From IMG/VR virus record IMGVR_UViG_3300030451_003482, positions 1 through 47,440 of that record: a stretch of 47,440 nucleotides of DNA, one strand, 5' to 3'. Both the position numbers and the translations under genes were made by a program. Source of the DNA: a virus. The notes under the pieces are model-generated. The model ran no database searches. It was given only the letters and a program-made list of their open reading frames with translations, and was not told where the DNA came from. Shown here in pieces: positions 1 to 47,440 of this stretch. Each line of letters opens with the position of its first letter. The stretch's first letter is position 1.

Positions 1-7
1 GGCAAAA

Positions 8-610
8 ATGGGATACAATCAAAAATTTGGTGCAGCTAGAATTTCACCATCAAAAATGGGTGATGCAAAAGCTGGAGAATTAATGCAAGGCGCTGCTAAG
101 TATTATGATGGCGCTGGTCAATATATGAATGGCGCTCCTAAATATGAAGGTGCTGCTAAACATCATGGGCCGATGAAAGAACATGGACCTATGAAAGGCC
201 ACGAAGGTCCTATGGATATGCACAAAGGTCCTATGGATATGCACAAAGGTCCTATGAAAGAGCATGGACCTATGAAAGAGCACGGGCCTATGAAAGATAA
301 AGATGGACCTATGAATAGCAAAGATAATGATCCTTATAGCAGAGCCGCTGCATCAGATAGATTTTTTGCTGATCTTAAAAAAGAGAAGTATAGTAGAAAG
401 AATCCAAGACATGCTGGATCAAACTTTTTTCCACCAGAAAATCCTAGAGCTAAAAAAGATTTAGTAAAAGGTAAAACAACTGATCAAGATCTTGCGTCTG
501 TTTTTTACGATGTAGATCAAGATGGTGATAGCGTTTTTAGAGACTACAATCAAGATGGTACAATGCTAGGAAGAGGTATACAATCTTTAATTAAAAGGTT
601 TAAAGGGTGA
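8..610 (+). CDS. GPM-repeat, His-rich protein with EF-hand-like loops
   Basis: A 200-residue protein I do not recognise as a named family. Residues about 54-107 hold eight GPM units separated by short His/Lys/Glu/Asp spacers (for example HGPMKEHGPMK), low-complexity sequence rich in histidine and methionine. Near the C-terminus, DVDQDGDSVFRD (from about residue 168) fits the 12-residue EF-hand loop D-x-D-x-D-G-x5-D, and DYNQDGT follows directly as a weaker second copy. Metal or calcium binding is inferred from these motifs only. Its stop overlaps the GTG of the holin gene (GTGA), so the two are probably cotranslated. It lies just inside the window edge; the start at 8 is the first ATG seen, after an A-rich run. 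Confidence 0.7.
   Translation: MGYNQKFGAARISPSKMGDAKAGELMQGAAKYYDGAGQYMNGAPKYEGAAKHHGPMKEHGPMKGHEGPMDMHKGPMDMHKGPMKEHGPMKEHGPMKDKDGPMNSKDNDPYSRAAASDRFFADLKKEKYSRKNPRHAGSNFFPPENPRAKKDLVKGKTTDQDLASVFYDVDQDGDSVFRDYNQDGTMLGRGIQSLIKRFKG
168..330 (+). repeat. In-frame GPM tandem repeat
   Basis: Degenerate tandem repeats with 15-24 nt spacing encode eight GPM units. One perfect 21-nt tandem copy is visible at 206-226 and 227-247, encoding GPMDMHK twice. All unit lengths are multiples of three, so the reading frame is kept when copy number changes. Confidence 0.85.
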
Positions 611-1005
611 AAAAACTTTTAAGTCTTTTAACAGGTGGTTTAGTTAAAGACGTAGGTAATGTAATCGATAAGCTTACAACTACAGACGAAGAAAGATTAG
701 CCGCTAAACAAAAGATACAAGAGTTATTAGAAAAAGCGGATCAGGACGCGCAAACTCAAATCACTGAAAGGTGGAAACTTGATATGCAGTCCGATTCGTT
801 TTTGTCTAAAAACATTCGTCCGTTAGTGTTAATATATCTTACTGTTATATTTACAGTTCTAGCATTTTTTGATGGTAATGTAGGTGGCTTTCAAGTAGAC
901 GAAGATTACATACCTATATTCCAGTCACTGCTTATTACCGTGTATGGCGCTTATTTTGTAGGTCGTACGTGGGAAAAGGCGAAAAAATCAAGTGATAATA
1001 AATAA
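607..1005 (+). CDS. Holin, 3TM superfamily III (gene-transfer-agent type)
   Basis: A 132-residue membrane protein. The N-terminal half is an amphipathic, coiled-coil-like segment (TTDEERLAAKQKIQELLEKA). It is followed by RWKLDMQSDSFLSKNIRPL, the signature I associate with the 3TM holin family of gene transfer agents and marine phages, then two hydrophobic segments (about residues 71-88 and 103-119). By family knowledge it would form inner-membrane lesions that release the endolysin, for which the M15 peptidase at 34011 is the candidate. It starts at a GTG overlapping the upstream stop. Its place just upstream of the terminase genes resembles T7, where holin 17.5 precedes genes 18 and 19. Confidence 0.8.
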   Translation: MKKLLSLLTGGLVKDVGNVIDKLTTTDEERLAAKQKIQELLEKADQDAQTQITERWKLDMQSDSFLSKNIRPLVLIYLTVIFTVLAFFDGNVGGFQVDEDYIPIFQSLLITVYGAYFVGRTWEKAKKSSDNK

Positions 1006-1024
1006 TAAAATTAAATTAAATTAA

Positions 1025-1261
1025 ATGTCAAAATCAATTACAGCTGAAGAGCTTAAAACTATTACTGACCAACAAAAAGAGTTAGGTCAAGTGTTAAATC
1101 AAATAGGACAATTAGAAGCAAACAAACATTCATTACTTCATAAAATAGCTACAATAAACGAAGGTATTGAAGAAACTAAAAATGATTTAGAGTCTAAATA
1201 CGGAGCTATTAATATTAATTTAGAAAACGGAACTTATACAGAAATTGAATCAGAGGACTAA
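1025..1261 (+). CDS. Small coiled-coil protein
   Basis: A 78-residue acidic protein, almost entirely predicted coiled coil (heptad-like leucine and isoleucine spacing over about residues 8-58), ending in KYGAININLENGTYTEIESED. Small proteins of this pattern are common upstream of terminase genes in marine phages, but I know no assigned function. It is preceded by a pure A/T run (AATTAAATTAA) without a Shine-Dalgarno. Its stop overlaps the next ATG (TAATG). Confidence 0.75.
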   Translation: MSKSITAEELKTITDQQKELGQVLNQIGQLEANKHSLLHKIATINEGIEETKNDLESKYGAININLENGTYTEIESED

Positions 1262-1488
1262 TGAGTAATGTTATAAGAAAAATCAGTATTGGTTCTGATT
1301 ATAAAAACGATGCCATGCACTACGCTTTAGGCCAACAGGTTTATGGCGGTCATGAGATATCACATATTCTGTTTGAAGATGACGACGCTTCTTATAACAT
1401 ATTCATAAAGAAAAACAACGAAGTGTTGCCATGGAAGAAATTTAATTCTAACATGGCTATATCCGTTGAATATGATTTGGAATATTAA
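1261..1488 (+). CDS. Hypothetical protein (phage, 75 aa)
   Basis: A 75-residue soluble protein containing GGHEISHILFEDDDASYNIFIKK-type sequence followed by LPWKKFNSNMAISVEYDLEY. It looks like one small beta-rich domain. I recognise the general pattern from marine phage contigs but not a function. It is coupled on both sides by one-base TAATG overlaps, so it probably sits in the same translational block as the coiled-coil and GroES-like proteins. No membrane segment or cysteine pair is seen. Confidence 0.7.
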   Translation: MSNVIRKISIGSDYKNDAMHYALGQQVYGGHEISHILFEDDDASYNIFIKKNNEVLPWKKFNSNMAISVEYDLEY

Positions 1489-2093
1489 TGAAAAGCGTTT
1501 TTGACTTTATAGTAAAACCGCTAGGCAAAAGATACAACAACACAATACAAATAGGTGACATAGAATTAGTTTTAAATACTAAAGTAGAAAGTTATAAATT
1601 TGTAAATAATTTTGCTGAAGTAGTTGCAACGCCTTTGGCCTATAAAACGCCTATTAAAAAAGGTGATATAATAGTTATACATCATAATGTATTTAGAAGA
1701 TGGTATAACATAAGAGGTGAACAAAAAGATAGTAGATCTTTTTTTAAAGATGATTTATATTTTGTATCAGAAGATCAAATATATTTATATAGTAATGGTA
1801 ATGCTTTCAAGTCTTTTGGCGATAGATGCTTTGTTTCACCAATTAAAAATAAAAACGTTCTAGATAACAAAAAAGAACAAAGCCTTGTAGGTATACTAAA
1901 AATAGGTAATAGCTCGTTAGAAGCTTTAGGAATAAATCCTGGAGATGTTGTAGGATATAAACCGTTTAGTGAATATGACTTTGTTATTAATAAAGAACGA
2001 TTGTATTGTATGAAATCAAATGATATTGTAATTAAGTATGAACACGAAAAAAACCAAGCTGAGTATAATCCAAGCTGGGCAAAAAGCAGTTGA
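1488..2093 (+). CDS. Putative GroES/Cpn10-like co-chaperonin
   Basis: A 201-residue protein whose two halves both look like the Cpn10 fold. The second half reads VGILKIGNSSLEALGINPGD, then a YKPFSEYDFVINKERLYCMKSNDIVI stretch; this follows the order of GroES: G-x-V-x-x-x-G, V-x-x-G-D-x-V, a beta strand, a 'DG-Y-hhh' strand and a terminal 'DIL'. The first half has KKGDIIVIHHNVFRRWYNI and FVSEDQIYLY in comparable places. If correct, it would partner the host GroEL to fold capsid protein, as T4 gp31 does. The call rests on motif order by eye. Alternative: an unrelated beta-barrel structural protein. The last 56 bases overlap the next gene. Confidence 0.4.
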   Translation: MKSVFDFIVKPLGKRYNNTIQIGDIELVLNTKVESYKFVNNFAEVVATPLAYKTPIKKGDIIVIHHNVFRRWYNIRGEQKDSRSFFKDDLYFVSEDQIYLYSNGNAFKSFGDRCFVSPIKNKNVLDNKKEQSLVGILKIGNSSLEALGINPGDVVGYKPFSEYDFVINKERLYCMKSNDIVIKYEHEKNQAEYNPSWAKSS

Positions 2094-2313
2094 AGAGTTA
2101 ATCAAAGTTGCTAAAGAACCTATTGTAGACTCAGGCGATGATATAACTGCTGATAGATTAAAAAATGCAGCAGCTACAAAAAAACTAGCAGTGTTTGATG
2201 CTTTTGAAATATTACATAGAATACAAGAAGAAGAAAACATACTAAACGAAAAACCGCAAGAGGTAAAAGAACAAAAGTCTTTTAAAGGTTTTGCTGAAGG
2301 AAGATCTAAATAA
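2038..2313 (+). CDS. Candidate small terminase subunit
   Basis: A 91-residue, largely helical protein directly upstream of TerL, with a one-base overlap (TAATG). Residues about 30-65 (DSGDDITADRLKNAAATKKL, then AVFDAFEILHRI) form a conserved-looking helical core; the C-terminus is charged. Size and position fit a small terminase subunit, which recognises phage DNA and loads TerL, but no clear helix-turn-helix is visible, so the call is by context. It starts inside the previous gene, at an ATG within that gene's C-terminal codons, a 56-bp overlap suggesting translational coupling. Confidence 0.5.
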   Translation: MNTKKTKLSIIQAGQKAVEELIKVAKEPIVDSGDDITADRLKNAAATKKLAVFDAFEILHRIQEEENILNEKPQEVKEQKSFKGFAEGRSK

Positions 2314-4523
2314 TGTACGATCAAAGTTTATTTAAAATATTAGACGATCATATAAAACCTAATATAATTAAAAAAAATAATAGGTATAAAAAATGGGAGT
2401 ACGGATATAATAAAGAACATGACGTTGTTGTAATAAGCAAAACAGGAAAAATTGGCGAAGTATATGAAATACAAAATTTAAAAATAGCTTTACCATTAAA
2501 AGAAAATGTTTTTAGTTTTGATGACGATAAATGGAATAGAACCGAATTACCTAAACCATTAAGTAAAATAAAAACAATATTTGACTGGGAACAATATTCT
2601 GTAGATTTTAAAGAAGAGTGGTATGACTATATTGACGAAGAGTTTGAAAGAAGGGAAAAAGGTTTTTGGTTTTATAACAAAAGTGTTCCTACTTATCTTA
2701 CTGGTTCTCATTACATGTACTTGCAGTGGAGTAAAATTGATGTTGGAAAACCAGATTTTAGAGAATCAAATAGGCTTTTCTATATCTTCTGGGAAGCTTG
2801 TAAAGCCGACAGTCGTTGCTTTGGAATGTGCTACCTCAAGAATAGACGCTCTGGCTTTTCGTTCATGGCATCAGGAGAAGTGGTTAATCTTGCAACAATA
2901 TCCTCTGATTCACGATACGGCTTGTTATCAAAATCAGGGCCTGATGCAAAATCTATGTTTACGGACAAAGTGGTGCCCATCTCCGTTAATTATCCGTTCT
3001 TTTTCAAACCCATACAAGATGGTATGGACAGGCCAAAGACGGAGCTCGCCTATAGAGTACCAGCCAGTAAATTCACAAGGCGTAAGATACTCGCAAACGA
3101 ACCGCAAGAAGACTTACAGGGGCTCGACACAACGATCGACTGGAAGAACACAGGCGACAACTCCTATGACGGTGAGAAACTTAAACTCCTCGTACATGAC
3201 GAATCGGGTAAATGGGAACGGCCGAACAACATCCTCAACAACTGGAGGGTCACAAAGACGACGTTAAGATTAGGTAGCAGAGTTGTTGGTAAATGCATGA
3301 TGGGTTCAACTTGTAACGCATTAGACAAAGGTGGTGATAACTTTAAAAAAATATACAATGATTCAGACGTTACAAAAAGAAACGCCAATGGACAGACTCG
3401 CTCAGGACTATATAGTTTGTTCATACCTATGGAATGGAACTACGAAGGATACATTGATTCTTATGGACTACCTGTATTCGAAACGCCGGCAAAAGAGACT
3501 AAAGGACCACATGGTGAGATTATTGAGATAGGTGTAATTGATTATTGGCAAAACGAAGTTGATGGTTTAAAAGAAGATCAAGACGCTTTAAACGAATTTT
3601 ATCGTCAATTTCCTAGAACTGAAGAGCACGCATTTAGAGATGAAGCTAAAGAGTCTTTATTTAATCTAACTAAAATTTATGAGCAAATAGATTTTAACGG
3701 AGATTTAAAGCATAGTACCCTTATTACTCAAGGTAGTTTTCAATGGCGTGATGGTATTAAAGATACAAGTGTAATATTTATACCAAACAGTAATGGTAGG
3801 TTTTTTATAACATGGATTCCACCTGAAAATTTACAAAATCGTGTAATATTAAAAAATGGAATTAAATATCCTGGTAATGAAGATCTTGGAGCATTTGGCT
3901 GTGACCCTTATGATATATCAGGAACTGTAGATAAAAGAGGATCTAATGGATCTTTACATGGGCTTACAGCTTTTAGTATGCTTGATGTTCCGCCAAATCA
4001 TTTTTTCTTAGAATATATAGCTAGACCTCAAACAGCTGAAATATTTTTTGAAGATGTATTAATGGCTTGTGTGTTTTACGGTATGCCAGTTTTAGCAGAA
4101 AATAACAAACCTAGACTATTATACCATTTTAAAAGAAGAGGATATAGAGGATATTCTATGAATAGACCAGATAAAATTTACAATAAGTTATCAGTGTCTG
4201 AAAGAGAAATAGGTGGAATACCTAATTCAAGTGAAGATATTAAGCAAGCTCATGCCGCTGCTATAGAAACTTATATAGAGAATTTTGTTGGTTACAACAA
4301 TGATAAATACGGTGACGTTTATTTTCAACGCACCTTAAATGATTGGGCTAAATTTAATATAAATAATAGAACAAAGCACGATGCTTCTATTAGTTCTGGT
4401 TTAGCTTTGATGGCTTGCAACAAACATAGATACAAACCAGTGCCTAAACTTATTGTTAAAAATTATGAATTAGGTATAAAACGGTACGATAACACCGGAG
4501 TTGTTTCAAAAATTATAAAATAA
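2313..4523 (+). CDS. Terminase large subunit (TerL)
   Basis: A 736-residue DNA-packaging motor. The ATPase domain has a deviant Walker A at about residues 176-183 (KNRRSGFS, with Phe where the P-loop Lys is expected), Walker B LLVHDE with D296/E297, and coupling motif GSTCN at 331-335. The RNase H-like nuclease domain has D531 in GCDPYD and a terminal acidic residue D690 in KHDASISSG. TerL pumps DNA through the portal and cuts the concatemer. It is followed at once by the portal gene (ATG right after the stop). Bases 2821-3300 within the gene are clearly more GC-rich than the flanks (see finding). Confidence 0.93.
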   Translation: MYDQSLFKILDDHIKPNIIKKNNRYKKWEYGYNKEHDVVVISKTGKIGEVYEIQNLKIALPLKENVFSFDDDKWNRTELPKPLSKIKTIFDWEQYSVDFKEEWYDYIDEEFERREKGFWFYNKSVPTYLTGSHYMYLQWSKIDVGKPDFRESNRLFYIFWEACKADSRCFGMCYLKNRRSGFSFMASGEVVNLATISSDSRYGLLSKSGPDAKSMFTDKVVPISVNYPFFFKPIQDGMDRPKTELAYRVPASKFTRRKILANEPQEDLQGLDTTIDWKNTGDNSYDGEKLKLLVHDESGKWERPNNILNNWRVTKTTLRLGSRVVGKCMMGSTCNALDKGGDNFKKIYNDSDVTKRNANGQTRSGLYSLFIPMEWNYEGYIDSYGLPVFETPAKETKGPHGEIIEIGVIDYWQNEVDGLKEDQDALNEFYRQFPRTEEHAFRDEAKESLFNLTKIYEQIDFNGDLKHSTLITQGSFQWRDGIKDTSVIFIPNSNGRFFITWIPPENLQNRVILKNGIKYPGNEDLGAFGCDPYDISGTVDKRGSNGSLHGLTAFSMLDVPPNHFFLEYIARPQTAEIFFEDVLMACVFYGMPVLAENNKPRLLYHFKRRGYRGYSMNRPDKIYNKLSVSEREIGGIPNSSEDIKQAHAAAIETYIENFVGYNNDKYGDVYFQRTLNDWAKFNINNRTKHDASISSGLALMACNKHRYKPVPKLIVKNYELGIKRYDNTGVVSKIIK
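2821..3300 (+). other. GC-rich compositional patch inside TerL
   Basis: Hand count of eight 60-base lines gives 219 G+C of 480 (about 46%). Lines 2341-2580 give 57 of 240 (about 24%) and lines 3661-3900 give 69 of 240 (about 29%). Codons shift to C- and G-ending forms (AAC, CTC, GTC, AGG). The patch covers the Walker A to Walker B region of the ATPase domain. Confidence 0.8.
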
Positions 4524-6935
4524 ATGGAAATAAACTACAACGCTAATAGCGCCTTTCCAAATCAGGTAGTACCTTTGGAGGAAAAGATGAGTTTAAAATA
4601 CGGTAAACAAGTTGCCGATGCTATACAGTCTGAGTGGTTTGCTCAAGGTAGAACTAATGGTAACAGATATTTAACCACATTTAATAATTACCATACTCGT
4701 AGATTATACGCCAGAGGCGAGCAACCAGTTCAAAAATATAAAGATGAATTATCTATTAATGGTGATTTATCTTATCTTAATTTAGACTGGAAACCAGTAC
4801 CTATACTATCTAAATTTGTAAACATTTTAGTAAATGGTATATCAAATAAAGATTACGATATAAAAGCTTACGCTCAAGATCCAGAAAGTTTAAAGAAAAG
4901 AACTAATTACGCTAAAGCTTTAGCTAAAGATATATTTGCTCAAGATATTATAGAGCAATTAAAAGCAACAACTGGTCAAGATATATCTAAAACAAGTGTA
5001 TCAAAAGAAAACTTGCCTAAAACTATAGAAGAAATGGAACTGCATTTGCAACTTAGTTACAAGCAGTCTATAGAAATAGCTGAAGAAGAAGCAATAACTC
5101 AAGTTTTATCTGCAAATAAATACGAGCTGCTAAAGCGTAGATTAAATGAAGATCTTGTTGTTTTAGGTATAGCAGCCGCTAAAACTAATTTTAACCCAAG
5201 TAATGGTATAACTTTAGATTATGTTGATCCTTCTTATATGGTTTATTCTTATACAGAAGATCCTAACTTTGAAGATTTATATTATGTTGGAGAAGTTAAA
5301 GCTTTAACTGTTGCTGAAATTAAAAAACAGTTTCCAAATGTATCTGATTCTGAGTTAGAAAAAATACAAAAATCATATAGCAACAACAACTACATATATG
5401 GTTGGGGAGCGTATGATGAAAATACTGTTCAGGTTTTATATTTTGAATATAAAACGTATATGGATCAAGTTTTTAAATTAAAAGAAACTGATCAAGGTTT
5501 AGAAAAAATATTAGAAAAGCCAGATACTTTTAATCCTCCAGAAAATGATAACTTTAATAGAGTTTCTAGAAGTGTTGAGGTTTTATTTGAAGGTGTAAAA
5601 GTTTTAGGCACAGATATGATGCTTAAATGGGAAATGTCTGAAAACATGACTCGACCTTTAGCTGACACTACTAAAGTTGAAATGAATTACGCTATATGCG
5701 CTCCGCGTATGTATAAAGGTAGAATTGAATCACTTGTTACGAAGACTATGGGCTTTGCTGATATGGTTCAATTAACACATTTAAAATTACAACAAGTAAT
5801 ATCACGTATGGTGCCTGATGGTGTATTTTTAGATATGGACGGGCTTGCGGAAGTTGATCTTGGTAATGGTACAAATTACAACCCAGCTGAAGCGTTGAAC
5901 ATGTATTTTCAAACAGGTTCAGTTGTTGGTAGATCGTTAACGCAAGATGGCGCGATGAATGCTGGTAAAGTTCCTGTTCAAGAATTATCAACATCAGCAG
6001 GTCAAGCTAAAATTGGCGCACTTGTTAATACGTATAACTATTATATACAAATGATACGTGATGTAACAGGGCTTAATGAAGCCAGAGACGGAACGTTGCC
6101 AGATAAAGATACATTAGTAGGTTTACAAAAAATAGCAGCTCAACAATCAAATATAGCTACAAAACATATTAATAACGCTAGTCTTTATTTAACTCTTAGA
6201 TTATGTGAAAATATATCTAAAAAAATAGCAGATGTATTAAATTATCCTTTAACAGCTAAAGCTTTAAAAGAAAGTATATCTACTTACAATGTTGAAACTT
6301 TAAAAGAAGTTTCGCATTTAAATTTGCATGACTTTGGTATATTTTTAGATTTAGAACCAGATGAAGAAGCTAAAGCTCAGTTGGAACAAAACATACAAGT
6401 TGCACTACAGTCTGGCGGTATTGATTTAGAAGACGCTATAGATCTTAGACAAATACGTAATTTAAAGTTAGCAAATCAAATGCTAAAACAAAAACGTAGA
6501 TTAAAAGCTGAAAGAGATCAACAAGCAGCACAAGCTAATATACAAGCTCAAGCTCAAGCAAATGCTCAACTTGCAGAGCAAACCGCTTTAGCAGAAACAC
6601 AAAAGCAAGAGGTTATAAATGAGCAAAAGATAGCGTTAGAGCAAGCTAAGTCTCAGTTTGAAATACAAAGAATGCAAACTGAATCGCAAATAAAGCAAAC
6701 TTTAATGGCTGAAGAATTTAGCTACAACATGCAACTAGCTAGAGCAAGAGCGCAAGTAGAAAAAGAAAGAGAAAAAGAAATAGAAGATCGTAAAGACGAA
6801 CGCGCTAGAATTATTGGTACACAGCAATCTGAAATGATATCGCAACGTCAAAACGACGAATTACCAAAAAACTTTGAATCAGCTGGTAATGATTCTTTAG
6901 GAGGTTTTGGATTAGAACAATTTGAGCCTCGTTAA
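4524..6935 (+). CDS. Portal protein
   Basis: An 803-residue protein immediately after TerL and before the scaffold. The long alpha/beta core includes VPILSKFVNILVNGISNKDY and a VDPSYMVYSYTEDPNFEDLYYVGEV region typical of large podovirus portals. The C-terminal 170 residues are a Gln/Ala/Glu-rich coiled coil (about 650-775) like the barrel or crown of long portals. By family it forms the dodecameric ring at one capsid vertex that docks TerL and later the connector. The start ATG follows the TerL TAA directly, so expression is probably coupled. Confidence 0.85.
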   Translation: MEINYNANSAFPNQVVPLEEKMSLKYGKQVADAIQSEWFAQGRTNGNRYLTTFNNYHTRRLYARGEQPVQKYKDELSINGDLSYLNLDWKPVPILSKFVNILVNGISNKDYDIKAYAQDPESLKKRTNYAKALAKDIFAQDIIEQLKATTGQDISKTSVSKENLPKTIEEMELHLQLSYKQSIEIAEEEAITQVLSANKYELLKRRLNEDLVVLGIAAAKTNFNPSNGITLDYVDPSYMVYSYTEDPNFEDLYYVGEVKALTVAEIKKQFPNVSDSELEKIQKSYSNNNYIYGWGAYDENTVQVLYFEYKTYMDQVFKLKETDQGLEKILEKPDTFNPPENDNFNRVSRSVEVLFEGVKVLGTDMMLKWEMSENMTRPLADTTKVEMNYAICAPRMYKGRIESLVTKTMGFADMVQLTHLKLQQVISRMVPDGVFLDMDGLAEVDLGNGTNYNPAEALNMYFQTGSVVGRSLTQDGAMNAGKVPVQELSTSAGQAKIGALVNTYNYYIQMIRDVTGLNEARDGTLPDKDTLVGLQKIAAQQSNIATKHINNASLYLTLRLCENISKKIADVLNYPLTAKALKESISTYNVETLKEVSHLNLHDFGIFLDLEPDEEAKAQLEQNIQVALQSGGIDLEDAIDLRQIRNLKLANQMLKQKRRLKAERDQQAAQANIQAQAQANAQLAEQTALAETQKQEVINEQKIALEQAKSQFEIQRMQTESQIKQTLMAEEFSYNMQLARARAQVEKEREKEIEDRKDERARIIGTQQSEMISQRQNDELPKNFESAGNDSLGGFGLEQFEPR

Positions 6936-6962
6936 TTTTTAATTATTTAATTATATTATATT

Positions 6963-8174
6963 ATGTCAGAAGAAAACGCGGCCGTAGAGGTCAAACAAGA
7001 AGGTGATTTTAAAATAAAATCAAAACCTAAAAAATTTACAGAACAAACTAACGAGCCTGTTAAAGTAGATCTTACAAAAGATCCTAATGTGCAGGCAGAA
7101 GAACCTATTAAGGTTGAAATAAAAGAAGAAGATGCCGTTCAAACACAGGAGACAAATGATAGCGATGCTGTTATCGAAGAGCCCAAAGACAGTGGCGACA
7201 GCGAAAAAGTGGCTGAAGAAGTACGGAGCACCGAAGAAAAATTAGACAGTCCAATACAAGAAATAACTGAAGACGAGCTTGATGAAAAAACAATGGAGCT
7301 CTACGAAGAAGCTGAAGAAGCTGTAAAAGAAACGGTTAAACAAGGTAAACCTTTACCTGAAAACATACAAGCACTTGTTGATTTTATGAATGAAACAGGT
7401 GGTACGATGGAAGATTATGTAAGATTAAATCATGATTACTCTAAAATAGATGATCAAGCTTTAGTTACAGAATTTTACAAAGCGTCTAAACCTCATCTTA
7501 ATTTAGAGGAAATTAATTTTCTAATGGAAGATAAGTTTAAGTACGATGAAGAAATTGATGAGCCAAGAGATATAAAAAAGAAACAATTGGCTTTTAAAGA
7601 AGAAGTTGCAAAAGCCCGTAGAGAGCTTGATGCTATGAAAGATAAATATTACCAGGAAATCAAGTTGAGACCTGGTGTTACTCAAGAACAGCAAGAAGCT
7701 TTGGACTTTTTCAATCGATATAATGAGCAGCAAGGAGTAGCTGAAAAACAAGCTAAGGATTTTAAATCTCAAACTGAGCAATTATTCACTGATGATTTCA
7801 AAGGTTTTGATTTTAATTTAGGTGAAAAAAAGTTTAGATACAAAATTCAAAATCCAAAGCAAGTTGGGCAATCACAAATTGATATCAATAATTTTATTAG
7901 TAATTATTTAGATAAAGAAGGTAGAGTTATTGATCCAAACGGTTACCATAAGGCGCTTTACGCTGCAATGAATGCGGATAAAATCGCTAATCATTTTTAC
8001 GAACAAGGAAAAGCCGATGGCGTGAAAGGCGTTATTGACTCTTCTAAAAATCTAAGTAGTGACAAGCCACGGCAGGTTGCCGACGGAAACGTCTTTATAA
8101 ATGGTTTAAAAGTAAGATCAATTAGTGGTTTGGATTCGTCTAAACTAAAAGTAAAAACTAAAAAATTTAACTAA
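6963..8174 (+). CDS. Scaffolding protein (putative)
   Basis: A 403-residue, very acidic protein. Residues 1-115 are low-complexity Glu/Asp/Lys/Val/Thr, predicted disordered, and the rest is largely helical (about 205-265 coiled-coil-like). It sits between the portal and major capsid genes, where podoviruses encode the scaffold; composition fits too. It would guide procapsid assembly and then leave or be cleaved. No protease motif is seen. The start ATG follows a 27-base A/T-only spacer without Shine-Dalgarno. Codons around bases 7140-7260 are somewhat more GC-rich than the neighbours. Confidence 0.75.
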   Translation: MSEENAAVEVKQEGDFKIKSKPKKFTEQTNEPVKVDLTKDPNVQAEEPIKVEIKEEDAVQTQETNDSDAVIEEPKDSGDSEKVAEEVRSTEEKLDSPIQEITEDELDEKTMELYEEAEEAVKETVKQGKPLPENIQALVDFMNETGGTMEDYVRLNHDYSKIDDQALVTEFYKASKPHLNLEEINFLMEDKFKYDEEIDEPRDIKKKQLAFKEEVAKARRELDAMKDKYYQEIKLRPGVTQEQQEALDFFNRYNEQQGVAEKQAKDFKSQTEQLFTDDFKGFDFNLGEKKFRYKIQNPKQVGQSQIDINNFISNYLDKEGRVIDPNGYHKALYAAMNADKIANHFYEQGKADGVKGVIDSSKNLSSDKPRQVADGNVFINGLKVRSISGLDSSKLKVKTKKFN

Positions 8175-8190
8175 TTAAAACTTTTAAATA

Positions 8191-9627
8191 ATGGCTTTAA
8201 CTCCACAATTTGGAACGATAGTACCTTCGCAGCTGCAACAAACGCTAGCAAGTAACTATCTAACTTTTGATGGCGCTGCAGGAGGAAACTTTGCGCAGCA
8301 ATATCTACCTGAACTATACGAAGCTGAAGTAGAGCGATACGGTAACCGTACGCTTTCTGGCTTTTTACGTATGGTTGGGGCTGAGCTCCCAATGACTTCT
8401 GATCAAGTCATCTGGTCTGAGCAAAATAGACTACATGTAGCATATGACGATTGTACTATGCCTACAACTACCACTATCAACGTAAACCCAGGAGGTGCTG
8501 CAGATATTTCTAACGTAATATCTCCACAGCAAACTGTTGTTGTTATGGACGATTTTGGTAACGAAGCTAAGTGTCTTGTCACTGATTCAAACACTGGTAC
8601 TTTTGTTATTACTGTACTTCCTTACGGCTCTGCTACTTTAGCTACTGAAGGACTTATTGGTACTGTAAAAGTATTTGTATATGGTTCTGAATATCCAAAA
8701 GGAACTAACACTACAATCGCTGGAACAGGTGCACTAGGTGTAACTGGTAATGATTATCCAATTCAAACTATTACACCAGCTTTCAGTCAATTCTCTAACA
8801 AACCTATCATTATTCGTAGCTCTTATTCAATCAATGGTTCTGACACAGCTCAGATCGGTTGGGTAGAAGTTGCTACTGAAGATGGTACTTCTGGATATTT
8901 ATGGTATCTAAAAGCTGAGTCTGAAACAAGACTACGTTTTGAAGACTACCTAGAAATGTCAGTCGTTGAAGGCGAGCAAGTAGGTGCTACATCTGCTATC
9001 GCTGGAGTAGATGGTACAGAAGGTTTGTTTGCTGCAATTGAAGGTCGTGGTAACACTCAAGTTGGTTTTTCAGCTGCTACAGGTATTAGTGACTTTGATG
9101 ATATTCTACGTAATTTAGATACTCAAGGTGCTATTGAAGAAAACATGCTTTTCTTGAATCGCAACACTAATTTAGAGTTTGATGACATGCTAGCATCAAT
9201 TTCAGCTGGTGGATCAGGTGGTACTGCTTTTGGATTATTTGAAAACTCTGAAGAAATGGCGTTGAATCTTGGGTTCAGCGGTTTCCGCAGAGGTTCTTAT
9301 GATTTCTATAAAACTGATTGGAAATATCTGAATGACGCCTCTACTCGTGGCGGTCAAACTGGACCTGCTTCTATCGAAGGAGTGTTAATTCCAGCAGGTA
9401 CTGCAACAGTTTATGATCAAATCCTTGGAACTAACATCCGTCGTCCATTCTTACACGTACGTTATCGCGCTTCACAAGCTGATGACAGACGTATGAAGTC
9501 TTGGTTGACTGGTTCTGTTGGTGGAGCTTTCACAAGCGATTTAGACGCTATGACAGTAAACTTCTTGTCAGAAAGATGTTTAGTTGTGCAAGCTGCTAAT
9601 AACTTTGTGATCTTCAAAGGAGCATAA
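8191..9627 (+). CDS. Major capsid protein
   Basis: A 478-residue protein following the scaffold, with HK97-type features by context: an N-terminal helical region ending in LPELYEAEVERYGNRTLSGF, a long beta-rich middle, and a C-terminal axial-type domain with RRPFLHVRYRASQADDR and a final FLSERCLVVQAANNFVIFKGA. Codon use is visibly more biased to C-ending codons than the neighbours, as expected for the most highly expressed gene. A GC-rich UUCG hairpin lies just after the stop. By function it forms the icosahedral shell. Confidence 0.85.
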   Translation: MALTPQFGTIVPSQLQQTLASNYLTFDGAAGGNFAQQYLPELYEAEVERYGNRTLSGFLRMVGAELPMTSDQVIWSEQNRLHVAYDDCTMPTTTTINVNPGGAADISNVISPQQTVVVMDDFGNEAKCLVTDSNTGTFVITVLPYGSATLATEGLIGTVKVFVYGSEYPKGTNTTIAGTGALGVTGNDYPIQTITPAFSQFSNKPIIIRSSYSINGSDTAQIGWVEVATEDGTSGYLWYLKAESETRLRFEDYLEMSVVEGEQVGATSAIAGVDGTEGLFAAIEGRGNTQVGFSAATGISDFDDILRNLDTQGAIEENMLFLNRNTNLEFDDMLASISAGGSGGTAFGLFENSEEMALNLGFSGFRRGSYDFYKTDWKYLNDASTRGGQTGPASIEGVLIPAGTATVYDQILGTNIRRPFLHVRYRASQADDRRMKSWLTGSVGGAFTSDLDAMTVNFLSERCLVVQAANNFVIFKGA

Positions 9628-9636
9628 TCATTTTAA

Positions 9637-9666
9637 GGTTAAAGGGCGCTTCGGCGCCCTACAACC
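9637..9666 (+). terminator. UUCG hairpin downstream of the capsid gene
   Basis: The stem AGGGCGC/GCGCCCT with loop TTCG (9643-9660) is extended by GGTT/AACC across a 2x2 internal loop. No U-tract follows, so full intrinsic termination is doubtful. It may instead attenuate transcription or protect or process the capsid mRNA. Confidence 0.6.
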
Positions 9667-9691
9667 TTTAACTATTTAATTTTATTATATC

Positions 9692-10519
9692 ATGGCAAAA
9701 AAAGAAACTAAAGAGGTAGAAGTGCACGAACCAGAAGTTGTTGTTGCGCCGCCTAAAAAAGTAAAAAAAGAAACTAAAAAAGTAGATTCTTGGGAAGTTA
9801 AACCTAGAACATATTTAGTAAAAGGTAGAAAACAACCATTAACTTTAACTATACCAAGTAAACATACTAGAAAATATCCGTTACTCTGGTTTGATAAAAA
9901 TACAAACACTCAAAGAGAATTAAGATATGCTACTAATATGAATTCACCATTTGTTGATGAGCAAAAAGGTGAAGCTACTTTAGGACACATTACCTTTAAA
10001 GACGGTGTTCTTTCTGTTCCAGAAGAAAACCAAATACTACAAAAGTTATTAAGTTTATATCACCCTTTAAAAGGTAAAAAATATTACGAGTTTGACGAGG
10101 TAGTAGTTGCTGAAGACGAATTAAGTGATTTAGAACTAGAAGTTGATGCTTTAAATTATGCTAGATCTATGGATGTAGATCAAGGTGAAGCTGTACTTAG
10201 AGTTGAAAAAGGCAGCGTTGTATCTAATATGTCATCTAAAGAAATACGTAGAGACTTAATGTTATTCGCTAAAAGAAAACCAGCTTTGTTTTTAAATTTA
10301 GCAAATGATGAAAATGTAGAGCTTAGAAACTTTGGTATTAAAGCTGTTGAAGCTAACATTATAACAATCTCACAAGATCAAAGAACTTTTCATTGGGGCT
10401 CTAATGATCGTAAATTAATGACTGTACCTTTTGATGAAAATCCATATTCTGCACTAGCAGCGTGGTTTAAAACAGATGAAGGTGTAGAAGTTTACAAATC
10501 TATAGAAAAAAGATTATAA
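9692..10519 (+). CDS. Structural or head-associated protein (putative)
   Basis: A 275-residue protein after the capsid gene. The first 33 residues are Lys/Glu/Val/Pro-rich and probably flexible. The middle has SWEVKPRTYLVKGRKQPLTL and PLLWFDKNTNTQRELRYATN. The rest is mixed helical with AKRKPALFLNLANDENVELR. I do not recognise a characterised family. Its place between capsid and connector genes suggests a head-completion or decoration role. It is the only gene in the + arm bracketed by two strong hairpins, which suggests its mRNA level is set separately from its neighbours. Confidence 0.65.
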   Translation: MAKKETKEVEVHEPEVVVAPPKKVKKETKKVDSWEVKPRTYLVKGRKQPLTLTIPSKHTRKYPLLWFDKNTNTQRELRYATNMNSPFVDEQKGEATLGHITFKDGVLSVPEENQILQKLLSLYHPLKGKKYYEFDEVVVAEDELSDLELEVDALNYARSMDVDQGEAVLRVEKGSVVSNMSSKEIRRDLMLFAKRKPALFLNLANDENVELRNFGIKAVEANIITISQDQRTFHWGSNDRKLMTVPFDENPYSALAAWFKTDEGVEVYKSIEKRL

Positions 10520-10531
10520 ACAAGTGATACT

Positions 10532-10565
10532 AGTATAAGGGCTCGCTTGTTCGGGCCCTAATACT
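10532..10565 (+). terminator. Long hairpin before the connector gene
   Basis: The stem AGTAT-A-AGGGCTCG pairs with CGGGCCCT-A-ATACT around a CTTGTT loop (10546-10551), with one G-U pair and an A/A mismatch. An A-run follows, not a U-run. The left arm overlaps the palindrome ATACTAGTAT (10527-10536), giving an alternative fold. Confidence 0.6.
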
Positions 10566-10579
10566 TAAAAAAAATATAA

Positions 10580-11410
10580 ATGGCAATAAGCGTAAATACT
10601 GTATATCAAACAGTCCTGTCTATATTAAACAAAGAACAGAGAGGTTATTTAACTCCAGACGAATTTAACAAAATTGCAACACAAGTTCAATTAGAAATAT
10701 TTGAAAAGTATTTTGAAGATTTAAACCAACAAATACGCGTGCCACAAACTGATTTAGATTATGCTGATAGATTTTTAAATTTAGATGAAAAAATAGCTAT
10801 ATTTAAAACATTTGGTGAAGCTACTTATAAACAACCAGCATCACCACCAGTACTTCCTAATGGTTTAACTTACTTTGAATTACCTACACAAGACGACTAT
10901 AATACTACAAATTTTGTATATAAAATAGGTACTGTTACTTACACCAATGCTTATGGTGAAACAGTAGAAGTACAAAGATTATCTAAAACAGAGTTTTACA
11001 ATATACAAAGATCTCCACTTACACAAGCAACAGAAAGTTTTCCAACATATTTATACGAAGGACTTCCTTCAGGTATACAGGCTGGTAATCCATTAGACTT
11101 AGAACCATATATGGCATTATATATTAATCCGTCAACTATAACGTCAGGCGTTAATGTAGATTACATTAGAAAGCCTGGTCAAGTCATATGGGGATTTACT
11201 GTTGGTAATAGAGGTCAATACTTATATAATAACGCAAAGTTTGATCCTGGAACTGGTATTGGTTCTTTAAATTTTGAACTTGATGCATCTGAACAAACAA
11301 CTGTTATACTTAGAGTGTTAGCGTACGCTGGTATAGTAATAGAAGATCCTTCTATAATACAAATAGCTTCACAACAAGTACAAGGTAGAGAAGCAAATAA
11401 AAAAAGTTAA
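10580..11410 (+). CDS. Head-tail connector/ring protein (putative)
   Basis: A 276-residue protein beginning MAISVNTVYQTVLSILNKEQ followed by RGYLTPDEFNKIATQVQLEIFEKYF. This N-terminal pattern recurs in the connector region of Bacteroidota podoviruses and related phages. The middle is beta-rich; the end is helical and Gln-rich (QIASQQVQGREANKKS). Position after the capsid genes and before the long tail proteins suggests a ring joining portal to tail, comparable to T7 gp11. A strong hairpin lies 15 bases upstream of the start. The ascription is by context and remembered pattern, not by catalytic motifs. Confidence 0.6.
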   Translation: MAISVNTVYQTVLSILNKEQRGYLTPDEFNKIATQVQLEIFEKYFEDLNQQIRVPQTDLDYADRFLNLDEKIAIFKTFGEATYKQPASPPVLPNGLTYFELPTQDDYNTTNFVYKIGTVTYTNAYGETVEVQRLSKTEFYNIQRSPLTQATESFPTYLYEGLPSGIQAGNPLDLEPYMALYINPSTITSGVNVDYIRKPGQVIWGFTVGNRGQYLYNNAKFDPGTGIGSLNFELDASEQTTVILRVLAYAGIVIEDPSIIQIASQQVQGREANKKS

Positions 11411-11413
11411 TAT

Positions 11414-12649
11414 ATGGCACTAGTCACAGAAACTAATCAACAATACTACGCAGGCGCACAAGGTTTTACTGTGCAAAATGCAGCTGGTGAAAATAGTTTT
11501 ACTTTTACTTTTGACACAAACTTAATTTTAGGTAGTTCTGATCCAAGCAATATTAACTATCAAAAAAATAATTTTAAGCTTTATCATAGTGTAGATGGTT
11601 TAACATATAATGAAATAGTTGCAGCACCTTACGGTCCGTTTACGTTAAACGGCAATACTATAACACTTGCTGGTAACGTGCCTCAAGGTGAAGTTATTGT
11701 GTGTCAATTAAAAAGATTAGACGGTGGTAATTATGGAGATAGAACAGCATATGGTACCACTGTAGAAAAAAATTATGGAAGTTATGCTTATGTTACTTTA
11801 AACAATATTATAAACAATTTTATAGTAGCTTACGTAGGGCAAGGTAAATTAATACCAAGTGTTAAAAGAACTGATTTAGTTTTTCATGCTAAAAGAGGTT
11901 TACAAGAATTTAGTTATGATACACTAAAAAGTATTAAATCGCAAGAACTTACAATACCACCTAGTTTAAGTTTACCACTTCCGCAAGACTATGTTAACTA
12001 CGTTAGAATATCGTGGATAGATGCTTTAGGTGTTCAACATATTATATATCCTTCAAATAATTTAACAGACTCACCTTACAAAACGCCAGTGCAAGATCAA
12101 TCAGGTGTGCCTACACAAGATAACTTTGGTGAAGACATAGAAGGTACTTCTATAGTGGAAGAAAGATGGAAAACTAATAACACCGCTTTAATAAGCCAAG
12201 AGTTTAATCAAGATCAATATAATGCTGGTTTAGACTGGTGGGGTTATGAGTGGGGATACGGTGGTATGTGGTATTGGGGATATGGTCAACTGTATGGTAT
12301 AGAACCTCAAACAGCTCAGTTTAACGGTTGGTTTAATATGAACGAAAGAGAAGGTAAAATATCTTTTTCTAGTAATTTAGTTAGTCAACTTATTATATTA
12401 GAATATATATCTGATGGTTTAGCTTACGATTTAGATAGTAGGGTACCTAAATTAGCAGAAGACGCAATGTATGCGTATATGTTACATGCTGTTATTTCAA
12501 CTAGAGCAAATCAACCAGAGTATATTGTTCAAAGATTAAAAAGAGAATCTAGCTCGAAACTTAGAAATGCTAAAATTCGTTTGTCTAATATAAAATTAGA
12601 TGAAATTACACAAGTAATGCGTGGGAAATCTAAATGGATAAAACACTAA
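11414..12649 (+). CDS. Tail tubular/adaptor protein with Trp-Tyr-Gly segment
   Basis: A 411-residue protein. The N-terminal 110 residues are a beta domain (FTFTFDTNLILGSS, then GPFTLNGNTITLAGNVPQGE) resembling the N-terminal domain of T7-type tail proteins. The core contains DLVFHAKRGLQEFSYDTLKS. A striking Trp/Tyr/Gly-rich stretch follows (about residues 276-298, WWGYEWGYGG then MWYWGYGQLYG). The C-terminus has STRANQPEYIVQRLKRE and ends LDEITQVMRGKSKWIKH, a pattern I know from tail/connector proteins of many Bacteroidota podoviruses. It likely forms part of the short tail tube or its adaptor. Confidence 0.65.
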   Translation: MALVTETNQQYYAGAQGFTVQNAAGENSFTFTFDTNLILGSSDPSNINYQKNNFKLYHSVDGLTYNEIVAAPYGPFTLNGNTITLAGNVPQGEVIVCQLKRLDGGNYGDRTAYGTTVEKNYGSYAYVTLNNIINNFIVAYVGQGKLIPSVKRTDLVFHAKRGLQEFSYDTLKSIKSQELTIPPSLSLPLPQDYVNYVRISWIDALGVQHIIYPSNNLTDSPYKTPVQDQSGVPTQDNFGEDIEGTSIVEERWKTNNTALISQEFNQDQYNAGLDWWGYEWGYGGMWYWGYGQLYGIEPQTAQFNGWFNMNEREGKISFSSNLVSQLIILEYISDGLAYDLDSRVPKLAEDAMYAYMLHAVISTRANQPEYIVQRLKRESSSKLRNAKIRLSNIKLDEITQVMRGKSKWIKH

Positions 12650-12655
12650 AATTAA

Positions 12656-15600
12656 ATGGCAGAAAGTAAAAACATTTTTATAAAATCTAAAATGAACAAA
12701 GATCTTGATGATCGTTTGTTACAACAAGGTGAATATAGAAATGCTGTTAATATACAGGTAAGTAAGTCAGAGTCAGAAGATGTTGGAGCTCTAGAAAATG
12801 TATTAGGCAATGTAGAAAAGTTTTTAACTGGAAACACAACAGAAAAAATTATAGGTTATTGTGTTTCAGAAGAAAGATCTAGTGTTTTCTTGTTTCTTAC
12901 AACTAACTCTTTAGCTAATAATCCAGCTGGTGAATATTCTGTTGCGTTATCAAACAATGCTACGCATAGAATTGTTGAAGCTGTTTGGAATGGTGATACT
13001 TTTTCATCTACAACTGACTTAATAGGTGGTACAACTGGCTCTGCTTCTAGTTTTATTAATTTCTGGGAAGGAGCTCCTATTATAGGTGTTAATCTTTTAG
13101 AGAATTTATTATTTTTTACTGATAATAGAAACCAGCCTAGAAAAATAAATGTAGATACTGCGATATCACAAGGCGTTGGTTATTATAACACTGAAGATAG
13201 TATTAGTGTTGCTAAATTCACACCATATACCGCACCTATATTATGGCAACAAACCGAAACTATAGACCCTAGCACTGGACAACCCTATCAAGGTTACGAA
13301 ACAACAATGAAAGATGTTGTTAGTCAGTATTTACCACAGTCATTACCTCAAGCACAACAAGATAATCCTTATTATAATCCAACATTTCAAGGTGATCCTG
13401 ACTATTTAGAAGATAAGTTTGTAAGATTTGGTTATAGATTTAAATATGATGATGGAGAGTATTCTGTGTTTTCACCTTTTACTCAAGAAGCTTTTATACC
13501 TCAACAAGATGGTTACTTTTTGTTTAATCCAAGTGGAACAGAAGATGACGACAATGACCAATCTGCAACATATAGAAGTACGGTTGTAGATTTTATGGAA
13601 AATAAAGTAAATGAAATTACTTTACGTATACCCATGCCATCTGTAGAAGATCCTTCTTTGCCTGCAACTACACTTGCTAACGTTACTAGTCAGTTTAAAA
13701 TAACTGAAATAGAAATATTATACAAAGAGTCTGACGAAATAAGAGTTTTAGTAGCAGATACATTAACAGCTAACGACATACAAGCTCAATATACTCCGTT
13801 TTTTATAAGTAATGTAGGGAGTGGTTATTCTATTAATTCAGATATAGCTACAACAACAAATGGTAGTGGAAACGGTCTTAAAGTAGATATTCAAGCTGTA
13901 AGTAACACAGGTGAAATAACTGCGCTTATAATATCAACTGATGGTAGTGGATATGCTGAAGGAGACGTTGTTACTATTACTGGTGGTGGAGGTAACGCTA
14001 CTTTAACTATAAAAGAATTAAACACGTTAGAATATGTTTATTCTGGAACTAAACCTTTCAAAACTTTACCTGAAGCTCAAACAGTAAGAGTATTTGATAA
14101 AGTGCCTGTTAAAGCTTTTGCTCAAGAAGTAGTTAGCAATAGAGTTGTTTACGGAAACTTTCAAACTCAACACACGCCGCCTTTAGATATAAATTACAAC
14201 ACAGGAGCAGCAGCAAAACGTGCTTTTAATAACACTGGATCTTCTCAAAATCCAACAAACCCTACGCTTTGGAGCACTAGTATAGTTGAATATCCAAGTT
14301 CTACGTTAAAACAAAACAGAAACTATCAAGCAGGCTTTGTATTTGCAGATAGGTTTGGTAGAGCTACATCTGTAATATTGTCTAACTCAGGTGACGCTAG
14401 TGGTGGCTCTGCATCTCAGTTTTCAACTGTATTTTCACCTTACAATGATAGTGGTGTAAATATTGGAGATTGGCCTGGAGATACTTTGTTGGTTCAATTA
14501 AACACAGAAATACCAACTTCACCTAACGCATCTAGTTTATATCCAGGTGTTTACAATGGAAATCCAAGCGATCCTAATTATAATCCATTAGGTTTTTTCT
14601 CATGGAAGATAGTTGTTAAACAACAAGAGCAAGATTATTACAATGTATATCTTCCAGGTATATTAAACTCTTATCCGCTTGATAATGAATTAGAAGTGGG
14701 TTTAACATCGCATATCGCGTTGTTAAATGACAATATAAATAAAATACCTAGAGATTTAACTGAAGTAGGTCCAGAGCAAAAACAATTTAGAAGTTCAGTA
14801 GAGCTTTTTGGTAGAGTACAAAATACAAATGTTGTAGCAAATGGTACTTCTGGAGTTTCATTATCTACTAACTTTGGCGCTTTAAACGAACAATATTTTC
14901 CATCTAGATTTGCTGATACTGTTTCAACTATCGCTTCAGAATTTGATTTATTTGATGTTGCACCTTTCCAAGGATCATCTAGTTTTCCAGCTAAATTAAC
15001 TTTTTCTTTTTACGAAGCTGAATCAAACCCTTTAATTGGTAGAATATCTACTACTAATCCTATAGGTCAAATTGAAGATTCAGGTAATACTAATCCAACT
15101 TATAGTATACAAAATTTAGCTGTATATGAAACAAAACCTACTGAATCAAGATTAGATATATATTGGGAGACAAGCACGTCTGGTAAAATAACAGATTTAA
15201 ATGAAGAAGTAGCACAGCAATCTGGAGCTACTATATTTGATATAGATGATTTTGATTTTTTGTTTAACGAAAGTTTTGGGGTTTGGCAAGGATCTCAACC
15301 TAGTAACTATAATCAACCAGCAGCTTTTACCGCTAATCCCGAGTTAGTTCAATCGTATGGTGAAGCTATTGTTACTGGTGATTTTTATTTTGTTACATCT
15401 GCAAATATTCCAATAACAAATATAAACATAACTAATTTTAGTGTAGTTGACGGAAACAACGTGGATGTGACTAATCAATTTATTTTGATGAAAATACAAG
15501 TTGGTCAAACTTATACTAAATTTGATGGAACAGTAGCAGGTCCATATACTGAAGATAGATTTATAGTTGTAAATAATACGTATAAAAACTATATAGCAAA

Positions 15601-17509
15601 CACACCTAACGACAGAATTTATACTTTTACAATAACCGCAGAAGACGTAACACCAAACACGCCAGCAGTAGGTATACTTAGAACATTTAATTTAAATCCA
15701 TCAACTGGTTTAGAAAATACACCAACAACAATTGAGACAGTTATACCTGCTCAAATAGTTGTATCTTATGGATATAGTGTTACTGCAAATGGTATGGCAG
15801 GTCAAACTCGTTTTACTGCTACTAATGGAGCTAATAACGATGGTAGTACAACAAATCCTCAATACGCTAATAGGCAAAACGGTATAACATGGAGTATAGT
15901 TAGCCAAACAGACGCTAGTGGTAATGCTGTTAACGCGTTTAAAGTAGATCCAGGTGCTGCGCCACCTACAAGTAATTCCGATGGTGTTATACTTGAAAAT
16001 ACTTACGGTCAAAATAGTGGTAGATTTATAGTAACGCTTAGAGCTACCGGCTCTGATGGCACTTTTTCACAAGCTACTTTTGATTTAATAATTGGTGAAG
16101 AAACAGCTGGTGGTAGTTTTGAAGATGGAACAACTTATTACGGTAATCTAGCAGGGTCTCCTAATAGTGTGCCTGGTGAGTATCGCGTTGGTTTTGGTTT
16201 TGCAGGTGCTTCAAATGGTCTTGGTTATATAGCAAGTTTTCATAATAATTCTGCAGACTTTGCAACCGATAGTAGTTTAGCTCAACAAAGCCAAGGAAAC
16301 AATGGAGGTTTAAAACCAAACTCAGGTACTGGAACTAGTGATGTTGGATGGGGTACTAGTGTCACTGGAGCTAACACAACTTGTTATAGTCCTACTTCTC
16401 AAGGTGGATCACCTACAAACCCACAAAACTTTACACAAAACTTTACTGTAAAAGGGCCAAGTGGAGGATACGGTTTACCACAAGGAACTGGTTATGTTAG
16501 AGTGGATATGGTATTCCCAGCGTTAGATCCATCTAACTTTCCAAGCGTGGCTCAGCAAATAGATCAGATATTTAGTGTTGAGTACAGAAATCCAAACGGA
16601 GCTGGATATCCTAACAACTGGGATAGAGCAAGAGACATAGAAGGTATAAATTTATCTTCTGAAACCTTTAATGGTGTAACGCTTGCTAACTTTTTATCTA
16701 ACGGAGACGGTGTTACTGCTTATCCTGCTAACTTTACTGCAAATCAAGGAGAAAGAATTAGATATGGGTGTTTAAGTAATGTAGGCTCAGGTATCGTTCC
16801 AAGCAACGCAGTTGGTGTTTATCTTCAAAACGGTAATAGCAATAGTAATAATAATGACGCATATTTTTCAAGATGGTTTGTAATAGGTAACAGTCCGTAT
16901 TATAATGCTGGTACTGGAGCTGGTGAATATCGTTTAGTAGCAGGTCTTTTATCCACTAGAGGTTCAGTAATGCCTGGAAACACGTATGGTGTAAGATGCT
17001 TTAACGCTCAAGGAACTTCTCTTGGTGTTAACATGCTAGTTACAATTTCAGCTGGAGATTTTTATTATGGCTTTGGAAATAATAGAGCTTTCGCGTATAA
17101 AGTTAATACAAATCAGTTCAGCACTAGAACTGCAGCTGAAAGTGTAAGTGTTAATTCAATAAACCAATTAGTATACGCAAGAGAACCATTACCTAGATAT
17201 GTTACTACATTTTATCAAGATATAAGTTTAACTACACCGTATAATTTTGGAACTACTTCAGGGCCAATATATTTAGCTTATAGACCAAGTGATACAGCTC
17301 CAAGTGGTTCTAGTTTTGTTGCAAACGCTACAGGAGGTTCCTCATCTACAAATTTACGTATGGCGCAAGCTGCAGAGTTTGCTGCAGGGGATAGTAACGT
17401 ATCTAAATCAACAACACAGGATAGAAGAATATGGACAGGTTATTTTCAATTAAACGGTACTAATGGTGCTGCAAAAGCAGCAGGGCAAAGCAGACCTAAA
17501 AAAGCATAA
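12656..17509 (+). CDS. Large tail nozzle/stabilisation protein (putative)
   Basis: A 1617-residue tail protein. The N-terminus MAESKNIFIKSKMNKDLDDR, then LLQQGEYRNAVNIQVSKSE, and the repeat-like LLFFTDNRNQPRKINVD match proteins I know as tail stabilisation or nozzle proteins in crAss-like and related podoviruses. From about residue 930 onward the protein turns into Asn/Gly/Ser/Thr-rich beta sequence with Ig/cadherin-like stretches (SGRFIVTLRATGSDGTFSQA), suitable for host binding. It is much longer than T7 gp12 (about 790 aa), so a receptor-binding part may be fused on. No separate tail-fibre gene is seen in the window. Confidence 0.6.
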   Translation: MAESKNIFIKSKMNKDLDDRLLQQGEYRNAVNIQVSKSESEDVGALENVLGNVEKFLTGNTTEKIIGYCVSEERSSVFLFLTTNSLANNPAGEYSVALSNNATHRIVEAVWNGDTFSSTTDLIGGTTGSASSFINFWEGAPIIGVNLLENLLFFTDNRNQPRKINVDTAISQGVGYYNTEDSISVAKFTPYTAPILWQQTETIDPSTGQPYQGYETTMKDVVSQYLPQSLPQAQQDNPYYNPTFQGDPDYLEDKFVRFGYRFKYDDGEYSVFSPFTQEAFIPQQDGYFLFNPSGTEDDDNDQSATYRSTVVDFMENKVNEITLRIPMPSVEDPSLPATTLANVTSQFKITEIEILYKESDEIRVLVADTLTANDIQAQYTPFFISNVGSGYSINSDIATTTNGSGNGLKVDIQAVSNTGEITALIISTDGSGYAEGDVVTITGGGGNATLTIKELNTLEYVYSGTKPFKTLPEAQTVRVFDKVPVKAFAQEVVSNRVVYGNFQTQHTPPLDINYNTGAAAKRAFNNTGSSQNPTNPTLWSTSIVEYPSSTLKQNRNYQAGFVFADRFGRATSVILSNSGDASGGSASQFSTVFSPYNDSGVNIGDWPGDTLLVQLNTEIPTSPNASSLYPGVYNGNPSDPNYNPLGFFSWKIVVKQQEQDYYNVYLPGILNSYPLDNELEVGLTSHIALLNDNINKIPRDLTEVGPEQKQFRSSVELFGRVQNTNVVANGTSGVSLSTNFGALNEQYFPSRFADTVSTIASEFDLFDVAPFQGSSSFPAKLTFSFYEAESNPLIGRISTTNPIGQIEDSGNTNPTYSIQNLAVYETKPTESRLDIYWETSTSGKITDLNEEVAQQSGATIFDIDDFDFLFNESFGVWQGSQPSNYNQPAAFTANPELVQSYGEAIVTGDFYFVTSANIPITNINITNFSVVDGNNVDVTNQFILMKIQVGQTYTKFDGTVAGPYTEDRFIVVNNTYKNYIANTPNDRIYTFTITAEDVTPNTPAVGILRTFNLNPSTGLENTPTTIETVIPAQIVVSYGYSVTANGMAGQTRFTATNGANNDGSTTNPQYANRQNGITWSIVSQTDASGNAVNAFKVDPGAAPPTSNSDGVILENTYGQNSGRFIVTLRATGSDGTFSQATFDLIIGEETAGGSFEDGTTYYGNLAGSPNSVPGEYRVGFGFAGASNGLGYIASFHNNSADFATDSSLAQQSQGNNGGLKPNSGTGTSDVGWGTSVTGANTTCYSPTSQGGSPTNPQNFTQNFTVKGPSGGYGLPQGTGYVRVDMVFPALDPSNFPSVAQQIDQIFSVEYRNPNGAGYPNNWDRARDIEGINLSSETFNGVTLANFLSNGDGVTAYPANFTANQGERIRYGCLSNVGSGIVPSNAVGVYLQNGNSNSNNNDAYFSRWFVIGNSPYYNAGTGAGEYRLVAGLLSTRGSVMPGNTYGVRCFNAQGTSLGVNMLVTISAGDFYYGFGNNRAFAYKVNTNQFSTRTAAESVSVNSINQLVYAREPLPRYVTTFYQDISLTTPYNFGTTSGPIYLAYRPSDTAPSGSSFVANATGGSSSTNLRMAQAAEFAAGDSNVSKSTTQDRRIWTGYFQLNGTNGAAKAAGQSRPKKA

Positions 17510-17529
17510 AAACAAGTGATTAGATATAT

Positions 17530-19098
17530 ATGGCACTTATAGAAGTTAAATATTTTAATTCGTTTTTATTAAGAAAAACAGTTAATGGTATAGGCCAACC
17601 AATTGAACCTGGAACTCCTATATGGGCCGGATCAAGAGGTATACCTCAAGCAATAGGTGGATATCCTCAAGGATCACCTATTACTACAGATGCTAACTGG
17701 GCAGTGGAAGAGTCTAGAATACGAGGTGGTTATAATAACACTCAAGTTAGTTTAGGTCCAAAAGCCTATGTTGTTGAAGATGAACCACGAGGATCTGTTA
17801 GAGGTAATGCTATGATATATTCTGGTATATACAACTCTAGAACTGGTATAAACAACACTAATCAATTTAGCGTTGGTGAAGAAATAATAAAAGCTACAGA
17901 CCCTATATTTGGTAGTATACAAAAACTTTACTCAGAAGATACAAATCTAGTTATATTTTCAGAACGTAAAGTAAGTAGAGCATTAATTGATAAAGATGCT
18001 ATATATACAGCTGAAGGCGGAGGTGTACCTGTTAGTCAACTTAATTTAGTTATAGGACAAATAAACGCATACGCTGGTGAGTATGGTATAGCTACAAACC
18101 CAGAAAGCTTTGCAGTATATGGTTATAGAAAATACTTTGTAGATAGAAACAGAAATGCTGTATTAAGATTATCTAGAGATGGTATAACAGAAATATCTAA
18201 CTATGGTATGATTGATTTCTTTAGAGATCGATTAAGTGAAAATACTTCAGCGCAATATGCAACTCAAGGTAAAATTATAGGAGGTTGGGATATATACACT
18301 AAACAATATGTAGTTTCTTTGCAACCACCAGAAGCCTCTGAGGCAGGTGATTATACTTTGTCTTTTGATGAAAGTGTATTAGGTTGGCCTTCTTTTTATT
18401 CTTTTAAACCTACTATAATGTTTAGTTTAGGTAATAGGTTTTTTACAGGAGTAAATGGATCAGTTAACACTGTTAATACGAGCGTTTGGCAACATAATGC
18501 TGATGATTCTAGTACGCCAAGAGCTAATTTTTACGGTGTAAATTACAAATCAAATATAACTTTTATTGTAAATCCACAACCAAGCGTATCTAAAGTATTT
18601 AAAACTGTAAACTACGAAGGTAGTAATGGTTGGAAAATAACACAATTTGTATCAGATACAACAGGATCAGACAGTGTTGATGTAGGACCTCAACCTAACT
18701 ATACTCCTATATGGATAACACCTCAGCATAGAGATGTAGGTACAGGTATTAATAATGAAATATATAGTTATTATGAAGGTGAATATGTAATTAACCCAGC
18801 AAATAATCAACCTGTTTACAGATCAGACGCTTCACCTAACGATTATTTAACTGTATTTGGTACTGAAGATCCACCGTTTAATAAATTTTATGCAGGTTTT
18901 ACTAGAAAAGAAAATAAATACTATGCTAACTTAGTTAATAATAGTACAGCTCAAGGAAACGAAGTTTCTTTTGGTCAAAATATAACTGGAATAAAAGCAC
19001 GTTATTGTACGGTAACAATTGAAAATGATGATTACACTAACCCTGGAGGCATGAAAGAATTATTTGCAGTTAGCACAGGGTTTACTATGGATAATTAA
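17530..19098 (+). CDS. Tail protein (putative)
   Basis: A 522-residue beta-rich protein. It contains DEPRGSVRGNAMIYSGIYNS, LVIGQINAYAGEYGIATNPE and YFVDRNRNAVLRLSRDGITE, the last resembling beta-propeller blades. It follows the 1617-residue tail protein in the tail block. Propeller-like repeats and position suggest it is part of the tail hub or nozzle. It starts MALIEVKYFNSFLLRKTV after an A/T-rich spacer. Function is inferred from context only; another tail-associated or virion surface protein would fit equally. Confidence 0.6.
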   Translation: MALIEVKYFNSFLLRKTVNGIGQPIEPGTPIWAGSRGIPQAIGGYPQGSPITTDANWAVEESRIRGGYNNTQVSLGPKAYVVEDEPRGSVRGNAMIYSGIYNSRTGINNTNQFSVGEEIIKATDPIFGSIQKLYSEDTNLVIFSERKVSRALIDKDAIYTAEGGGVPVSQLNLVIGQINAYAGEYGIATNPESFAVYGYRKYFVDRNRNAVLRLSRDGITEISNYGMIDFFRDRLSENTSAQYATQGKIIGGWDIYTKQYVVSLQPPEASEAGDYTLSFDESVLGWPSFYSFKPTIMFSLGNRFFTGVNGSVNTVNTSVWQHNADDSSTPRANFYGVNYKSNITFIVNPQPSVSKVFKTVNYEGSNGWKITQFVSDTTGSDSVDVGPQPNYTPIWITPQHRDVGTGINNEIYSYYEGEYVINPANNQPVYRSDASPNDYLTVFGTEDPPFNKFYAGFTRKENKYYANLVNNSTAQGNEVSFGQNITGIKARYCTVTIENDDYTNPGGMKELFAVSTGFTMDN

Positions 19099-19103
19099 AT
19101 TAT

Positions 19104-19511
19104 ATGGAATTAAATACTCGATTATTAAAAGAAGAAGACTGGGAAACTTTGTGTAAATGGTGGGAATCATGGCCTAAATGGGTTAATCCTCCTAAAAGTT
19201 TTTTACCAGATAACGGAACCGGAGGTTTAATGGTTGAAAAAGATGGGCGTTCTATATGCGCTGGGTTTCTTTATATGACTAATTCTGACGCTGTTTTGCT
19301 TGAATGGATAGTATCTGATCCTGAGTATAGAGATAGTGACAGAAAAGACGCGATAGAGCTTTTAATAACATCAGCTGAAGAGCTATGTAAAAAGCTAGGC
19401 AAAGTACACATGTTTAGTATTGGTAGAAACAGACATTTAATAAACACACATAAAAAATTAGGCTGGACAGTAGACGAAAGTCCATCACACGAATTAATAA
19501 AAAACATTTAA
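19104..19511 (+). CDS. GNAT-fold protein, T7 gp13-like position
   Basis: A 135-residue protein with a GNAT acetyltransferase pattern: an N-terminal MELNTRLLKEEDWETLCKWW, a central beta strand VLLEWIVSDPEYRDSDRKDA (motif A region, though the acetyl-CoA loop R/Q-x-x-G-x-G/A is not intact), and a terminal NRHLINTHKKLGW helix-strand typical of motif B. T7 gp13, an internal virion/assembly protein, is about the same length (138 aa), has GNAT similarity and also precedes genes 14-16. A virion-assembly role is therefore favoured over metabolic acetylation. The altered acetyl-CoA loop argues against an active enzyme. Confidence 0.65.
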   Translation: MELNTRLLKEEDWETLCKWWESWPKWVNPPKSFLPDNGTGGLMVEKDGRSICAGFLYMTNSDAVLLEWIVSDPEYRDSDRKDAIELLITSAEELCKKLGKVHMFSIGRNRHLINTHKKLGWTVDESPSHELIKNI

Positions 19512-19512
19512 T

Positions 19513-20289
19513 ATGGCAGTAGTAACGGCAGTAGCAGCGGGTGTAGCGGTTGCATCAACAGTAGTTGGTGGTGCCGTTCAAGCAGGTCAAGCTAAAAAAG
19601 AAGCTCGCAAATTTAGAAACGAAAAAGAAGCCGCTGCTTTTAGGGTTAAACAACTAAAAGAAGGTAGACAAGATATTATAAATCCTTATTCAGGTGTAAC
19701 TAGTTTAGCTAGCTTAGCTAGTGATTTAAGTGGCCAAATGAGTAATCCATTTGCACAGTTAAGTGTTGCTACTCAAGCCGCAGAAATGCAAGCTGAAGAA
19801 GCTGATATATCTTTAGCTAATACTTTAGACGCGATGCTAGCAACAGGCGCTGGGGCTGGTGGTGCTACTGCTCTTGCTCAAGCAGCTCTAAGAAGTAAAC
19901 GTGGTATATCAGCAAGCATCGAACAACAAGAAGCTAATAATGAAAAACTAAGAGCGCAGGGCGAACAAACATTACAACAAAACAAAATAGCTGAACAACA
20001 AAGATTACAAGGTATAGCGATATCAGAAGGTCAAAGAGAGCAAGCTGCAGAAGCTCAAGGTAAAATATTTGAGTTTCAAGCTGAAGAAGATAGACGCAAT
20101 GCTGATATTAGTTATGAAATTAGTAAAGAGCAAGGAGCTGCACAAAGGCAACAAGCCGCTAACGCTGAGCGTAGAGCTGCAACAGCTGGAATATTCAGTG
20201 GTATAGGTAATATTGCTGGCAGTATAGCTGGAGCAGGATTAGGCGGAGCATTCACTCAAGGTAGCAGCAATTATATAGGAGGGAACTAA
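19513..20289 (+). CDS. Internal virion protein, gp14-like
   Basis: A 258-residue protein. It has a small-residue hydrophobic N-terminus (AVVTAVAAGVAVASTVVGGA), a long Gln/Glu/Ala coiled coil (about residues 130-225) and a glycine-rich hydrophobic C-terminal stretch (GIFSGIGNIAGSIAGAGLGG). This layout matches T7 gp14-type ejection proteins, which leave the capsid and form a channel in the outer membrane. It sits directly between the GNAT-like and gp15-like genes. Assignment is by architecture and synteny. Confidence 0.7.
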   Translation: MAVVTAVAAGVAVASTVVGGAVQAGQAKKEARKFRNEKEAAAFRVKQLKEGRQDIINPYSGVTSLASLASDLSGQMSNPFAQLSVATQAAEMQAEEADISLANTLDAMLATGAGAGGATALAQAALRSKRGISASIEQQEANNEKLRAQGEQTLQQNKIAEQQRLQGIAISEGQREQAAEAQGKIFEFQAEEDRRNADISYEISKEQGAAQRQQAANAERRAATAGIFSGIGNIAGSIAGAGLGGAFTQGSSNYIGGN

Positions 20290-20292
20290 ATT

Positions 20293-22116
20293 ATGGGATA
20301 TACAATACCAGGACCAGATTATACTTACGTGCCAACAGGAGTTAACGTTGGTGCAGAAATAGGTAAAAGCGTTGGTCAGTCGTTTGCGCAAGGTTTAGCT
20401 GCTGGCACTAAAGTAAGAAGAGCTCAGCAAGAAAAAGCTGAAAAACTTGGACAACTTAAAAATAAATTTAAAAATACAATTTTATTAAACGTTGATAAAC
20501 AAATAGGATCTTTTCAAGAAACAGTCAAAAAAAATTATGGGGCTAGCGATCAATTGTTTTCTCAGTTTACAGCTATTGCAGAACAAAAAGGCGAAGCTTC
20601 TTTAGAAGCTCAACTGTTAATGCAGTTTGGCGAGTTTGACGAAAATGATCAAATAGAGTTTAACGGTGAAATGGTTTCAAGAAGACAATTAGCTGGTATA
20701 GTTACTGACTTTAATAATTATACTAATGCTAGCATGGGTCAAATCGGAGGTCTTGTTGCTGACGCTAAAGCTTTTTTAGATCCTAACGCAGATGCAACTC
20801 AATTTGTTATAGGTGATCCAACAAACGGCGAACAGCTTTTTAACGAAGTGTTTCTTACTAATATAGCTGGTAAACCAAATGCTTTTGGTGAAGATGCGTT
20901 TGCTAGTAGAAGCGTTACTAATCCAAGTGGCATTGAAAACGCGATATCTTCAGAGGTAAAAATACCTACTAACTCTTCTTTTCTAAAAGACTACAGAGAA
21001 ATAGGTGGTCAATTACCAGAAGAAGGTGAAACAAAAAAATTTAAATATGGTACGTTAACTAATAAAGATGGGTACTATGTTTTTAGTGGTGAGCTAAACG
21101 CTGCAGTATATGGTACAGAAGAAGGTTTTGATTTAGTACAAAACACAGAAGCAAATTTAGATATAGGTGAAGTTATGAAGTCAACTGGTTTTATAGATGA
21201 TGAACATAATATAAAAGACGTAAACTTATCACAGACATATCTAACAACTACAGGTCAAAAAGGTAGTGATACTTTAGAGTTTAATGATAGAGTAGTATTA
21301 ATAAATAACATGACGGGTTCATCTGCTTTTAACGACGAACTAAAAGCTAAAGCTTCTACTGTGTTTAGAACAGGTAGTAGTTTAGATTCACAAGCTCAAT
21401 TTATGATAAACAGTGGACTTACTACTGGACCAGATGGAAGTAATTTAATGGAGTATTTAAAAAATGCTAGTCAACAAGACAAAATAGATTACTTAAGTAG
21501 TATAATGGCTAGCGATATATTAGAAAATCAATTTAAAACTTTTGATGATGAAATGCTTCAAGGCGCTCCTACAAATGGAACTCCATTTTTAACAAGTAGA
21601 TCTATATCAAAAGCCGAAGCCGATCAGCTTAATGCAGCTGGTCTTTCTAATGCTAATGGGCAGCAGTTTGAAGAGGGTCAAATGGTATACGTTCAAAGGT
21701 CAATTAAAAATCTAGGTGACGAAGAACAAAAAGAATTAAGCGACTACAAGACAGCTAGACAAATAACTATGGACAACGCTTCTGAAATTGACAGAGAATT
21801 TAGCGATCTTAGACGTCTACAAGTTAATCAGTATTTACGAGGTAAAATTGAAGATTTAGGAATACCTATAGAAGCTACCGAAAACGAAAATAAAGAGCTT
21901 ACTGGATATGCTATAGGTAAAGGATTTAATATAAAAATTAGACCTGGGGATACACCTTTAGAAGTAAAAAGAAAGATATTACAAGCTAGTGGTCTTACGC
22001 TTAAACAAGCTAATGATATGCTAGAAGGTCAAACTAATCCTTCTCGAGAAGAATTAAATCCAACATTTGATTCTTTAACGCCAACATTAAATAGACCAGA
22101 TTTACCAACAGGTTAA
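20293..22116 (+). CDS. Internal virion protein, gp15-like
   Basis: A 607-residue, mostly helical, acidic protein in the gp15 position. The N-terminus MGYTIPGPDYTYVPTGVNVG, then AEIGKSVGQSFAQGLAAG, is shared in pattern with residues about 49-86 of the small protein at 32197 (GYTIPEADYEYAATPGMAVG). No catalytic motif is seen. By synteny with T7 it would be an ejected core protein that extends the channel through the periplasm. It is separated from the gp14-like gene by three bases and from the giant protein by an A/T spacer, so it is clearly part of the same block. Confidence 0.65.
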   Translation: MGYTIPGPDYTYVPTGVNVGAEIGKSVGQSFAQGLAAGTKVRRAQQEKAEKLGQLKNKFKNTILLNVDKQIGSFQETVKKNYGASDQLFSQFTAIAEQKGEASLEAQLLMQFGEFDENDQIEFNGEMVSRRQLAGIVTDFNNYTNASMGQIGGLVADAKAFLDPNADATQFVIGDPTNGEQLFNEVFLTNIAGKPNAFGEDAFASRSVTNPSGIENAISSEVKIPTNSSFLKDYREIGGQLPEEGETKKFKYGTLTNKDGYYVFSGELNAAVYGTEEGFDLVQNTEANLDIGEVMKSTGFIDDEHNIKDVNLSQTYLTTTGQKGSDTLEFNDRVVLINNMTGSSAFNDELKAKASTVFRTGSSLDSQAQFMINSGLTTGPDGSNLMEYLKNASQQDKIDYLSSIMASDILENQFKTFDDEMLQGAPTNGTPFLTSRSISKAEADQLNAAGLSNANGQQFEEGQMVYVQRSIKNLGDEEQKELSDYKTARQITMDNASEIDREFSDLRRLQVNQYLRGKIEDLGIPIEATENENKELTGYAIGKGFNIKIRPGDTPLEVKRKILQASGLTLKQANDMLEGQTNPSREELNPTFDSLTPTLNRPDLPTG

Positions 22117-22127
22117 AAAATTAAATT

Positions 22128-25100
22128 ATGTTTGAATATCAAGGATATCAATATACTTTAGAAGAACTCCAAGCTGCTGCTGATGCCGCTGGTATTTCTT
22201 TAGAAGAATACATTGCTAAACACGGAATTAAAAAGGTGGGAAAGCAAACGGGTGTTGCGGAAAAGGGTGCAACTGTAACACCGATAACCGGGACTGTACC
22301 CGAGACTCAAATTGTAGAAACTCCTATAGTAGAGAGTGGGGTATTAGAGTCGGTGGAGTCTTCATTGGCATCACTATCAACAGATAAATTTAAAGGCCCT
22401 TCAATATCAGCTCCACAATACCAAGAAGTAGAGCAAGGGTTAGAAAATCAATCTGCTCAACAATTAAATCAAAGTTTAAATACAAATCAAAATCTAGAAG
22501 ATGACTATGCTGGTTTAAATCCGCTGGATGGTATTAAAGCTTTAGCTAAACTACTAGGTAAAGCTGGAGACTATATGTTTGGAGAACCTGAAACAGTAGA
22601 AGACGTCGGATTTGTAGAAAGTATGTATGGCATTTTAGTTAATGGTCTTAATACAATAGGTGGTGTAGATACAAGAGCGGAATTTACTTTAGCTTCTTTA
22701 GCGCAAGAAATACCTGACGAACTATTTACTACTGCATTAGGCGAGAAATTAGGTAAAAAAGCTATTGAAGAAAACAACAAGTTTTTTAATAAAACAAATC
22801 AAGAGATGGATGCTTTAGCAGAAGTCAACATGCAGACTCTTGGTTTTAAAGACATAGGTAAAAAAGCTGGAGGCATATATGTTTATTCACCGTTTACAGG
22901 CTTAATGAACACTGAAGATGTAAAAACTGGTATAGCTGCAACTGTAAATGGTATATCTCAGTTTTTAACATCAGCGGCTATAAGCTATGGAACTGGTGGT
23001 GTAGGACTTGCGTCAGATATGGTTGCTTACTCTATAAAAGATTACAATGACAGTAAAGCTGAAGAGTTAGGTATAACAACAGAAGAACTTTTTAATACTG
23101 GTCAAGGTGAGGTTGTGATACCTGCTTCGTTAGGAACTGTAGGTTATTTACTCGAAAGAGCTGGTATAAAAGGTTGGCAAAAAGCTTTAAAGAATATGAC
23201 GCCTGGGGCTAAAAAAGCTTTGTTTACTTTCTTAAACACAGGTACTAAAGAAGGTGGAACTGAGTGGGTGCAAGGCGGTATAGAAGAACTCAACAGAGGT
23301 TTAGGTGCTGGTAGAAGTTATCTTGAAGCAGAAGAGTCTGCTTTAAATTACTTATTTTCTGAAGACGGCGTTGAAAACTTTTTACAAGGATTTGTAGGTG
23401 GCACAGGTAGTGTAGCGATAACTAGAGCATCTAGACAATTAAGAAGTGGTAAAGATCATGAAGCTGTTCGTGACATAATATTAGAACTTAATGACTTAGA
23501 AAATAGTAAGTTTAGAAAAAATTTAACAGTAGAAGAAATAGCTGATATTAATACAGCTCAAGAAGAACTTAGGTTTAATCTAAGAAACATTATTGATAAA
23601 AGTAATACATTAGCTGGTACGTTATCTGATAGTCAAATAGAAAGTTTAAATGCTAACTCTGATTTTCTAACTACATCGGCAGATAGAATAAATGAAATAA
23701 AATCATCTGACAAGTTTACAGACAAAGAAAAAGAAATACTAATACAAACTATAAACAAACGTAGAGAGGTTGCAAGTCAAAACATATTTGATATAAGAAA
23801 CGAAGCTGAACAGTTTTACGATAACTTGTTTAATGTTAGAGAAGCAGCTAAAGAAGATGATAACATAAGAGTATTAGATTTTAAAAATGCTGCTGAAATA
23901 CAAGCGTATTTAAATGATAACCCTAATCTTGTAGCTGAAGGTGGTAGAGTGGCAGCGTCTGGTGAACAAGGATTTTTTATACCTGGGCAAGGTGATGGGC
24001 CATCTACAATTATAATTAACAGAGAAAAATCGTTAAACGAAAAAGCTGTTAATGTTGCTAGCCACGAGTTTCTTCATTATGTTTTAAATCAAACAATGAA
24101 GAAAAATCCTATGGCTGCTATAAATTTAGGTAACGCATTGCTTAGAGAGTTAGATAAGATCGATGTAAACAAAATAAAAGATAGCAACTTTAAAAAACGA
24201 ATGGAGCTCTACAAAGATGATAAAGTAGAAATCCAGATGGAAGAAGCTTTAACTTTATTTTCAGATGCTTTAGCTACCGGTGATATACAGCTTAATGCAG
24301 ATATCTCTACACTGCTTGGTGATAAGTTACGTAGAACTTTTGGTAGGTTAGGTGTTAATGTAAAATTTAACGAAGGTAGTGATGTAGTTAATTTTATAAA
24401 AGATTACAACAATAGTTTAAGTAAAGGTAAACTAACTAAAAGTCAACAAGCTGTACTACAAGAAGGAGCTGAAGGTGAGTTAATACCACAAGCAGAGCAG
24501 CAAGCTGACGAACAGCAAGTTAAAGCCTCAAAAGGTATTTACCAAGAAGTTGAAACGTTTAAAGATGATTTAGTAAACGAGCAAAGTAAAGATGCTACAG
24601 CTTTTTTAATTGCTGACAAGTTACAAAACGAAGTAGATCGTAGATTAAAGTTAAATCTTGATGAAATACAGAAAGAAGATATAATTAGAAACTTTTTGTT
24701 TGATGACAAAAGAGGATTAGTTGGTTTGTTAAAAGATTATGATCCAGCTAAAAATAAAAGTGTAATGGGTTATTTAAACTCAACTACACCTGGAGGTAAA
24801 CTACTTGATGTTAGATTACAAGAGTTTTATAAAAACGATCCTAGATACAACCAAATAATTCAATCAACTACCGATGAAGCTGTTCAACGTAAAGCTGAAA
24901 GAGTAACTTCAGAAGATATTACAGAGACAACTACTGAGGATGTTACAGATAAACCTTTAGCTAAAAAACCTACTGAAACTGTAGTATATAGTGACGAAGT
25001 TTTAAGCAATGTAGGCGCTGCTAACACTGAAGCTTTAGAAAATAGAATTACAGAAGAAATACAAACTGCATTTAAAGGTAAAGATATATCTAGATTTAAA

Positions 25101-28100
25101 GAGCTAAAAGATATACCTAAAAACATAACACAGTTATACGCTGATATGTTTGGGCTTTCAACTGTAGACGGTATAGTTGATTTTAAAAGAAACTTTCCTA
25201 AGCTAGATGAAGGTGCTGTTAGAAACATACGTACGTTTTTAAACAGAAATGCTGAAGATGATTTTCGTAGATTACCAAAAACAAAAGATGACCAAAAAAG
25301 AGCAACTGGTATAAAGCAGACTAAGCTTGGTAAAGTTATGTACGATGCTAACGATAATCTTGTTGGCACGCTTAAACAGTACAAAGATATTCTTCAAGGT
25401 AAAAATATAACTCTTCCAGCTTACGATGGTGAAATGATTGAGTTTAATAGGATCGTAGACGGTAAAAAACTACCAATATATAGAGACTCACAGCACTACA
25501 AAGCAGCATTAAAGTTTCACATACAAAACCGTATAGCTGAAGATGTTATGCCCGATAAAGCTCAGCGATTAAGTGCTGGACTTAAATTTAGTAAAGCTGA
25601 ACCTAAAGTAGAAGATTCTTTTGAAAGATATATATCTAGTATAACTAAAGGAGAAAAAGAATTAAGCGCAGAGCAGATAGAGCAAGAAATAAGTTATATA
25701 AAAAATCTAGCTCAAGAGCAGGGTGTTGAAGATGAAGATATTATAAGACAGTTATTTACTAATGATAAAAATTATAAACAGCTTAGGTCCACTGTAGGTG
25801 TTCCTGCTGGGGGTAAAAATAAAATATCTTCTGTAGAGAACGCTGTTAATTTAAGACAAACTCAAAAAGATTTTGTCAAAAAAATGATACCAGAAGGTAA
25901 AACTTTTGATCAACTACCTAAACAATATCAGCAGTTTATAATAGACACCGTAGGTTTTGGCGATACGCGTATGACACTAGCAGGCGTTCCTTTAACTTAC
26001 AAAGCATATAATACAGATAAGAATTATTCTTCTTTGTTAACAGCTGCTTTTGGTGAAGACGTATTAACAGGTACTGGTAAAAATATAAGTAACTTAGAAA
26101 ATGTTTTTGCTCCAAGAAATTGGGGTCAAAAGGGATTTAGAGGTAAAGTAGAACAAATAGTAAAACAAGAAGGTATTACGCCTGAACAAGCTAAAGTAGA
26201 AGTTGAAAAACTATTAGTAAAAGAAGGTAATGATATAGATGAAACGTTAGCTGCTAACATACAAGTTGTCAATAATGCTTATGATGCTTTAGCAGATATG
26301 GTTATTGAAAGTCCTAATTCAAAAACTTTAGAATCTATAGTTGATTTGTTAGAGTCACAAGTTAATAGAGCTACTGGTGTTTTTAAAGGTTTAATACCAG
26401 TTACTAGTTTTAGTATGAAACCTGAAAGAGGTACTACTAAAAACCAAAACAAAGAAATGCACAATGAGCATTTAGTTGAACTATTTAACGCTAACAAAAA
26501 CTTTATAAACCTATTAAATCAGTATATAAAAGGTAGCGTAAATCAAGAACAGCTAAAACAAAAGATTAAAGAAAATACTAATAGTCTTGAGCAAGCTGTT
26601 ATACCAGAAAGATTACGTGTAGAGAAAGACGCGTCAGGTAGTGCTATTAGAGATTTTGCAGATCCTTTAACGTTTTTAGGTAAAGATGCTGATGATCAAG
26701 TTATAATAGGTACACGTAAACTAGTAACAGGTGAAACGTTTACTGGATTAAATATGGCTGAGTTTATAGCTAAAAATTTAACTTTAAGCCAAATGCAACA
26801 ACTTGCTAGATTTAATCGTAATGAATTAAACTCTGAAGGTGTAATTGTAAAACAAATAATAGACAATAAGAAAAACTATATTAAAACATCTAAGTCTAAT
26901 AACTCTAAACTACCAGATGGTTTTGATTTAAATAATCCTAAGTCTTGGGATAGATTTGATATGTTAGATGTTGTAGTTAGGCAAAAGTTTCCAAAGACTA
27001 AAAACTATTTATACCCATATGAGCAGCTTACTATTGAAGAGAAAATAGAAGTTGTAAAAGATATTCCAGGTTTACAAACAACAGCTGGTTTAAAGTTTAG
27101 TAAATCACCTACAAACCAAGATATCATTAACGTAATGAAAGCGGCTGATATAGCCGTAGAAAAAGCTAGAGACGCTAACGCTCCTAATAAAGGTATAAGT
27201 GTTTGGGACTTTGACGATACACTTGCTACTACAAAATCTAATGTATTGTACACTATGCCTGATGGTAGCACTGGCACTTTAAACGCTGAAGAGTTTGCAG
27301 CTCAAGGTGAAGAGCTTGGTAAGCTTGGAGCTGAGTTTGATTTTAGTGAATTTGAAAAAGTTACTAAAGGAGCTAAAGGTCCTATGTTTGAAAAGGCAAT
27401 AGCTCGTAATAAAAAGTTTGGTAATGAAAACGTTTTTATTCTTACGGCTAGAACACAGTCAGCTGCTAAACCAATACACGAATTTTTAAAATCTATAGGT
27501 TTAGATATACCACTTAAAAATATTGTAGGTTTAGGAAACAGTTCTCCACAAGCAAAAGCTAGATGGATTGTTAGTAAAGCTGGCGAAGGTTATAATGATT
27601 TTTATTTTGCAGATGATGCTTACAAAAATGTTAAAGCTGTACAAGATGCTCTTAGCATATTAGATGTTAAATCAAAAGTAAGACAAGCTTACATTAAACA
27701 TAGCAAGTCAGAAGCGTTAGATAAAGGATTTAACGATATACTAGAACAAACAACTGGCATTGCATCGGAAAAAGAATACAAGAAAGTTAAAGCAGAAGTA
27801 GCTGGTGCATCACTTGGTAGAGTGTTTAGAGGTATACCGTACTCAGCTCAAGACTTTGTAGGTTTGCTATATGAAACATTAAGTAAAGGTAAACTTGGCG
27901 ACTCACAAATGGCTTGGTACAACGAGCATCTAATTAAACCATATGCTAGAGCTGTTAACGATATTGACAACGCTAGACTTAGTGTTATGCAGGACTACAG
28001 AGCTCTTAAAAAACAATTAGGTTTTGTACCAAAAAAATTAAGAGCAAAGCTACCAGGTGAACCATTTACAAGAGAGCAAGCTGTTAGAGTTTATATATGG

Positions 28101-29720
28101 AACACACAAGGTTATGATATACCTGGTATTAGCAAACAAGATTTAAAAGATCTTGTTGAGTATGTGCAAAGTGATAGTGAATTAGAGGCTTTCGCGAAGC
28201 AAGTTATCGCTATACAAAAAGGTGAATATGCTAAACCAAAAGAAGGTTGGCCAGCTGGTACTATAACAACTGACATACAAGAAAGTATAAATAAAGGTGT
28301 TAGAGCTAAGTATCTGACTCAATGGCAAAACAATGTTGATGTTATATTCTCTGAAAAGAATATGAACAAGCTTGAGGCTGCGTATGGTAAAAAGTACCGT
28401 AAAGCTATGGAAAATATGCTAGATCGAATGAAGACTGGCCGCAACAGAAGGTTTTCAGATGACAGCTTGACTGGTAGATTTACAGATTGGCTGCAAGGCA
28501 GTGTCGGAGCTATTATGTTCTTTAACTCTAGATCTGCGTTGCTACAAAATTTATCATCTATAAACTTTTTAAACTTTACAGATAACAATCCATTAGCTGC
28601 AGCAAAAGCTTTTGCAAATCAAAAACAATACTGGTCAGACTTTAGTAAACTTATTAACTCTGATTTTTTGAAAGCTAGAAGATCTGGCCTACGTATGAAT
28701 GTAAACGAAGCAGATATTGCTGATATGGCTAAAAAAGGTGGACCAAGAGCTGTTATAAGTAAACTATTACAATTTGGTTTTACACCTACACAAGTAGCAG
28801 ATAGTTTCGCTATTGCATCTGGTGGAGCTACGTTCTATAGAAACAGGATAAAATCTCTAATGAAACAAGGAATGTCTCAAGCTGAAGCTGAGACTCAAGC
28901 ATTTGAGGATTTTAGAGAAACAGCTGAAGAGTCGCAGCAGTCCGCTAGACCAGATCGTATATCAATGCAGCAAGCTGGTCCACTTGGTAGATTAATATTA
29001 GCTTTCCAAAACACACCATCGCAGTATGCTAGAATAATAGATAAATCAATACGTGATTTAAAAAATAGAAGAGGCGATGCTAAAACAAATATAAGTAAAA
29101 TAATTTATTATTCTACTGTACAAAACTTAATGTTTAACGCGTTACAACAAGCTTTATTTGCTTTTGCTTTTGACGACGAAGAGCCAGAAGAGGAAGAGAA
29201 AAAAGAAAAGTACGCAAACATACTTAACAGCATGGCTGACTCTTTGTTAAGAGGTACAGGTGTAGCAGGTGGTGTGCTATCAGTAACTAAAAATGCTATA
29301 ATACGTATAATAAGAGAGTCGCAAAAAGATAATCCTAATTACGAAAAAGTAGGTGCTGACTTACAAAGAATAGCTCCACCTATATCTTCTAAGTTATCTA
29401 AAATAAATCAAGCTGCAAGATCGTTTAAGTGGGACAAAGAGCAAATGATAAATGGTGGTTGGGGATTAGATAACCCAGCTTATTTAGCTGTAGGTAATGT
29501 AGTGTCAGCAACAACTAACTTGCCTATGGATAGAGCTGTAAAGAAAATAAATAACCTTATGAAAGCTTCTGATAGTGAGCTTGAATTATGGGAAAGATTA
29601 GCATTATTAGGAGGTTGGCAAGACTGGGAAATAGGATTAGATGAAGACCCTAAACCTAAAAAGAAAAAATCTAAGGGTAGAAAAGAAAAACGTATAGTAG
29701 AAAAACGTATAAGAGAATGA
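22128..29720 (+). CDS. Giant internal virion/polyvalent protein with zincin and HAD domains
   Basis: A 2530-residue protein in the gp16 position. The N-terminal motif MFEYQGYQYTLEELQAAADA, then AGISLEEYIAKHG, is a small helical module. A zinc-metallopeptidase motif HEFLH lies at 646-650. A HAD-superfamily domain spans about 1690-1840: motif I D1694-F-D-D-T1698, motif II T1773, motif IV D1829/D1830. The sequence AGLKFSK occurs twice (1150-1156, 1653-1659), the second about 35 residues before the HAD domain. The C-terminus is helical and ends in a Lys/Arg-rich tail. It is probably packaged and ejected with DNA, in the style of polyvalent proteins. No transglycosylase motif like that of T7 gp16 was recognised. 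Confidence 0.7.
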   Translation: MFEYQGYQYTLEELQAAADAAGISLEEYIAKHGIKKVGKQTGVAEKGATVTPITGTVPETQIVETPIVESGVLESVESSLASLSTDKFKGPSISAPQYQEVEQGLENQSAQQLNQSLNTNQNLEDDYAGLNPLDGIKALAKLLGKAGDYMFGEPETVEDVGFVESMYGILVNGLNTIGGVDTRAEFTLASLAQEIPDELFTTALGEKLGKKAIEENNKFFNKTNQEMDALAEVNMQTLGFKDIGKKAGGIYVYSPFTGLMNTEDVKTGIAATVNGISQFLTSAAISYGTGGVGLASDMVAYSIKDYNDSKAEELGITTEELFNTGQGEVVIPASLGTVGYLLERAGIKGWQKALKNMTPGAKKALFTFLNTGTKEGGTEWVQGGIEELNRGLGAGRSYLEAEESALNYLFSEDGVENFLQGFVGGTGSVAITRASRQLRSGKDHEAVRDIILELNDLENSKFRKNLTVEEIADINTAQEELRFNLRNIIDKSNTLAGTLSDSQIESLNANSDFLTTSADRINEIKSSDKFTDKEKEILIQTINKRREVASQNIFDIRNEAEQFYDNLFNVREAAKEDDNIRVLDFKNAAEIQAYLNDNPNLVAEGGRVAASGEQGFFIPGQGDGPSTIIINREKSLNEKAVNVASHEFLHYVLNQTMKKNPMAAINLGNALLRELDKIDVNKIKDSNFKKRMELYKDDKVEIQMEEALTLFSDALATGDIQLNADISTLLGDKLRRTFGRLGVNVKFNEGSDVVNFIKDYNNSLSKGKLTKSQQAVLQEGAEGELIPQAEQQADEQQVKASKGIYQEVETFKDDLVNEQSKDATAFLIADKLQNEVDRRLKLNLDEIQKEDIIRNFLFDDKRGLVGLLKDYDPAKNKSVMGYLNSTTPGGKLLDVRLQEFYKNDPRYNQIIQSTTDEAVQRKAERVTSEDITETTTEDVTDKPLAKKPTETVVYSDEVLSNVGAANTEALENRITEEIQTAFKGKDISRFKELKDIPKNITQLYADMFGLSTVDGIVDFKRNFPKLDEGAVRNIRTFLNRNAEDDFRRLPKTKDDQKRATGIKQTKLGKVMYDANDNLVGTLKQYKDILQGKNITLPAYDGEMIEFNRIVDGKKLPIYRDSQHYKAALKFHIQNRIAEDVMPDKAQRLSAGLKFSKAEPKVEDSFERYISSITKGEKELSAEQIEQEISYIKNLAQEQGVEDEDIIRQLFTNDKNYKQLRSTVGVPAGGKNKISSVENAVNLRQTQKDFVKKMIPEGKTFDQLPKQYQQFIIDTVGFGDTRMTLAGVPLTYKAYNTDKNYSSLLTAAFGEDVLTGTGKNISNLENVFAPRNWGQKGFRGKVEQIVKQEGITPEQAKVEVEKLLVKEGNDIDETLAANIQVVNNAYDALADMVIESPNSKTLESIVDLLESQVNRATGVFKGLIPVTSFSMKPERGTTKNQNKEMHNEHLVELFNANKNFINLLNQYIKGSVNQEQLKQKIKENTNSLEQAVIPERLRVEKDASGSAIRDFADPLTFLGKDADDQVIIGTRKLVTGETFTGLNMAEFIAKNLTLSQMQQLARFNRNELNSEGVIVKQIIDNKKNYIKTSKSNNSKLPDGFDLNNPKSWDRFDMLDVVVRQKFPKTKNYLYPYEQLTIEEKIEVVKDIPGLQTTAGLKFSKSPTNQDIINVMKAADIAVEKARDANAPNKGISVWDFDDTLATTKSNVLYTMPDGSTGTLNAEEFAAQGEELGKLGAEFDFSEFEKVTKGAKGPMFEKAIARNKKFGNENVFILTARTQSAAKPIHEFLKSIGLDIPLKNIVGLGNSSPQAKARWIVSKAGEGYNDFYFADDAYKNVKAVQDALSILDVKSKVRQAYIKHSKSEALDKGFNDILEQTTGIASEKEYKKVKAEVAGASLGRVFRGIPYSAQDFVGLLYETLSKGKLGDSQMAWYNEHLIKPYARAVNDIDNARLSVMQDYRALKKQLGFVPKKLRAKLPGEPFTREQAVRVYIWNTQGYDIPGISKQDLKDLVEYVQSDSELEAFAKQVIAIQKGEYAKPKEGWPAGTITTDIQESINKGVRAKYLTQWQNNVDVIFSEKNMNKLEAAYGKKYRKAMENMLDRMKTGRNRRFSDDSLTGRFTDWLQGSVGAIMFFNSRSALLQNLSSINFLNFTDNNPLAAAKAFANQKQYWSDFSKLINSDFLKARRSGLRMNVNEADIADMAKKGGPRAVISKLLQFGFTPTQVADSFAIASGGATFYRNRIKSLMKQGMSQAEAETQAFEDFRETAEESQQSARPDRISMQQAGPLGRLILAFQNTPSQYARIIDKSIRDLKNRRGDAKTNISKIIYYSTVQNLMFNALQQALFAFAFDDEEPEEEEKKEKYANILNSMADSLLRGTGVAGGVLSVTKNAIIRIIRESQKDNPNYEKVGADLQRIAPPISSKLSKINQAARSFKWDKEQMINGGWGLDNPAYLAVGNVVSATTNLPMDRAVKKINNLMKASDSELELWERLALLGGWQDWEIGLDEDPKPKKKKSKGRKEKRIVEKRIRE

Positions 29721-29989
29721 GCAAAGTAGATAAAAGCAAGTTAGCGTGTAACAAACCTAAGCGTACGCCTAAGCATAAAACTAAATCTCACATCGTTAAA
29801 GCTTGTGAAGGAGGTAAAGAAAAAATTATACGCTTTGGTCAGCAAGGTGTATCGACAGCTGGTAAACCTAAGTCTGGAGAATCAGCTAAACAAAAAGCAC
29901 GACGCAAAAGTTTTAAAGCACGTCACGCAAAGAACATTAAAAAAGGTAAAATGTCTGCAGCTTATTGGGCGGACAAAGTAAAATGGTAA
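29717..29989 (+). CDS. Small Lys-rich two-cysteine protein A
   Basis: A 90-residue, very basic protein that overlaps the end of the giant gene by four bases (ATGA). It has exactly two cysteines (C11 in KLACNK, C29 in VKACEGG). The segments KIIRFGQQGVSTAGKPKSGE and SFKARHAKNIKKGKMSAAYW look strongly conserved; I have seen this pattern in many marine phage contigs without a function. First of six lysine-rich proteins with exactly two cysteines in this arm. DNA binding or virion-interior condensation is possible but unproven. Confidence 0.75.
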   Translation: MSKVDKSKLACNKPKRTPKHKTKSHIVKACEGGKEKIIRFGQQGVSTAGKPKSGESAKQKARRKSFKARHAKNIKKGKMSAAYWADKVKW

Positions 29990-29991
29990 AT

Positions 29992-31179
29992 ATGAAATAT
30001 ATAATAACGCTGATAATATTTTTAATCTCATTTAACTCTAATGCTCAGTTTTTTAAATCATTATATGATGATTTTGTTAAGTACGGAACTGTATATGCTG
30101 CGGGTAATATCGGTAATGCTAAATTAGAACAAACAAAGTATTTTGTTAGAACTAATCCAGATAACTTATATGATATACCTCGTGTTGTAGATCAAACAAC
30201 ATACCACCCTAACAACTACAGAGCTGGTGTTGGGTTACGTAAGTTAGCTAGATTTGGTTATGAAAGTAAACCAAATTTTTACAATGGAACCGAAAACAAT
30301 GTAGGTTTATCTGCTCCTACAGCTGCAATAAAAGGTTTAGAATATTTGTTGCACTGGGAAAAACAAAGAGTAGACGGCAACGAGTTTAATAACAGACGTT
30401 TGTTTGTAAGACATACAGGTAAATACCATATTGGTAAGTTTGAATCTAGAGAGTCTGGTAATGTTGGATTTGAGTACATATCTGGTGAAGTAAGAGCTAG
30501 ACTACCTATAGGTAATAAGTTTAGTTTATCTGCAGGTATTATATATCGTACTCATCAAAAAGCATACGGGTATAATCCTATTGAAATATGGTTAAATGAA
30601 GTAGAAGTTATTGAAGGTCAAGAGCTTCCAGTAAATCCTTGGTATTCTTTAGGTTATCAATATGGTTTTCAGGACGCGCCTTATTCATCTACTGTTTATA
30701 ATTCTGATGGAACTACGTCACAGATATTTAATTATTTATGGACAAACGATAGAGGTGATATAGTAGCTTATACTGACGAAGATTTTAGAGATCGTATATT
30801 TGGTGGGTTAATGAACCGCTTTAATAAAGAGGCTTGGGCTGAACTAGATCCTTTTGCTGAGATTGCGCCTATTGTTGGTTTTGATTTCTACCATTATAAA
30901 AATAATTTTTGGTTGCACGCTTATGGCAACTGGATTATGCCTCACCATAGTTATGTTGAAGGCAACGAAGATTTTAGTTATTTGCATCGTAACAGCTGGG
31001 GCAAAGGCGGTCATAATGATTTAATAGCTGGTGAACAATGGGACGATTATCAAGCAGGTTTAATGTTTGGTTGGAAAGTAACTAAGTCAATAGGTATATT
31101 TGTAGAGGGTGAATACACTAGGTTTTGGGACTCAGAAATATTTAACTCTAATTTTGGAATCAATATAACATTTAGATAA
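29992..31179 (+). CDS. Exported outer-membrane-like beta protein
   Basis: A 395-residue protein with an N-terminal signal peptide (MKYIITLIIFLISFNSNAQF, cleavage probably after NAQ, a common Bacteroidota ending). The rest shows alternating aromatic and polar strands typical of transmembrane beta-hairpins (for example KYHIGKFESRESGNVGFEYI and FSLSAGIIYRTHQKAYGY), and the C-terminus GIFVEGEYTRFWD...FGINITFR ends with aromatic-rich strands. The start is set at the ATG at 29992 because it begins a clean signal peptide; upstream in-frame starts lie inside the previous gene. It may alter the host surface (for instance superinfection exclusion), but this is inference. Confidence 0.65.
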   Translation: MKYIITLIIFLISFNSNAQFFKSLYDDFVKYGTVYAAGNIGNAKLEQTKYFVRTNPDNLYDIPRVVDQTTYHPNNYRAGVGLRKLARFGYESKPNFYNGTENNVGLSAPTAAIKGLEYLLHWEKQRVDGNEFNNRRLFVRHTGKYHIGKFESRESGNVGFEYISGEVRARLPIGNKFSLSAGIIYRTHQKAYGYNPIEIWLNEVEVIEGQELPVNPWYSLGYQYGFQDAPYSSTVYNSDGTTSQIFNYLWTNDRGDIVAYTDEDFRDRIFGGLMNRFNKEAWAELDPFAEIAPIVGFDFYHYKNNFWLHAYGNWIMPHHSYVEGNEDFSYLHRNSWGKGGHNDLIAGEQWDDYQAGLMFGWKVTKSIGIFVEGEYTRFWDSEIFNSNFGINITFR

Positions 31180-31463
31180 TGGCTACACAGATAGGAGAAA
31201 ACACTAAGGTAACTCTTGATTTGAAGACTATAGGTATGATAATAGGTTTTGTATTAACGCTAGCTGGTATGTGGTTTACATTACAAGCTGATATAGCTTT
31301 AGCTATGGAACAACCAGAACCTGTGATATCTCGTACTGAGTATGATTTAAAAGACGAATTAGTTCGTCAAACAATAATGGACACGCAGGAAGACGTTGAT
31401 CAAATACTAGAAGATTTAAAAAAGATTGACGAACGTTTATATGAAATAAGAAAAAATCAATGA
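31179..31463 (+). CDS. Small membrane protein with coiled-coil tail (lysis candidate)
   Basis: A 94-residue protein with one hydrophobic segment (about residues 17-38, TIGMIIGFVLTLAGMWFTLQ) and a long charged coiled coil (about 55-94) ending in DLKKIDERLYEIRKNQ. One N-terminal membrane anchor with a coiled-coil tail fits an i-spanin or a small holin-like protein. It overlaps the exported beta protein upstream (TAATG) and the secreted thioredoxin-like gene downstream (ATGA), forming an envelope-directed trio. Confidence 0.65.
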   Translation: MATQIGENTKVTLDLKTIGMIIGFVLTLAGMWFTLQADIALAMEQPEPVISRTEYDLKDELVRQTIMDTQEDVDQILEDLKKIDERLYEIRKNQ

Positions 31464-31870
31464 GAACTTTAATACTACTGCTTATAAGCGCTTTAGCACA
31501 TGCGCAATCAGATGTGCCAGAAAAATATTGGATCGATGATAGTAATTTTGAAGATACAATAAGTAATGATAATGCTTTTGGTGATGACAATAACGAAACT
31601 ATTGTTGTTGAGTTTTGGGCAAAGTTTAATGAAGCTAACTGTTTTAATGAGTGGAAACAAATAAAAGATGCGTCATATTATAGAGTTGATATATCAAAAG
31701 CGCCGCAAGCTAAAAAGAAATATAAGATTAGAATGGTACCTGCTGTTCTTGTTTTTAAGTCTGGTAGTATGGAAAAAATATTTAAAGCCGGTCTTGACCT
31801 TACACTTCCTGTTGGGTTGGCTGAAATACAAGAAACAATAAATGAAATTAACTTAGCATCAAATTTTTAA
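31460..31870 (+). CDS. Secreted thioredoxin-fold protein without CxxC
   Basis: A 136-residue protein. A short signal peptide (MRTLILLLISALAHAQ, residues 1-16) is followed by a thioredoxin-like domain: VVEFWAKFNEANCF stands where thioredoxin has the WCxxC loop, and IRMVPAVLVFKSGSMEKIFK carries the cis-proline (MVPAV) and following strands. Only one cysteine remains in the active-site loop, so classical disulfide exchange is unlikely. It could bind a periplasmic partner or act on redox-linked folding. It overlaps the upstream membrane protein by four bases. No lipobox is present, so it is not an o-spanin lipoprotein. Confidence 0.7.
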   Translation: MRTLILLLISALAHAQSDVPEKYWIDDSNFEDTISNDNAFGDDNNETIVVEFWAKFNEANCFNEWKQIKDASYYRVDISKAPQAKKKYKIRMVPAVLVFKSGSMEKIFKAGLDLTLPVGLAEIQETINEINLASNF

Positions 31871-31872
31871 TT

Positions 31873-31917
31873 ATGGAAAATATATGTCCAATCTGCATTG
31901 GCTGCGGCTTTTGCTAA
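31873..31917 (+). CDS. 14-residue CxxCxxCxxC peptide ORF
   Basis: A very short ORF, MENICPICIGCGFC, that starts three bases after the thioredoxin-like stop in the local TTTAATTATGG start context and ends before the next gene. Four of its 14 residues are cysteines spaced exactly three apart (C5, C8, C11, C14), a metal- or Fe-S-binding pattern. It may be a real micropeptide or a chance ORF. Confidence 0.4.
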   Translation: MENICPICIGCGFC

Positions 31918-31928
31918 AATAAAATATT

Positions 31929-32072
31929 ATGGGAAAAATTAGTCCAGCTTGTAAAGCTGCAGCAAAAAAGAAGTTTAAAGTATGGCCTAGCGCTTATGCC
32001 TCTGGTTGGGGTGTAAGGTGTACAAAAGCTGGAGGACCACGTAACATGGGTAAATCTAAAAAGAAAAAGTAA
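31929..32072 (+). CDS. Small Lys-rich two-cysteine protein B
   Basis: A 47-residue basic protein (SPACKAAAKKKFKVWPSAYA, then SGWGVRCTKAGG, ending NMGKSKKKK). It has exactly two cysteines, C8 and C31. The KKKFKVWPSAYASGW pattern is widespread in small phage proteins, in my memory linked to DUF5872-type families, function unknown. The start follows TAAAATATT. Its stop overlaps the next ATG (TAATG). Second of the two-cysteine basic set. Confidence 0.75.
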   Translation: MGKISPACKAAAKKKFKVWPSAYASGWGVRCTKAGGPRNMGKSKKKK

Positions 32073-32197
32073 TGGATAAAAATTTAAGATCAGTAGTTGC
32101 AGAACTTAAAAAAGCTTCGCGTATGCACGCAGCTCAAGCTAAAAAAATTGAAGCTCATATTAAAGCTATGCAACGAGGTACTAAAAAGAAAAAGTAA
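32072..32197 (+). CDS. Small basic helical protein (41 aa)
   Basis: A 41-residue protein, MDKNLRSVVAELKKASRMHA then AQAKKIEAHIKAMQRGTKKKK: one amphipathic helix ending in a lysine run. No cysteine, unlike its neighbours. The TAATG overlaps on both sides indicate coupled translation. Its KKKK ending is shared with the protein just upstream. Unknown function; it could bind nucleic acid or a membrane. Confidence 0.7.
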   Translation: MDKNLRSVVAELKKASRMHAAQAKKIEAHIKAMQRGTKKKK

Positions 32198-32682
32198 TGG
32201 GAGTTATAAATAAGCTTAAAGGTAGAATGCGAGGGCCAGCTAAAGGTCACGGTCCATCTCATTGTAATGTTAGTTACATGCATAGGCCTCATTGGAGCGA
32301 TATGCGTAAAAGAAACGCGCCAGGTCCAGGTAAAGTTGGTGATAATTCATCTGGTTATACTATACCTGAAGCTGATTATGAGTATGCTGCTACGCCAGGC
32401 ATGGCTGTAGGTGAGCAAGTTTCTAGTGCTGTTACAGATGCTTTTTCAAACGCTCTTAGCGCACAACTAGATAAAGAAAGCGGAACAGATCAAGTTGATC
32501 AGGAAAATAAAGATAAAGCAATACAAAGTGACTATGATAAAGCTAAAGCTGAAAAACAAAAAGCAAAAAAAGCTTTAAAAGAAGCTAGACAAAAAAGAAG
32601 AGAAAAAAGACAAACTCCTAGACTAAAGCGTCAAGCTGAAAGAAAACAAAAAAGAGCTGATAGGATAAATTCAAACTTATAA
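32197..32682 (+). CDS. Basic protein with KLKxRMxGPxK and GYTIP modules
   Basis: A 161-residue protein in three parts. Residues 1-20 (MGVINKLKGRMRGPAKGHGP) resemble the start of the next gene's product (MGALDKLKSRMSGPSK). Residues about 49-86 (GYTIPEADYEYAATPGMAVG, then EQVSSAVTDAFSNALSAQ) resemble the N-terminus of the gp15-like protein at 20293. The C-terminal third is an Arg/Lys/Ala coiled coil (KKALKEARQKRREKRQTPRL). The shared modules suggest a virion or packaging role. No enzyme motif. Confidence 0.7.
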   Translation: MGVINKLKGRMRGPAKGHGPSHCNVSYMHRPHWSDMRKRNAPGPGKVGDNSSGYTIPEADYEYAATPGMAVGEQVSSAVTDAFSNALSAQLDKESGTDQVDQENKDKAIQSDYDKAKAEKQKAKKALKEARQKRREKRQTPRLKRQAERKQKRADRINSNL

Positions 32683-32684
32683 TT

Positions 32685-33104
32685 ATGGGAGCTTTAGATA
32701 AACTAAAAAGCAGAATGAGTGGTCCAAGCAAAACACCATTTGGTAGACCAACTGAACCTGTTAGCGAACAAGTTAATAATTCATCATTATTAAGCAACGA
32801 AAACATTGAAACAGCGAAAGCTGCTGGTAAATTTGTGGCAAAACAAGGGGTTAAGCAAGCTCTAAAATCTGTAGGTCAAAAAGCTTTATCCACAGTTTTT
32901 GGTGTAGGTGGTATGTTATTAAGTTCTCAAAAAGCTTATGCTGGTGGCAATAGAACAAATAAAGAGTGGGAAGAATTTTTAAATCCTAAAACTGTTAATT
33001 TTAAAAACCCAGATACAGGTGACGTTAAATCAGTAAGCGTTAATGACGCAGATGCTTTTAGCAAAGTTCCAGAGTTTAAAAATTACGTAAGGCAAGATGG
33101 CTAA
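32685..33104 (+). CDS. Protein with KLKxRMxGPxK N-terminus
   Basis: A 139-residue protein beginning MGALDKLKSRMSGPSKTPFG, paralogous at its N-terminus to the product just upstream. The middle has an amphipathic/hydrophobic stretch (QALKSVGQKALSTVFGVGGM LLSS) that might insert in a membrane. The C-terminus (KTVNFKNPDTGDVKSVSVND) is soluble. A two-base spacer separates it from the upstream gene, and it overlaps the next by eight bases. Unknown role; a virion-internal or membrane-active protein is plausible. Confidence 0.65.
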   Translation: MGALDKLKSRMSGPSKTPFGRPTEPVSEQVNNSSLLSNENIETAKAAGKFVAKQGVKQALKSVGQKALSTVFGVGGMLLSSQKAYAGGNRTNKEWEEFLNPKTVNFKNPDTGDVKSVSVNDADAFSKVPEFKNYVRQDG

Positions 33105-33285
33105 AGCTTATAGAGGCGTACTAAAAGCTCGTATAAATAAATTATACGGAGGTGATGTCACTTGTAGTAAAGTTAAAAAATTAAAGTCACGTAAAGATGC
33201 TACTAAGCGAGACGTGCAACTAGCGAACTGGTTTATTAATATGCAAAATTGTGGACATGGCAGATCCAAAAAAAGGAACAGGTAA
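33097..33285 (+). CDS. Small Lys-rich two-cysteine protein C
   Basis: A 62-residue, strongly basic protein (YGGDVTCSKVKKLKSRKDAT, then KRDVQLANWFINMQNCGHGR) with exactly two cysteines, C23 and C52. It overlaps the end of the previous gene by eight bases and the next gene by about 29 bases. Same composition as its neighbours (many Lys and Arg, few acidic residues). Unknown function. Confidence 0.7.
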   Translation: MAKAYRGVLKARINKLYGGDVTCSKVKKLKSRKDATKRDVQLANWFINMQNCGHGRSKKRNR

Positions 33286-33544
33286 AAAACCAAAAGGCTC
33301 GGGAAGAAGACTGTATACTGATGAAAATCCTAAAGATACAGTTAAAATAAAATATGCAACAGAAGCTGACGCAAGAGCTACATGTAGCAAAGTGTTAAAT
33401 ATAAATAAACCATTTGCTCGCAAGATACAGATATTAACTGTTATGGAGCAAAGATCTAGATTTGGTAAAAAACCTAAGCAAGCTGCAATAGCTAAAGCTT
33501 GTAAAAATAAAGTACGTAAAAAACATGGCAAAAAAAAGACCTGA
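33257..33544 (+). CDS. Small Lys-rich two-cysteine protein D
   Basis: A 95-residue basic protein starting at the ATG at 33257 (MADPKKGTGKKPKGSGRRLY), preferred over an in-frame GTG at 33251. The core TEADARATCSKVLNINKPFA then RKIQILTVMEQRSRFGKKPK is a pattern I know from marine phage small proteins. It has exactly two cysteines. It overlaps its neighbours on both sides. Nucleic-acid binding is suggested by charge only. Confidence 0.75.
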   Translation: MADPKKGTGKKPKGSGRRLYTDENPKDTVKIKYATEADARATCSKVLNINKPFARKIQILTVMEQRSRFGKKPKQAAIAKACKNKVRKKHGKKKT

Positions 33545-33770
33545 GTGGAAAGACTCCGACGCGCCAGATGCTAAAGGTAAGTTTAGAGATTTATCTTGTG
33601 ATGCTTTAGCAGACTGGCTAATTAAAAGTCGTAAAGGAAATAAAAAGAAAATAGTTGGTAGTTTAAATCAGCAAATAGTATTTAATCGCAAGCGTAATCC
33701 TAGCTATGCTAAAAAAATGAAGTGTGCTAGAAATAAAGCTATGAAAAAACTAGGTGATGGCAAAAAGTAA
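33525..33770 (+). CDS. Small Lys-rich two-cysteine protein E
   Basis: An 81-residue basic protein, MAKKRPEWKDSDAPDAKGKF, then RDLSCDALADWLIKSRKGNK and QQIVFNRKRNPSYAKKMKC. Exactly two cysteines (C25, C67). The segment CDALADWLIKSR looks like a short amphipathic helix, a module that recurs in this type of phage protein. It overlaps both neighbours by about 14-20 bases. Function unknown; same family type as its neighbours by composition. Confidence 0.75.
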   Translation: MAKKRPEWKDSDAPDAKGKFRDLSCDALADWLIKSRKGNKKKIVGSLNQQIVFNRKRNPSYAKKMKCARNKAMKKLGDGKK

Positions 33771-34008
33771 AATTAAAGGTGGAGGTACTAAGAAAGTATG
33801 TTTACCATATGCTAAATACAAAAGCATGAGTAAAGCTGAAAGGCAAAAAGTAATACGTGCTAAACGTACTGCTGCGGCTAAAGGTGATTATAAAAGATCA
33901 AGTAAGTCAAACGTAAAAGGAGCTCGAAAAAAAGGAGCAACACTACGCGACTGGTTTGAAAAAGAAAATTGGGTTAATGTAGCAACAGGAGAGCCCTGTG
34001 GAAAATAG
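33757..34008 (+). CDS. Small Lys-rich two-cysteine protein F (DUF5872-like)
   Basis: An 83-residue basic protein starting at the ATG at 33757 (an in-frame GTG lies just before). It has GGGTKKVCLPYAKYKSMSKA, KGARKKGATLRDWFEKENWV and a final EPCGK. The pattern 'lRDWF-x-E-x-W-V....EPCG' matches a domain I know from DUF5872-type proteins of phages and giant viruses. Exactly two cysteines, one near each end. Last of the two-cysteine set before the M15 peptidase. Confidence 0.75.
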   Translation: MAKSKIKGGGTKKVCLPYAKYKSMSKAERQKVIRAKRTAAAKGDYKRSSKSNVKGARKKGATLRDWFEKENWVNVATGEPCGK

Positions 34009-34010
34009 TT

Positions 34011-34364
34011 ATGAAGTATTTTGAATATGAAGAGTTTGATTCGCCTGATATACAAGGCAGCGGACAAATGATGAGTAAAGAGTTATTGAGCAAGTTAGAT
34101 ATGATACGTGAAGAGTTTGGTAAACCAATACATATTAACTCTGGTTATCGCACTGAAGCTCATAACGAAAGTGTAGGTGGAAAACCTGCGTCATCACATT
34201 TAAAAGGATTAGCTGTAGATATAGCTTGTAGCGCTAGTAGAGATAGATTTAATCTTGTAAATTTATTTGTTAAACATGGTATAACTAGAATAGGTATTGC
34301 TAAAAATTTTATACATATAGACATTGATAGTGATAAAGATCCTGATGTTATATGGACATATTAA
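34011..34364 (+). CDS. M15 peptidase (endolysin candidate)
   Basis: A 117-residue D,D- or L,D-carboxypeptidase-like protein of the Peptidase_M15 superfamily (M15_3 type). Motif SGYRTEAHN (44-52) precedes the zinc ligands: H63 and D70 in SSHLKGLAVD and H102 in IHIDID. It would cleave peptide crosslinks of host peptidoglycan at lysis. There is no signal peptide and no cell-wall-binding domain, so release would depend on the holin at 607 or another membrane protein. It is the last gene of the + arm, followed at once by terminator hairpins. Confidence 0.9.
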   Translation: MKYFEYEEFDSPDIQGSGQMMSKELLSKLDMIREEFGKPIHINSGYRTEAHNESVGGKPASSHLKGLAVDIACSASRDRFNLVNLFVKHGITRIGIAKNFIHIDIDSDKDPDVIWTY

Positions 34365-34374
34365 CAGGATAAAT

Positions 34375-34396
34375 AAAAACGGGCGTACCATACCCG
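34375..34396 (-). terminator. Terminator of the - arm
   Basis: Read on the - strand, a hairpin (CGGG...CCCG at 34380-34396) is followed by TTTTTATTT. It ends transcription of the nucleotide-metabolism arm after nrdA. A wider pairing of ACAGGAT (34364-34370) with ATCCTGT (34400-34406) encloses it. Confidence 0.65.
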
Positions 34397-34413
34397 AAAA
34401 TCCTGTAACCAAA

Positions 34414-34439
34414 GGGGAGCGTAATGCTCCCCTTTTTTT
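34414..34439 (+). terminator. Rho-independent terminator of the + arm
   Basis: The perfect 7-bp stem GGGGAGC/GCTCCCC (34414-34420 and 34426-34432) with loop GTAAT is followed by TTTTTTT (34433-34439). It lies 50 bases after the M15 peptidase and abuts the nrdA stop, which is encoded on the other strand. Confidence 0.9.
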
Positions 34440-36204
34440 ATCCGTCACATGCAGCGCAGTCTGGGTCCATAGCGCTTGCAGCTATATCACCTCGCAACAC
34501 CGACTCGGTACGCATATAATATAATGTTTTAATACCCTTTTTCCAAGCTTCCATGTGTACTTGATTAATCCATTTAGGCGTAGCTTCAGAAGGAAAAGCT
34601 AAGTTTAAACTTACAGCTTGATCAATATATTGCTGACGTATGCCAGCTTGATTAACAAGCTCTAATTGATTTATTTCTTTAAACGTTTTGAATACATCCT
34701 TGACTTTATCAAAGCCTGTTAGATCTAACGTATCGTGCTCAGAAAGACGTACCAGCTTACTATTTACATAACCAAAATCATCTAGCTCTTTAATATCTTG
34801 TACGCTGCCTCCGTCTTCTAGTATTTTATCCCACGTTTCTTTAGTATTTATACCTGCTTTACGTAGTACTTTTTCTAACTCTTTGTTCTTCCTAATGAAC
34901 GTACCCTTCGCGCTTTGTTCAGTGAAAACATTAGCGGCCCAAGGCTCAATGCCAGGACTAACATTACCGGCAAGCTTACTATTAGACACAGTAGGAGCGA
35001 CAGCCCTAAGATGAGTGTTACGAAAGCCAGTGCCACGACACCAAAGAGGTTCACCGTAAACCTCAGCAAGCGCTCTTGACGCTCGTTCACTCTCAATTTT
35101 AATCTGTGAAAATATACGTCGTGTTTGGAACTGTGCTTGTAACCCTTCAAAGGGTATACCGTTTTGTTGAAGATACGTATGCCAGCCCAAGACTCCCAAG
35201 CCAAGTGCACGGCCTTTTTCTGCAGATCGTACAGAGTTACCGAAACCTTTGAGACCTTTAGCTTTTTGAATAAACTCTTCAAGTACTCCGTCAAGAAACC
35301 ATATAGCATCATGTATAAGGTTTGTATTTTTCCATTCTTCATATTTAGTAATATTTAAGCTACTCAAACAACAAACAAAACTATGTGACTCATCTGTGTG
35401 TAACACTATTTCACTGCAGATGTTTGTCATGTGTACTTTTAAAGCGTTGTCTTTGTATGCGTCTGGATTTGCTTTATTAGTATTTCCTTTAAATAAGATA
35501 TACGGCTCTCCAGTGCTTTTTCGTTTTCTAATAAGCTTACTCCATCGAGATCTAGCGTCTTTATCTCCTTGCTCAAGCTTTCGCATAAACTTATCACCAA
35601 CAACTGCGCACTGATGTAAGTTAAGCGATTGTCTGTTAACGTCTCCTTTAGGTTCTCGTATTTCAAGCCACTCTTCAAAATCGTTGTGTTCAATGTTGAT
35701 ATTGACGCTTGCAGCTCCGCGTCTAACCGATCCTTGATTTGTTGCAAGAATTGTTGAATCATAGATCTTGCAGAATGGGACGACTCCGTCTGATGTTCCA
35801 TTACCTGTTATTGTTGCGCCGGCGGGTCTAATCATGTTAATACCAATGCCAACTCCGCCGCCGTGCTTTGCGAGTAACATCATCTCTAAGTTCTTAGTAC
35901 CAATATCGTGTATGCTATCACCAACATCAATACCAAAACAACTGATAGGTAAACCACGATCTGTACCTGTGTTAGATAACACTGGCGATGCTAAACATAA
36001 CCAACCTTTCCATATATAATCAAAGAAAGTATCTGTCAACTCTGGTTTATACAAACGTTTAGCGATTGTACTAGCTACACGCATATAAGCATCACGTGGT
36101 GATTCCCATGGTAATAAGTAACCTCCTGCTATAGTTTTTTTGTAAACATCAGTGTCACCCCAAGCAGGATAGTCGACACCTTTTTTCCAATCGTTATTCC
36201 ACAT
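34438..36204 (-). CDS. nrdA: Ribonucleoside-diphosphate reductase, alpha subunit (class I)
   Basis: 588 residues, shorter than cellular NrdA (about 760) because the N-terminal ATP cone is absent. Catalytic features: C89 in LPISCF, N261/C263/E265 in NICSEI, C278-C279 in VCCLSS, the paired tyrosines in TLYYMRT near the C-terminus, and the tail CAACDG (CxxC, 583-586) that receives electrons. It reduces NDPs to dNDPs for phage replication together with the NrdB at 37317. With no ATP cone it probably escapes dATP activity inhibition. The start ATG overlaps the zinc-finger ORF upstream by 11 bases. Bases 34921-35220 are GC-richer than the rest. Confidence 0.93.
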   Translation of the reverse strand: MWNNDWKKGVDYPAWGDTDVYKKTIAGGYLLPWESPRDAYMRVASTIAKRLYKPELTDTFFDYIWKGWLCLASPVLSNTGTDRGLPISCFGIDVGDSIHDIGTKNLEMMLLAKHGGGVGIGINMIRPAGATITGNGTSDGVVPFCKIYDSTILATNQGSVRRGAASVNINIEHNDFEEWLEIREPKGDVNRQSLNLHQCAVVGDKFMRKLEQGDKDARSRWSKLIRKRKSTGEPYILFKGNTNKANPDAYKDNALKVHMTNICSEIVLHTDESHSFVCCLSSLNITKYEEWKNTNLIHDAIWFLDGVLEEFIQKAKGLKGFGNSVRSAEKGRALGLGVLGWHTYLQQNGIPFEGLQAQFQTRRIFSQIKIESERASRALAEVYGEPLWCRGTGFRNTHLRAVAPTVSNSKLAGNVSPGIEPWAANVFTEQSAKGTFIRKNKELEKVLRKAGINTKETWDKILEDGGSVQDIKELDDFGYVNSKLVRLSEHDTLDLTGFDKVKDVFKTFKEINQLELVNQAGIRQQYIDQAVSLNLAFPSEATPKWINQVHMEAWKKGIKTLYYMRTESVLRGDIAASAMDPDCAACDG

Positions 36205-36325
36205 CTTTATTTTGTTTAGCGTATTCCATTGCCCAGTCTAAATGAGCTTCTTCCCAGTGCTCTCTATAATCCCAACCATTAAAAAATGTTTGTTCGCATA
36301 AACTACATTTAATTGTTTTTTTCAT
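36194..36325 (-). CDS. C2H2 zinc-finger micropeptide
   Basis: A 43-residue ORF, MKKTIKCSLCEQTFFNGWDY then REHWEEAHLDWAMEYAKQNK. The cysteines and histidines fit the classic zinc-finger spacing: C7-x2-C10-x12-H23-x4-H28. It overlaps the stop of the upstream membrane protein (ATGA) and the start of nrdA, so it is translationally embedded in the operon. Possible role: DNA, RNA or protein contact near RNR; unproven. Confidence 0.65.
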   Translation of the reverse strand: MKKTIKCSLCEQTFFNGWDYREHWEEAHLDWAMEYAKQNKDVE

Positions 36326-36600
36326 TTAAAAAATAACAAAGCATACGCCATCATTACATTTATATTTACTATCACTAAGTTCCATTGCTTTGCTACCCAC
36401 ACTTGTGGTAAGCAAAACAAACCTGCTAAAAAATATACTATAATACCGGACGTTTCAGGTAACATATGGGGAGCGGTTACAAAAAATCCAGTCCCCATAT
36501 ACCCTAATCTATTTGCTAGTCTTTCTGTCGGTGTCAGACGACGTTCCAGTACCAGGCTCTTCAGCCACTTTCTCTTTAATTTGTTCGATAGCTTGTTCAT
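36322..36600 (-). CDS. Small membrane protein (92 aa)
   Basis: 92 residues. A basic N-terminus (NKLSNKLKRKWLKSLVLERR, then LTPTERLANRLGYMGTGF) is followed by two hydrophobic segments (about 48-66 and 72-91). An inner-membrane protein with two helices is predicted. It overlaps the upstream coiled-coil gene by 92 bases in another frame, which is large, but the conserved-looking TPTERLANRLGYMG supports this start. Function unknown. Confidence 0.6.
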   Translation of the reverse strand: MNKLSNKLKRKWLKSLVLERRLTPTERLANRLGYMGTGFFVTAPHMLPETSGIIVYFLAGLFCLPQVWVAKQWNLVIVNINVMMAYALLFFK

Positions 36601-36739
36601 AACCCGGCATTAGTTTTAAAGTTTCATGTGTACCAAAAGATAAAGTCTTTAAGGCAGATACTTCTTGAAGTAGTAACTCCACTAGTCTACCAAGAGATTC
36701 TATCTTTTTTTGCATTTCAATTAATTTACTTTCTTTCAT
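36509..36739 (-). CDS. Small coiled-coil protein (76 aa)
   Basis: 76 residues; KLIEMQKKIESLGRLVELLL then QEVSALKTLSFGTHETLKLM suggests a coiled coil. The C-terminal 20 residues are Gly/Ser/Thr/Asp-rich (AEEPGTGTSSDTDRKTSK). It begins in an ATGA overlap with the oxygenase stop. The C-terminal tail is in the 92-base overlap with the membrane protein. Function unknown. Confidence 0.6.
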   Translation of the reverse strand: MKESKLIEMQKKIESLGRLVELLLQEVSALKTLSFGTHETLKLMPGYEQAIEQIKEKVAEEPGTGTSSDTDRKTSK

Positions 36740-37293
36740 AAGTGTTTATAAAACATTACTACAACTATACGTTGATCTTTATATTCATTTGGATATTTAC
36801 TGTGAAAATAATTACAAGGATATGACAATAGTCTGTTATCTTTATAACCTACAACTGAGTTTAATTTCCATTTTGATTTATCATTTGCATCTTCAATAAG
36901 CATGCGATTAAATTCTTCACTATCAGATTCTTGGTAAGTGTGACCATAGTTTTCATGTTCCCAAAAAGCAGTGCCATGTAGTTTATCTTCATTAGCTTTA
37001 ACAAATAAAACTATAGCTCTGTCCGGCTGTTGGCCTTCTATTATTGTATCGTTGTGTATACGCCAATCGTTGTCTTGATCTTTTTTAGCTTCTCTAGCAA
37101 AACATATTATGCTTTTAATATCTTTACCCTCTAATTTTTCTAATGATCTTTCTATATAATGTATTAACTCTGATGGTAGTTCTTTAACAAAAAAATCTTT
37201 GCCTGGTGTTTCTACCTTATTAAACTCATCGCAATAATTTACAAGCTCTTTGTAAAGAGGTAGTGGTAGAAAGTCGTCTTTAATATATATCAT
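36736..37293 (-). CDS. 2OG-Fe(II) dioxygenase-like protein
   Basis: 185 residues with the double-stranded beta-helix dioxygenase signature. H80-x-D82 (WRIHNDTI) and distal H164 (CNYFHSKYP) would bind iron; R175 in DQRIVVVMFYK would bind 2-oxoglutarate. The family hydroxylates proteins, nucleic acids or small molecules; phage members are widespread and mostly without known substrate. It lies between NrdB and small proteins leading to NrdA. The ATG at 37293 is chosen over a preceding TTG. The neighbouring hydroxymethylase-like enzyme makes a nucleobase-related substrate worth testing, but nothing in the sequence identifies it. Confidence 0.8.
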   Translation of the reverse strand: MIYIKDDFLPLPLYKELVNYCDEFNKVETPGKDFFVKELPSELIHYIERSLEKLEGKDIKSIICFAREAKKDQDNDWRIHNDTIIEGQQPDRAIVLFVKANEDKLHGTAFWEHENYGHTYQESDSEEFNRMLIEDANDKSKWKLNSVVGYKDNRLLSYPCNYFHSKYPNEYKDQRIVVVMFYKHL

Positions 37294-37316
37294 CAATGTC
37301 GTCTTTGTCTAGCAGT

Positions 37317-38276
37317 TTACCAAATGTCTTCGAAGTCTTCGCCTTCGTTGGCCTTTGAGTAATCAGTTGGCCTAATAGCAAAAAAATCTGTATGAGTATG
37401 ACCACCGGTAAGATGATAAAACCAATCAAGGTTATCAGCTGCTTTAGTGTCGACTTCGAAGAAGGCGAGGTACCCAAGTTCTTGTAGTTTTTCATTTGCT
37501 CTTTTTCTAATAAATTGTTTAAGGTCATATGCTTTTAAGTTTTCAATATCACCCATTTCAAACATCTTGTCGATATACTTTTCTTCTAAGTCTACCATTG
37601 TTTTAGCAGCTTCAACTATATCTTCTTGACATTTATCTAATAAACCAGGTGTTTCTTTGCACATATCGCGAAACAGTTTACAACCCATTTTACTGTGCAA
37701 TGATTCATCACGAACACTCCATTTCATTTGTTGGCCTATACCTTTTAGTAAGTTTCTTAACTGAAAGCTATAGAGTACAGCAAATGCAGAGTATAAGCTA
37801 ACCCCTTCAGCAAAAGCACTAAAGACAGCAAGAGAGCGGCCAATCCCGACAGGATCGGTACCGCTATAACTAACCAGATTGTCAAACCTTCCAGCAGTTG
37901 CCGGCTCGTGTAAAAAAGCTTCATAATCTTCAAGACCTAATGTTTCGTTTAAATAACTATAAGCTACAGCGTGTATTGTCTCTTGTGAGCCAAACATCAT
38001 AGCCATCTGTTGTATCTCATGCTTAGGAAACCATGATACTACTTTTTGAGTCCAGTAATCAGATACTGCACACTCAGTCTGAGCAAAACCTAATAGTATG
38101 TTACCTACTAAGTTTTTTTCTTCAGGTGTTAATTTTTCTTTCCAGTCTTTAACATCACCTTGCATAGGTATTTCAGTATGTAACCAAAATGCTTGTGCTT
38201 GCTTTAACCAACCCTCTGTATAATAATCAGGATATTCAAACGGCTTGTACGCTATGCGCTCATCAAACAACCCCAT
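37317..38276 (-). CDS. nrdB: Ribonucleoside-diphosphate reductase, beta subunit (class I)
   Basis: 319 residues with the ferritin-like diiron site. E99 and H102 in QETIHAVAY, with Y106 four residues after the histidine in the place of the radical tyrosine; E157 in FAEGVSLY; E191 and H194 in VRDESLH; the first carboxylate is D41 or D44 in QGDVKDW. The C-terminal EGEDFEDIW is the tail that docks on NrdA. It makes the tyrosyl radical needed for ribonucleotide reduction. The start ATG overlaps the stop of the 53-residue protein upstream (TAATG). nrdB comes before nrdA, separated by five genes or fewer. Confidence 0.93.
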   Translation of the reverse strand: MGLFDERIAYKPFEYPDYYTEGWLKQAQAFWLHTEIPMQGDVKDWKEKLTPEEKNLVGNILLGFAQTECAVSDYWTQKVVSWFPKHEIQQMAMMFGSQETIHAVAYSYLNETLGLEDYEAFLHEPATAGRFDNLVSYSGTDPVGIGRSLAVFSAFAEGVSLYSAFAVLYSFQLRNLLKGIGQQMKWSVRDESLHSKMGCKLFRDMCKETPGLLDKCQEDIVEAAKTMVDLEEKYIDKMFEMGDIENLKAYDLKQFIRKRANEKLQELGYLAFFEVDTKAADNLDWFYHLTGGHTHTDFFAIRPTDYSKANEGEDFEDIW

Positions 38277-38437
38277 TACTTAAACACTTCATATGCCACG
38301 TCTATAAATGGCAAGTAAAATACATATGCTGTTTGTGTAGGTTCATCGTATGTTCTCATACCGAATAATATACCTGGGTAAAACCCAAACGATAATGACC
38401 ACGTCTTATCGACCTTGTCCCCTATATTTTTTGACAT
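38276..38437 (-). CDS. 53-aa phage protein (WSLSFGFYPG motif)
   Basis: 53 residues: MSKNIGDKVDKTWSLSFGFY, then PGILFGMRTYDEPTQTAYVF and YLPFIDVAYEVFK. It is too short for most gene finders, but TAATG coupling to nrdB and the conserved-looking FYPGILFGxRTY and YLPFxD motifs support it; I have seen this pattern in other phage nucleotide-metabolism operons. Probable soluble or peripheral membrane protein, function unknown. Confidence 0.65.
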   Translation of the reverse strand: MSKNIGDKVDKTWSLSFGFYPGILFGMRTYDEPTQTAYVFYLPFIDVAYEVFK

Positions 38438-38540
38438 AATTTTTGCTTTGTTTATTGTTACTGTTTCTTGTTTTAGCGTGGACGCCTGGTCGACGCACTT
38501 TTGCTTTTTCTCTGTAAGCGAATAAATTTAATTTAGCCAT
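38406..38540 (-). CDS. 44-aa basic phage protein
   Basis: 44 residues: MAKLNLFAYREKAKVRRPGV then HAKTRNSNNKQSKNYVKKYR and GQGR. Strongly basic. The KxRRPGVHAK and SKNYVKKYRGQGR patterns recur in small proteins of marine phages in my memory. It overlaps both neighbours (32 and 8 bases). Possible nucleic-acid binding by charge; function unknown. Confidence 0.65.
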   Translation of the reverse strand: MAKLNLFAYREKAKVRRPGVHAKTRNSNNKQSKNYVKKYRGQGR

Positions 38541-38706
38541 ACACTTTTATATTATATTTATCGTGCTGTTCAACTATATCTTTATACTTTAAAAAACCTC
38601 GTTGATTAACTGACCATTTAATAAACTTATCGATCTGTCTTTCGGCATACTTACGCCGAGCTATATCTTTTGCTTTTCGCGTATTAACTGTATTGTTCTG
38701 TCGCAT
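38533..38706 (-). CDS. 57-aa basic protein
   Basis: 57 residues: MRQNNTVNTRKAKDIARRKY, then AERQIDKFIKWSVNQRGFLK and YKDIVEQHDKYNIKVYG. A mostly helical, Arg/Lys-rich protein fully explaining the gap between the resolvase and the 44-aa gene. It overlaps the resolvase by 46 bases and the next gene by eight. Not recognised. The call rests on open frame, start position and the operon's overlapping style. Confidence 0.55.
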   Translation of the reverse strand: MRQNNTVNTRKAKDIARRKYAERQIDKFIKWSVNQRGFLKYKDIVEQHDKYNIKVYG

Positions 38707-39116
38707 TCAGCTTGATTTTGTGGTTTATATAAAGTTATATTTGGAAATTGTTCAGTGACTAATTTTTTAAATAACTTCCAACGCATAGGAAAAGATTCGT
38801 TAGCTCTGCCTTTACATTCAATAATAAAATTGTCACCAATAAAGTCTGGAGTATATTTAATAGGTAGTATACGCTTTGCTCCTCTATTTTTGTAATCTCC
38901 TTTACCATTTGCTTGTCTTGCATAACACTCGTTTTCAAAATGAAAACCATTTAATAAAACAAATGTTTCTCCTTCGTATTTAGCTTTGATCTTTGCTTTT
39001 TTTAAAGCCATATACATATATCGTTCAAGGCCTGAGGCAAAGTTGATACCATCATATGATATCCTCTTTGCCTGTACTGGTCCTCGTTTTTTACGCTTAT
39101 ATTTCTTGCGTATCAT
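38661..39116 (-). CDS. T7 endonuclease I-like Holliday-junction resolvase
   Basis: 151 residues with the same catalytic order as T7 endonuclease I: E31 (ASGLERY), D91 (KYTPDF) and E100-C-K102 (IIECKG), a PD-(D/E)XK nuclease core. A basic N-terminus (KKYKRKKRGPVQAKR) suits DNA contact. It would resolve branched recombination intermediates before packaging and may also degrade host DNA. It overlaps MazG-like gene 39097 by 20 bases. It is about the same length as T7 gp3 (149 aa). Confidence 0.85.
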   Translation of the reverse strand: MIRKKYKRKKRGPVQAKRISYDGINFASGLERYMYMALKKAKIKAKYEGETFVLLNGFHFENECYARQANGKGDYKNRGAKRILPIKYTPDFIGDNFIIECKGRANESFPMRWKLFKKLVTEQFPNITLYKPQNQAECDRTIQLIREKQKI

Positions 39117-39393
39117 AATGTAAACCGTCGTTACCGTTTTGACCTATGATATCCATGCGTCGTAACATTGCATTTTCTACCTCATCAGTCAAGCACCGTC
39201 GCGCTGCTTCAATATAAAGCAACGCGTCCATTATTTCTTCTTGAACATCAACTAGAAAACGATCTAAGTCTTTAACTTGACCTTCGATTTCTTCTAGCAT
39301 TGTAGCACCATATTTTTCTTGGCCTATAATACTACGTTCGTCCATCTTCCTTAGTACGGCCTGTACTATCTTGTCTTTGGTTTTAATCTGCAT
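39097..39393 (-). CDS. MazG-like pyrophosphohydrolase (small)
   Basis: 98 residues, all-alpha NTP pyrophosphohydrolase type. ERSIIGQEKYGATMLEEIEG and VQEEIMDALLYIEAARRCL give the typical E-E..D pattern of MazG-like proteins. Such enzymes hydrolyse (d)NTPs to (d)NMP and PPi. Acting alone or with the second MazG-like protein upstream, it could remove an unwanted dNTP. Overlaps of 11-20 bases on both sides show tight packing. Specific substrate unknown. Confidence 0.75.
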   Translation of the reverse strand: MQIKTKDKIVQAVLRKMDERSIIGQEKYGATMLEEIEGQVKDLDRFLVDVQEEIMDALLYIEAARRCLTDEVENAMLRRMDIIGQNGNDGLHYDTQEI

Positions 39394-40141
39394 CTTTCAC
39401 AAATGTTCCGTTTACCATACTTCCAGATCTAGCACTGATTTCACTGTAAGCGGACTCAATACACCGCTCAATGTTATGGCCACCCAATTTGGCCAGGTTG
39501 GTGAGTACCACAACGGAATCACCAATAGCATCAATAAACTCAGCTTCATCGTCTTTAAGTATTGCTTGTCCGAGTTCGCCGATCTCTTCCATAAGTTTAA
39601 CAAATTGTGTTTTAGTATCTCCACTATCATATATACCTCGTTTATCAGCCCAGTCACGAATACTGTCAAAGACAGTTGCGCCTGTAACTTCTACAGCTGG
39701 TTCAGCTATAAAAGCTTCATGATAAGCTTTGTTATAAATGTAACATCTCTCGTTATTGTACATAGACGTCTTTGCATTGTGTACAATCCATGGTATTGTA
39801 GTTGAATTGATTTCAAATTTACCGTGTAGAGTTTTCCAGCTGAGCCCAATGTTATCCATCAGATGCCCTTTAAGTTTATTAGCTGGACACGGAAAGGTTG
39901 ACGTTTGTTCAGTAGCGTTTATATTCATATTCTTAAATAGATTTTTATATAATTTTCTGTCGACCTTATAGCCATAAGACTTTTGAAGTTCTATTTCGCG
40001 GTCTGATATAAAATCTATATCGTCTGACTGCTCAAGAACTTCATACTCTCCCTCCTTATAGCCTTGCATAAGGGTTACTCGGGTATTAAGATCACGTGTA
40101 ACACCTATCTTTTTACCTGGTATGTGGTATAAATAATACAT
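39383..40141 (-). CDS. GIY-YIG-like/MazG fusion protein
   Basis: 252 residues. Residues 1-60 resemble a GIY-YIG nuclease fold (MYYLYHIPGKKIGVTRDLNT, R21 and E49 in DREIELQ in the expected order), although the exact GIY and YIG triads are altered. Residues about 156-252 are a MazG-like domain: E185-E186-x2-E189 in KLMEEIGELGQ, then E201-x2-D204 and D208 in EFIDAIGDSVVVLTNLA. The pyrophosphohydrolase half is clear. The N-terminal nuclease is a suggestion by pattern. Six bases separate it from the thymidylate synthase-family gene. Confidence 0.75.
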   Translation of the reverse strand: MYYLYHIPGKKIGVTRDLNTRVTLMQGYKEGEYEVLEQSDDIDFISDREIELQKSYGYKVDRKLYKNLFKNMNINATEQTSTFPCPANKLKGHLMDNIGLSWKTLHGKFEINSTTIPWIVHNAKTSMYNNERCYIYNKAYHEAFIAEPAVEVTGATVFDSIRDWADKRGIYDSGDTKTQFVKLMEEIGELGQAILKDDEAEFIDAIGDSVVVLTNLAKLGGHNIERCIESAYSEISARSGSMVNGTFVKDAD

Positions 40142-40146
40142 TTAAA

Positions 40147-40809
40147 TTAAATTTTATCGTTATATAAATGTAAGTTATGTGCGTGATGGTAGTATGTACC
40201 AACAGGCAAATTTAATCTCTCTGCAACCATTTCCTGCAACGATGCAAACTGATATTGATCGTTACAGAAACCATACCAGAGATCATTAGAACGCATATAG
40301 ACAGACATATACAACTTGTTTTGTACTACTGTAAACTGTATTGCATAAGTACATGGCGTATCAAACTCATATTTATTCATTTCTTTACCATCATATATAC
40401 TTATAGCTGCTTGTCTAGTGTCAAAACCGTGCTCTAATATGTTAATAACATTTTCAAGTTGATCGTTTCTTCTCCACTGATAACCATAGTTAGAGTTGAC
40501 TTCACCATTTTTGTCTGCCATATTTTTCCATATAGCTGGTATTTTACCATATAGTTCACCTAGTGTTGTAACTCTAGGGTCACCAGACAAATACCAAGCC
40601 CACTCTGCAGCCGCATACTCTTCGTTCCAATTACGTTCTTTATTTGTAATTACTTTGTTAGTAGGATTTTCTATTGTAAATCCTATATTAAATAAAGCTT
40701 TAGTATTTGCAAACTCAATACCATTTGTAATAATTTCGTTGTGCATATACTCGTAAGCTTCATTTGCTGTCTCGAAAGTATTTTTCATAATAATATCTAT
40801 AATATTCAT
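40147..40809 (-). CDS. Thymidylate synthase-family enzyme, dCMP hydroxymethylase-like
   Basis: 220 residues of the ThyA family: nucleophile C153 in DTPCTYAIQF, E69 in AEWAWYL, R173-S-x-D176 in MRSNDLWYG, and H214-L-Y216 near the end. Aligned without gaps to E. coli ThyA from R166, the position of Asn177 is Asp184 (YGFCNDQYQF). That substitution switches the family from dUMP to dCMP and is present in T4 gp42, dCMP hydroxymethylase. The enzyme is therefore more likely a dCMP (hydroxy)methylase than thymidylate synthase. It has none of the R21-type loop of ThyA near its N-terminus. A second in-frame ATG at 40788 is a plausible start. Confidence 0.85.
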   Translation of the reverse strand: MNIIDIIMKNTFETANEAYEYMHNEIITNGIEFANTKALFNIGFTIENPTNKVITNKERNWNEEYAAAEWAWYLSGDPRVTTLGELYGKIPAIWKNMADKNGEVNSNYGYQWRRNDQLENVINILEHGFDTRQAAISIYDGKEMNKYEFDTPCTYAIQFTVVQNKLYMSVYMRSNDLWYGFCNDQYQFASLQEMVAERLNLPVGTYYHHAHNLHLYNDKI

Positions 40810-41032
40810 AGATCTTCTCCCATATCATATCTTTAATATAAGTATGAGGTGATCGGGTTGTTTTACCGTTTATTGTTATATCAATATACCAAACGCCAGG
40901 CTCTTTAGCAAATGGCGCTATTTTTATATTGTTTCTTATACACCAGTCAATAGCCTTGTGATCAAGCTCTGTAGTTTCATATGTACCCATATTCCACTCA
41001 GACTTTTTTTTAGGCTTCCAGTGCGGTGCCAT
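40760..41032 (-). CDS. Hypothetical protein (90 aa)
   Basis: 90 residues. KPGVWYIDITINGKTTRSPH-like sequence (EPGVWYIDITINGKTTRSPH) and a C-terminal Tyr-rich helix (WEKIYEYYRYYYEKYF) are visible. Not recognised. It overlaps the helicase stop by one base and the thymidylate synthase-family gene by 29-50 bases. Soluble, basic overall. It may be a small accessory protein to replication or DNA modification by location only. Confidence 0.65.
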   Translation of the reverse strand: MAPHWKPKKKSEWNMGTYETTELDHKAIDWCIRNNIKIAPFAKEPGVWYIDITINGKTTRSPHTYIKDMIWEKIYEYYRYYYEKYFRDSK

Positions 41033-42744
41033 TATTCCCAGGGCATTTTCTCAGCTTCAGCCATACCAGGCAAAGCATGAGGAATAAAACGACCTGATTT
41101 ATGTTCCCATTTAAAATGTGCTTCAGCTCCGTTCTCACCTAAGTTTTGAAACTTTACTTTCAATACTTTAGCTTTAACAGTCTTAGCATCATAGTCTCTA
41201 TGTACTAGTATACCGTGGTAACTAGCATCATACCATTCACCGCCACCTTTAATGTTATACATAGTTGGCTCTTCAATTTTGCCATCTTTATCTTTATACA
41301 TTTTAGTTGGGTGAGCTACAATAAACGTAAGCACATCATACTTTTTACAAAACATTTCTATTTTAGTTAGATACTCCATTGTGTATCTGTTTACATCTTC
41401 TGTTTTGCAATCAATGTCTCTGATCTTATTAAACGGATCAATGACTAAGCATTTAATACCTTTACGTTTTACAAGCTCAGCACCTTTACGTAGCACTGAT
41501 TCAAGACTATACTTATCCATATCAATGAAAAAGTAATTGTCATTAACATGTTCTGATACTTCGTTCCACTTAGCACCACCAATGTCTGCGCGTGTGGGCA
41601 TATCACCCCACGTCTTACGCATTAGTTTATGGGCATGTAAATAAGTTGGCGCATTTTCTGGACTAGCAAACGCTGTTTTCCAACCATAGTTCGCGTTATA
41701 CCCAACGACCATTTGATCGACGAAGTCACTTTTACCGGAACTAGGAATACCAGTAACAGTAATAAACTGACCAGTGTAAGTTGAAAAGATATCATCAAAA
41801 TTCGGAAGGCCGATCTGGTAACCGGGCTTGAAACCATTTTTAACGAAGTCAGTAACTTCGTCCTCAATGTCTTTGAAAGTTGTGACGTTTTCAAGGGGTA
41901 CTGGTCGGGCTTTGGTAATACGCTCTGCCAGCTTTTGTTTTCCATACTTTAATAAATATTCATTAGCGTCTTTACAGTCTTCGAAGGTTACTAAGAAACA
42001 TACTTCAGCTCCAAGCCTACGTATAAGCTCCTGCTGTAGCATTTGACCAGCGTCATCTTGATCAACTGCAAGTATTACTTTTTCTTTATCTTCAAAATAA
42101 TCAATACAGTTATCTAGATAATCTAGGTTGTTGTTTGTTAGCGTTGCTCCGTTAGGAACTGATATAGCATTTTTAATACCAGCTTCATGTAAAGCCAACA
42201 CGTCCATTTCACCTTCAGTAATTATACACGTGTCATAACCTACAATGCTATTAATATTGTAAAATACTTTTTCAGCACCCTTATATAGTTTAAAGTTTTT
42301 GCGACCATCTCTGTATTTAACGTTGATTAACTGATCGCCCATTAAATAATTAAACCATATAGTGTTTTCAGTCTTACCTGTCTGTGGCATATACTCAGGA
42401 CCCTCACCGACCCGAAGATCGGTAAGAGTTTTCTGAGATATACCTCGTGTCTCAAACCATTGTACAACTTTGCTATTAAGCTTTTTAGTTGGCTTTTGGT
42501 CTGGTCTTACGTACTCTTTTTCACTAGCACCTTTACGTTGATAAGTGTGTAGTTGAAAAGTTGTACTACAATTGTGACAAGTGCCGAGACCCCGTTCCCA
42601 ATCATATGAAGCACACTGTGCTTTCTGATTTTTAGGTTGCCTAGTATGAGAACACAAAGGGCATACGCCTTGTGTTTTACCTTCTTTTAGGCCATATTGA
42701 TTGAACTCATCAATCAAAAATCCATTGATCTCTGTTGTCTGCAT
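41032..42744 (-). CDS. DNA primase-helicase (T7 gp4-like)
   Basis: 570 residues, bifunctional. A zinc ribbon (C28, C31, C56, C59) reads template. The Toprim catalytic core has E178 in ITEGEMD and D228/D231 region AVDQDDAGQ. The DnaB-type helicase has Walker A GIPSSGKS (332-339), Walker B CLVIDPFN (D436) and the downstream VAHPTKM motif. It primes and unwinds DNA at the fork as a hexamer. It is followed by the SSB gene four bases upstream in the operon. No DNA polymerase is present in the window to partner it. Domain order equals T7 gp4. Confidence 0.92.
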   Translation of the reverse strand: MQTTEINGFLIDEFNQYGLKEGKTQGVCPLCSHTRQPKNQKAQCASYDWERGLGTCHNCSTTFQLHTYQRKGASEKEYVRPDQKPTKKLNSKVVQWFETRGISQKTLTDLRVGEGPEYMPQTGKTENTIWFNYLMGDQLINVKYRDGRKNFKLYKGAEKVFYNINSIVGYDTCIITEGEMDVLALHEAGIKNAISVPNGATLTNNNLDYLDNCIDYFEDKEKVILAVDQDDAGQMLQQELIRRLGAEVCFLVTFEDCKDANEYLLKYGKQKLAERITKARPVPLENVTTFKDIEDEVTDFVKNGFKPGYQIGLPNFDDIFSTYTGQFITVTGIPSSGKSDFVDQMVVGYNANYGWKTAFASPENAPTYLHAHKLMRKTWGDMPTRADIGGAKWNEVSEHVNDNYFFIDMDKYSLESVLRKGAELVKRKGIKCLVIDPFNKIRDIDCKTEDVNRYTMEYLTKIEMFCKKYDVLTFIVAHPTKMYKDKDGKIEEPTMYNIKGGGEWYDASYHGILVHRDYDAKTVKAKVLKVKFQNLGENGAEAHFKWEHKSGRFIPHALPGMAEAEKMPWE

Positions 42745-42748
42745 TTAA

Positions 42749-43063
42749 TTAAAATGGTAAGTCATCGTCGGCCTGAGCGACCGCAGCTTGTTGTACAGGT
42801 GCAGGCCCACCATCTCGAGGCGCAGCCGCAACGTTCTCTCCATTTGTCCATACTACTTTTACATTACCTAGATAAACCTTATCTTGCTTAGCATCACGCT
42901 CGTCTTTAGTTTGTTGTACAACTACTGGACCGTTGTTGCCGAACTGATCTGGCTCGTCATTTATTGTAATAGTAATAGGTAAGTATTTACCTTTTTTACC
43001 TTCGATAATTTTATCTTTAGGTATTTTAGTAAGGTCAATACTTGTTGCTAATATACTAGCCAT
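42749..43063 (-). CDS. ssb: Single-stranded DNA-binding protein
   Basis: 104 residues. An OB-fold-type beta core (GKYLPITITINDEPDQFGNN, then KVYLGNVKVVWTNGEN) is followed by an Ala/Gln/Pro-rich linker and the acidic SSB tail DDDLPF, which in SSBs recruits replication partners. It coats ssDNA and works with the helicase next to it. It is shorter than bacterial SSB (about 178 aa). It overlaps the upstream 59-residue gene by one base. Confidence 0.85.
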   Translation of the reverse strand: MASILATSIDLTKIPKDKIIEGKKGKYLPITITINDEPDQFGNNGPVVVQQTKDERDAKQDKVYLGNVKVVWTNGENVAAAPRDGGPAPVQQAAVAQADDDLPF

Positions 43064-43242
43064 TACACATAAGAATTTAACTGATTAAACATACGCTGCA
43101 GTTGATCTTTAGTCGCATTAGTATTACGACGTAAGTTGTCTACAGCTTTAACATGGTTTTGGTTCGCGTAAAAGTTATTTGCATTAGTTTCAATACCTGT
43201 TACTGAACATACTTTAGTTTGAGTTTTTCTTGCTCTTGCCAT
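43063..43242 (-). CDS. Small basic protein with CSVTGI motif
   Basis: 59 residues starting at the ATG at 43242 (MARARKTQTKVCSVTGIETN, then ANNFYANQNHVKAVDNLRRN and TNATKDQLQRMFNQLNSYV). The longer open frame upstream overlaps the exonuclease coding frame and looks like shadow. It lies 10 bases after the exonuclease stop. The single cysteine in KVCSVTGI sits in a zinc-ribbon-like start but no partner cysteines are seen. Function unknown. Confidence 0.6.
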   Translation of the reverse strand: MARARKTQTKVCSVTGIETNANNFYANQNHVKAVDNLRRNTNATKDQLQRMFNQLNSYV

Positions 43243-43252
43243 ATTAACTGGT

Positions 43253-43984
43253 TTAAAGGGTTTTATTAATAAAATATTGTGAAGGATCAAAACCTTCTTG
43301 CTTATAAAATAAATCATAAGCATCGTTTGCCCGTGCAACTTTGTCAGAGCCACGCTCATAAAAGTCTGTTGAGCAATCAAATAATCCGATCTGATGTGTC
43401 TCTTTATCTATAACAATAAATAACATTTCATAACCGAATAGTTTACTGTATATGTATGCTTGACTATCATAGTTATACATACGCGCACTGTTTTGAAACT
43501 TGTTTATGTTTGCGGTAGTCTTTAAATCAATCACTAGTTTTTCATCGTGATTAACAATATCAGCTTTACCTTTCCACATATTGTTTCCGAGCTGTGCTAC
43601 TCCAGGCACTTCGTACTCTACGTTTTCTCCACGTATAAGACCTTCGCAAACTTCATTGCTTAACATTTTATCTGTCATTAATTCGATCTTATCTACTTCG
43701 TGTTGTAGTAAACATAGTTCACCGCCTGACATCTCTTTGTAAGCCTTCGTGTTCCTAGTCGATGAAGGTATTACTAGGTATTTCTTAAGCTTGTTTGGCT
43801 CAAGAATAGCTGTGTGAAAATATCCACCAACTAAGAACGCTGCTGAAGGCTTCGAAGGTTGACCGTATGCGAGAGGATTATTTAGAAGAGCTGATATGTC
43901 GCTATTACTAAGATAACGTCTACCAAATTCCCCGTAGTAATCTTCATCATTGCGCAGTTTGTTTATTATTTGTTTTCGTTCCAT
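43253..43984 (-). CDS. PD-(D/E)XK exonuclease, RecE/lambda-exo-like
   Basis: 243 residues. The segment GGYFHTAILEPNKL (53-66) matches the RecE-like 'G..H..iLEP' element. Catalytic D142 (KGKADIV) and D153-L-K155 (VIDLKTT) complete PD-(D/E)XK, followed by the Q175-x3-Y179 box (SQAYIYS). It would digest one DNA strand 5'-3' to leave 3' tails for the adjacent ERF annealing protein, a two-component recombination system. It overlaps the ERF gene by 38 bases. Confidence 0.85.
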   Translation of the reverse strand: MERKQIINKLRNDEDYYGEFGRRYLSNSDISALLNNPLAYGQPSKPSAAFLVGGYFHTAILEPNKLKKYLVIPSSTRNTKAYKEMSGGELCLLQHEVDKIELMTDKMLSNEVCEGLIRGENVEYEVPGVAQLGNNMWKGKADIVNHDEKLVIDLKTTANINKFQNSARMYNYDSQAYIYSKLFGYEMLFIVIDKETHQIGLFDCSTDFYERGSDKVARANDAYDLFYKQEGFDPSQYFINKTL

Positions 43985-44522
43985 GAACTTCTGCTTGTTT
44001 TAATTTAGCCAACGCTTCCTGGCTTACTTTATACTTTTTAATTATAGCAGCTATGTCGCCACCTGATTTTAAGTATTCAGTAGCCTTTGTAAACGCTTGC
44101 GTGTTTACAGACAATGACGGTTTAACGGTTGTGGTTGATTTACCGTGGTCGTTGGTTGCATCACTGTCTTGGGTGTCGTCGATAAGAAATAAATTACCTA
44201 AAGCATACTTCTTACCGTAGCTTGAAGCTGACCCGTATCGTTGAGGCATTTGCATACCTTTCTGCTCAAGATCAACACCAACAACTGCAGTAGCAGTTAC
44301 TGTGTCGGTCCCGTCAGTTATAGTAGCTGTGCTTTGTAACACTGCCGTGTCAACTAACTCTTCGTTAATTGTGACAGTAACACCCAACTCCTTAACAAAG
44401 GGTTTTATAGCTTCGAGAATATCTTCGGCTGATCTAAAGTAGTATTTGCCGAATGAGTTAAATCTAGATTTTTTAGATTTAAACTTGGTTTGTATTGTTG
44501 CTAACTTTTCGTTTAACGTCAT
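43947..44522 (-). CDS. ERF-family ssDNA-annealing recombinase
   Basis: 191 residues. The N-terminal SFGKYYFRSAEDILEAIKPF and central YGSASSYGKKYALGNLFLID then DTQDSDATND match the ERF family of phage annealing proteins. The C-terminal part (residues 150-191) is a helical Lys-rich tail. It anneals ssDNA exposed by the exonuclease at 43253, supporting recombination-dependent replication and concatemer formation. It is preceded by a 62-base spacer with a candidate promoter, so it may head its own transcript. Confidence 0.85.
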   Translation of the reverse strand: MTLNEKLATIQTKFKSKKSRFNSFGKYYFRSAEDILEAIKPFVKELGVTVTINEELVDTAVLQSTATITDGTDTVTATAVVGVDLEQKGMQMPQRYGSASSYGKKYALGNLFLIDDTQDSDATNDHGKSTTTVKPSLSVNTQAFTKATEYLKSGGDIAAIIKKYKVSQEALAKLKQAEVHGTKTNNKQTAQ

Positions 44523-44558
44523 AAGTTTTGGTATTTGGTATACCTATATAATTACATA

Positions 44559-44566
44559 CAAATATA
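44559..44566 (-). promoter_or_regulatory. Candidate Bacteroidota-type -7 box
   Basis: In the only sizeable spacer of the - arm, the - strand reads TATATTTG, a perfect match to the Bacteroidota -7 consensus TAnnTTTG, 36 bases before the ERF start. A convincing TTG -33 element at normal spacing was not found, so this could also be a promoter for the phage sigma factor or a chance match. Confidence 0.4.
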
Positions 44567-44584
44567 CTGTTTTACATCTATAAC

Positions 44585-45349
44585 CTACAGATAATCAATC
44601 ACTTGCGAGTGATCAACATTGTCAATTAGTTTTTGTACGGCTTGCTTTTTTAGCTCGCTTACACGTACATAATTACTAACACCATCTATATTTAATTTAG
44701 CTGCGATCTGTTTAGCTGTATGCTTGTCGCAGTCAAGTCCATAGCTTAACCGTAACACTTCATATTCTTTTTTATTTAAGTGTTTTAATAATAAGCTTTT
44801 CAAATAACTATTTAACAAAGCTATATTGTATGGCTCTGATTTATCTGCTATTTGATGTATCATTTGCTCGCCTTCGTCGTTAGCTGGTTGAGCATCTATA
44901 GATAAAAACATAGAATTAAAAAACATTTCAACCATCTTTTTATCTTTAGGATTTTTACGTATCTCGTTCATTTTATGTTCTGGTATACGTATATCACCTC
45001 TATGCATATCTATACGACGTCTGATACCACCTTTAATACGTTTACTAAAAAACGATTTTAAAGTTTTTTCCATATCTTCAGACTCGTTTAACACGTTCCA
45101 GTCTAACTTGTCAACAGCTTTTATTAAAGCTTCGCCACCTATCTGTATAAGATCCATAATAGTTAACACGCCTGATGCTTGTTGACTAGTTGAAAACTTA
45201 CGTGCTAAATTTTCTACAAGCGGTAGAAACTTTACAATAAGCTCGTCGCGAGTATATAAAGAAAAATGATATTCACTCCATACTTTGGGCATAGATCTTT
45301 TTAAATCTTCTTTATACCTAATGTAATTTTGTACATTGTATTTTCTCAT
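44585..45349 (-). CDS. Sigma-70-like factor
   Basis: 254 residues. TIMDLIQIGGEALIKAVDKL (64-82) is region 2.2, the part that binds RNA polymerase core; residues about 95-125 (FFSKRIKGGIRRRIDMHRG) fit regions 2.3-2.4; LNKKEYEVLRLSYGLDCDKH followed by TAKQIAAKLNIDGVSNYVRV is region 4 with its helix-turn-helix. Region 1.1 is absent. It would redirect host polymerase to phage promoters, probably late genes, since no phage RNA polymerase is seen. It overlaps the membrane protein upstream by four bases. Confidence 0.85.
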   Translation of the reverse strand: MRKYNVQNYIRYKEDLKRSMPKVWSEYHFSLYTRDELIVKFLPLVENLARKFSTSQQASGVLTIMDLIQIGGEALIKAVDKLDWNVLNESEDMEKTLKSFFSKRIKGGIRRRIDMHRGDIRIPEHKMNEIRKNPKDKKMVEMFFNSMFLSIDAQPANDEGEQMIHQIADKSEPYNIALLNSYLKSLLLKHLNKKEYEVLRLSYGLDCDKHTAKQIAAKLNIDGVSNYVRVSELKKQAVQKLIDNVDHSQVIDYL

Positions 45350-45501
45350 ACTAGTTCTTCTATAATTCCTACTACTTCTGATATAACTAACACCGCCATA
45401 GCTAACTGTAGGTTAAAAGGTAGTAGACAATAGCCTGCTACTCTTATAACACTCTTTGTCATGCTAGCCCAGAAGTGTTTATCTGCATCTGGATAATTCA
45501 T
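45346..45501 (-). CDS. Small membrane protein (51 aa)
   Basis: 51 residues from the ATG at 45501 (ATGA overlap with the upstream gene), MNYPDADKHFWASMTKSVIR then VAGYCLLPFNLQLAMAVLVI and SEVVGIIEELV. One hydrophobic helix (about 20-45). The longer open frame upstream overlaps coding sequence and is not needed. ATGA overlap with the sigma gene too. Possibly an anti-sigma or membrane accessory by location; no evidence beyond that. Confidence 0.6.
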   Translation of the reverse strand: MNYPDADKHFWASMTKSVIRVAGYCLLPFNLQLAMAVLVISEVVGIIEELV

Positions 45502-46118
45502 AATTGTGAGTTTAAAAGTTCTTTTTCTTTCTTTAGTTCTTGTGTCATATTTCTGTAAATGGTACGAGTTGAACAATCAAAATAACTTGCTAGTTTTTTA
45601 GCAGTTATAGTTTGTTTTGCCTCGTTTAATGTTAGCATAGCATCATAGATATCATCTGCAGCTACAGCTTTAGATCTACCTATGATACTACCTACAATAC
45701 TTAGTTTCTCACTTACCTCAAGACCACACGTATCGTTAAATATAACTTTACGCAGTTTGTTTTTTGGCGGATATTCTAAGTCATACATGCTAACATCATA
45801 AATAATGTTCTTAAACAATTGCTCTGATACATTAAATGTAATAAAGCCGTTAGATTTATTTACTATATGCCTTGCTATATACTCAAACTTATCTTGATCA
45901 AGTTGAGGATTTAAATACCACAACACCAGCAAATGCCATTTAAGAGATTTATATGTAGTAATTTTAGCCCTTGTTCTAAACAACTCATAACACTCATGCG
46001 TACCGTTATGATACACCACGCCCCAGTCGTACACTTCATCTGGCTTATCTGTAATTGGATCTCGCCTGTATACGATGCGGTTATTGTTTAGAAATTTTAA
46101 GTTTCTGTCTTGTGACAT
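45498..46118 (-). CDS. HTH DNA-binding protein (putative regulator)
   Basis: 206 residues. The C-terminal part (ITAKKLASYFDCSTRTIYRN, about 170-190) is a helix-turn-helix of the kind seen in DNA-binding regulators and in replication initiators; the preceding residues (LNEAKQT) form its first helix. The N-terminal 150 residues are unrecognised, mixed alpha/beta (VYDWGVVYHNGTHECYELFR). It sits just upstream of the sigma factor, so a role in switching transcription programmes is plausible; a replication role cannot be excluded. Confidence 0.7.
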   Translation of the reverse strand: MSQDRNLKFLNNNRIVYRRDPITDKPDEVYDWGVVYHNGTHECYELFRTRAKITTYKSLKWHLLVLWYLNPQLDQDKFEYIARHIVNKSNGFITFNVSEQLFKNIIYDVSMYDLEYPPKNKLRKVIFNDTCGLEVSEKLSIVGSIIGRSKAVAADDIYDAMLTLNEAKQTITAKKLASYFDCSTRTIYRNMTQELKKEKELLNSQL

Positions 46119-46125
46119 TAGCCTA

Positions 46126-46248
46126 TTACTCTTTATTATTAAGGGCTGTTGTCACAGCCTCTTCAGGTTTTAAAGTACACACAATTATGTGTTCTTTTAA
46201 AAACTCTTCTTCTCTTAATTTAGTAAATAACTCTTTTGTTTTTCCCAT
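46126..46248 (-). CDS. 40-aa small protein
   Basis: 40 residues: MGKTKELFTKLREEEFLKEH then IIVCTLKPEEAVTTALNNKE. One charged helix plus a short strand. It fills the gap between the HTH gene (seven bases) and the 42-aa gene (29-base overlap). Not recognised; the call rests on operon fit and codon pattern. Confidence 0.5.
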   Translation of the reverse strand: MGKTKELFTKLREEEFLKEHIIVCTLKPEEAVTTALNNKE

Positions 46249-46348
46249 TATCTTTAGGTTTTTGTTTCTTTTTCTGAAAACTTTTGATCTTATGCGCTAT
46301 GTTCATATAGTTCACATCGATCATGTGATTGTATGTTTTTCTACTCAT
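46220..46348 (-). CDS. 42-aa small basic protein
   Basis: 42 residues from the ATG at 46348: MSRKTYNHMIDVNYMNIAHK then IKSFQKKKQKPKDNGKNKRV IY. Lysine-rich C-terminus. It overlaps the ligase stop by eight bases. The longer open frame upstream lies in the ligase gene and is not used. Function unknown. Confidence 0.5.
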   Translation of the reverse strand: MSRKTYNHMIDVNYMNIAHKIKSFQKKKQKPKDNGKNKRVIY

Positions 46349-47177
46349 AATCTCGTATACATTTAAATTGCGGGTGACGATAGTTACCTGCTTTAGTTCG
46401 TTCGAAATAAGTAAATGTAGCACGTTTACCAATGTAGTCGTGTACATTGTTTAGTATATTAGCTAGATCTGTGTAATTGTAACCTTTACCTGGTGGACAG
46501 CCGAACTCAATACCATTGTCATCCATCATAAAGAACTTACCAAGTGTGCCAGTACGTTTACCTTTACCAGCTTCATAACCTACAATTGTAGCTTCATCAT
46601 CACTGAAGTCTTTGAATTTTTGTAGGTTGTAGCTACGTTTTTGCTCATAAGCACCGTTAAGTCTTAGTATAGAGCCTTCGTAGCCTTGTTTTAGAAAGCC
46701 ATCATAATGCATGTTAGCGGCCTCTTCGTATTTATATACTCTGTGAGTTTCAACAGGTAAAACTACATTTGACCATAAATGATCTTTGTTTGACATTAGC
46801 CATTTAAGTCTAGCTTCATAACCGATGAACGGTACAATAAAGTCATACACGTGGTATTGTATCATATCTGCTGAGTTTAAACGGTCCTCGTCAGTTGGTT
46901 TTTGTTTTCTGACTAATGATATGATTTGCTCAAAATCGTCTCTTAAATCGTGATTATACAACTCACCGTCTAGTATAACGTCTGGGTGTTTATCAAAGAA
47001 AGGAGCGAGTCGCAGTTCAATATATCGTAGATTATGGAACTGTTTACCCGTACGTGAGTATGCTCCATCTTTTGTAAATAGACAACGCACGCCATCAAGC
47101 TTAGGTTGTATAAATACAGGCTCATTAAAGTCAATTTTTTTATCATTAACTTTATGAGCTAACATAGGTTTTATCAT
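46341..47177 (-). CDS. ATP-dependent DNA ligase
   Basis: 278 residues of the nucleotidyltransferase ligase family. Adenylated lysine K26 in motif I QPKLDGVR; motif III ILDGELY (D70, E72); motif IV GYEGSILR (E168); motif V NLQKFKDF. The C-terminus GFVGY-like part continues as an OB-fold (EATIVGYEAGKGKRTGTLGK). It is shorter than T7 ligase (359 aa), with no extra N-terminal domain. It joins nicks in replication and recombination. It begins in an overlap with the gene upstream at 47174 (ATGA). Confidence 0.92.
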   Translation of the reverse strand: MIKPMLAHKVNDKKIDFNEPVFIQPKLDGVRCLFTKDGAYSRTGKQFHNLRYIELRLAPFFDKHPDVILDGELYNHDLRDDFEQIISLVRKQKPTDEDRLNSADMIQYHVYDFIVPFIGYEARLKWLMSNKDHLWSNVVLPVETHRVYKYEEAANMHYDGFLKQGYEGSILRLNGAYEQKRSYNLQKFKDFSDDEATIVGYEAGKGKRTGTLGKFFMMDDNGIEFGCPPGKGYNYTDLANILNNVHDYIGKRATFTYFERTKAGNYRHPQFKCIRDYE

Positions 47178-47419
47178 AATTTTCTTATTATATTTTCTAA
47201 TTTACTAATTTTATTTTTAATTATAGCTGCTTTCTCATACTCTTCAGTATCTTCATACTGTGACATTAGCGTCATAAGTCTAGCGATCTCAGCTACAATC
47301 ATTTGTTCATCTGTAGCAGCAGGCAGAGCAGATACTTCAAAATCGTCAGAGTTAAACATCTTACGAACAACAGCATCTGCTACCCTTTCTGCTAAATAAT
47401 CTAGTTCTTTTTTAGTCAT
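47174..47419 (-). CDS. 81-aa protein with UVR-like helical hairpin
   Basis: 81 residues: MTKKELDYLAERVADAVVRK, then a linker, then QYEDTEEYEKAAIIKNKISK and LENIIRKL. The motif EEYEKAAIIKNKISKLE resembles the UVR domain of UvrB/UvrC and some regulators, a helical hairpin for protein-protein contact. It is the most upstream gene of the - arm in the window, 21 bases from the edge. Function unknown; a partner of the DNA ligase is a guess from position. Confidence 0.7.
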   Translation of the reverse strand: MTKKELDYLAERVADAVVRKMFNSDDFEVSALPAATDEQMIVAEIARLMTLMSQYEDTEEYEKAAIIKNKISKLENIIRKL

Positions 47420-47422
47420 TTA

Positions 47423-47439
47423 ATACTATTTTTTAGTAT
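47423..47439. repeat. Inverted repeat at the right edge
   Basis: ATACTA (47423-47428) and TAGTAT (47434-47439) form a perfect inverted repeat around TTTTT, just upstream of the 81-aa gene. The half-site also forms the palindrome at 10527-10536. It could be an operator or a weak hairpin; chance is possible in AT-rich DNA. Confidence 0.4.
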
Positions 47440-47440
47440 A

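Follow-up and report, generated by a model that had tools for sequence, protein, structure and literature searches.

A giant phage protein with zincin-like and HAD-fold domains and a repeated peptide at its module borders

The window, meaning the whole 47,440-nucleotide stretch of DNA analysed here, belongs to a 47.7-kb IMG/VR virus record and encodes a giant protein in which a zincin-like domain and a HAD-fold domain are accompanied by a repeated peptide. The role of this peptide as a mark of module borders is well supported by comparison with relatives. The wider reading, in which the protein is polyvalent-type cargo of exchangeable modules, cut at the border peptides likely by its own zincin and thereby freeing a HAD phosphatase, is given about even chances. 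In the proposed mechanism, the chain would comprise a variable N-terminus, a zincin, at least one cassette, usually a HAD module and a constant C-terminal module, and would be packaged in the particle and injected with the DNA, as suggested by synteny. The linker peptide, of the form [hydrophobic][K/Q][F/Y]S[K/R], would serve as a recognition site at which the chain is cut before or after entry to release the modules. The zincin on the same chain would be the leading candidate for the cutter, and the freed HAD module may have phosphatase activity, with nucleotides or the ends of nucleic acids as possible targets.

The giant protein and its two predicted enzymatic domains

The original prediction placed HEFLH, a full HAD motif set and two copies of AGLKFSK in one open reading frame, which was confirmed from the translation (Table 1). 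The HAD motifs are DFDDT (residues 1694–1698), LTAR (1772–1775), AKARW (1809–1813) and FADD (1827–1830), with D1694, D1696, T1698, T1773, K1810, D1829 and D1830 as catalytic residues. AGLKFSK is the sole 7-mer repeated in the protein. Its second copy lies 35 residues before the first HAD aspartate, bearing out the predicted position directly ahead of the HAD domain, and its first copy lies about 500 residues past HEFLH and does not adjoin the zincin motif. Among 1000 shuffles of the window protein, HExxH arose in 5 and a repeated 7-mer in 22, so the AGLKFSK pair taken by itself carries little weight and had to be assessed with relatives. Whole-protein scans against Pfam and PHROG returned no confident domain, the HAD module surfacing only as PHROG 415; a PDB sequence search gave nothing useful, and tblastn of the whole protein against GenBank phages gave no match.

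Table 1. Features of the giant protein, with positions in the window
Feature	Position	Strand	Basis
Giant, probable virion-cargo (polyvalent-type) protein, 2530 aa	22128..29720	+	open frame, no internal stops; slot synteny
Likely zincin-like metallopeptidase domain, residues ~560–720	23805..24287	+	AlphaFold2 model, fold match
HEFLH catalytic motif, residues 646–650	24063..24077	+	sequence; HExxH conserved in relatives
Candidate third zinc ligand Glu706	24243..24245	+	invariant column, helix position
Border motif copy 1, AGLKFSK, residues 1150–1156	25575..25595	+	homology ends 1155–1158; pLDDT dip
Exchangeable middle cassette, mostly helical	25596..27083	+	few relatives cover it
Border motif copy 2, AGLKFSK, residues 1653–1659	27084..27104	+	homology starts 1649–1659; low pLDDT
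HAD-fold domain, residues ~1685–1850	27180..27677	+	invariant columns, AlphaFold2, fold matches
Degenerate third border site IKHSKS, residues 1856–1861	27693..27710	+	motif position in relatives
Constant C-terminal module, residues ~1862–2507	27711..29648	+	common to most relatives

The zincin-like region is likely a protease. Its AlphaFold2 model has pLDDT mostly of 80–95 with one dip, and HEFLH sits on a predicted helix. The column of Glu706 (E147 of alignment A2) is invariant in 30 sequences and falls in a helix that follows the HExxH helix in the model. The match of the model to lethal-factor-type zincins (Z 7.7, rmsd 4.5, 176 residues) is modest, and a common arrangement could give such a Z; it fits the relationship that PMC5512222 describes for the zincin of N4. 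HExxH was found in 56 of 60 5'-complete HAD-bearing giants and in 13 of 13 held-out giants.

Motifs I (DxDx[T/V]), II (T/S), III (K) and IV (DD) of the HAD domain are invariant in alignments A1 and A4 (62–63 sequences), an invariance that comes from loci picked by the HAD region itself. The AlphaFold2 model of the domain has pLDDT of about 77–94, and its listed fold matches are HAD-fold proteins (Z ~8–10, rmsd 2.6–5, 96–154 residues), including the Nir2 LNS2 domain and class B and C acid phosphatases; a Foldseek search of the PDB with the zincin and HAD models returned no match at E≤0.001. The polynucleotide kinase profile PHROG 415 matches the HAD region in 59 of 62 members (window E 9.4e-7, best 3.9e-9). 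Based on sequence and model, the module most resembles phosphatases and is likely one. Considering the PHROG 415 match and the class B and C acid phosphatases among the fold matches, the module could plausibly act on nucleotides or the ends of nucleic acids. The likeness to the T4-type polynucleotide kinase 3'-phosphatase of PHROG 415 is confined to the HAD region, and, unlike those enzymes, the window HAD is a module of a giant virion-type protein. Loss of HEFLH or DxDxT from most relatives, which the original prediction had named as a sign against it, was not observed, since the HExxH and HAD residues are conserved in the sampled giants.

Phage clade, gene slot and relatives

Scanning IMG/VR with the HAD region retrieved 558 relatives, 80 loci of which were fetched, compared with one weak match among 50,697 GenBank phage records; much of the biology of the HAD module thus appears to be missing from cultured phages. 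The corresponding open reading frames are giants, mostly of 2300–3350 aa when complete. All 38 of the records tested carry a portal 57–70% identical to the window portal, so the HAD-bearing relatives form one phage clade. Relatives among genome contigs fall in MAGs whose phyla conflict (Bacteroidetes, Aliivibrio, Woesearchaeota, Ilumatobacteraceae and Clostridiales), and this conflict means that they say little about the host. In the neighbour-sampled set, the HAD motif was present in 28 giants and absent from 14. These 14 include giants truncated where their contig stops, and L225, whose alignment extends through the HAD region; the HAD module is lacking in at least seven distinct giants (L184, L185, L187, L188, L196, L202 and L239).

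The window portal shows 40–49% identity to its counterparts in Flavobacterium elemo phages, Maribacter phage Panino and a Manatee Spring phage, and portal matches were found in 87 GenBank records, Cellulophaga and Tenacibaculum phages included. Elemovirus, Pervagoviridae and Pachyviridae are related to the clade of the window phage, which consists of uncultured marine podoviruses. The elemo phages and phi38:1, and partly phi18:3, have a common gene order, with terminase and portal first, then the capsid and tail genes, and last a giant protein; Gundel, with its portal located elsewhere, departs from it. In this slot, gp123 of Cellulophaga phage phi18:3 was detected as a virion structural protein by MS/MS, gp101 of phi38:1 carries a structural annotation by similarity, and elemo gp18 is annotated as a structural protein. 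Four genes upstream of the window giant lies a crAss muzzle domain protein (Pfam crAss_MUZ_C). Because the same-slot proteins of related phages are virion structural proteins, virion cargo is the natural reading, and the giant is probably delivered with the DNA, judging by its position and its synteny with MS-detected virion proteins. The label 'ejection protein' in the original prediction is not readable from the window sequence and is supported here by synteny.

Several other features of the gene neighbourhood were observed. Two neighbours on the + strand, at 12656–17509 and 17530–19098, match different parts of phrog_14478 (1474 positions), so that what is one protein in elemo and phi38:1 phages seems to be divided between two genes in the window; the second half (17530–19098) carries the crAss muzzle C-terminal domain. 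A GroES-like co-chaperonin lies beside the terminase (1488–2093, +), as in elemo and phi38:1 phages. The window also encodes the large and small subunits of ribonucleotide reductase and a thioredoxin-like protein (34438–36204, −; 37317–38276, −; 31460–31870, +). In one relative's record (G028, the record of L077, 52066–54472), the portal match is broken into two parts, and an in-frame TGA lies in one of them.

Module borders and the border peptide

Homology of the window protein to many relatives extends up to residues ~1155–1186 and resumes at ~1465–1690, mostly at 1649–1659. The middle cassette (residues 1201–1500) is covered by 1–2 of 62 relatives, compared with about 60 for the C-terminal module, and a separate IMG/VR scan with the cassette found no relative. 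Giants without the HAD module regain homology to the window protein at 1855–1892, near the third border site, and at a constant distance past the HAD start 28 relatives have [KQRN][FY]S[KR]. The proposal that AGLKFSK marks domain borders therefore held up: homology breakpoints coincide with it, the middle segment is swapped and HAD-less relatives rejoin at the third site. By this alignment evidence, the middle segment and the HAD module are exchangeable cassettes lying between border marks. Over all pairs, 13.5% of alignment ends fell within 10 aa of a motif, against 1.6% under random shift (maximum 3.6% in 300 trials), a figure inflated because the conserved motif itself attracts local alignment ends. 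The C-terminal module is common to 55–61 of 62 relatives along its length with a mean column identity of 48%, and gave no clear match to Pfam or PHROG.

In the AlphaFold2 model with the HAD domain, pLDDT falls below 50 at model residues 52–60 and 548–556 and dips near 751–760, and the stretch at 548–556 reaches into border copy 2. Copy 1 falls in the drop of confidence that ends the zincin-block model, in part possibly an end effect. Alignments and models together show the border motifs in predicted flexible linkers where homology between giants starts or stops. As a separate observation, the contig of the closest partial relative (L001, 10001–13351) stops right after AGAKFSK, a possible assembly break at a border.

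The motif search in relatives that the original prediction had proposed showed that AGLKFSK is one case of a wider motif, [AVLMI][K/Q/R/N][F/Y]SK, which is enriched in the giants. [AVLMI][KRQN][FY]SK was counted 73 times in 162 kaa of giants, compared with a single occurrence in the 183 kaa of other open reading frames of the same loci, a density about 90-fold above that of the neighbouring frames, and [AVLMI][KRQ]FSK occurs 66 times in giants versus 2.7 in shuffles. The pattern had been picked after the first sequences were viewed; a held-out set was therefore drawn by a neighbouring gene and contained 13 occurrences in 37.9 kaa of giants; shuffling gave 1.2, and the 52 kaa of other frames had none. 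Among 80 giants, at least one copy was present in 50, at least two in 22 and at least three in 10, where shuffling predicts 7.3, 0.46 and 0.04, respectively, but these counts are not independent and are inflated by shared descent, as relatives inherit sites. The five-residue form [AVLMI][KRQN][FY]S[KR] has no copy in 21 of 63 HAD-bearing giants, and sites decay among close relatives, with IKFSR (L014), IKFAR (L013) and VEKAR (window) at the same place; not every border therefore requires the motif. The open-licence literature searched yielded no report of it.

The residue preceding FS agrees within a protein in 70 of 84 pairs (83%), compared with 36% when the residues are dealt out anew, and shared descent accounts for part of this agreement. 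On the tree of the C-terminal module, QFSK characterises one clade (L029, L032, L034, L036–L038, L040, L044, L054 and L066) and appears again in L194, L212, L217 and L234, near L256 with its three KFSK copies. The tree thus places two separate switches from K to Q, each hitting several copies at once; several sites switching jointly, and twice, is the result expected of a shared recognising partner. A group of mixed flavour (L049, L056 and L071, with K, Q and R) counts against a strict flavour rule.

Proteolytic processing is the leading mechanism for the border peptide, the cut itself being a putative step. Joint switching would also be expected if the peptide were instead a docking motif with one shared binding partner, attaching to the portal, tail or scaffold and ordering the modules for packing and tail threading with no cut. 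The motif lies in linkers that are flexible in the model, several copies occur per chain, and crassvirus cargo passes through the tail in a partly unfolded state, attached to portal and tail (PMC10172136). However, similar peptides are also present in other phages, in polyvalent proteins that are unrelated and would have a different partner, and those proteins often have a zincin motif; docking is considered rather unlikely. Cutting by a protease other than the zincin, either a phage head protease or a host protease, would retain the processing role. P1 DarA is processed during head maturation, the record of P1 annotates its pro gene as probably activating a host protease, and motif-bearing giants without HExxH exist (L024, L025, L074 and L031). 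On the other hand, no protease was recognised among the structural genes searched, though several genes carry no assignment, and the motif is near-absent from the remaining phage proteins, unlike the usual head-protease pattern, which leaves this alternative unlikely.

The coincidence of the motif with homology breakpoints would also fit a DNA-level seam at which cassettes are joined by recombination, the peptide having no role in the protein. The two window copies encode the same peptide with DNA that differs at 4 of 21 bases, all synonymous, and the 74 motif copies use both AGN and TCN serine codons and vary at synonymous sites. This codon variation, within the gene and across relatives, indicates that selection acts on the peptide and not on the DNA, and a recombination seam is disfavoured as very improbable. 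As for mere coincidence of the two AGLKFSK copies, a repeated 7-mer did appear in 2.2% of window-protein shuffles, but the enrichment across relatives, the held-out replication and the border positions refute it in practice and leave it almost no probability.

Polyvalent proteins and other cargo proteins

Beyond the window clade, giants occupy the same slot after the tail genes in related phages (Elemovirus gp18, phi38:1 gp101 and phi18:3 gp123) and are annotated as virion proteins, but they show little sequence similarity to the window protein. The same-slot giants of cultured and Manatee Spring relatives that were examined had no HAD motif and no AGLKFSK-type repeat. Zincin motifs were observed in three same-slot giants (L005, L009 and L010): HEIFH at 1543 in elemo, HEFGH at 1337 in Gundel, and HEFGH at 1615 and 2500 in the Manatee Spring phage.

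The N4 vRNAP (Schitoviridae), an ejected protein, shares with the window protein its giant size, a HExxH zincin-type domain (PMC12633501) and, on the cargo reading, ejection; it differs in being an RNA polymerase, none being recognised in the window protein. Its sequence contains HELVH and a single GKFSR, with no other border-type repeat. The N4 vRNAP is packaged unprocessed (PMC5512222), and this lack of cutting despite HELVH and GKFSR counts against zincin cutting at such peptides. In P1, [KRQ][FY]S is absent from DarA and occurs once each in DarB and DdrB (RFS at 756 of DdrB), too few to inform.

Peptides resembling the border motif, such as DDVRYSVARID, NIKFSKAKSQQ and NDIRFSKA, were also observed in unrelated giants with an ART-PolyVal domain (L266, L268–L343). 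In a 4730-aa Bacillota protein (L266, G622:C17), DDVRYSVARID flanks the ART-PolyVal domain on both sides, and HEMFH is also present. In the 60 aa ahead of the ART-PolyVal domain, [KRQ][FY]S[VILKR] is present in 9 of 58 phage proteins, against 1.0 expected, and the nine peptides cluster 20–38 residues ahead of the domain. [AVLMI][KR][FY]S[KR] occurs 24 times in 49 ART-PolyVal giants versus 3.3 in shuffles. NDIRFSK- and DDIRYSL-type peptides recur past the domain, where they could be part of the domain's own end. Border peptides of this kind may thus be widespread among polyvalent proteins, with lower enrichment than in the window clade. A peptide of roughly [hydrophobic][K/R/Q][F/Y]S[K/R or V/I/L] could even constitute a general processing code of phage polyvalent proteins, in which their own zincins or a shared protease would cut at the site, release the modules and coevolve with it; this extension is tentative and, on balance, doubtful.

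Among the domains of polyvalent proteins, zincin-like peptidases are the most frequent, and Iyer et al. 2017 (PMC5512222) proposed a processing role for them on other grounds. Neither a HAD phosphatase nor a cleavage or linker motif came up when that paper was searched by term, and crAss and Cellulophaga phages were likewise absent. Although zincin processing has been proposed since 2017, the literature searched names no cut site, and the border motif provides a concrete, testable one. In addition, the motif would allow giant phage cargo proteins to be parsed into modules from sequence alone. The polyvalent proteins (PMC5512222) are giant, carry several unrelated enzymatic domains with a zincin partner and are predicted to be delivered together with DNA, and the window protein is alike in its make-up: it joins a zincin and a HAD domain with conserved catalytic motifs in one chain, and its relatives shuffle domains by swapping the middle cassette and the HAD module. 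It differs from them in the repeated KFSK-type peptide that borders its modules. The window protein belongs with the polyvalent proteins, and the repeated border peptide is a new element among them.
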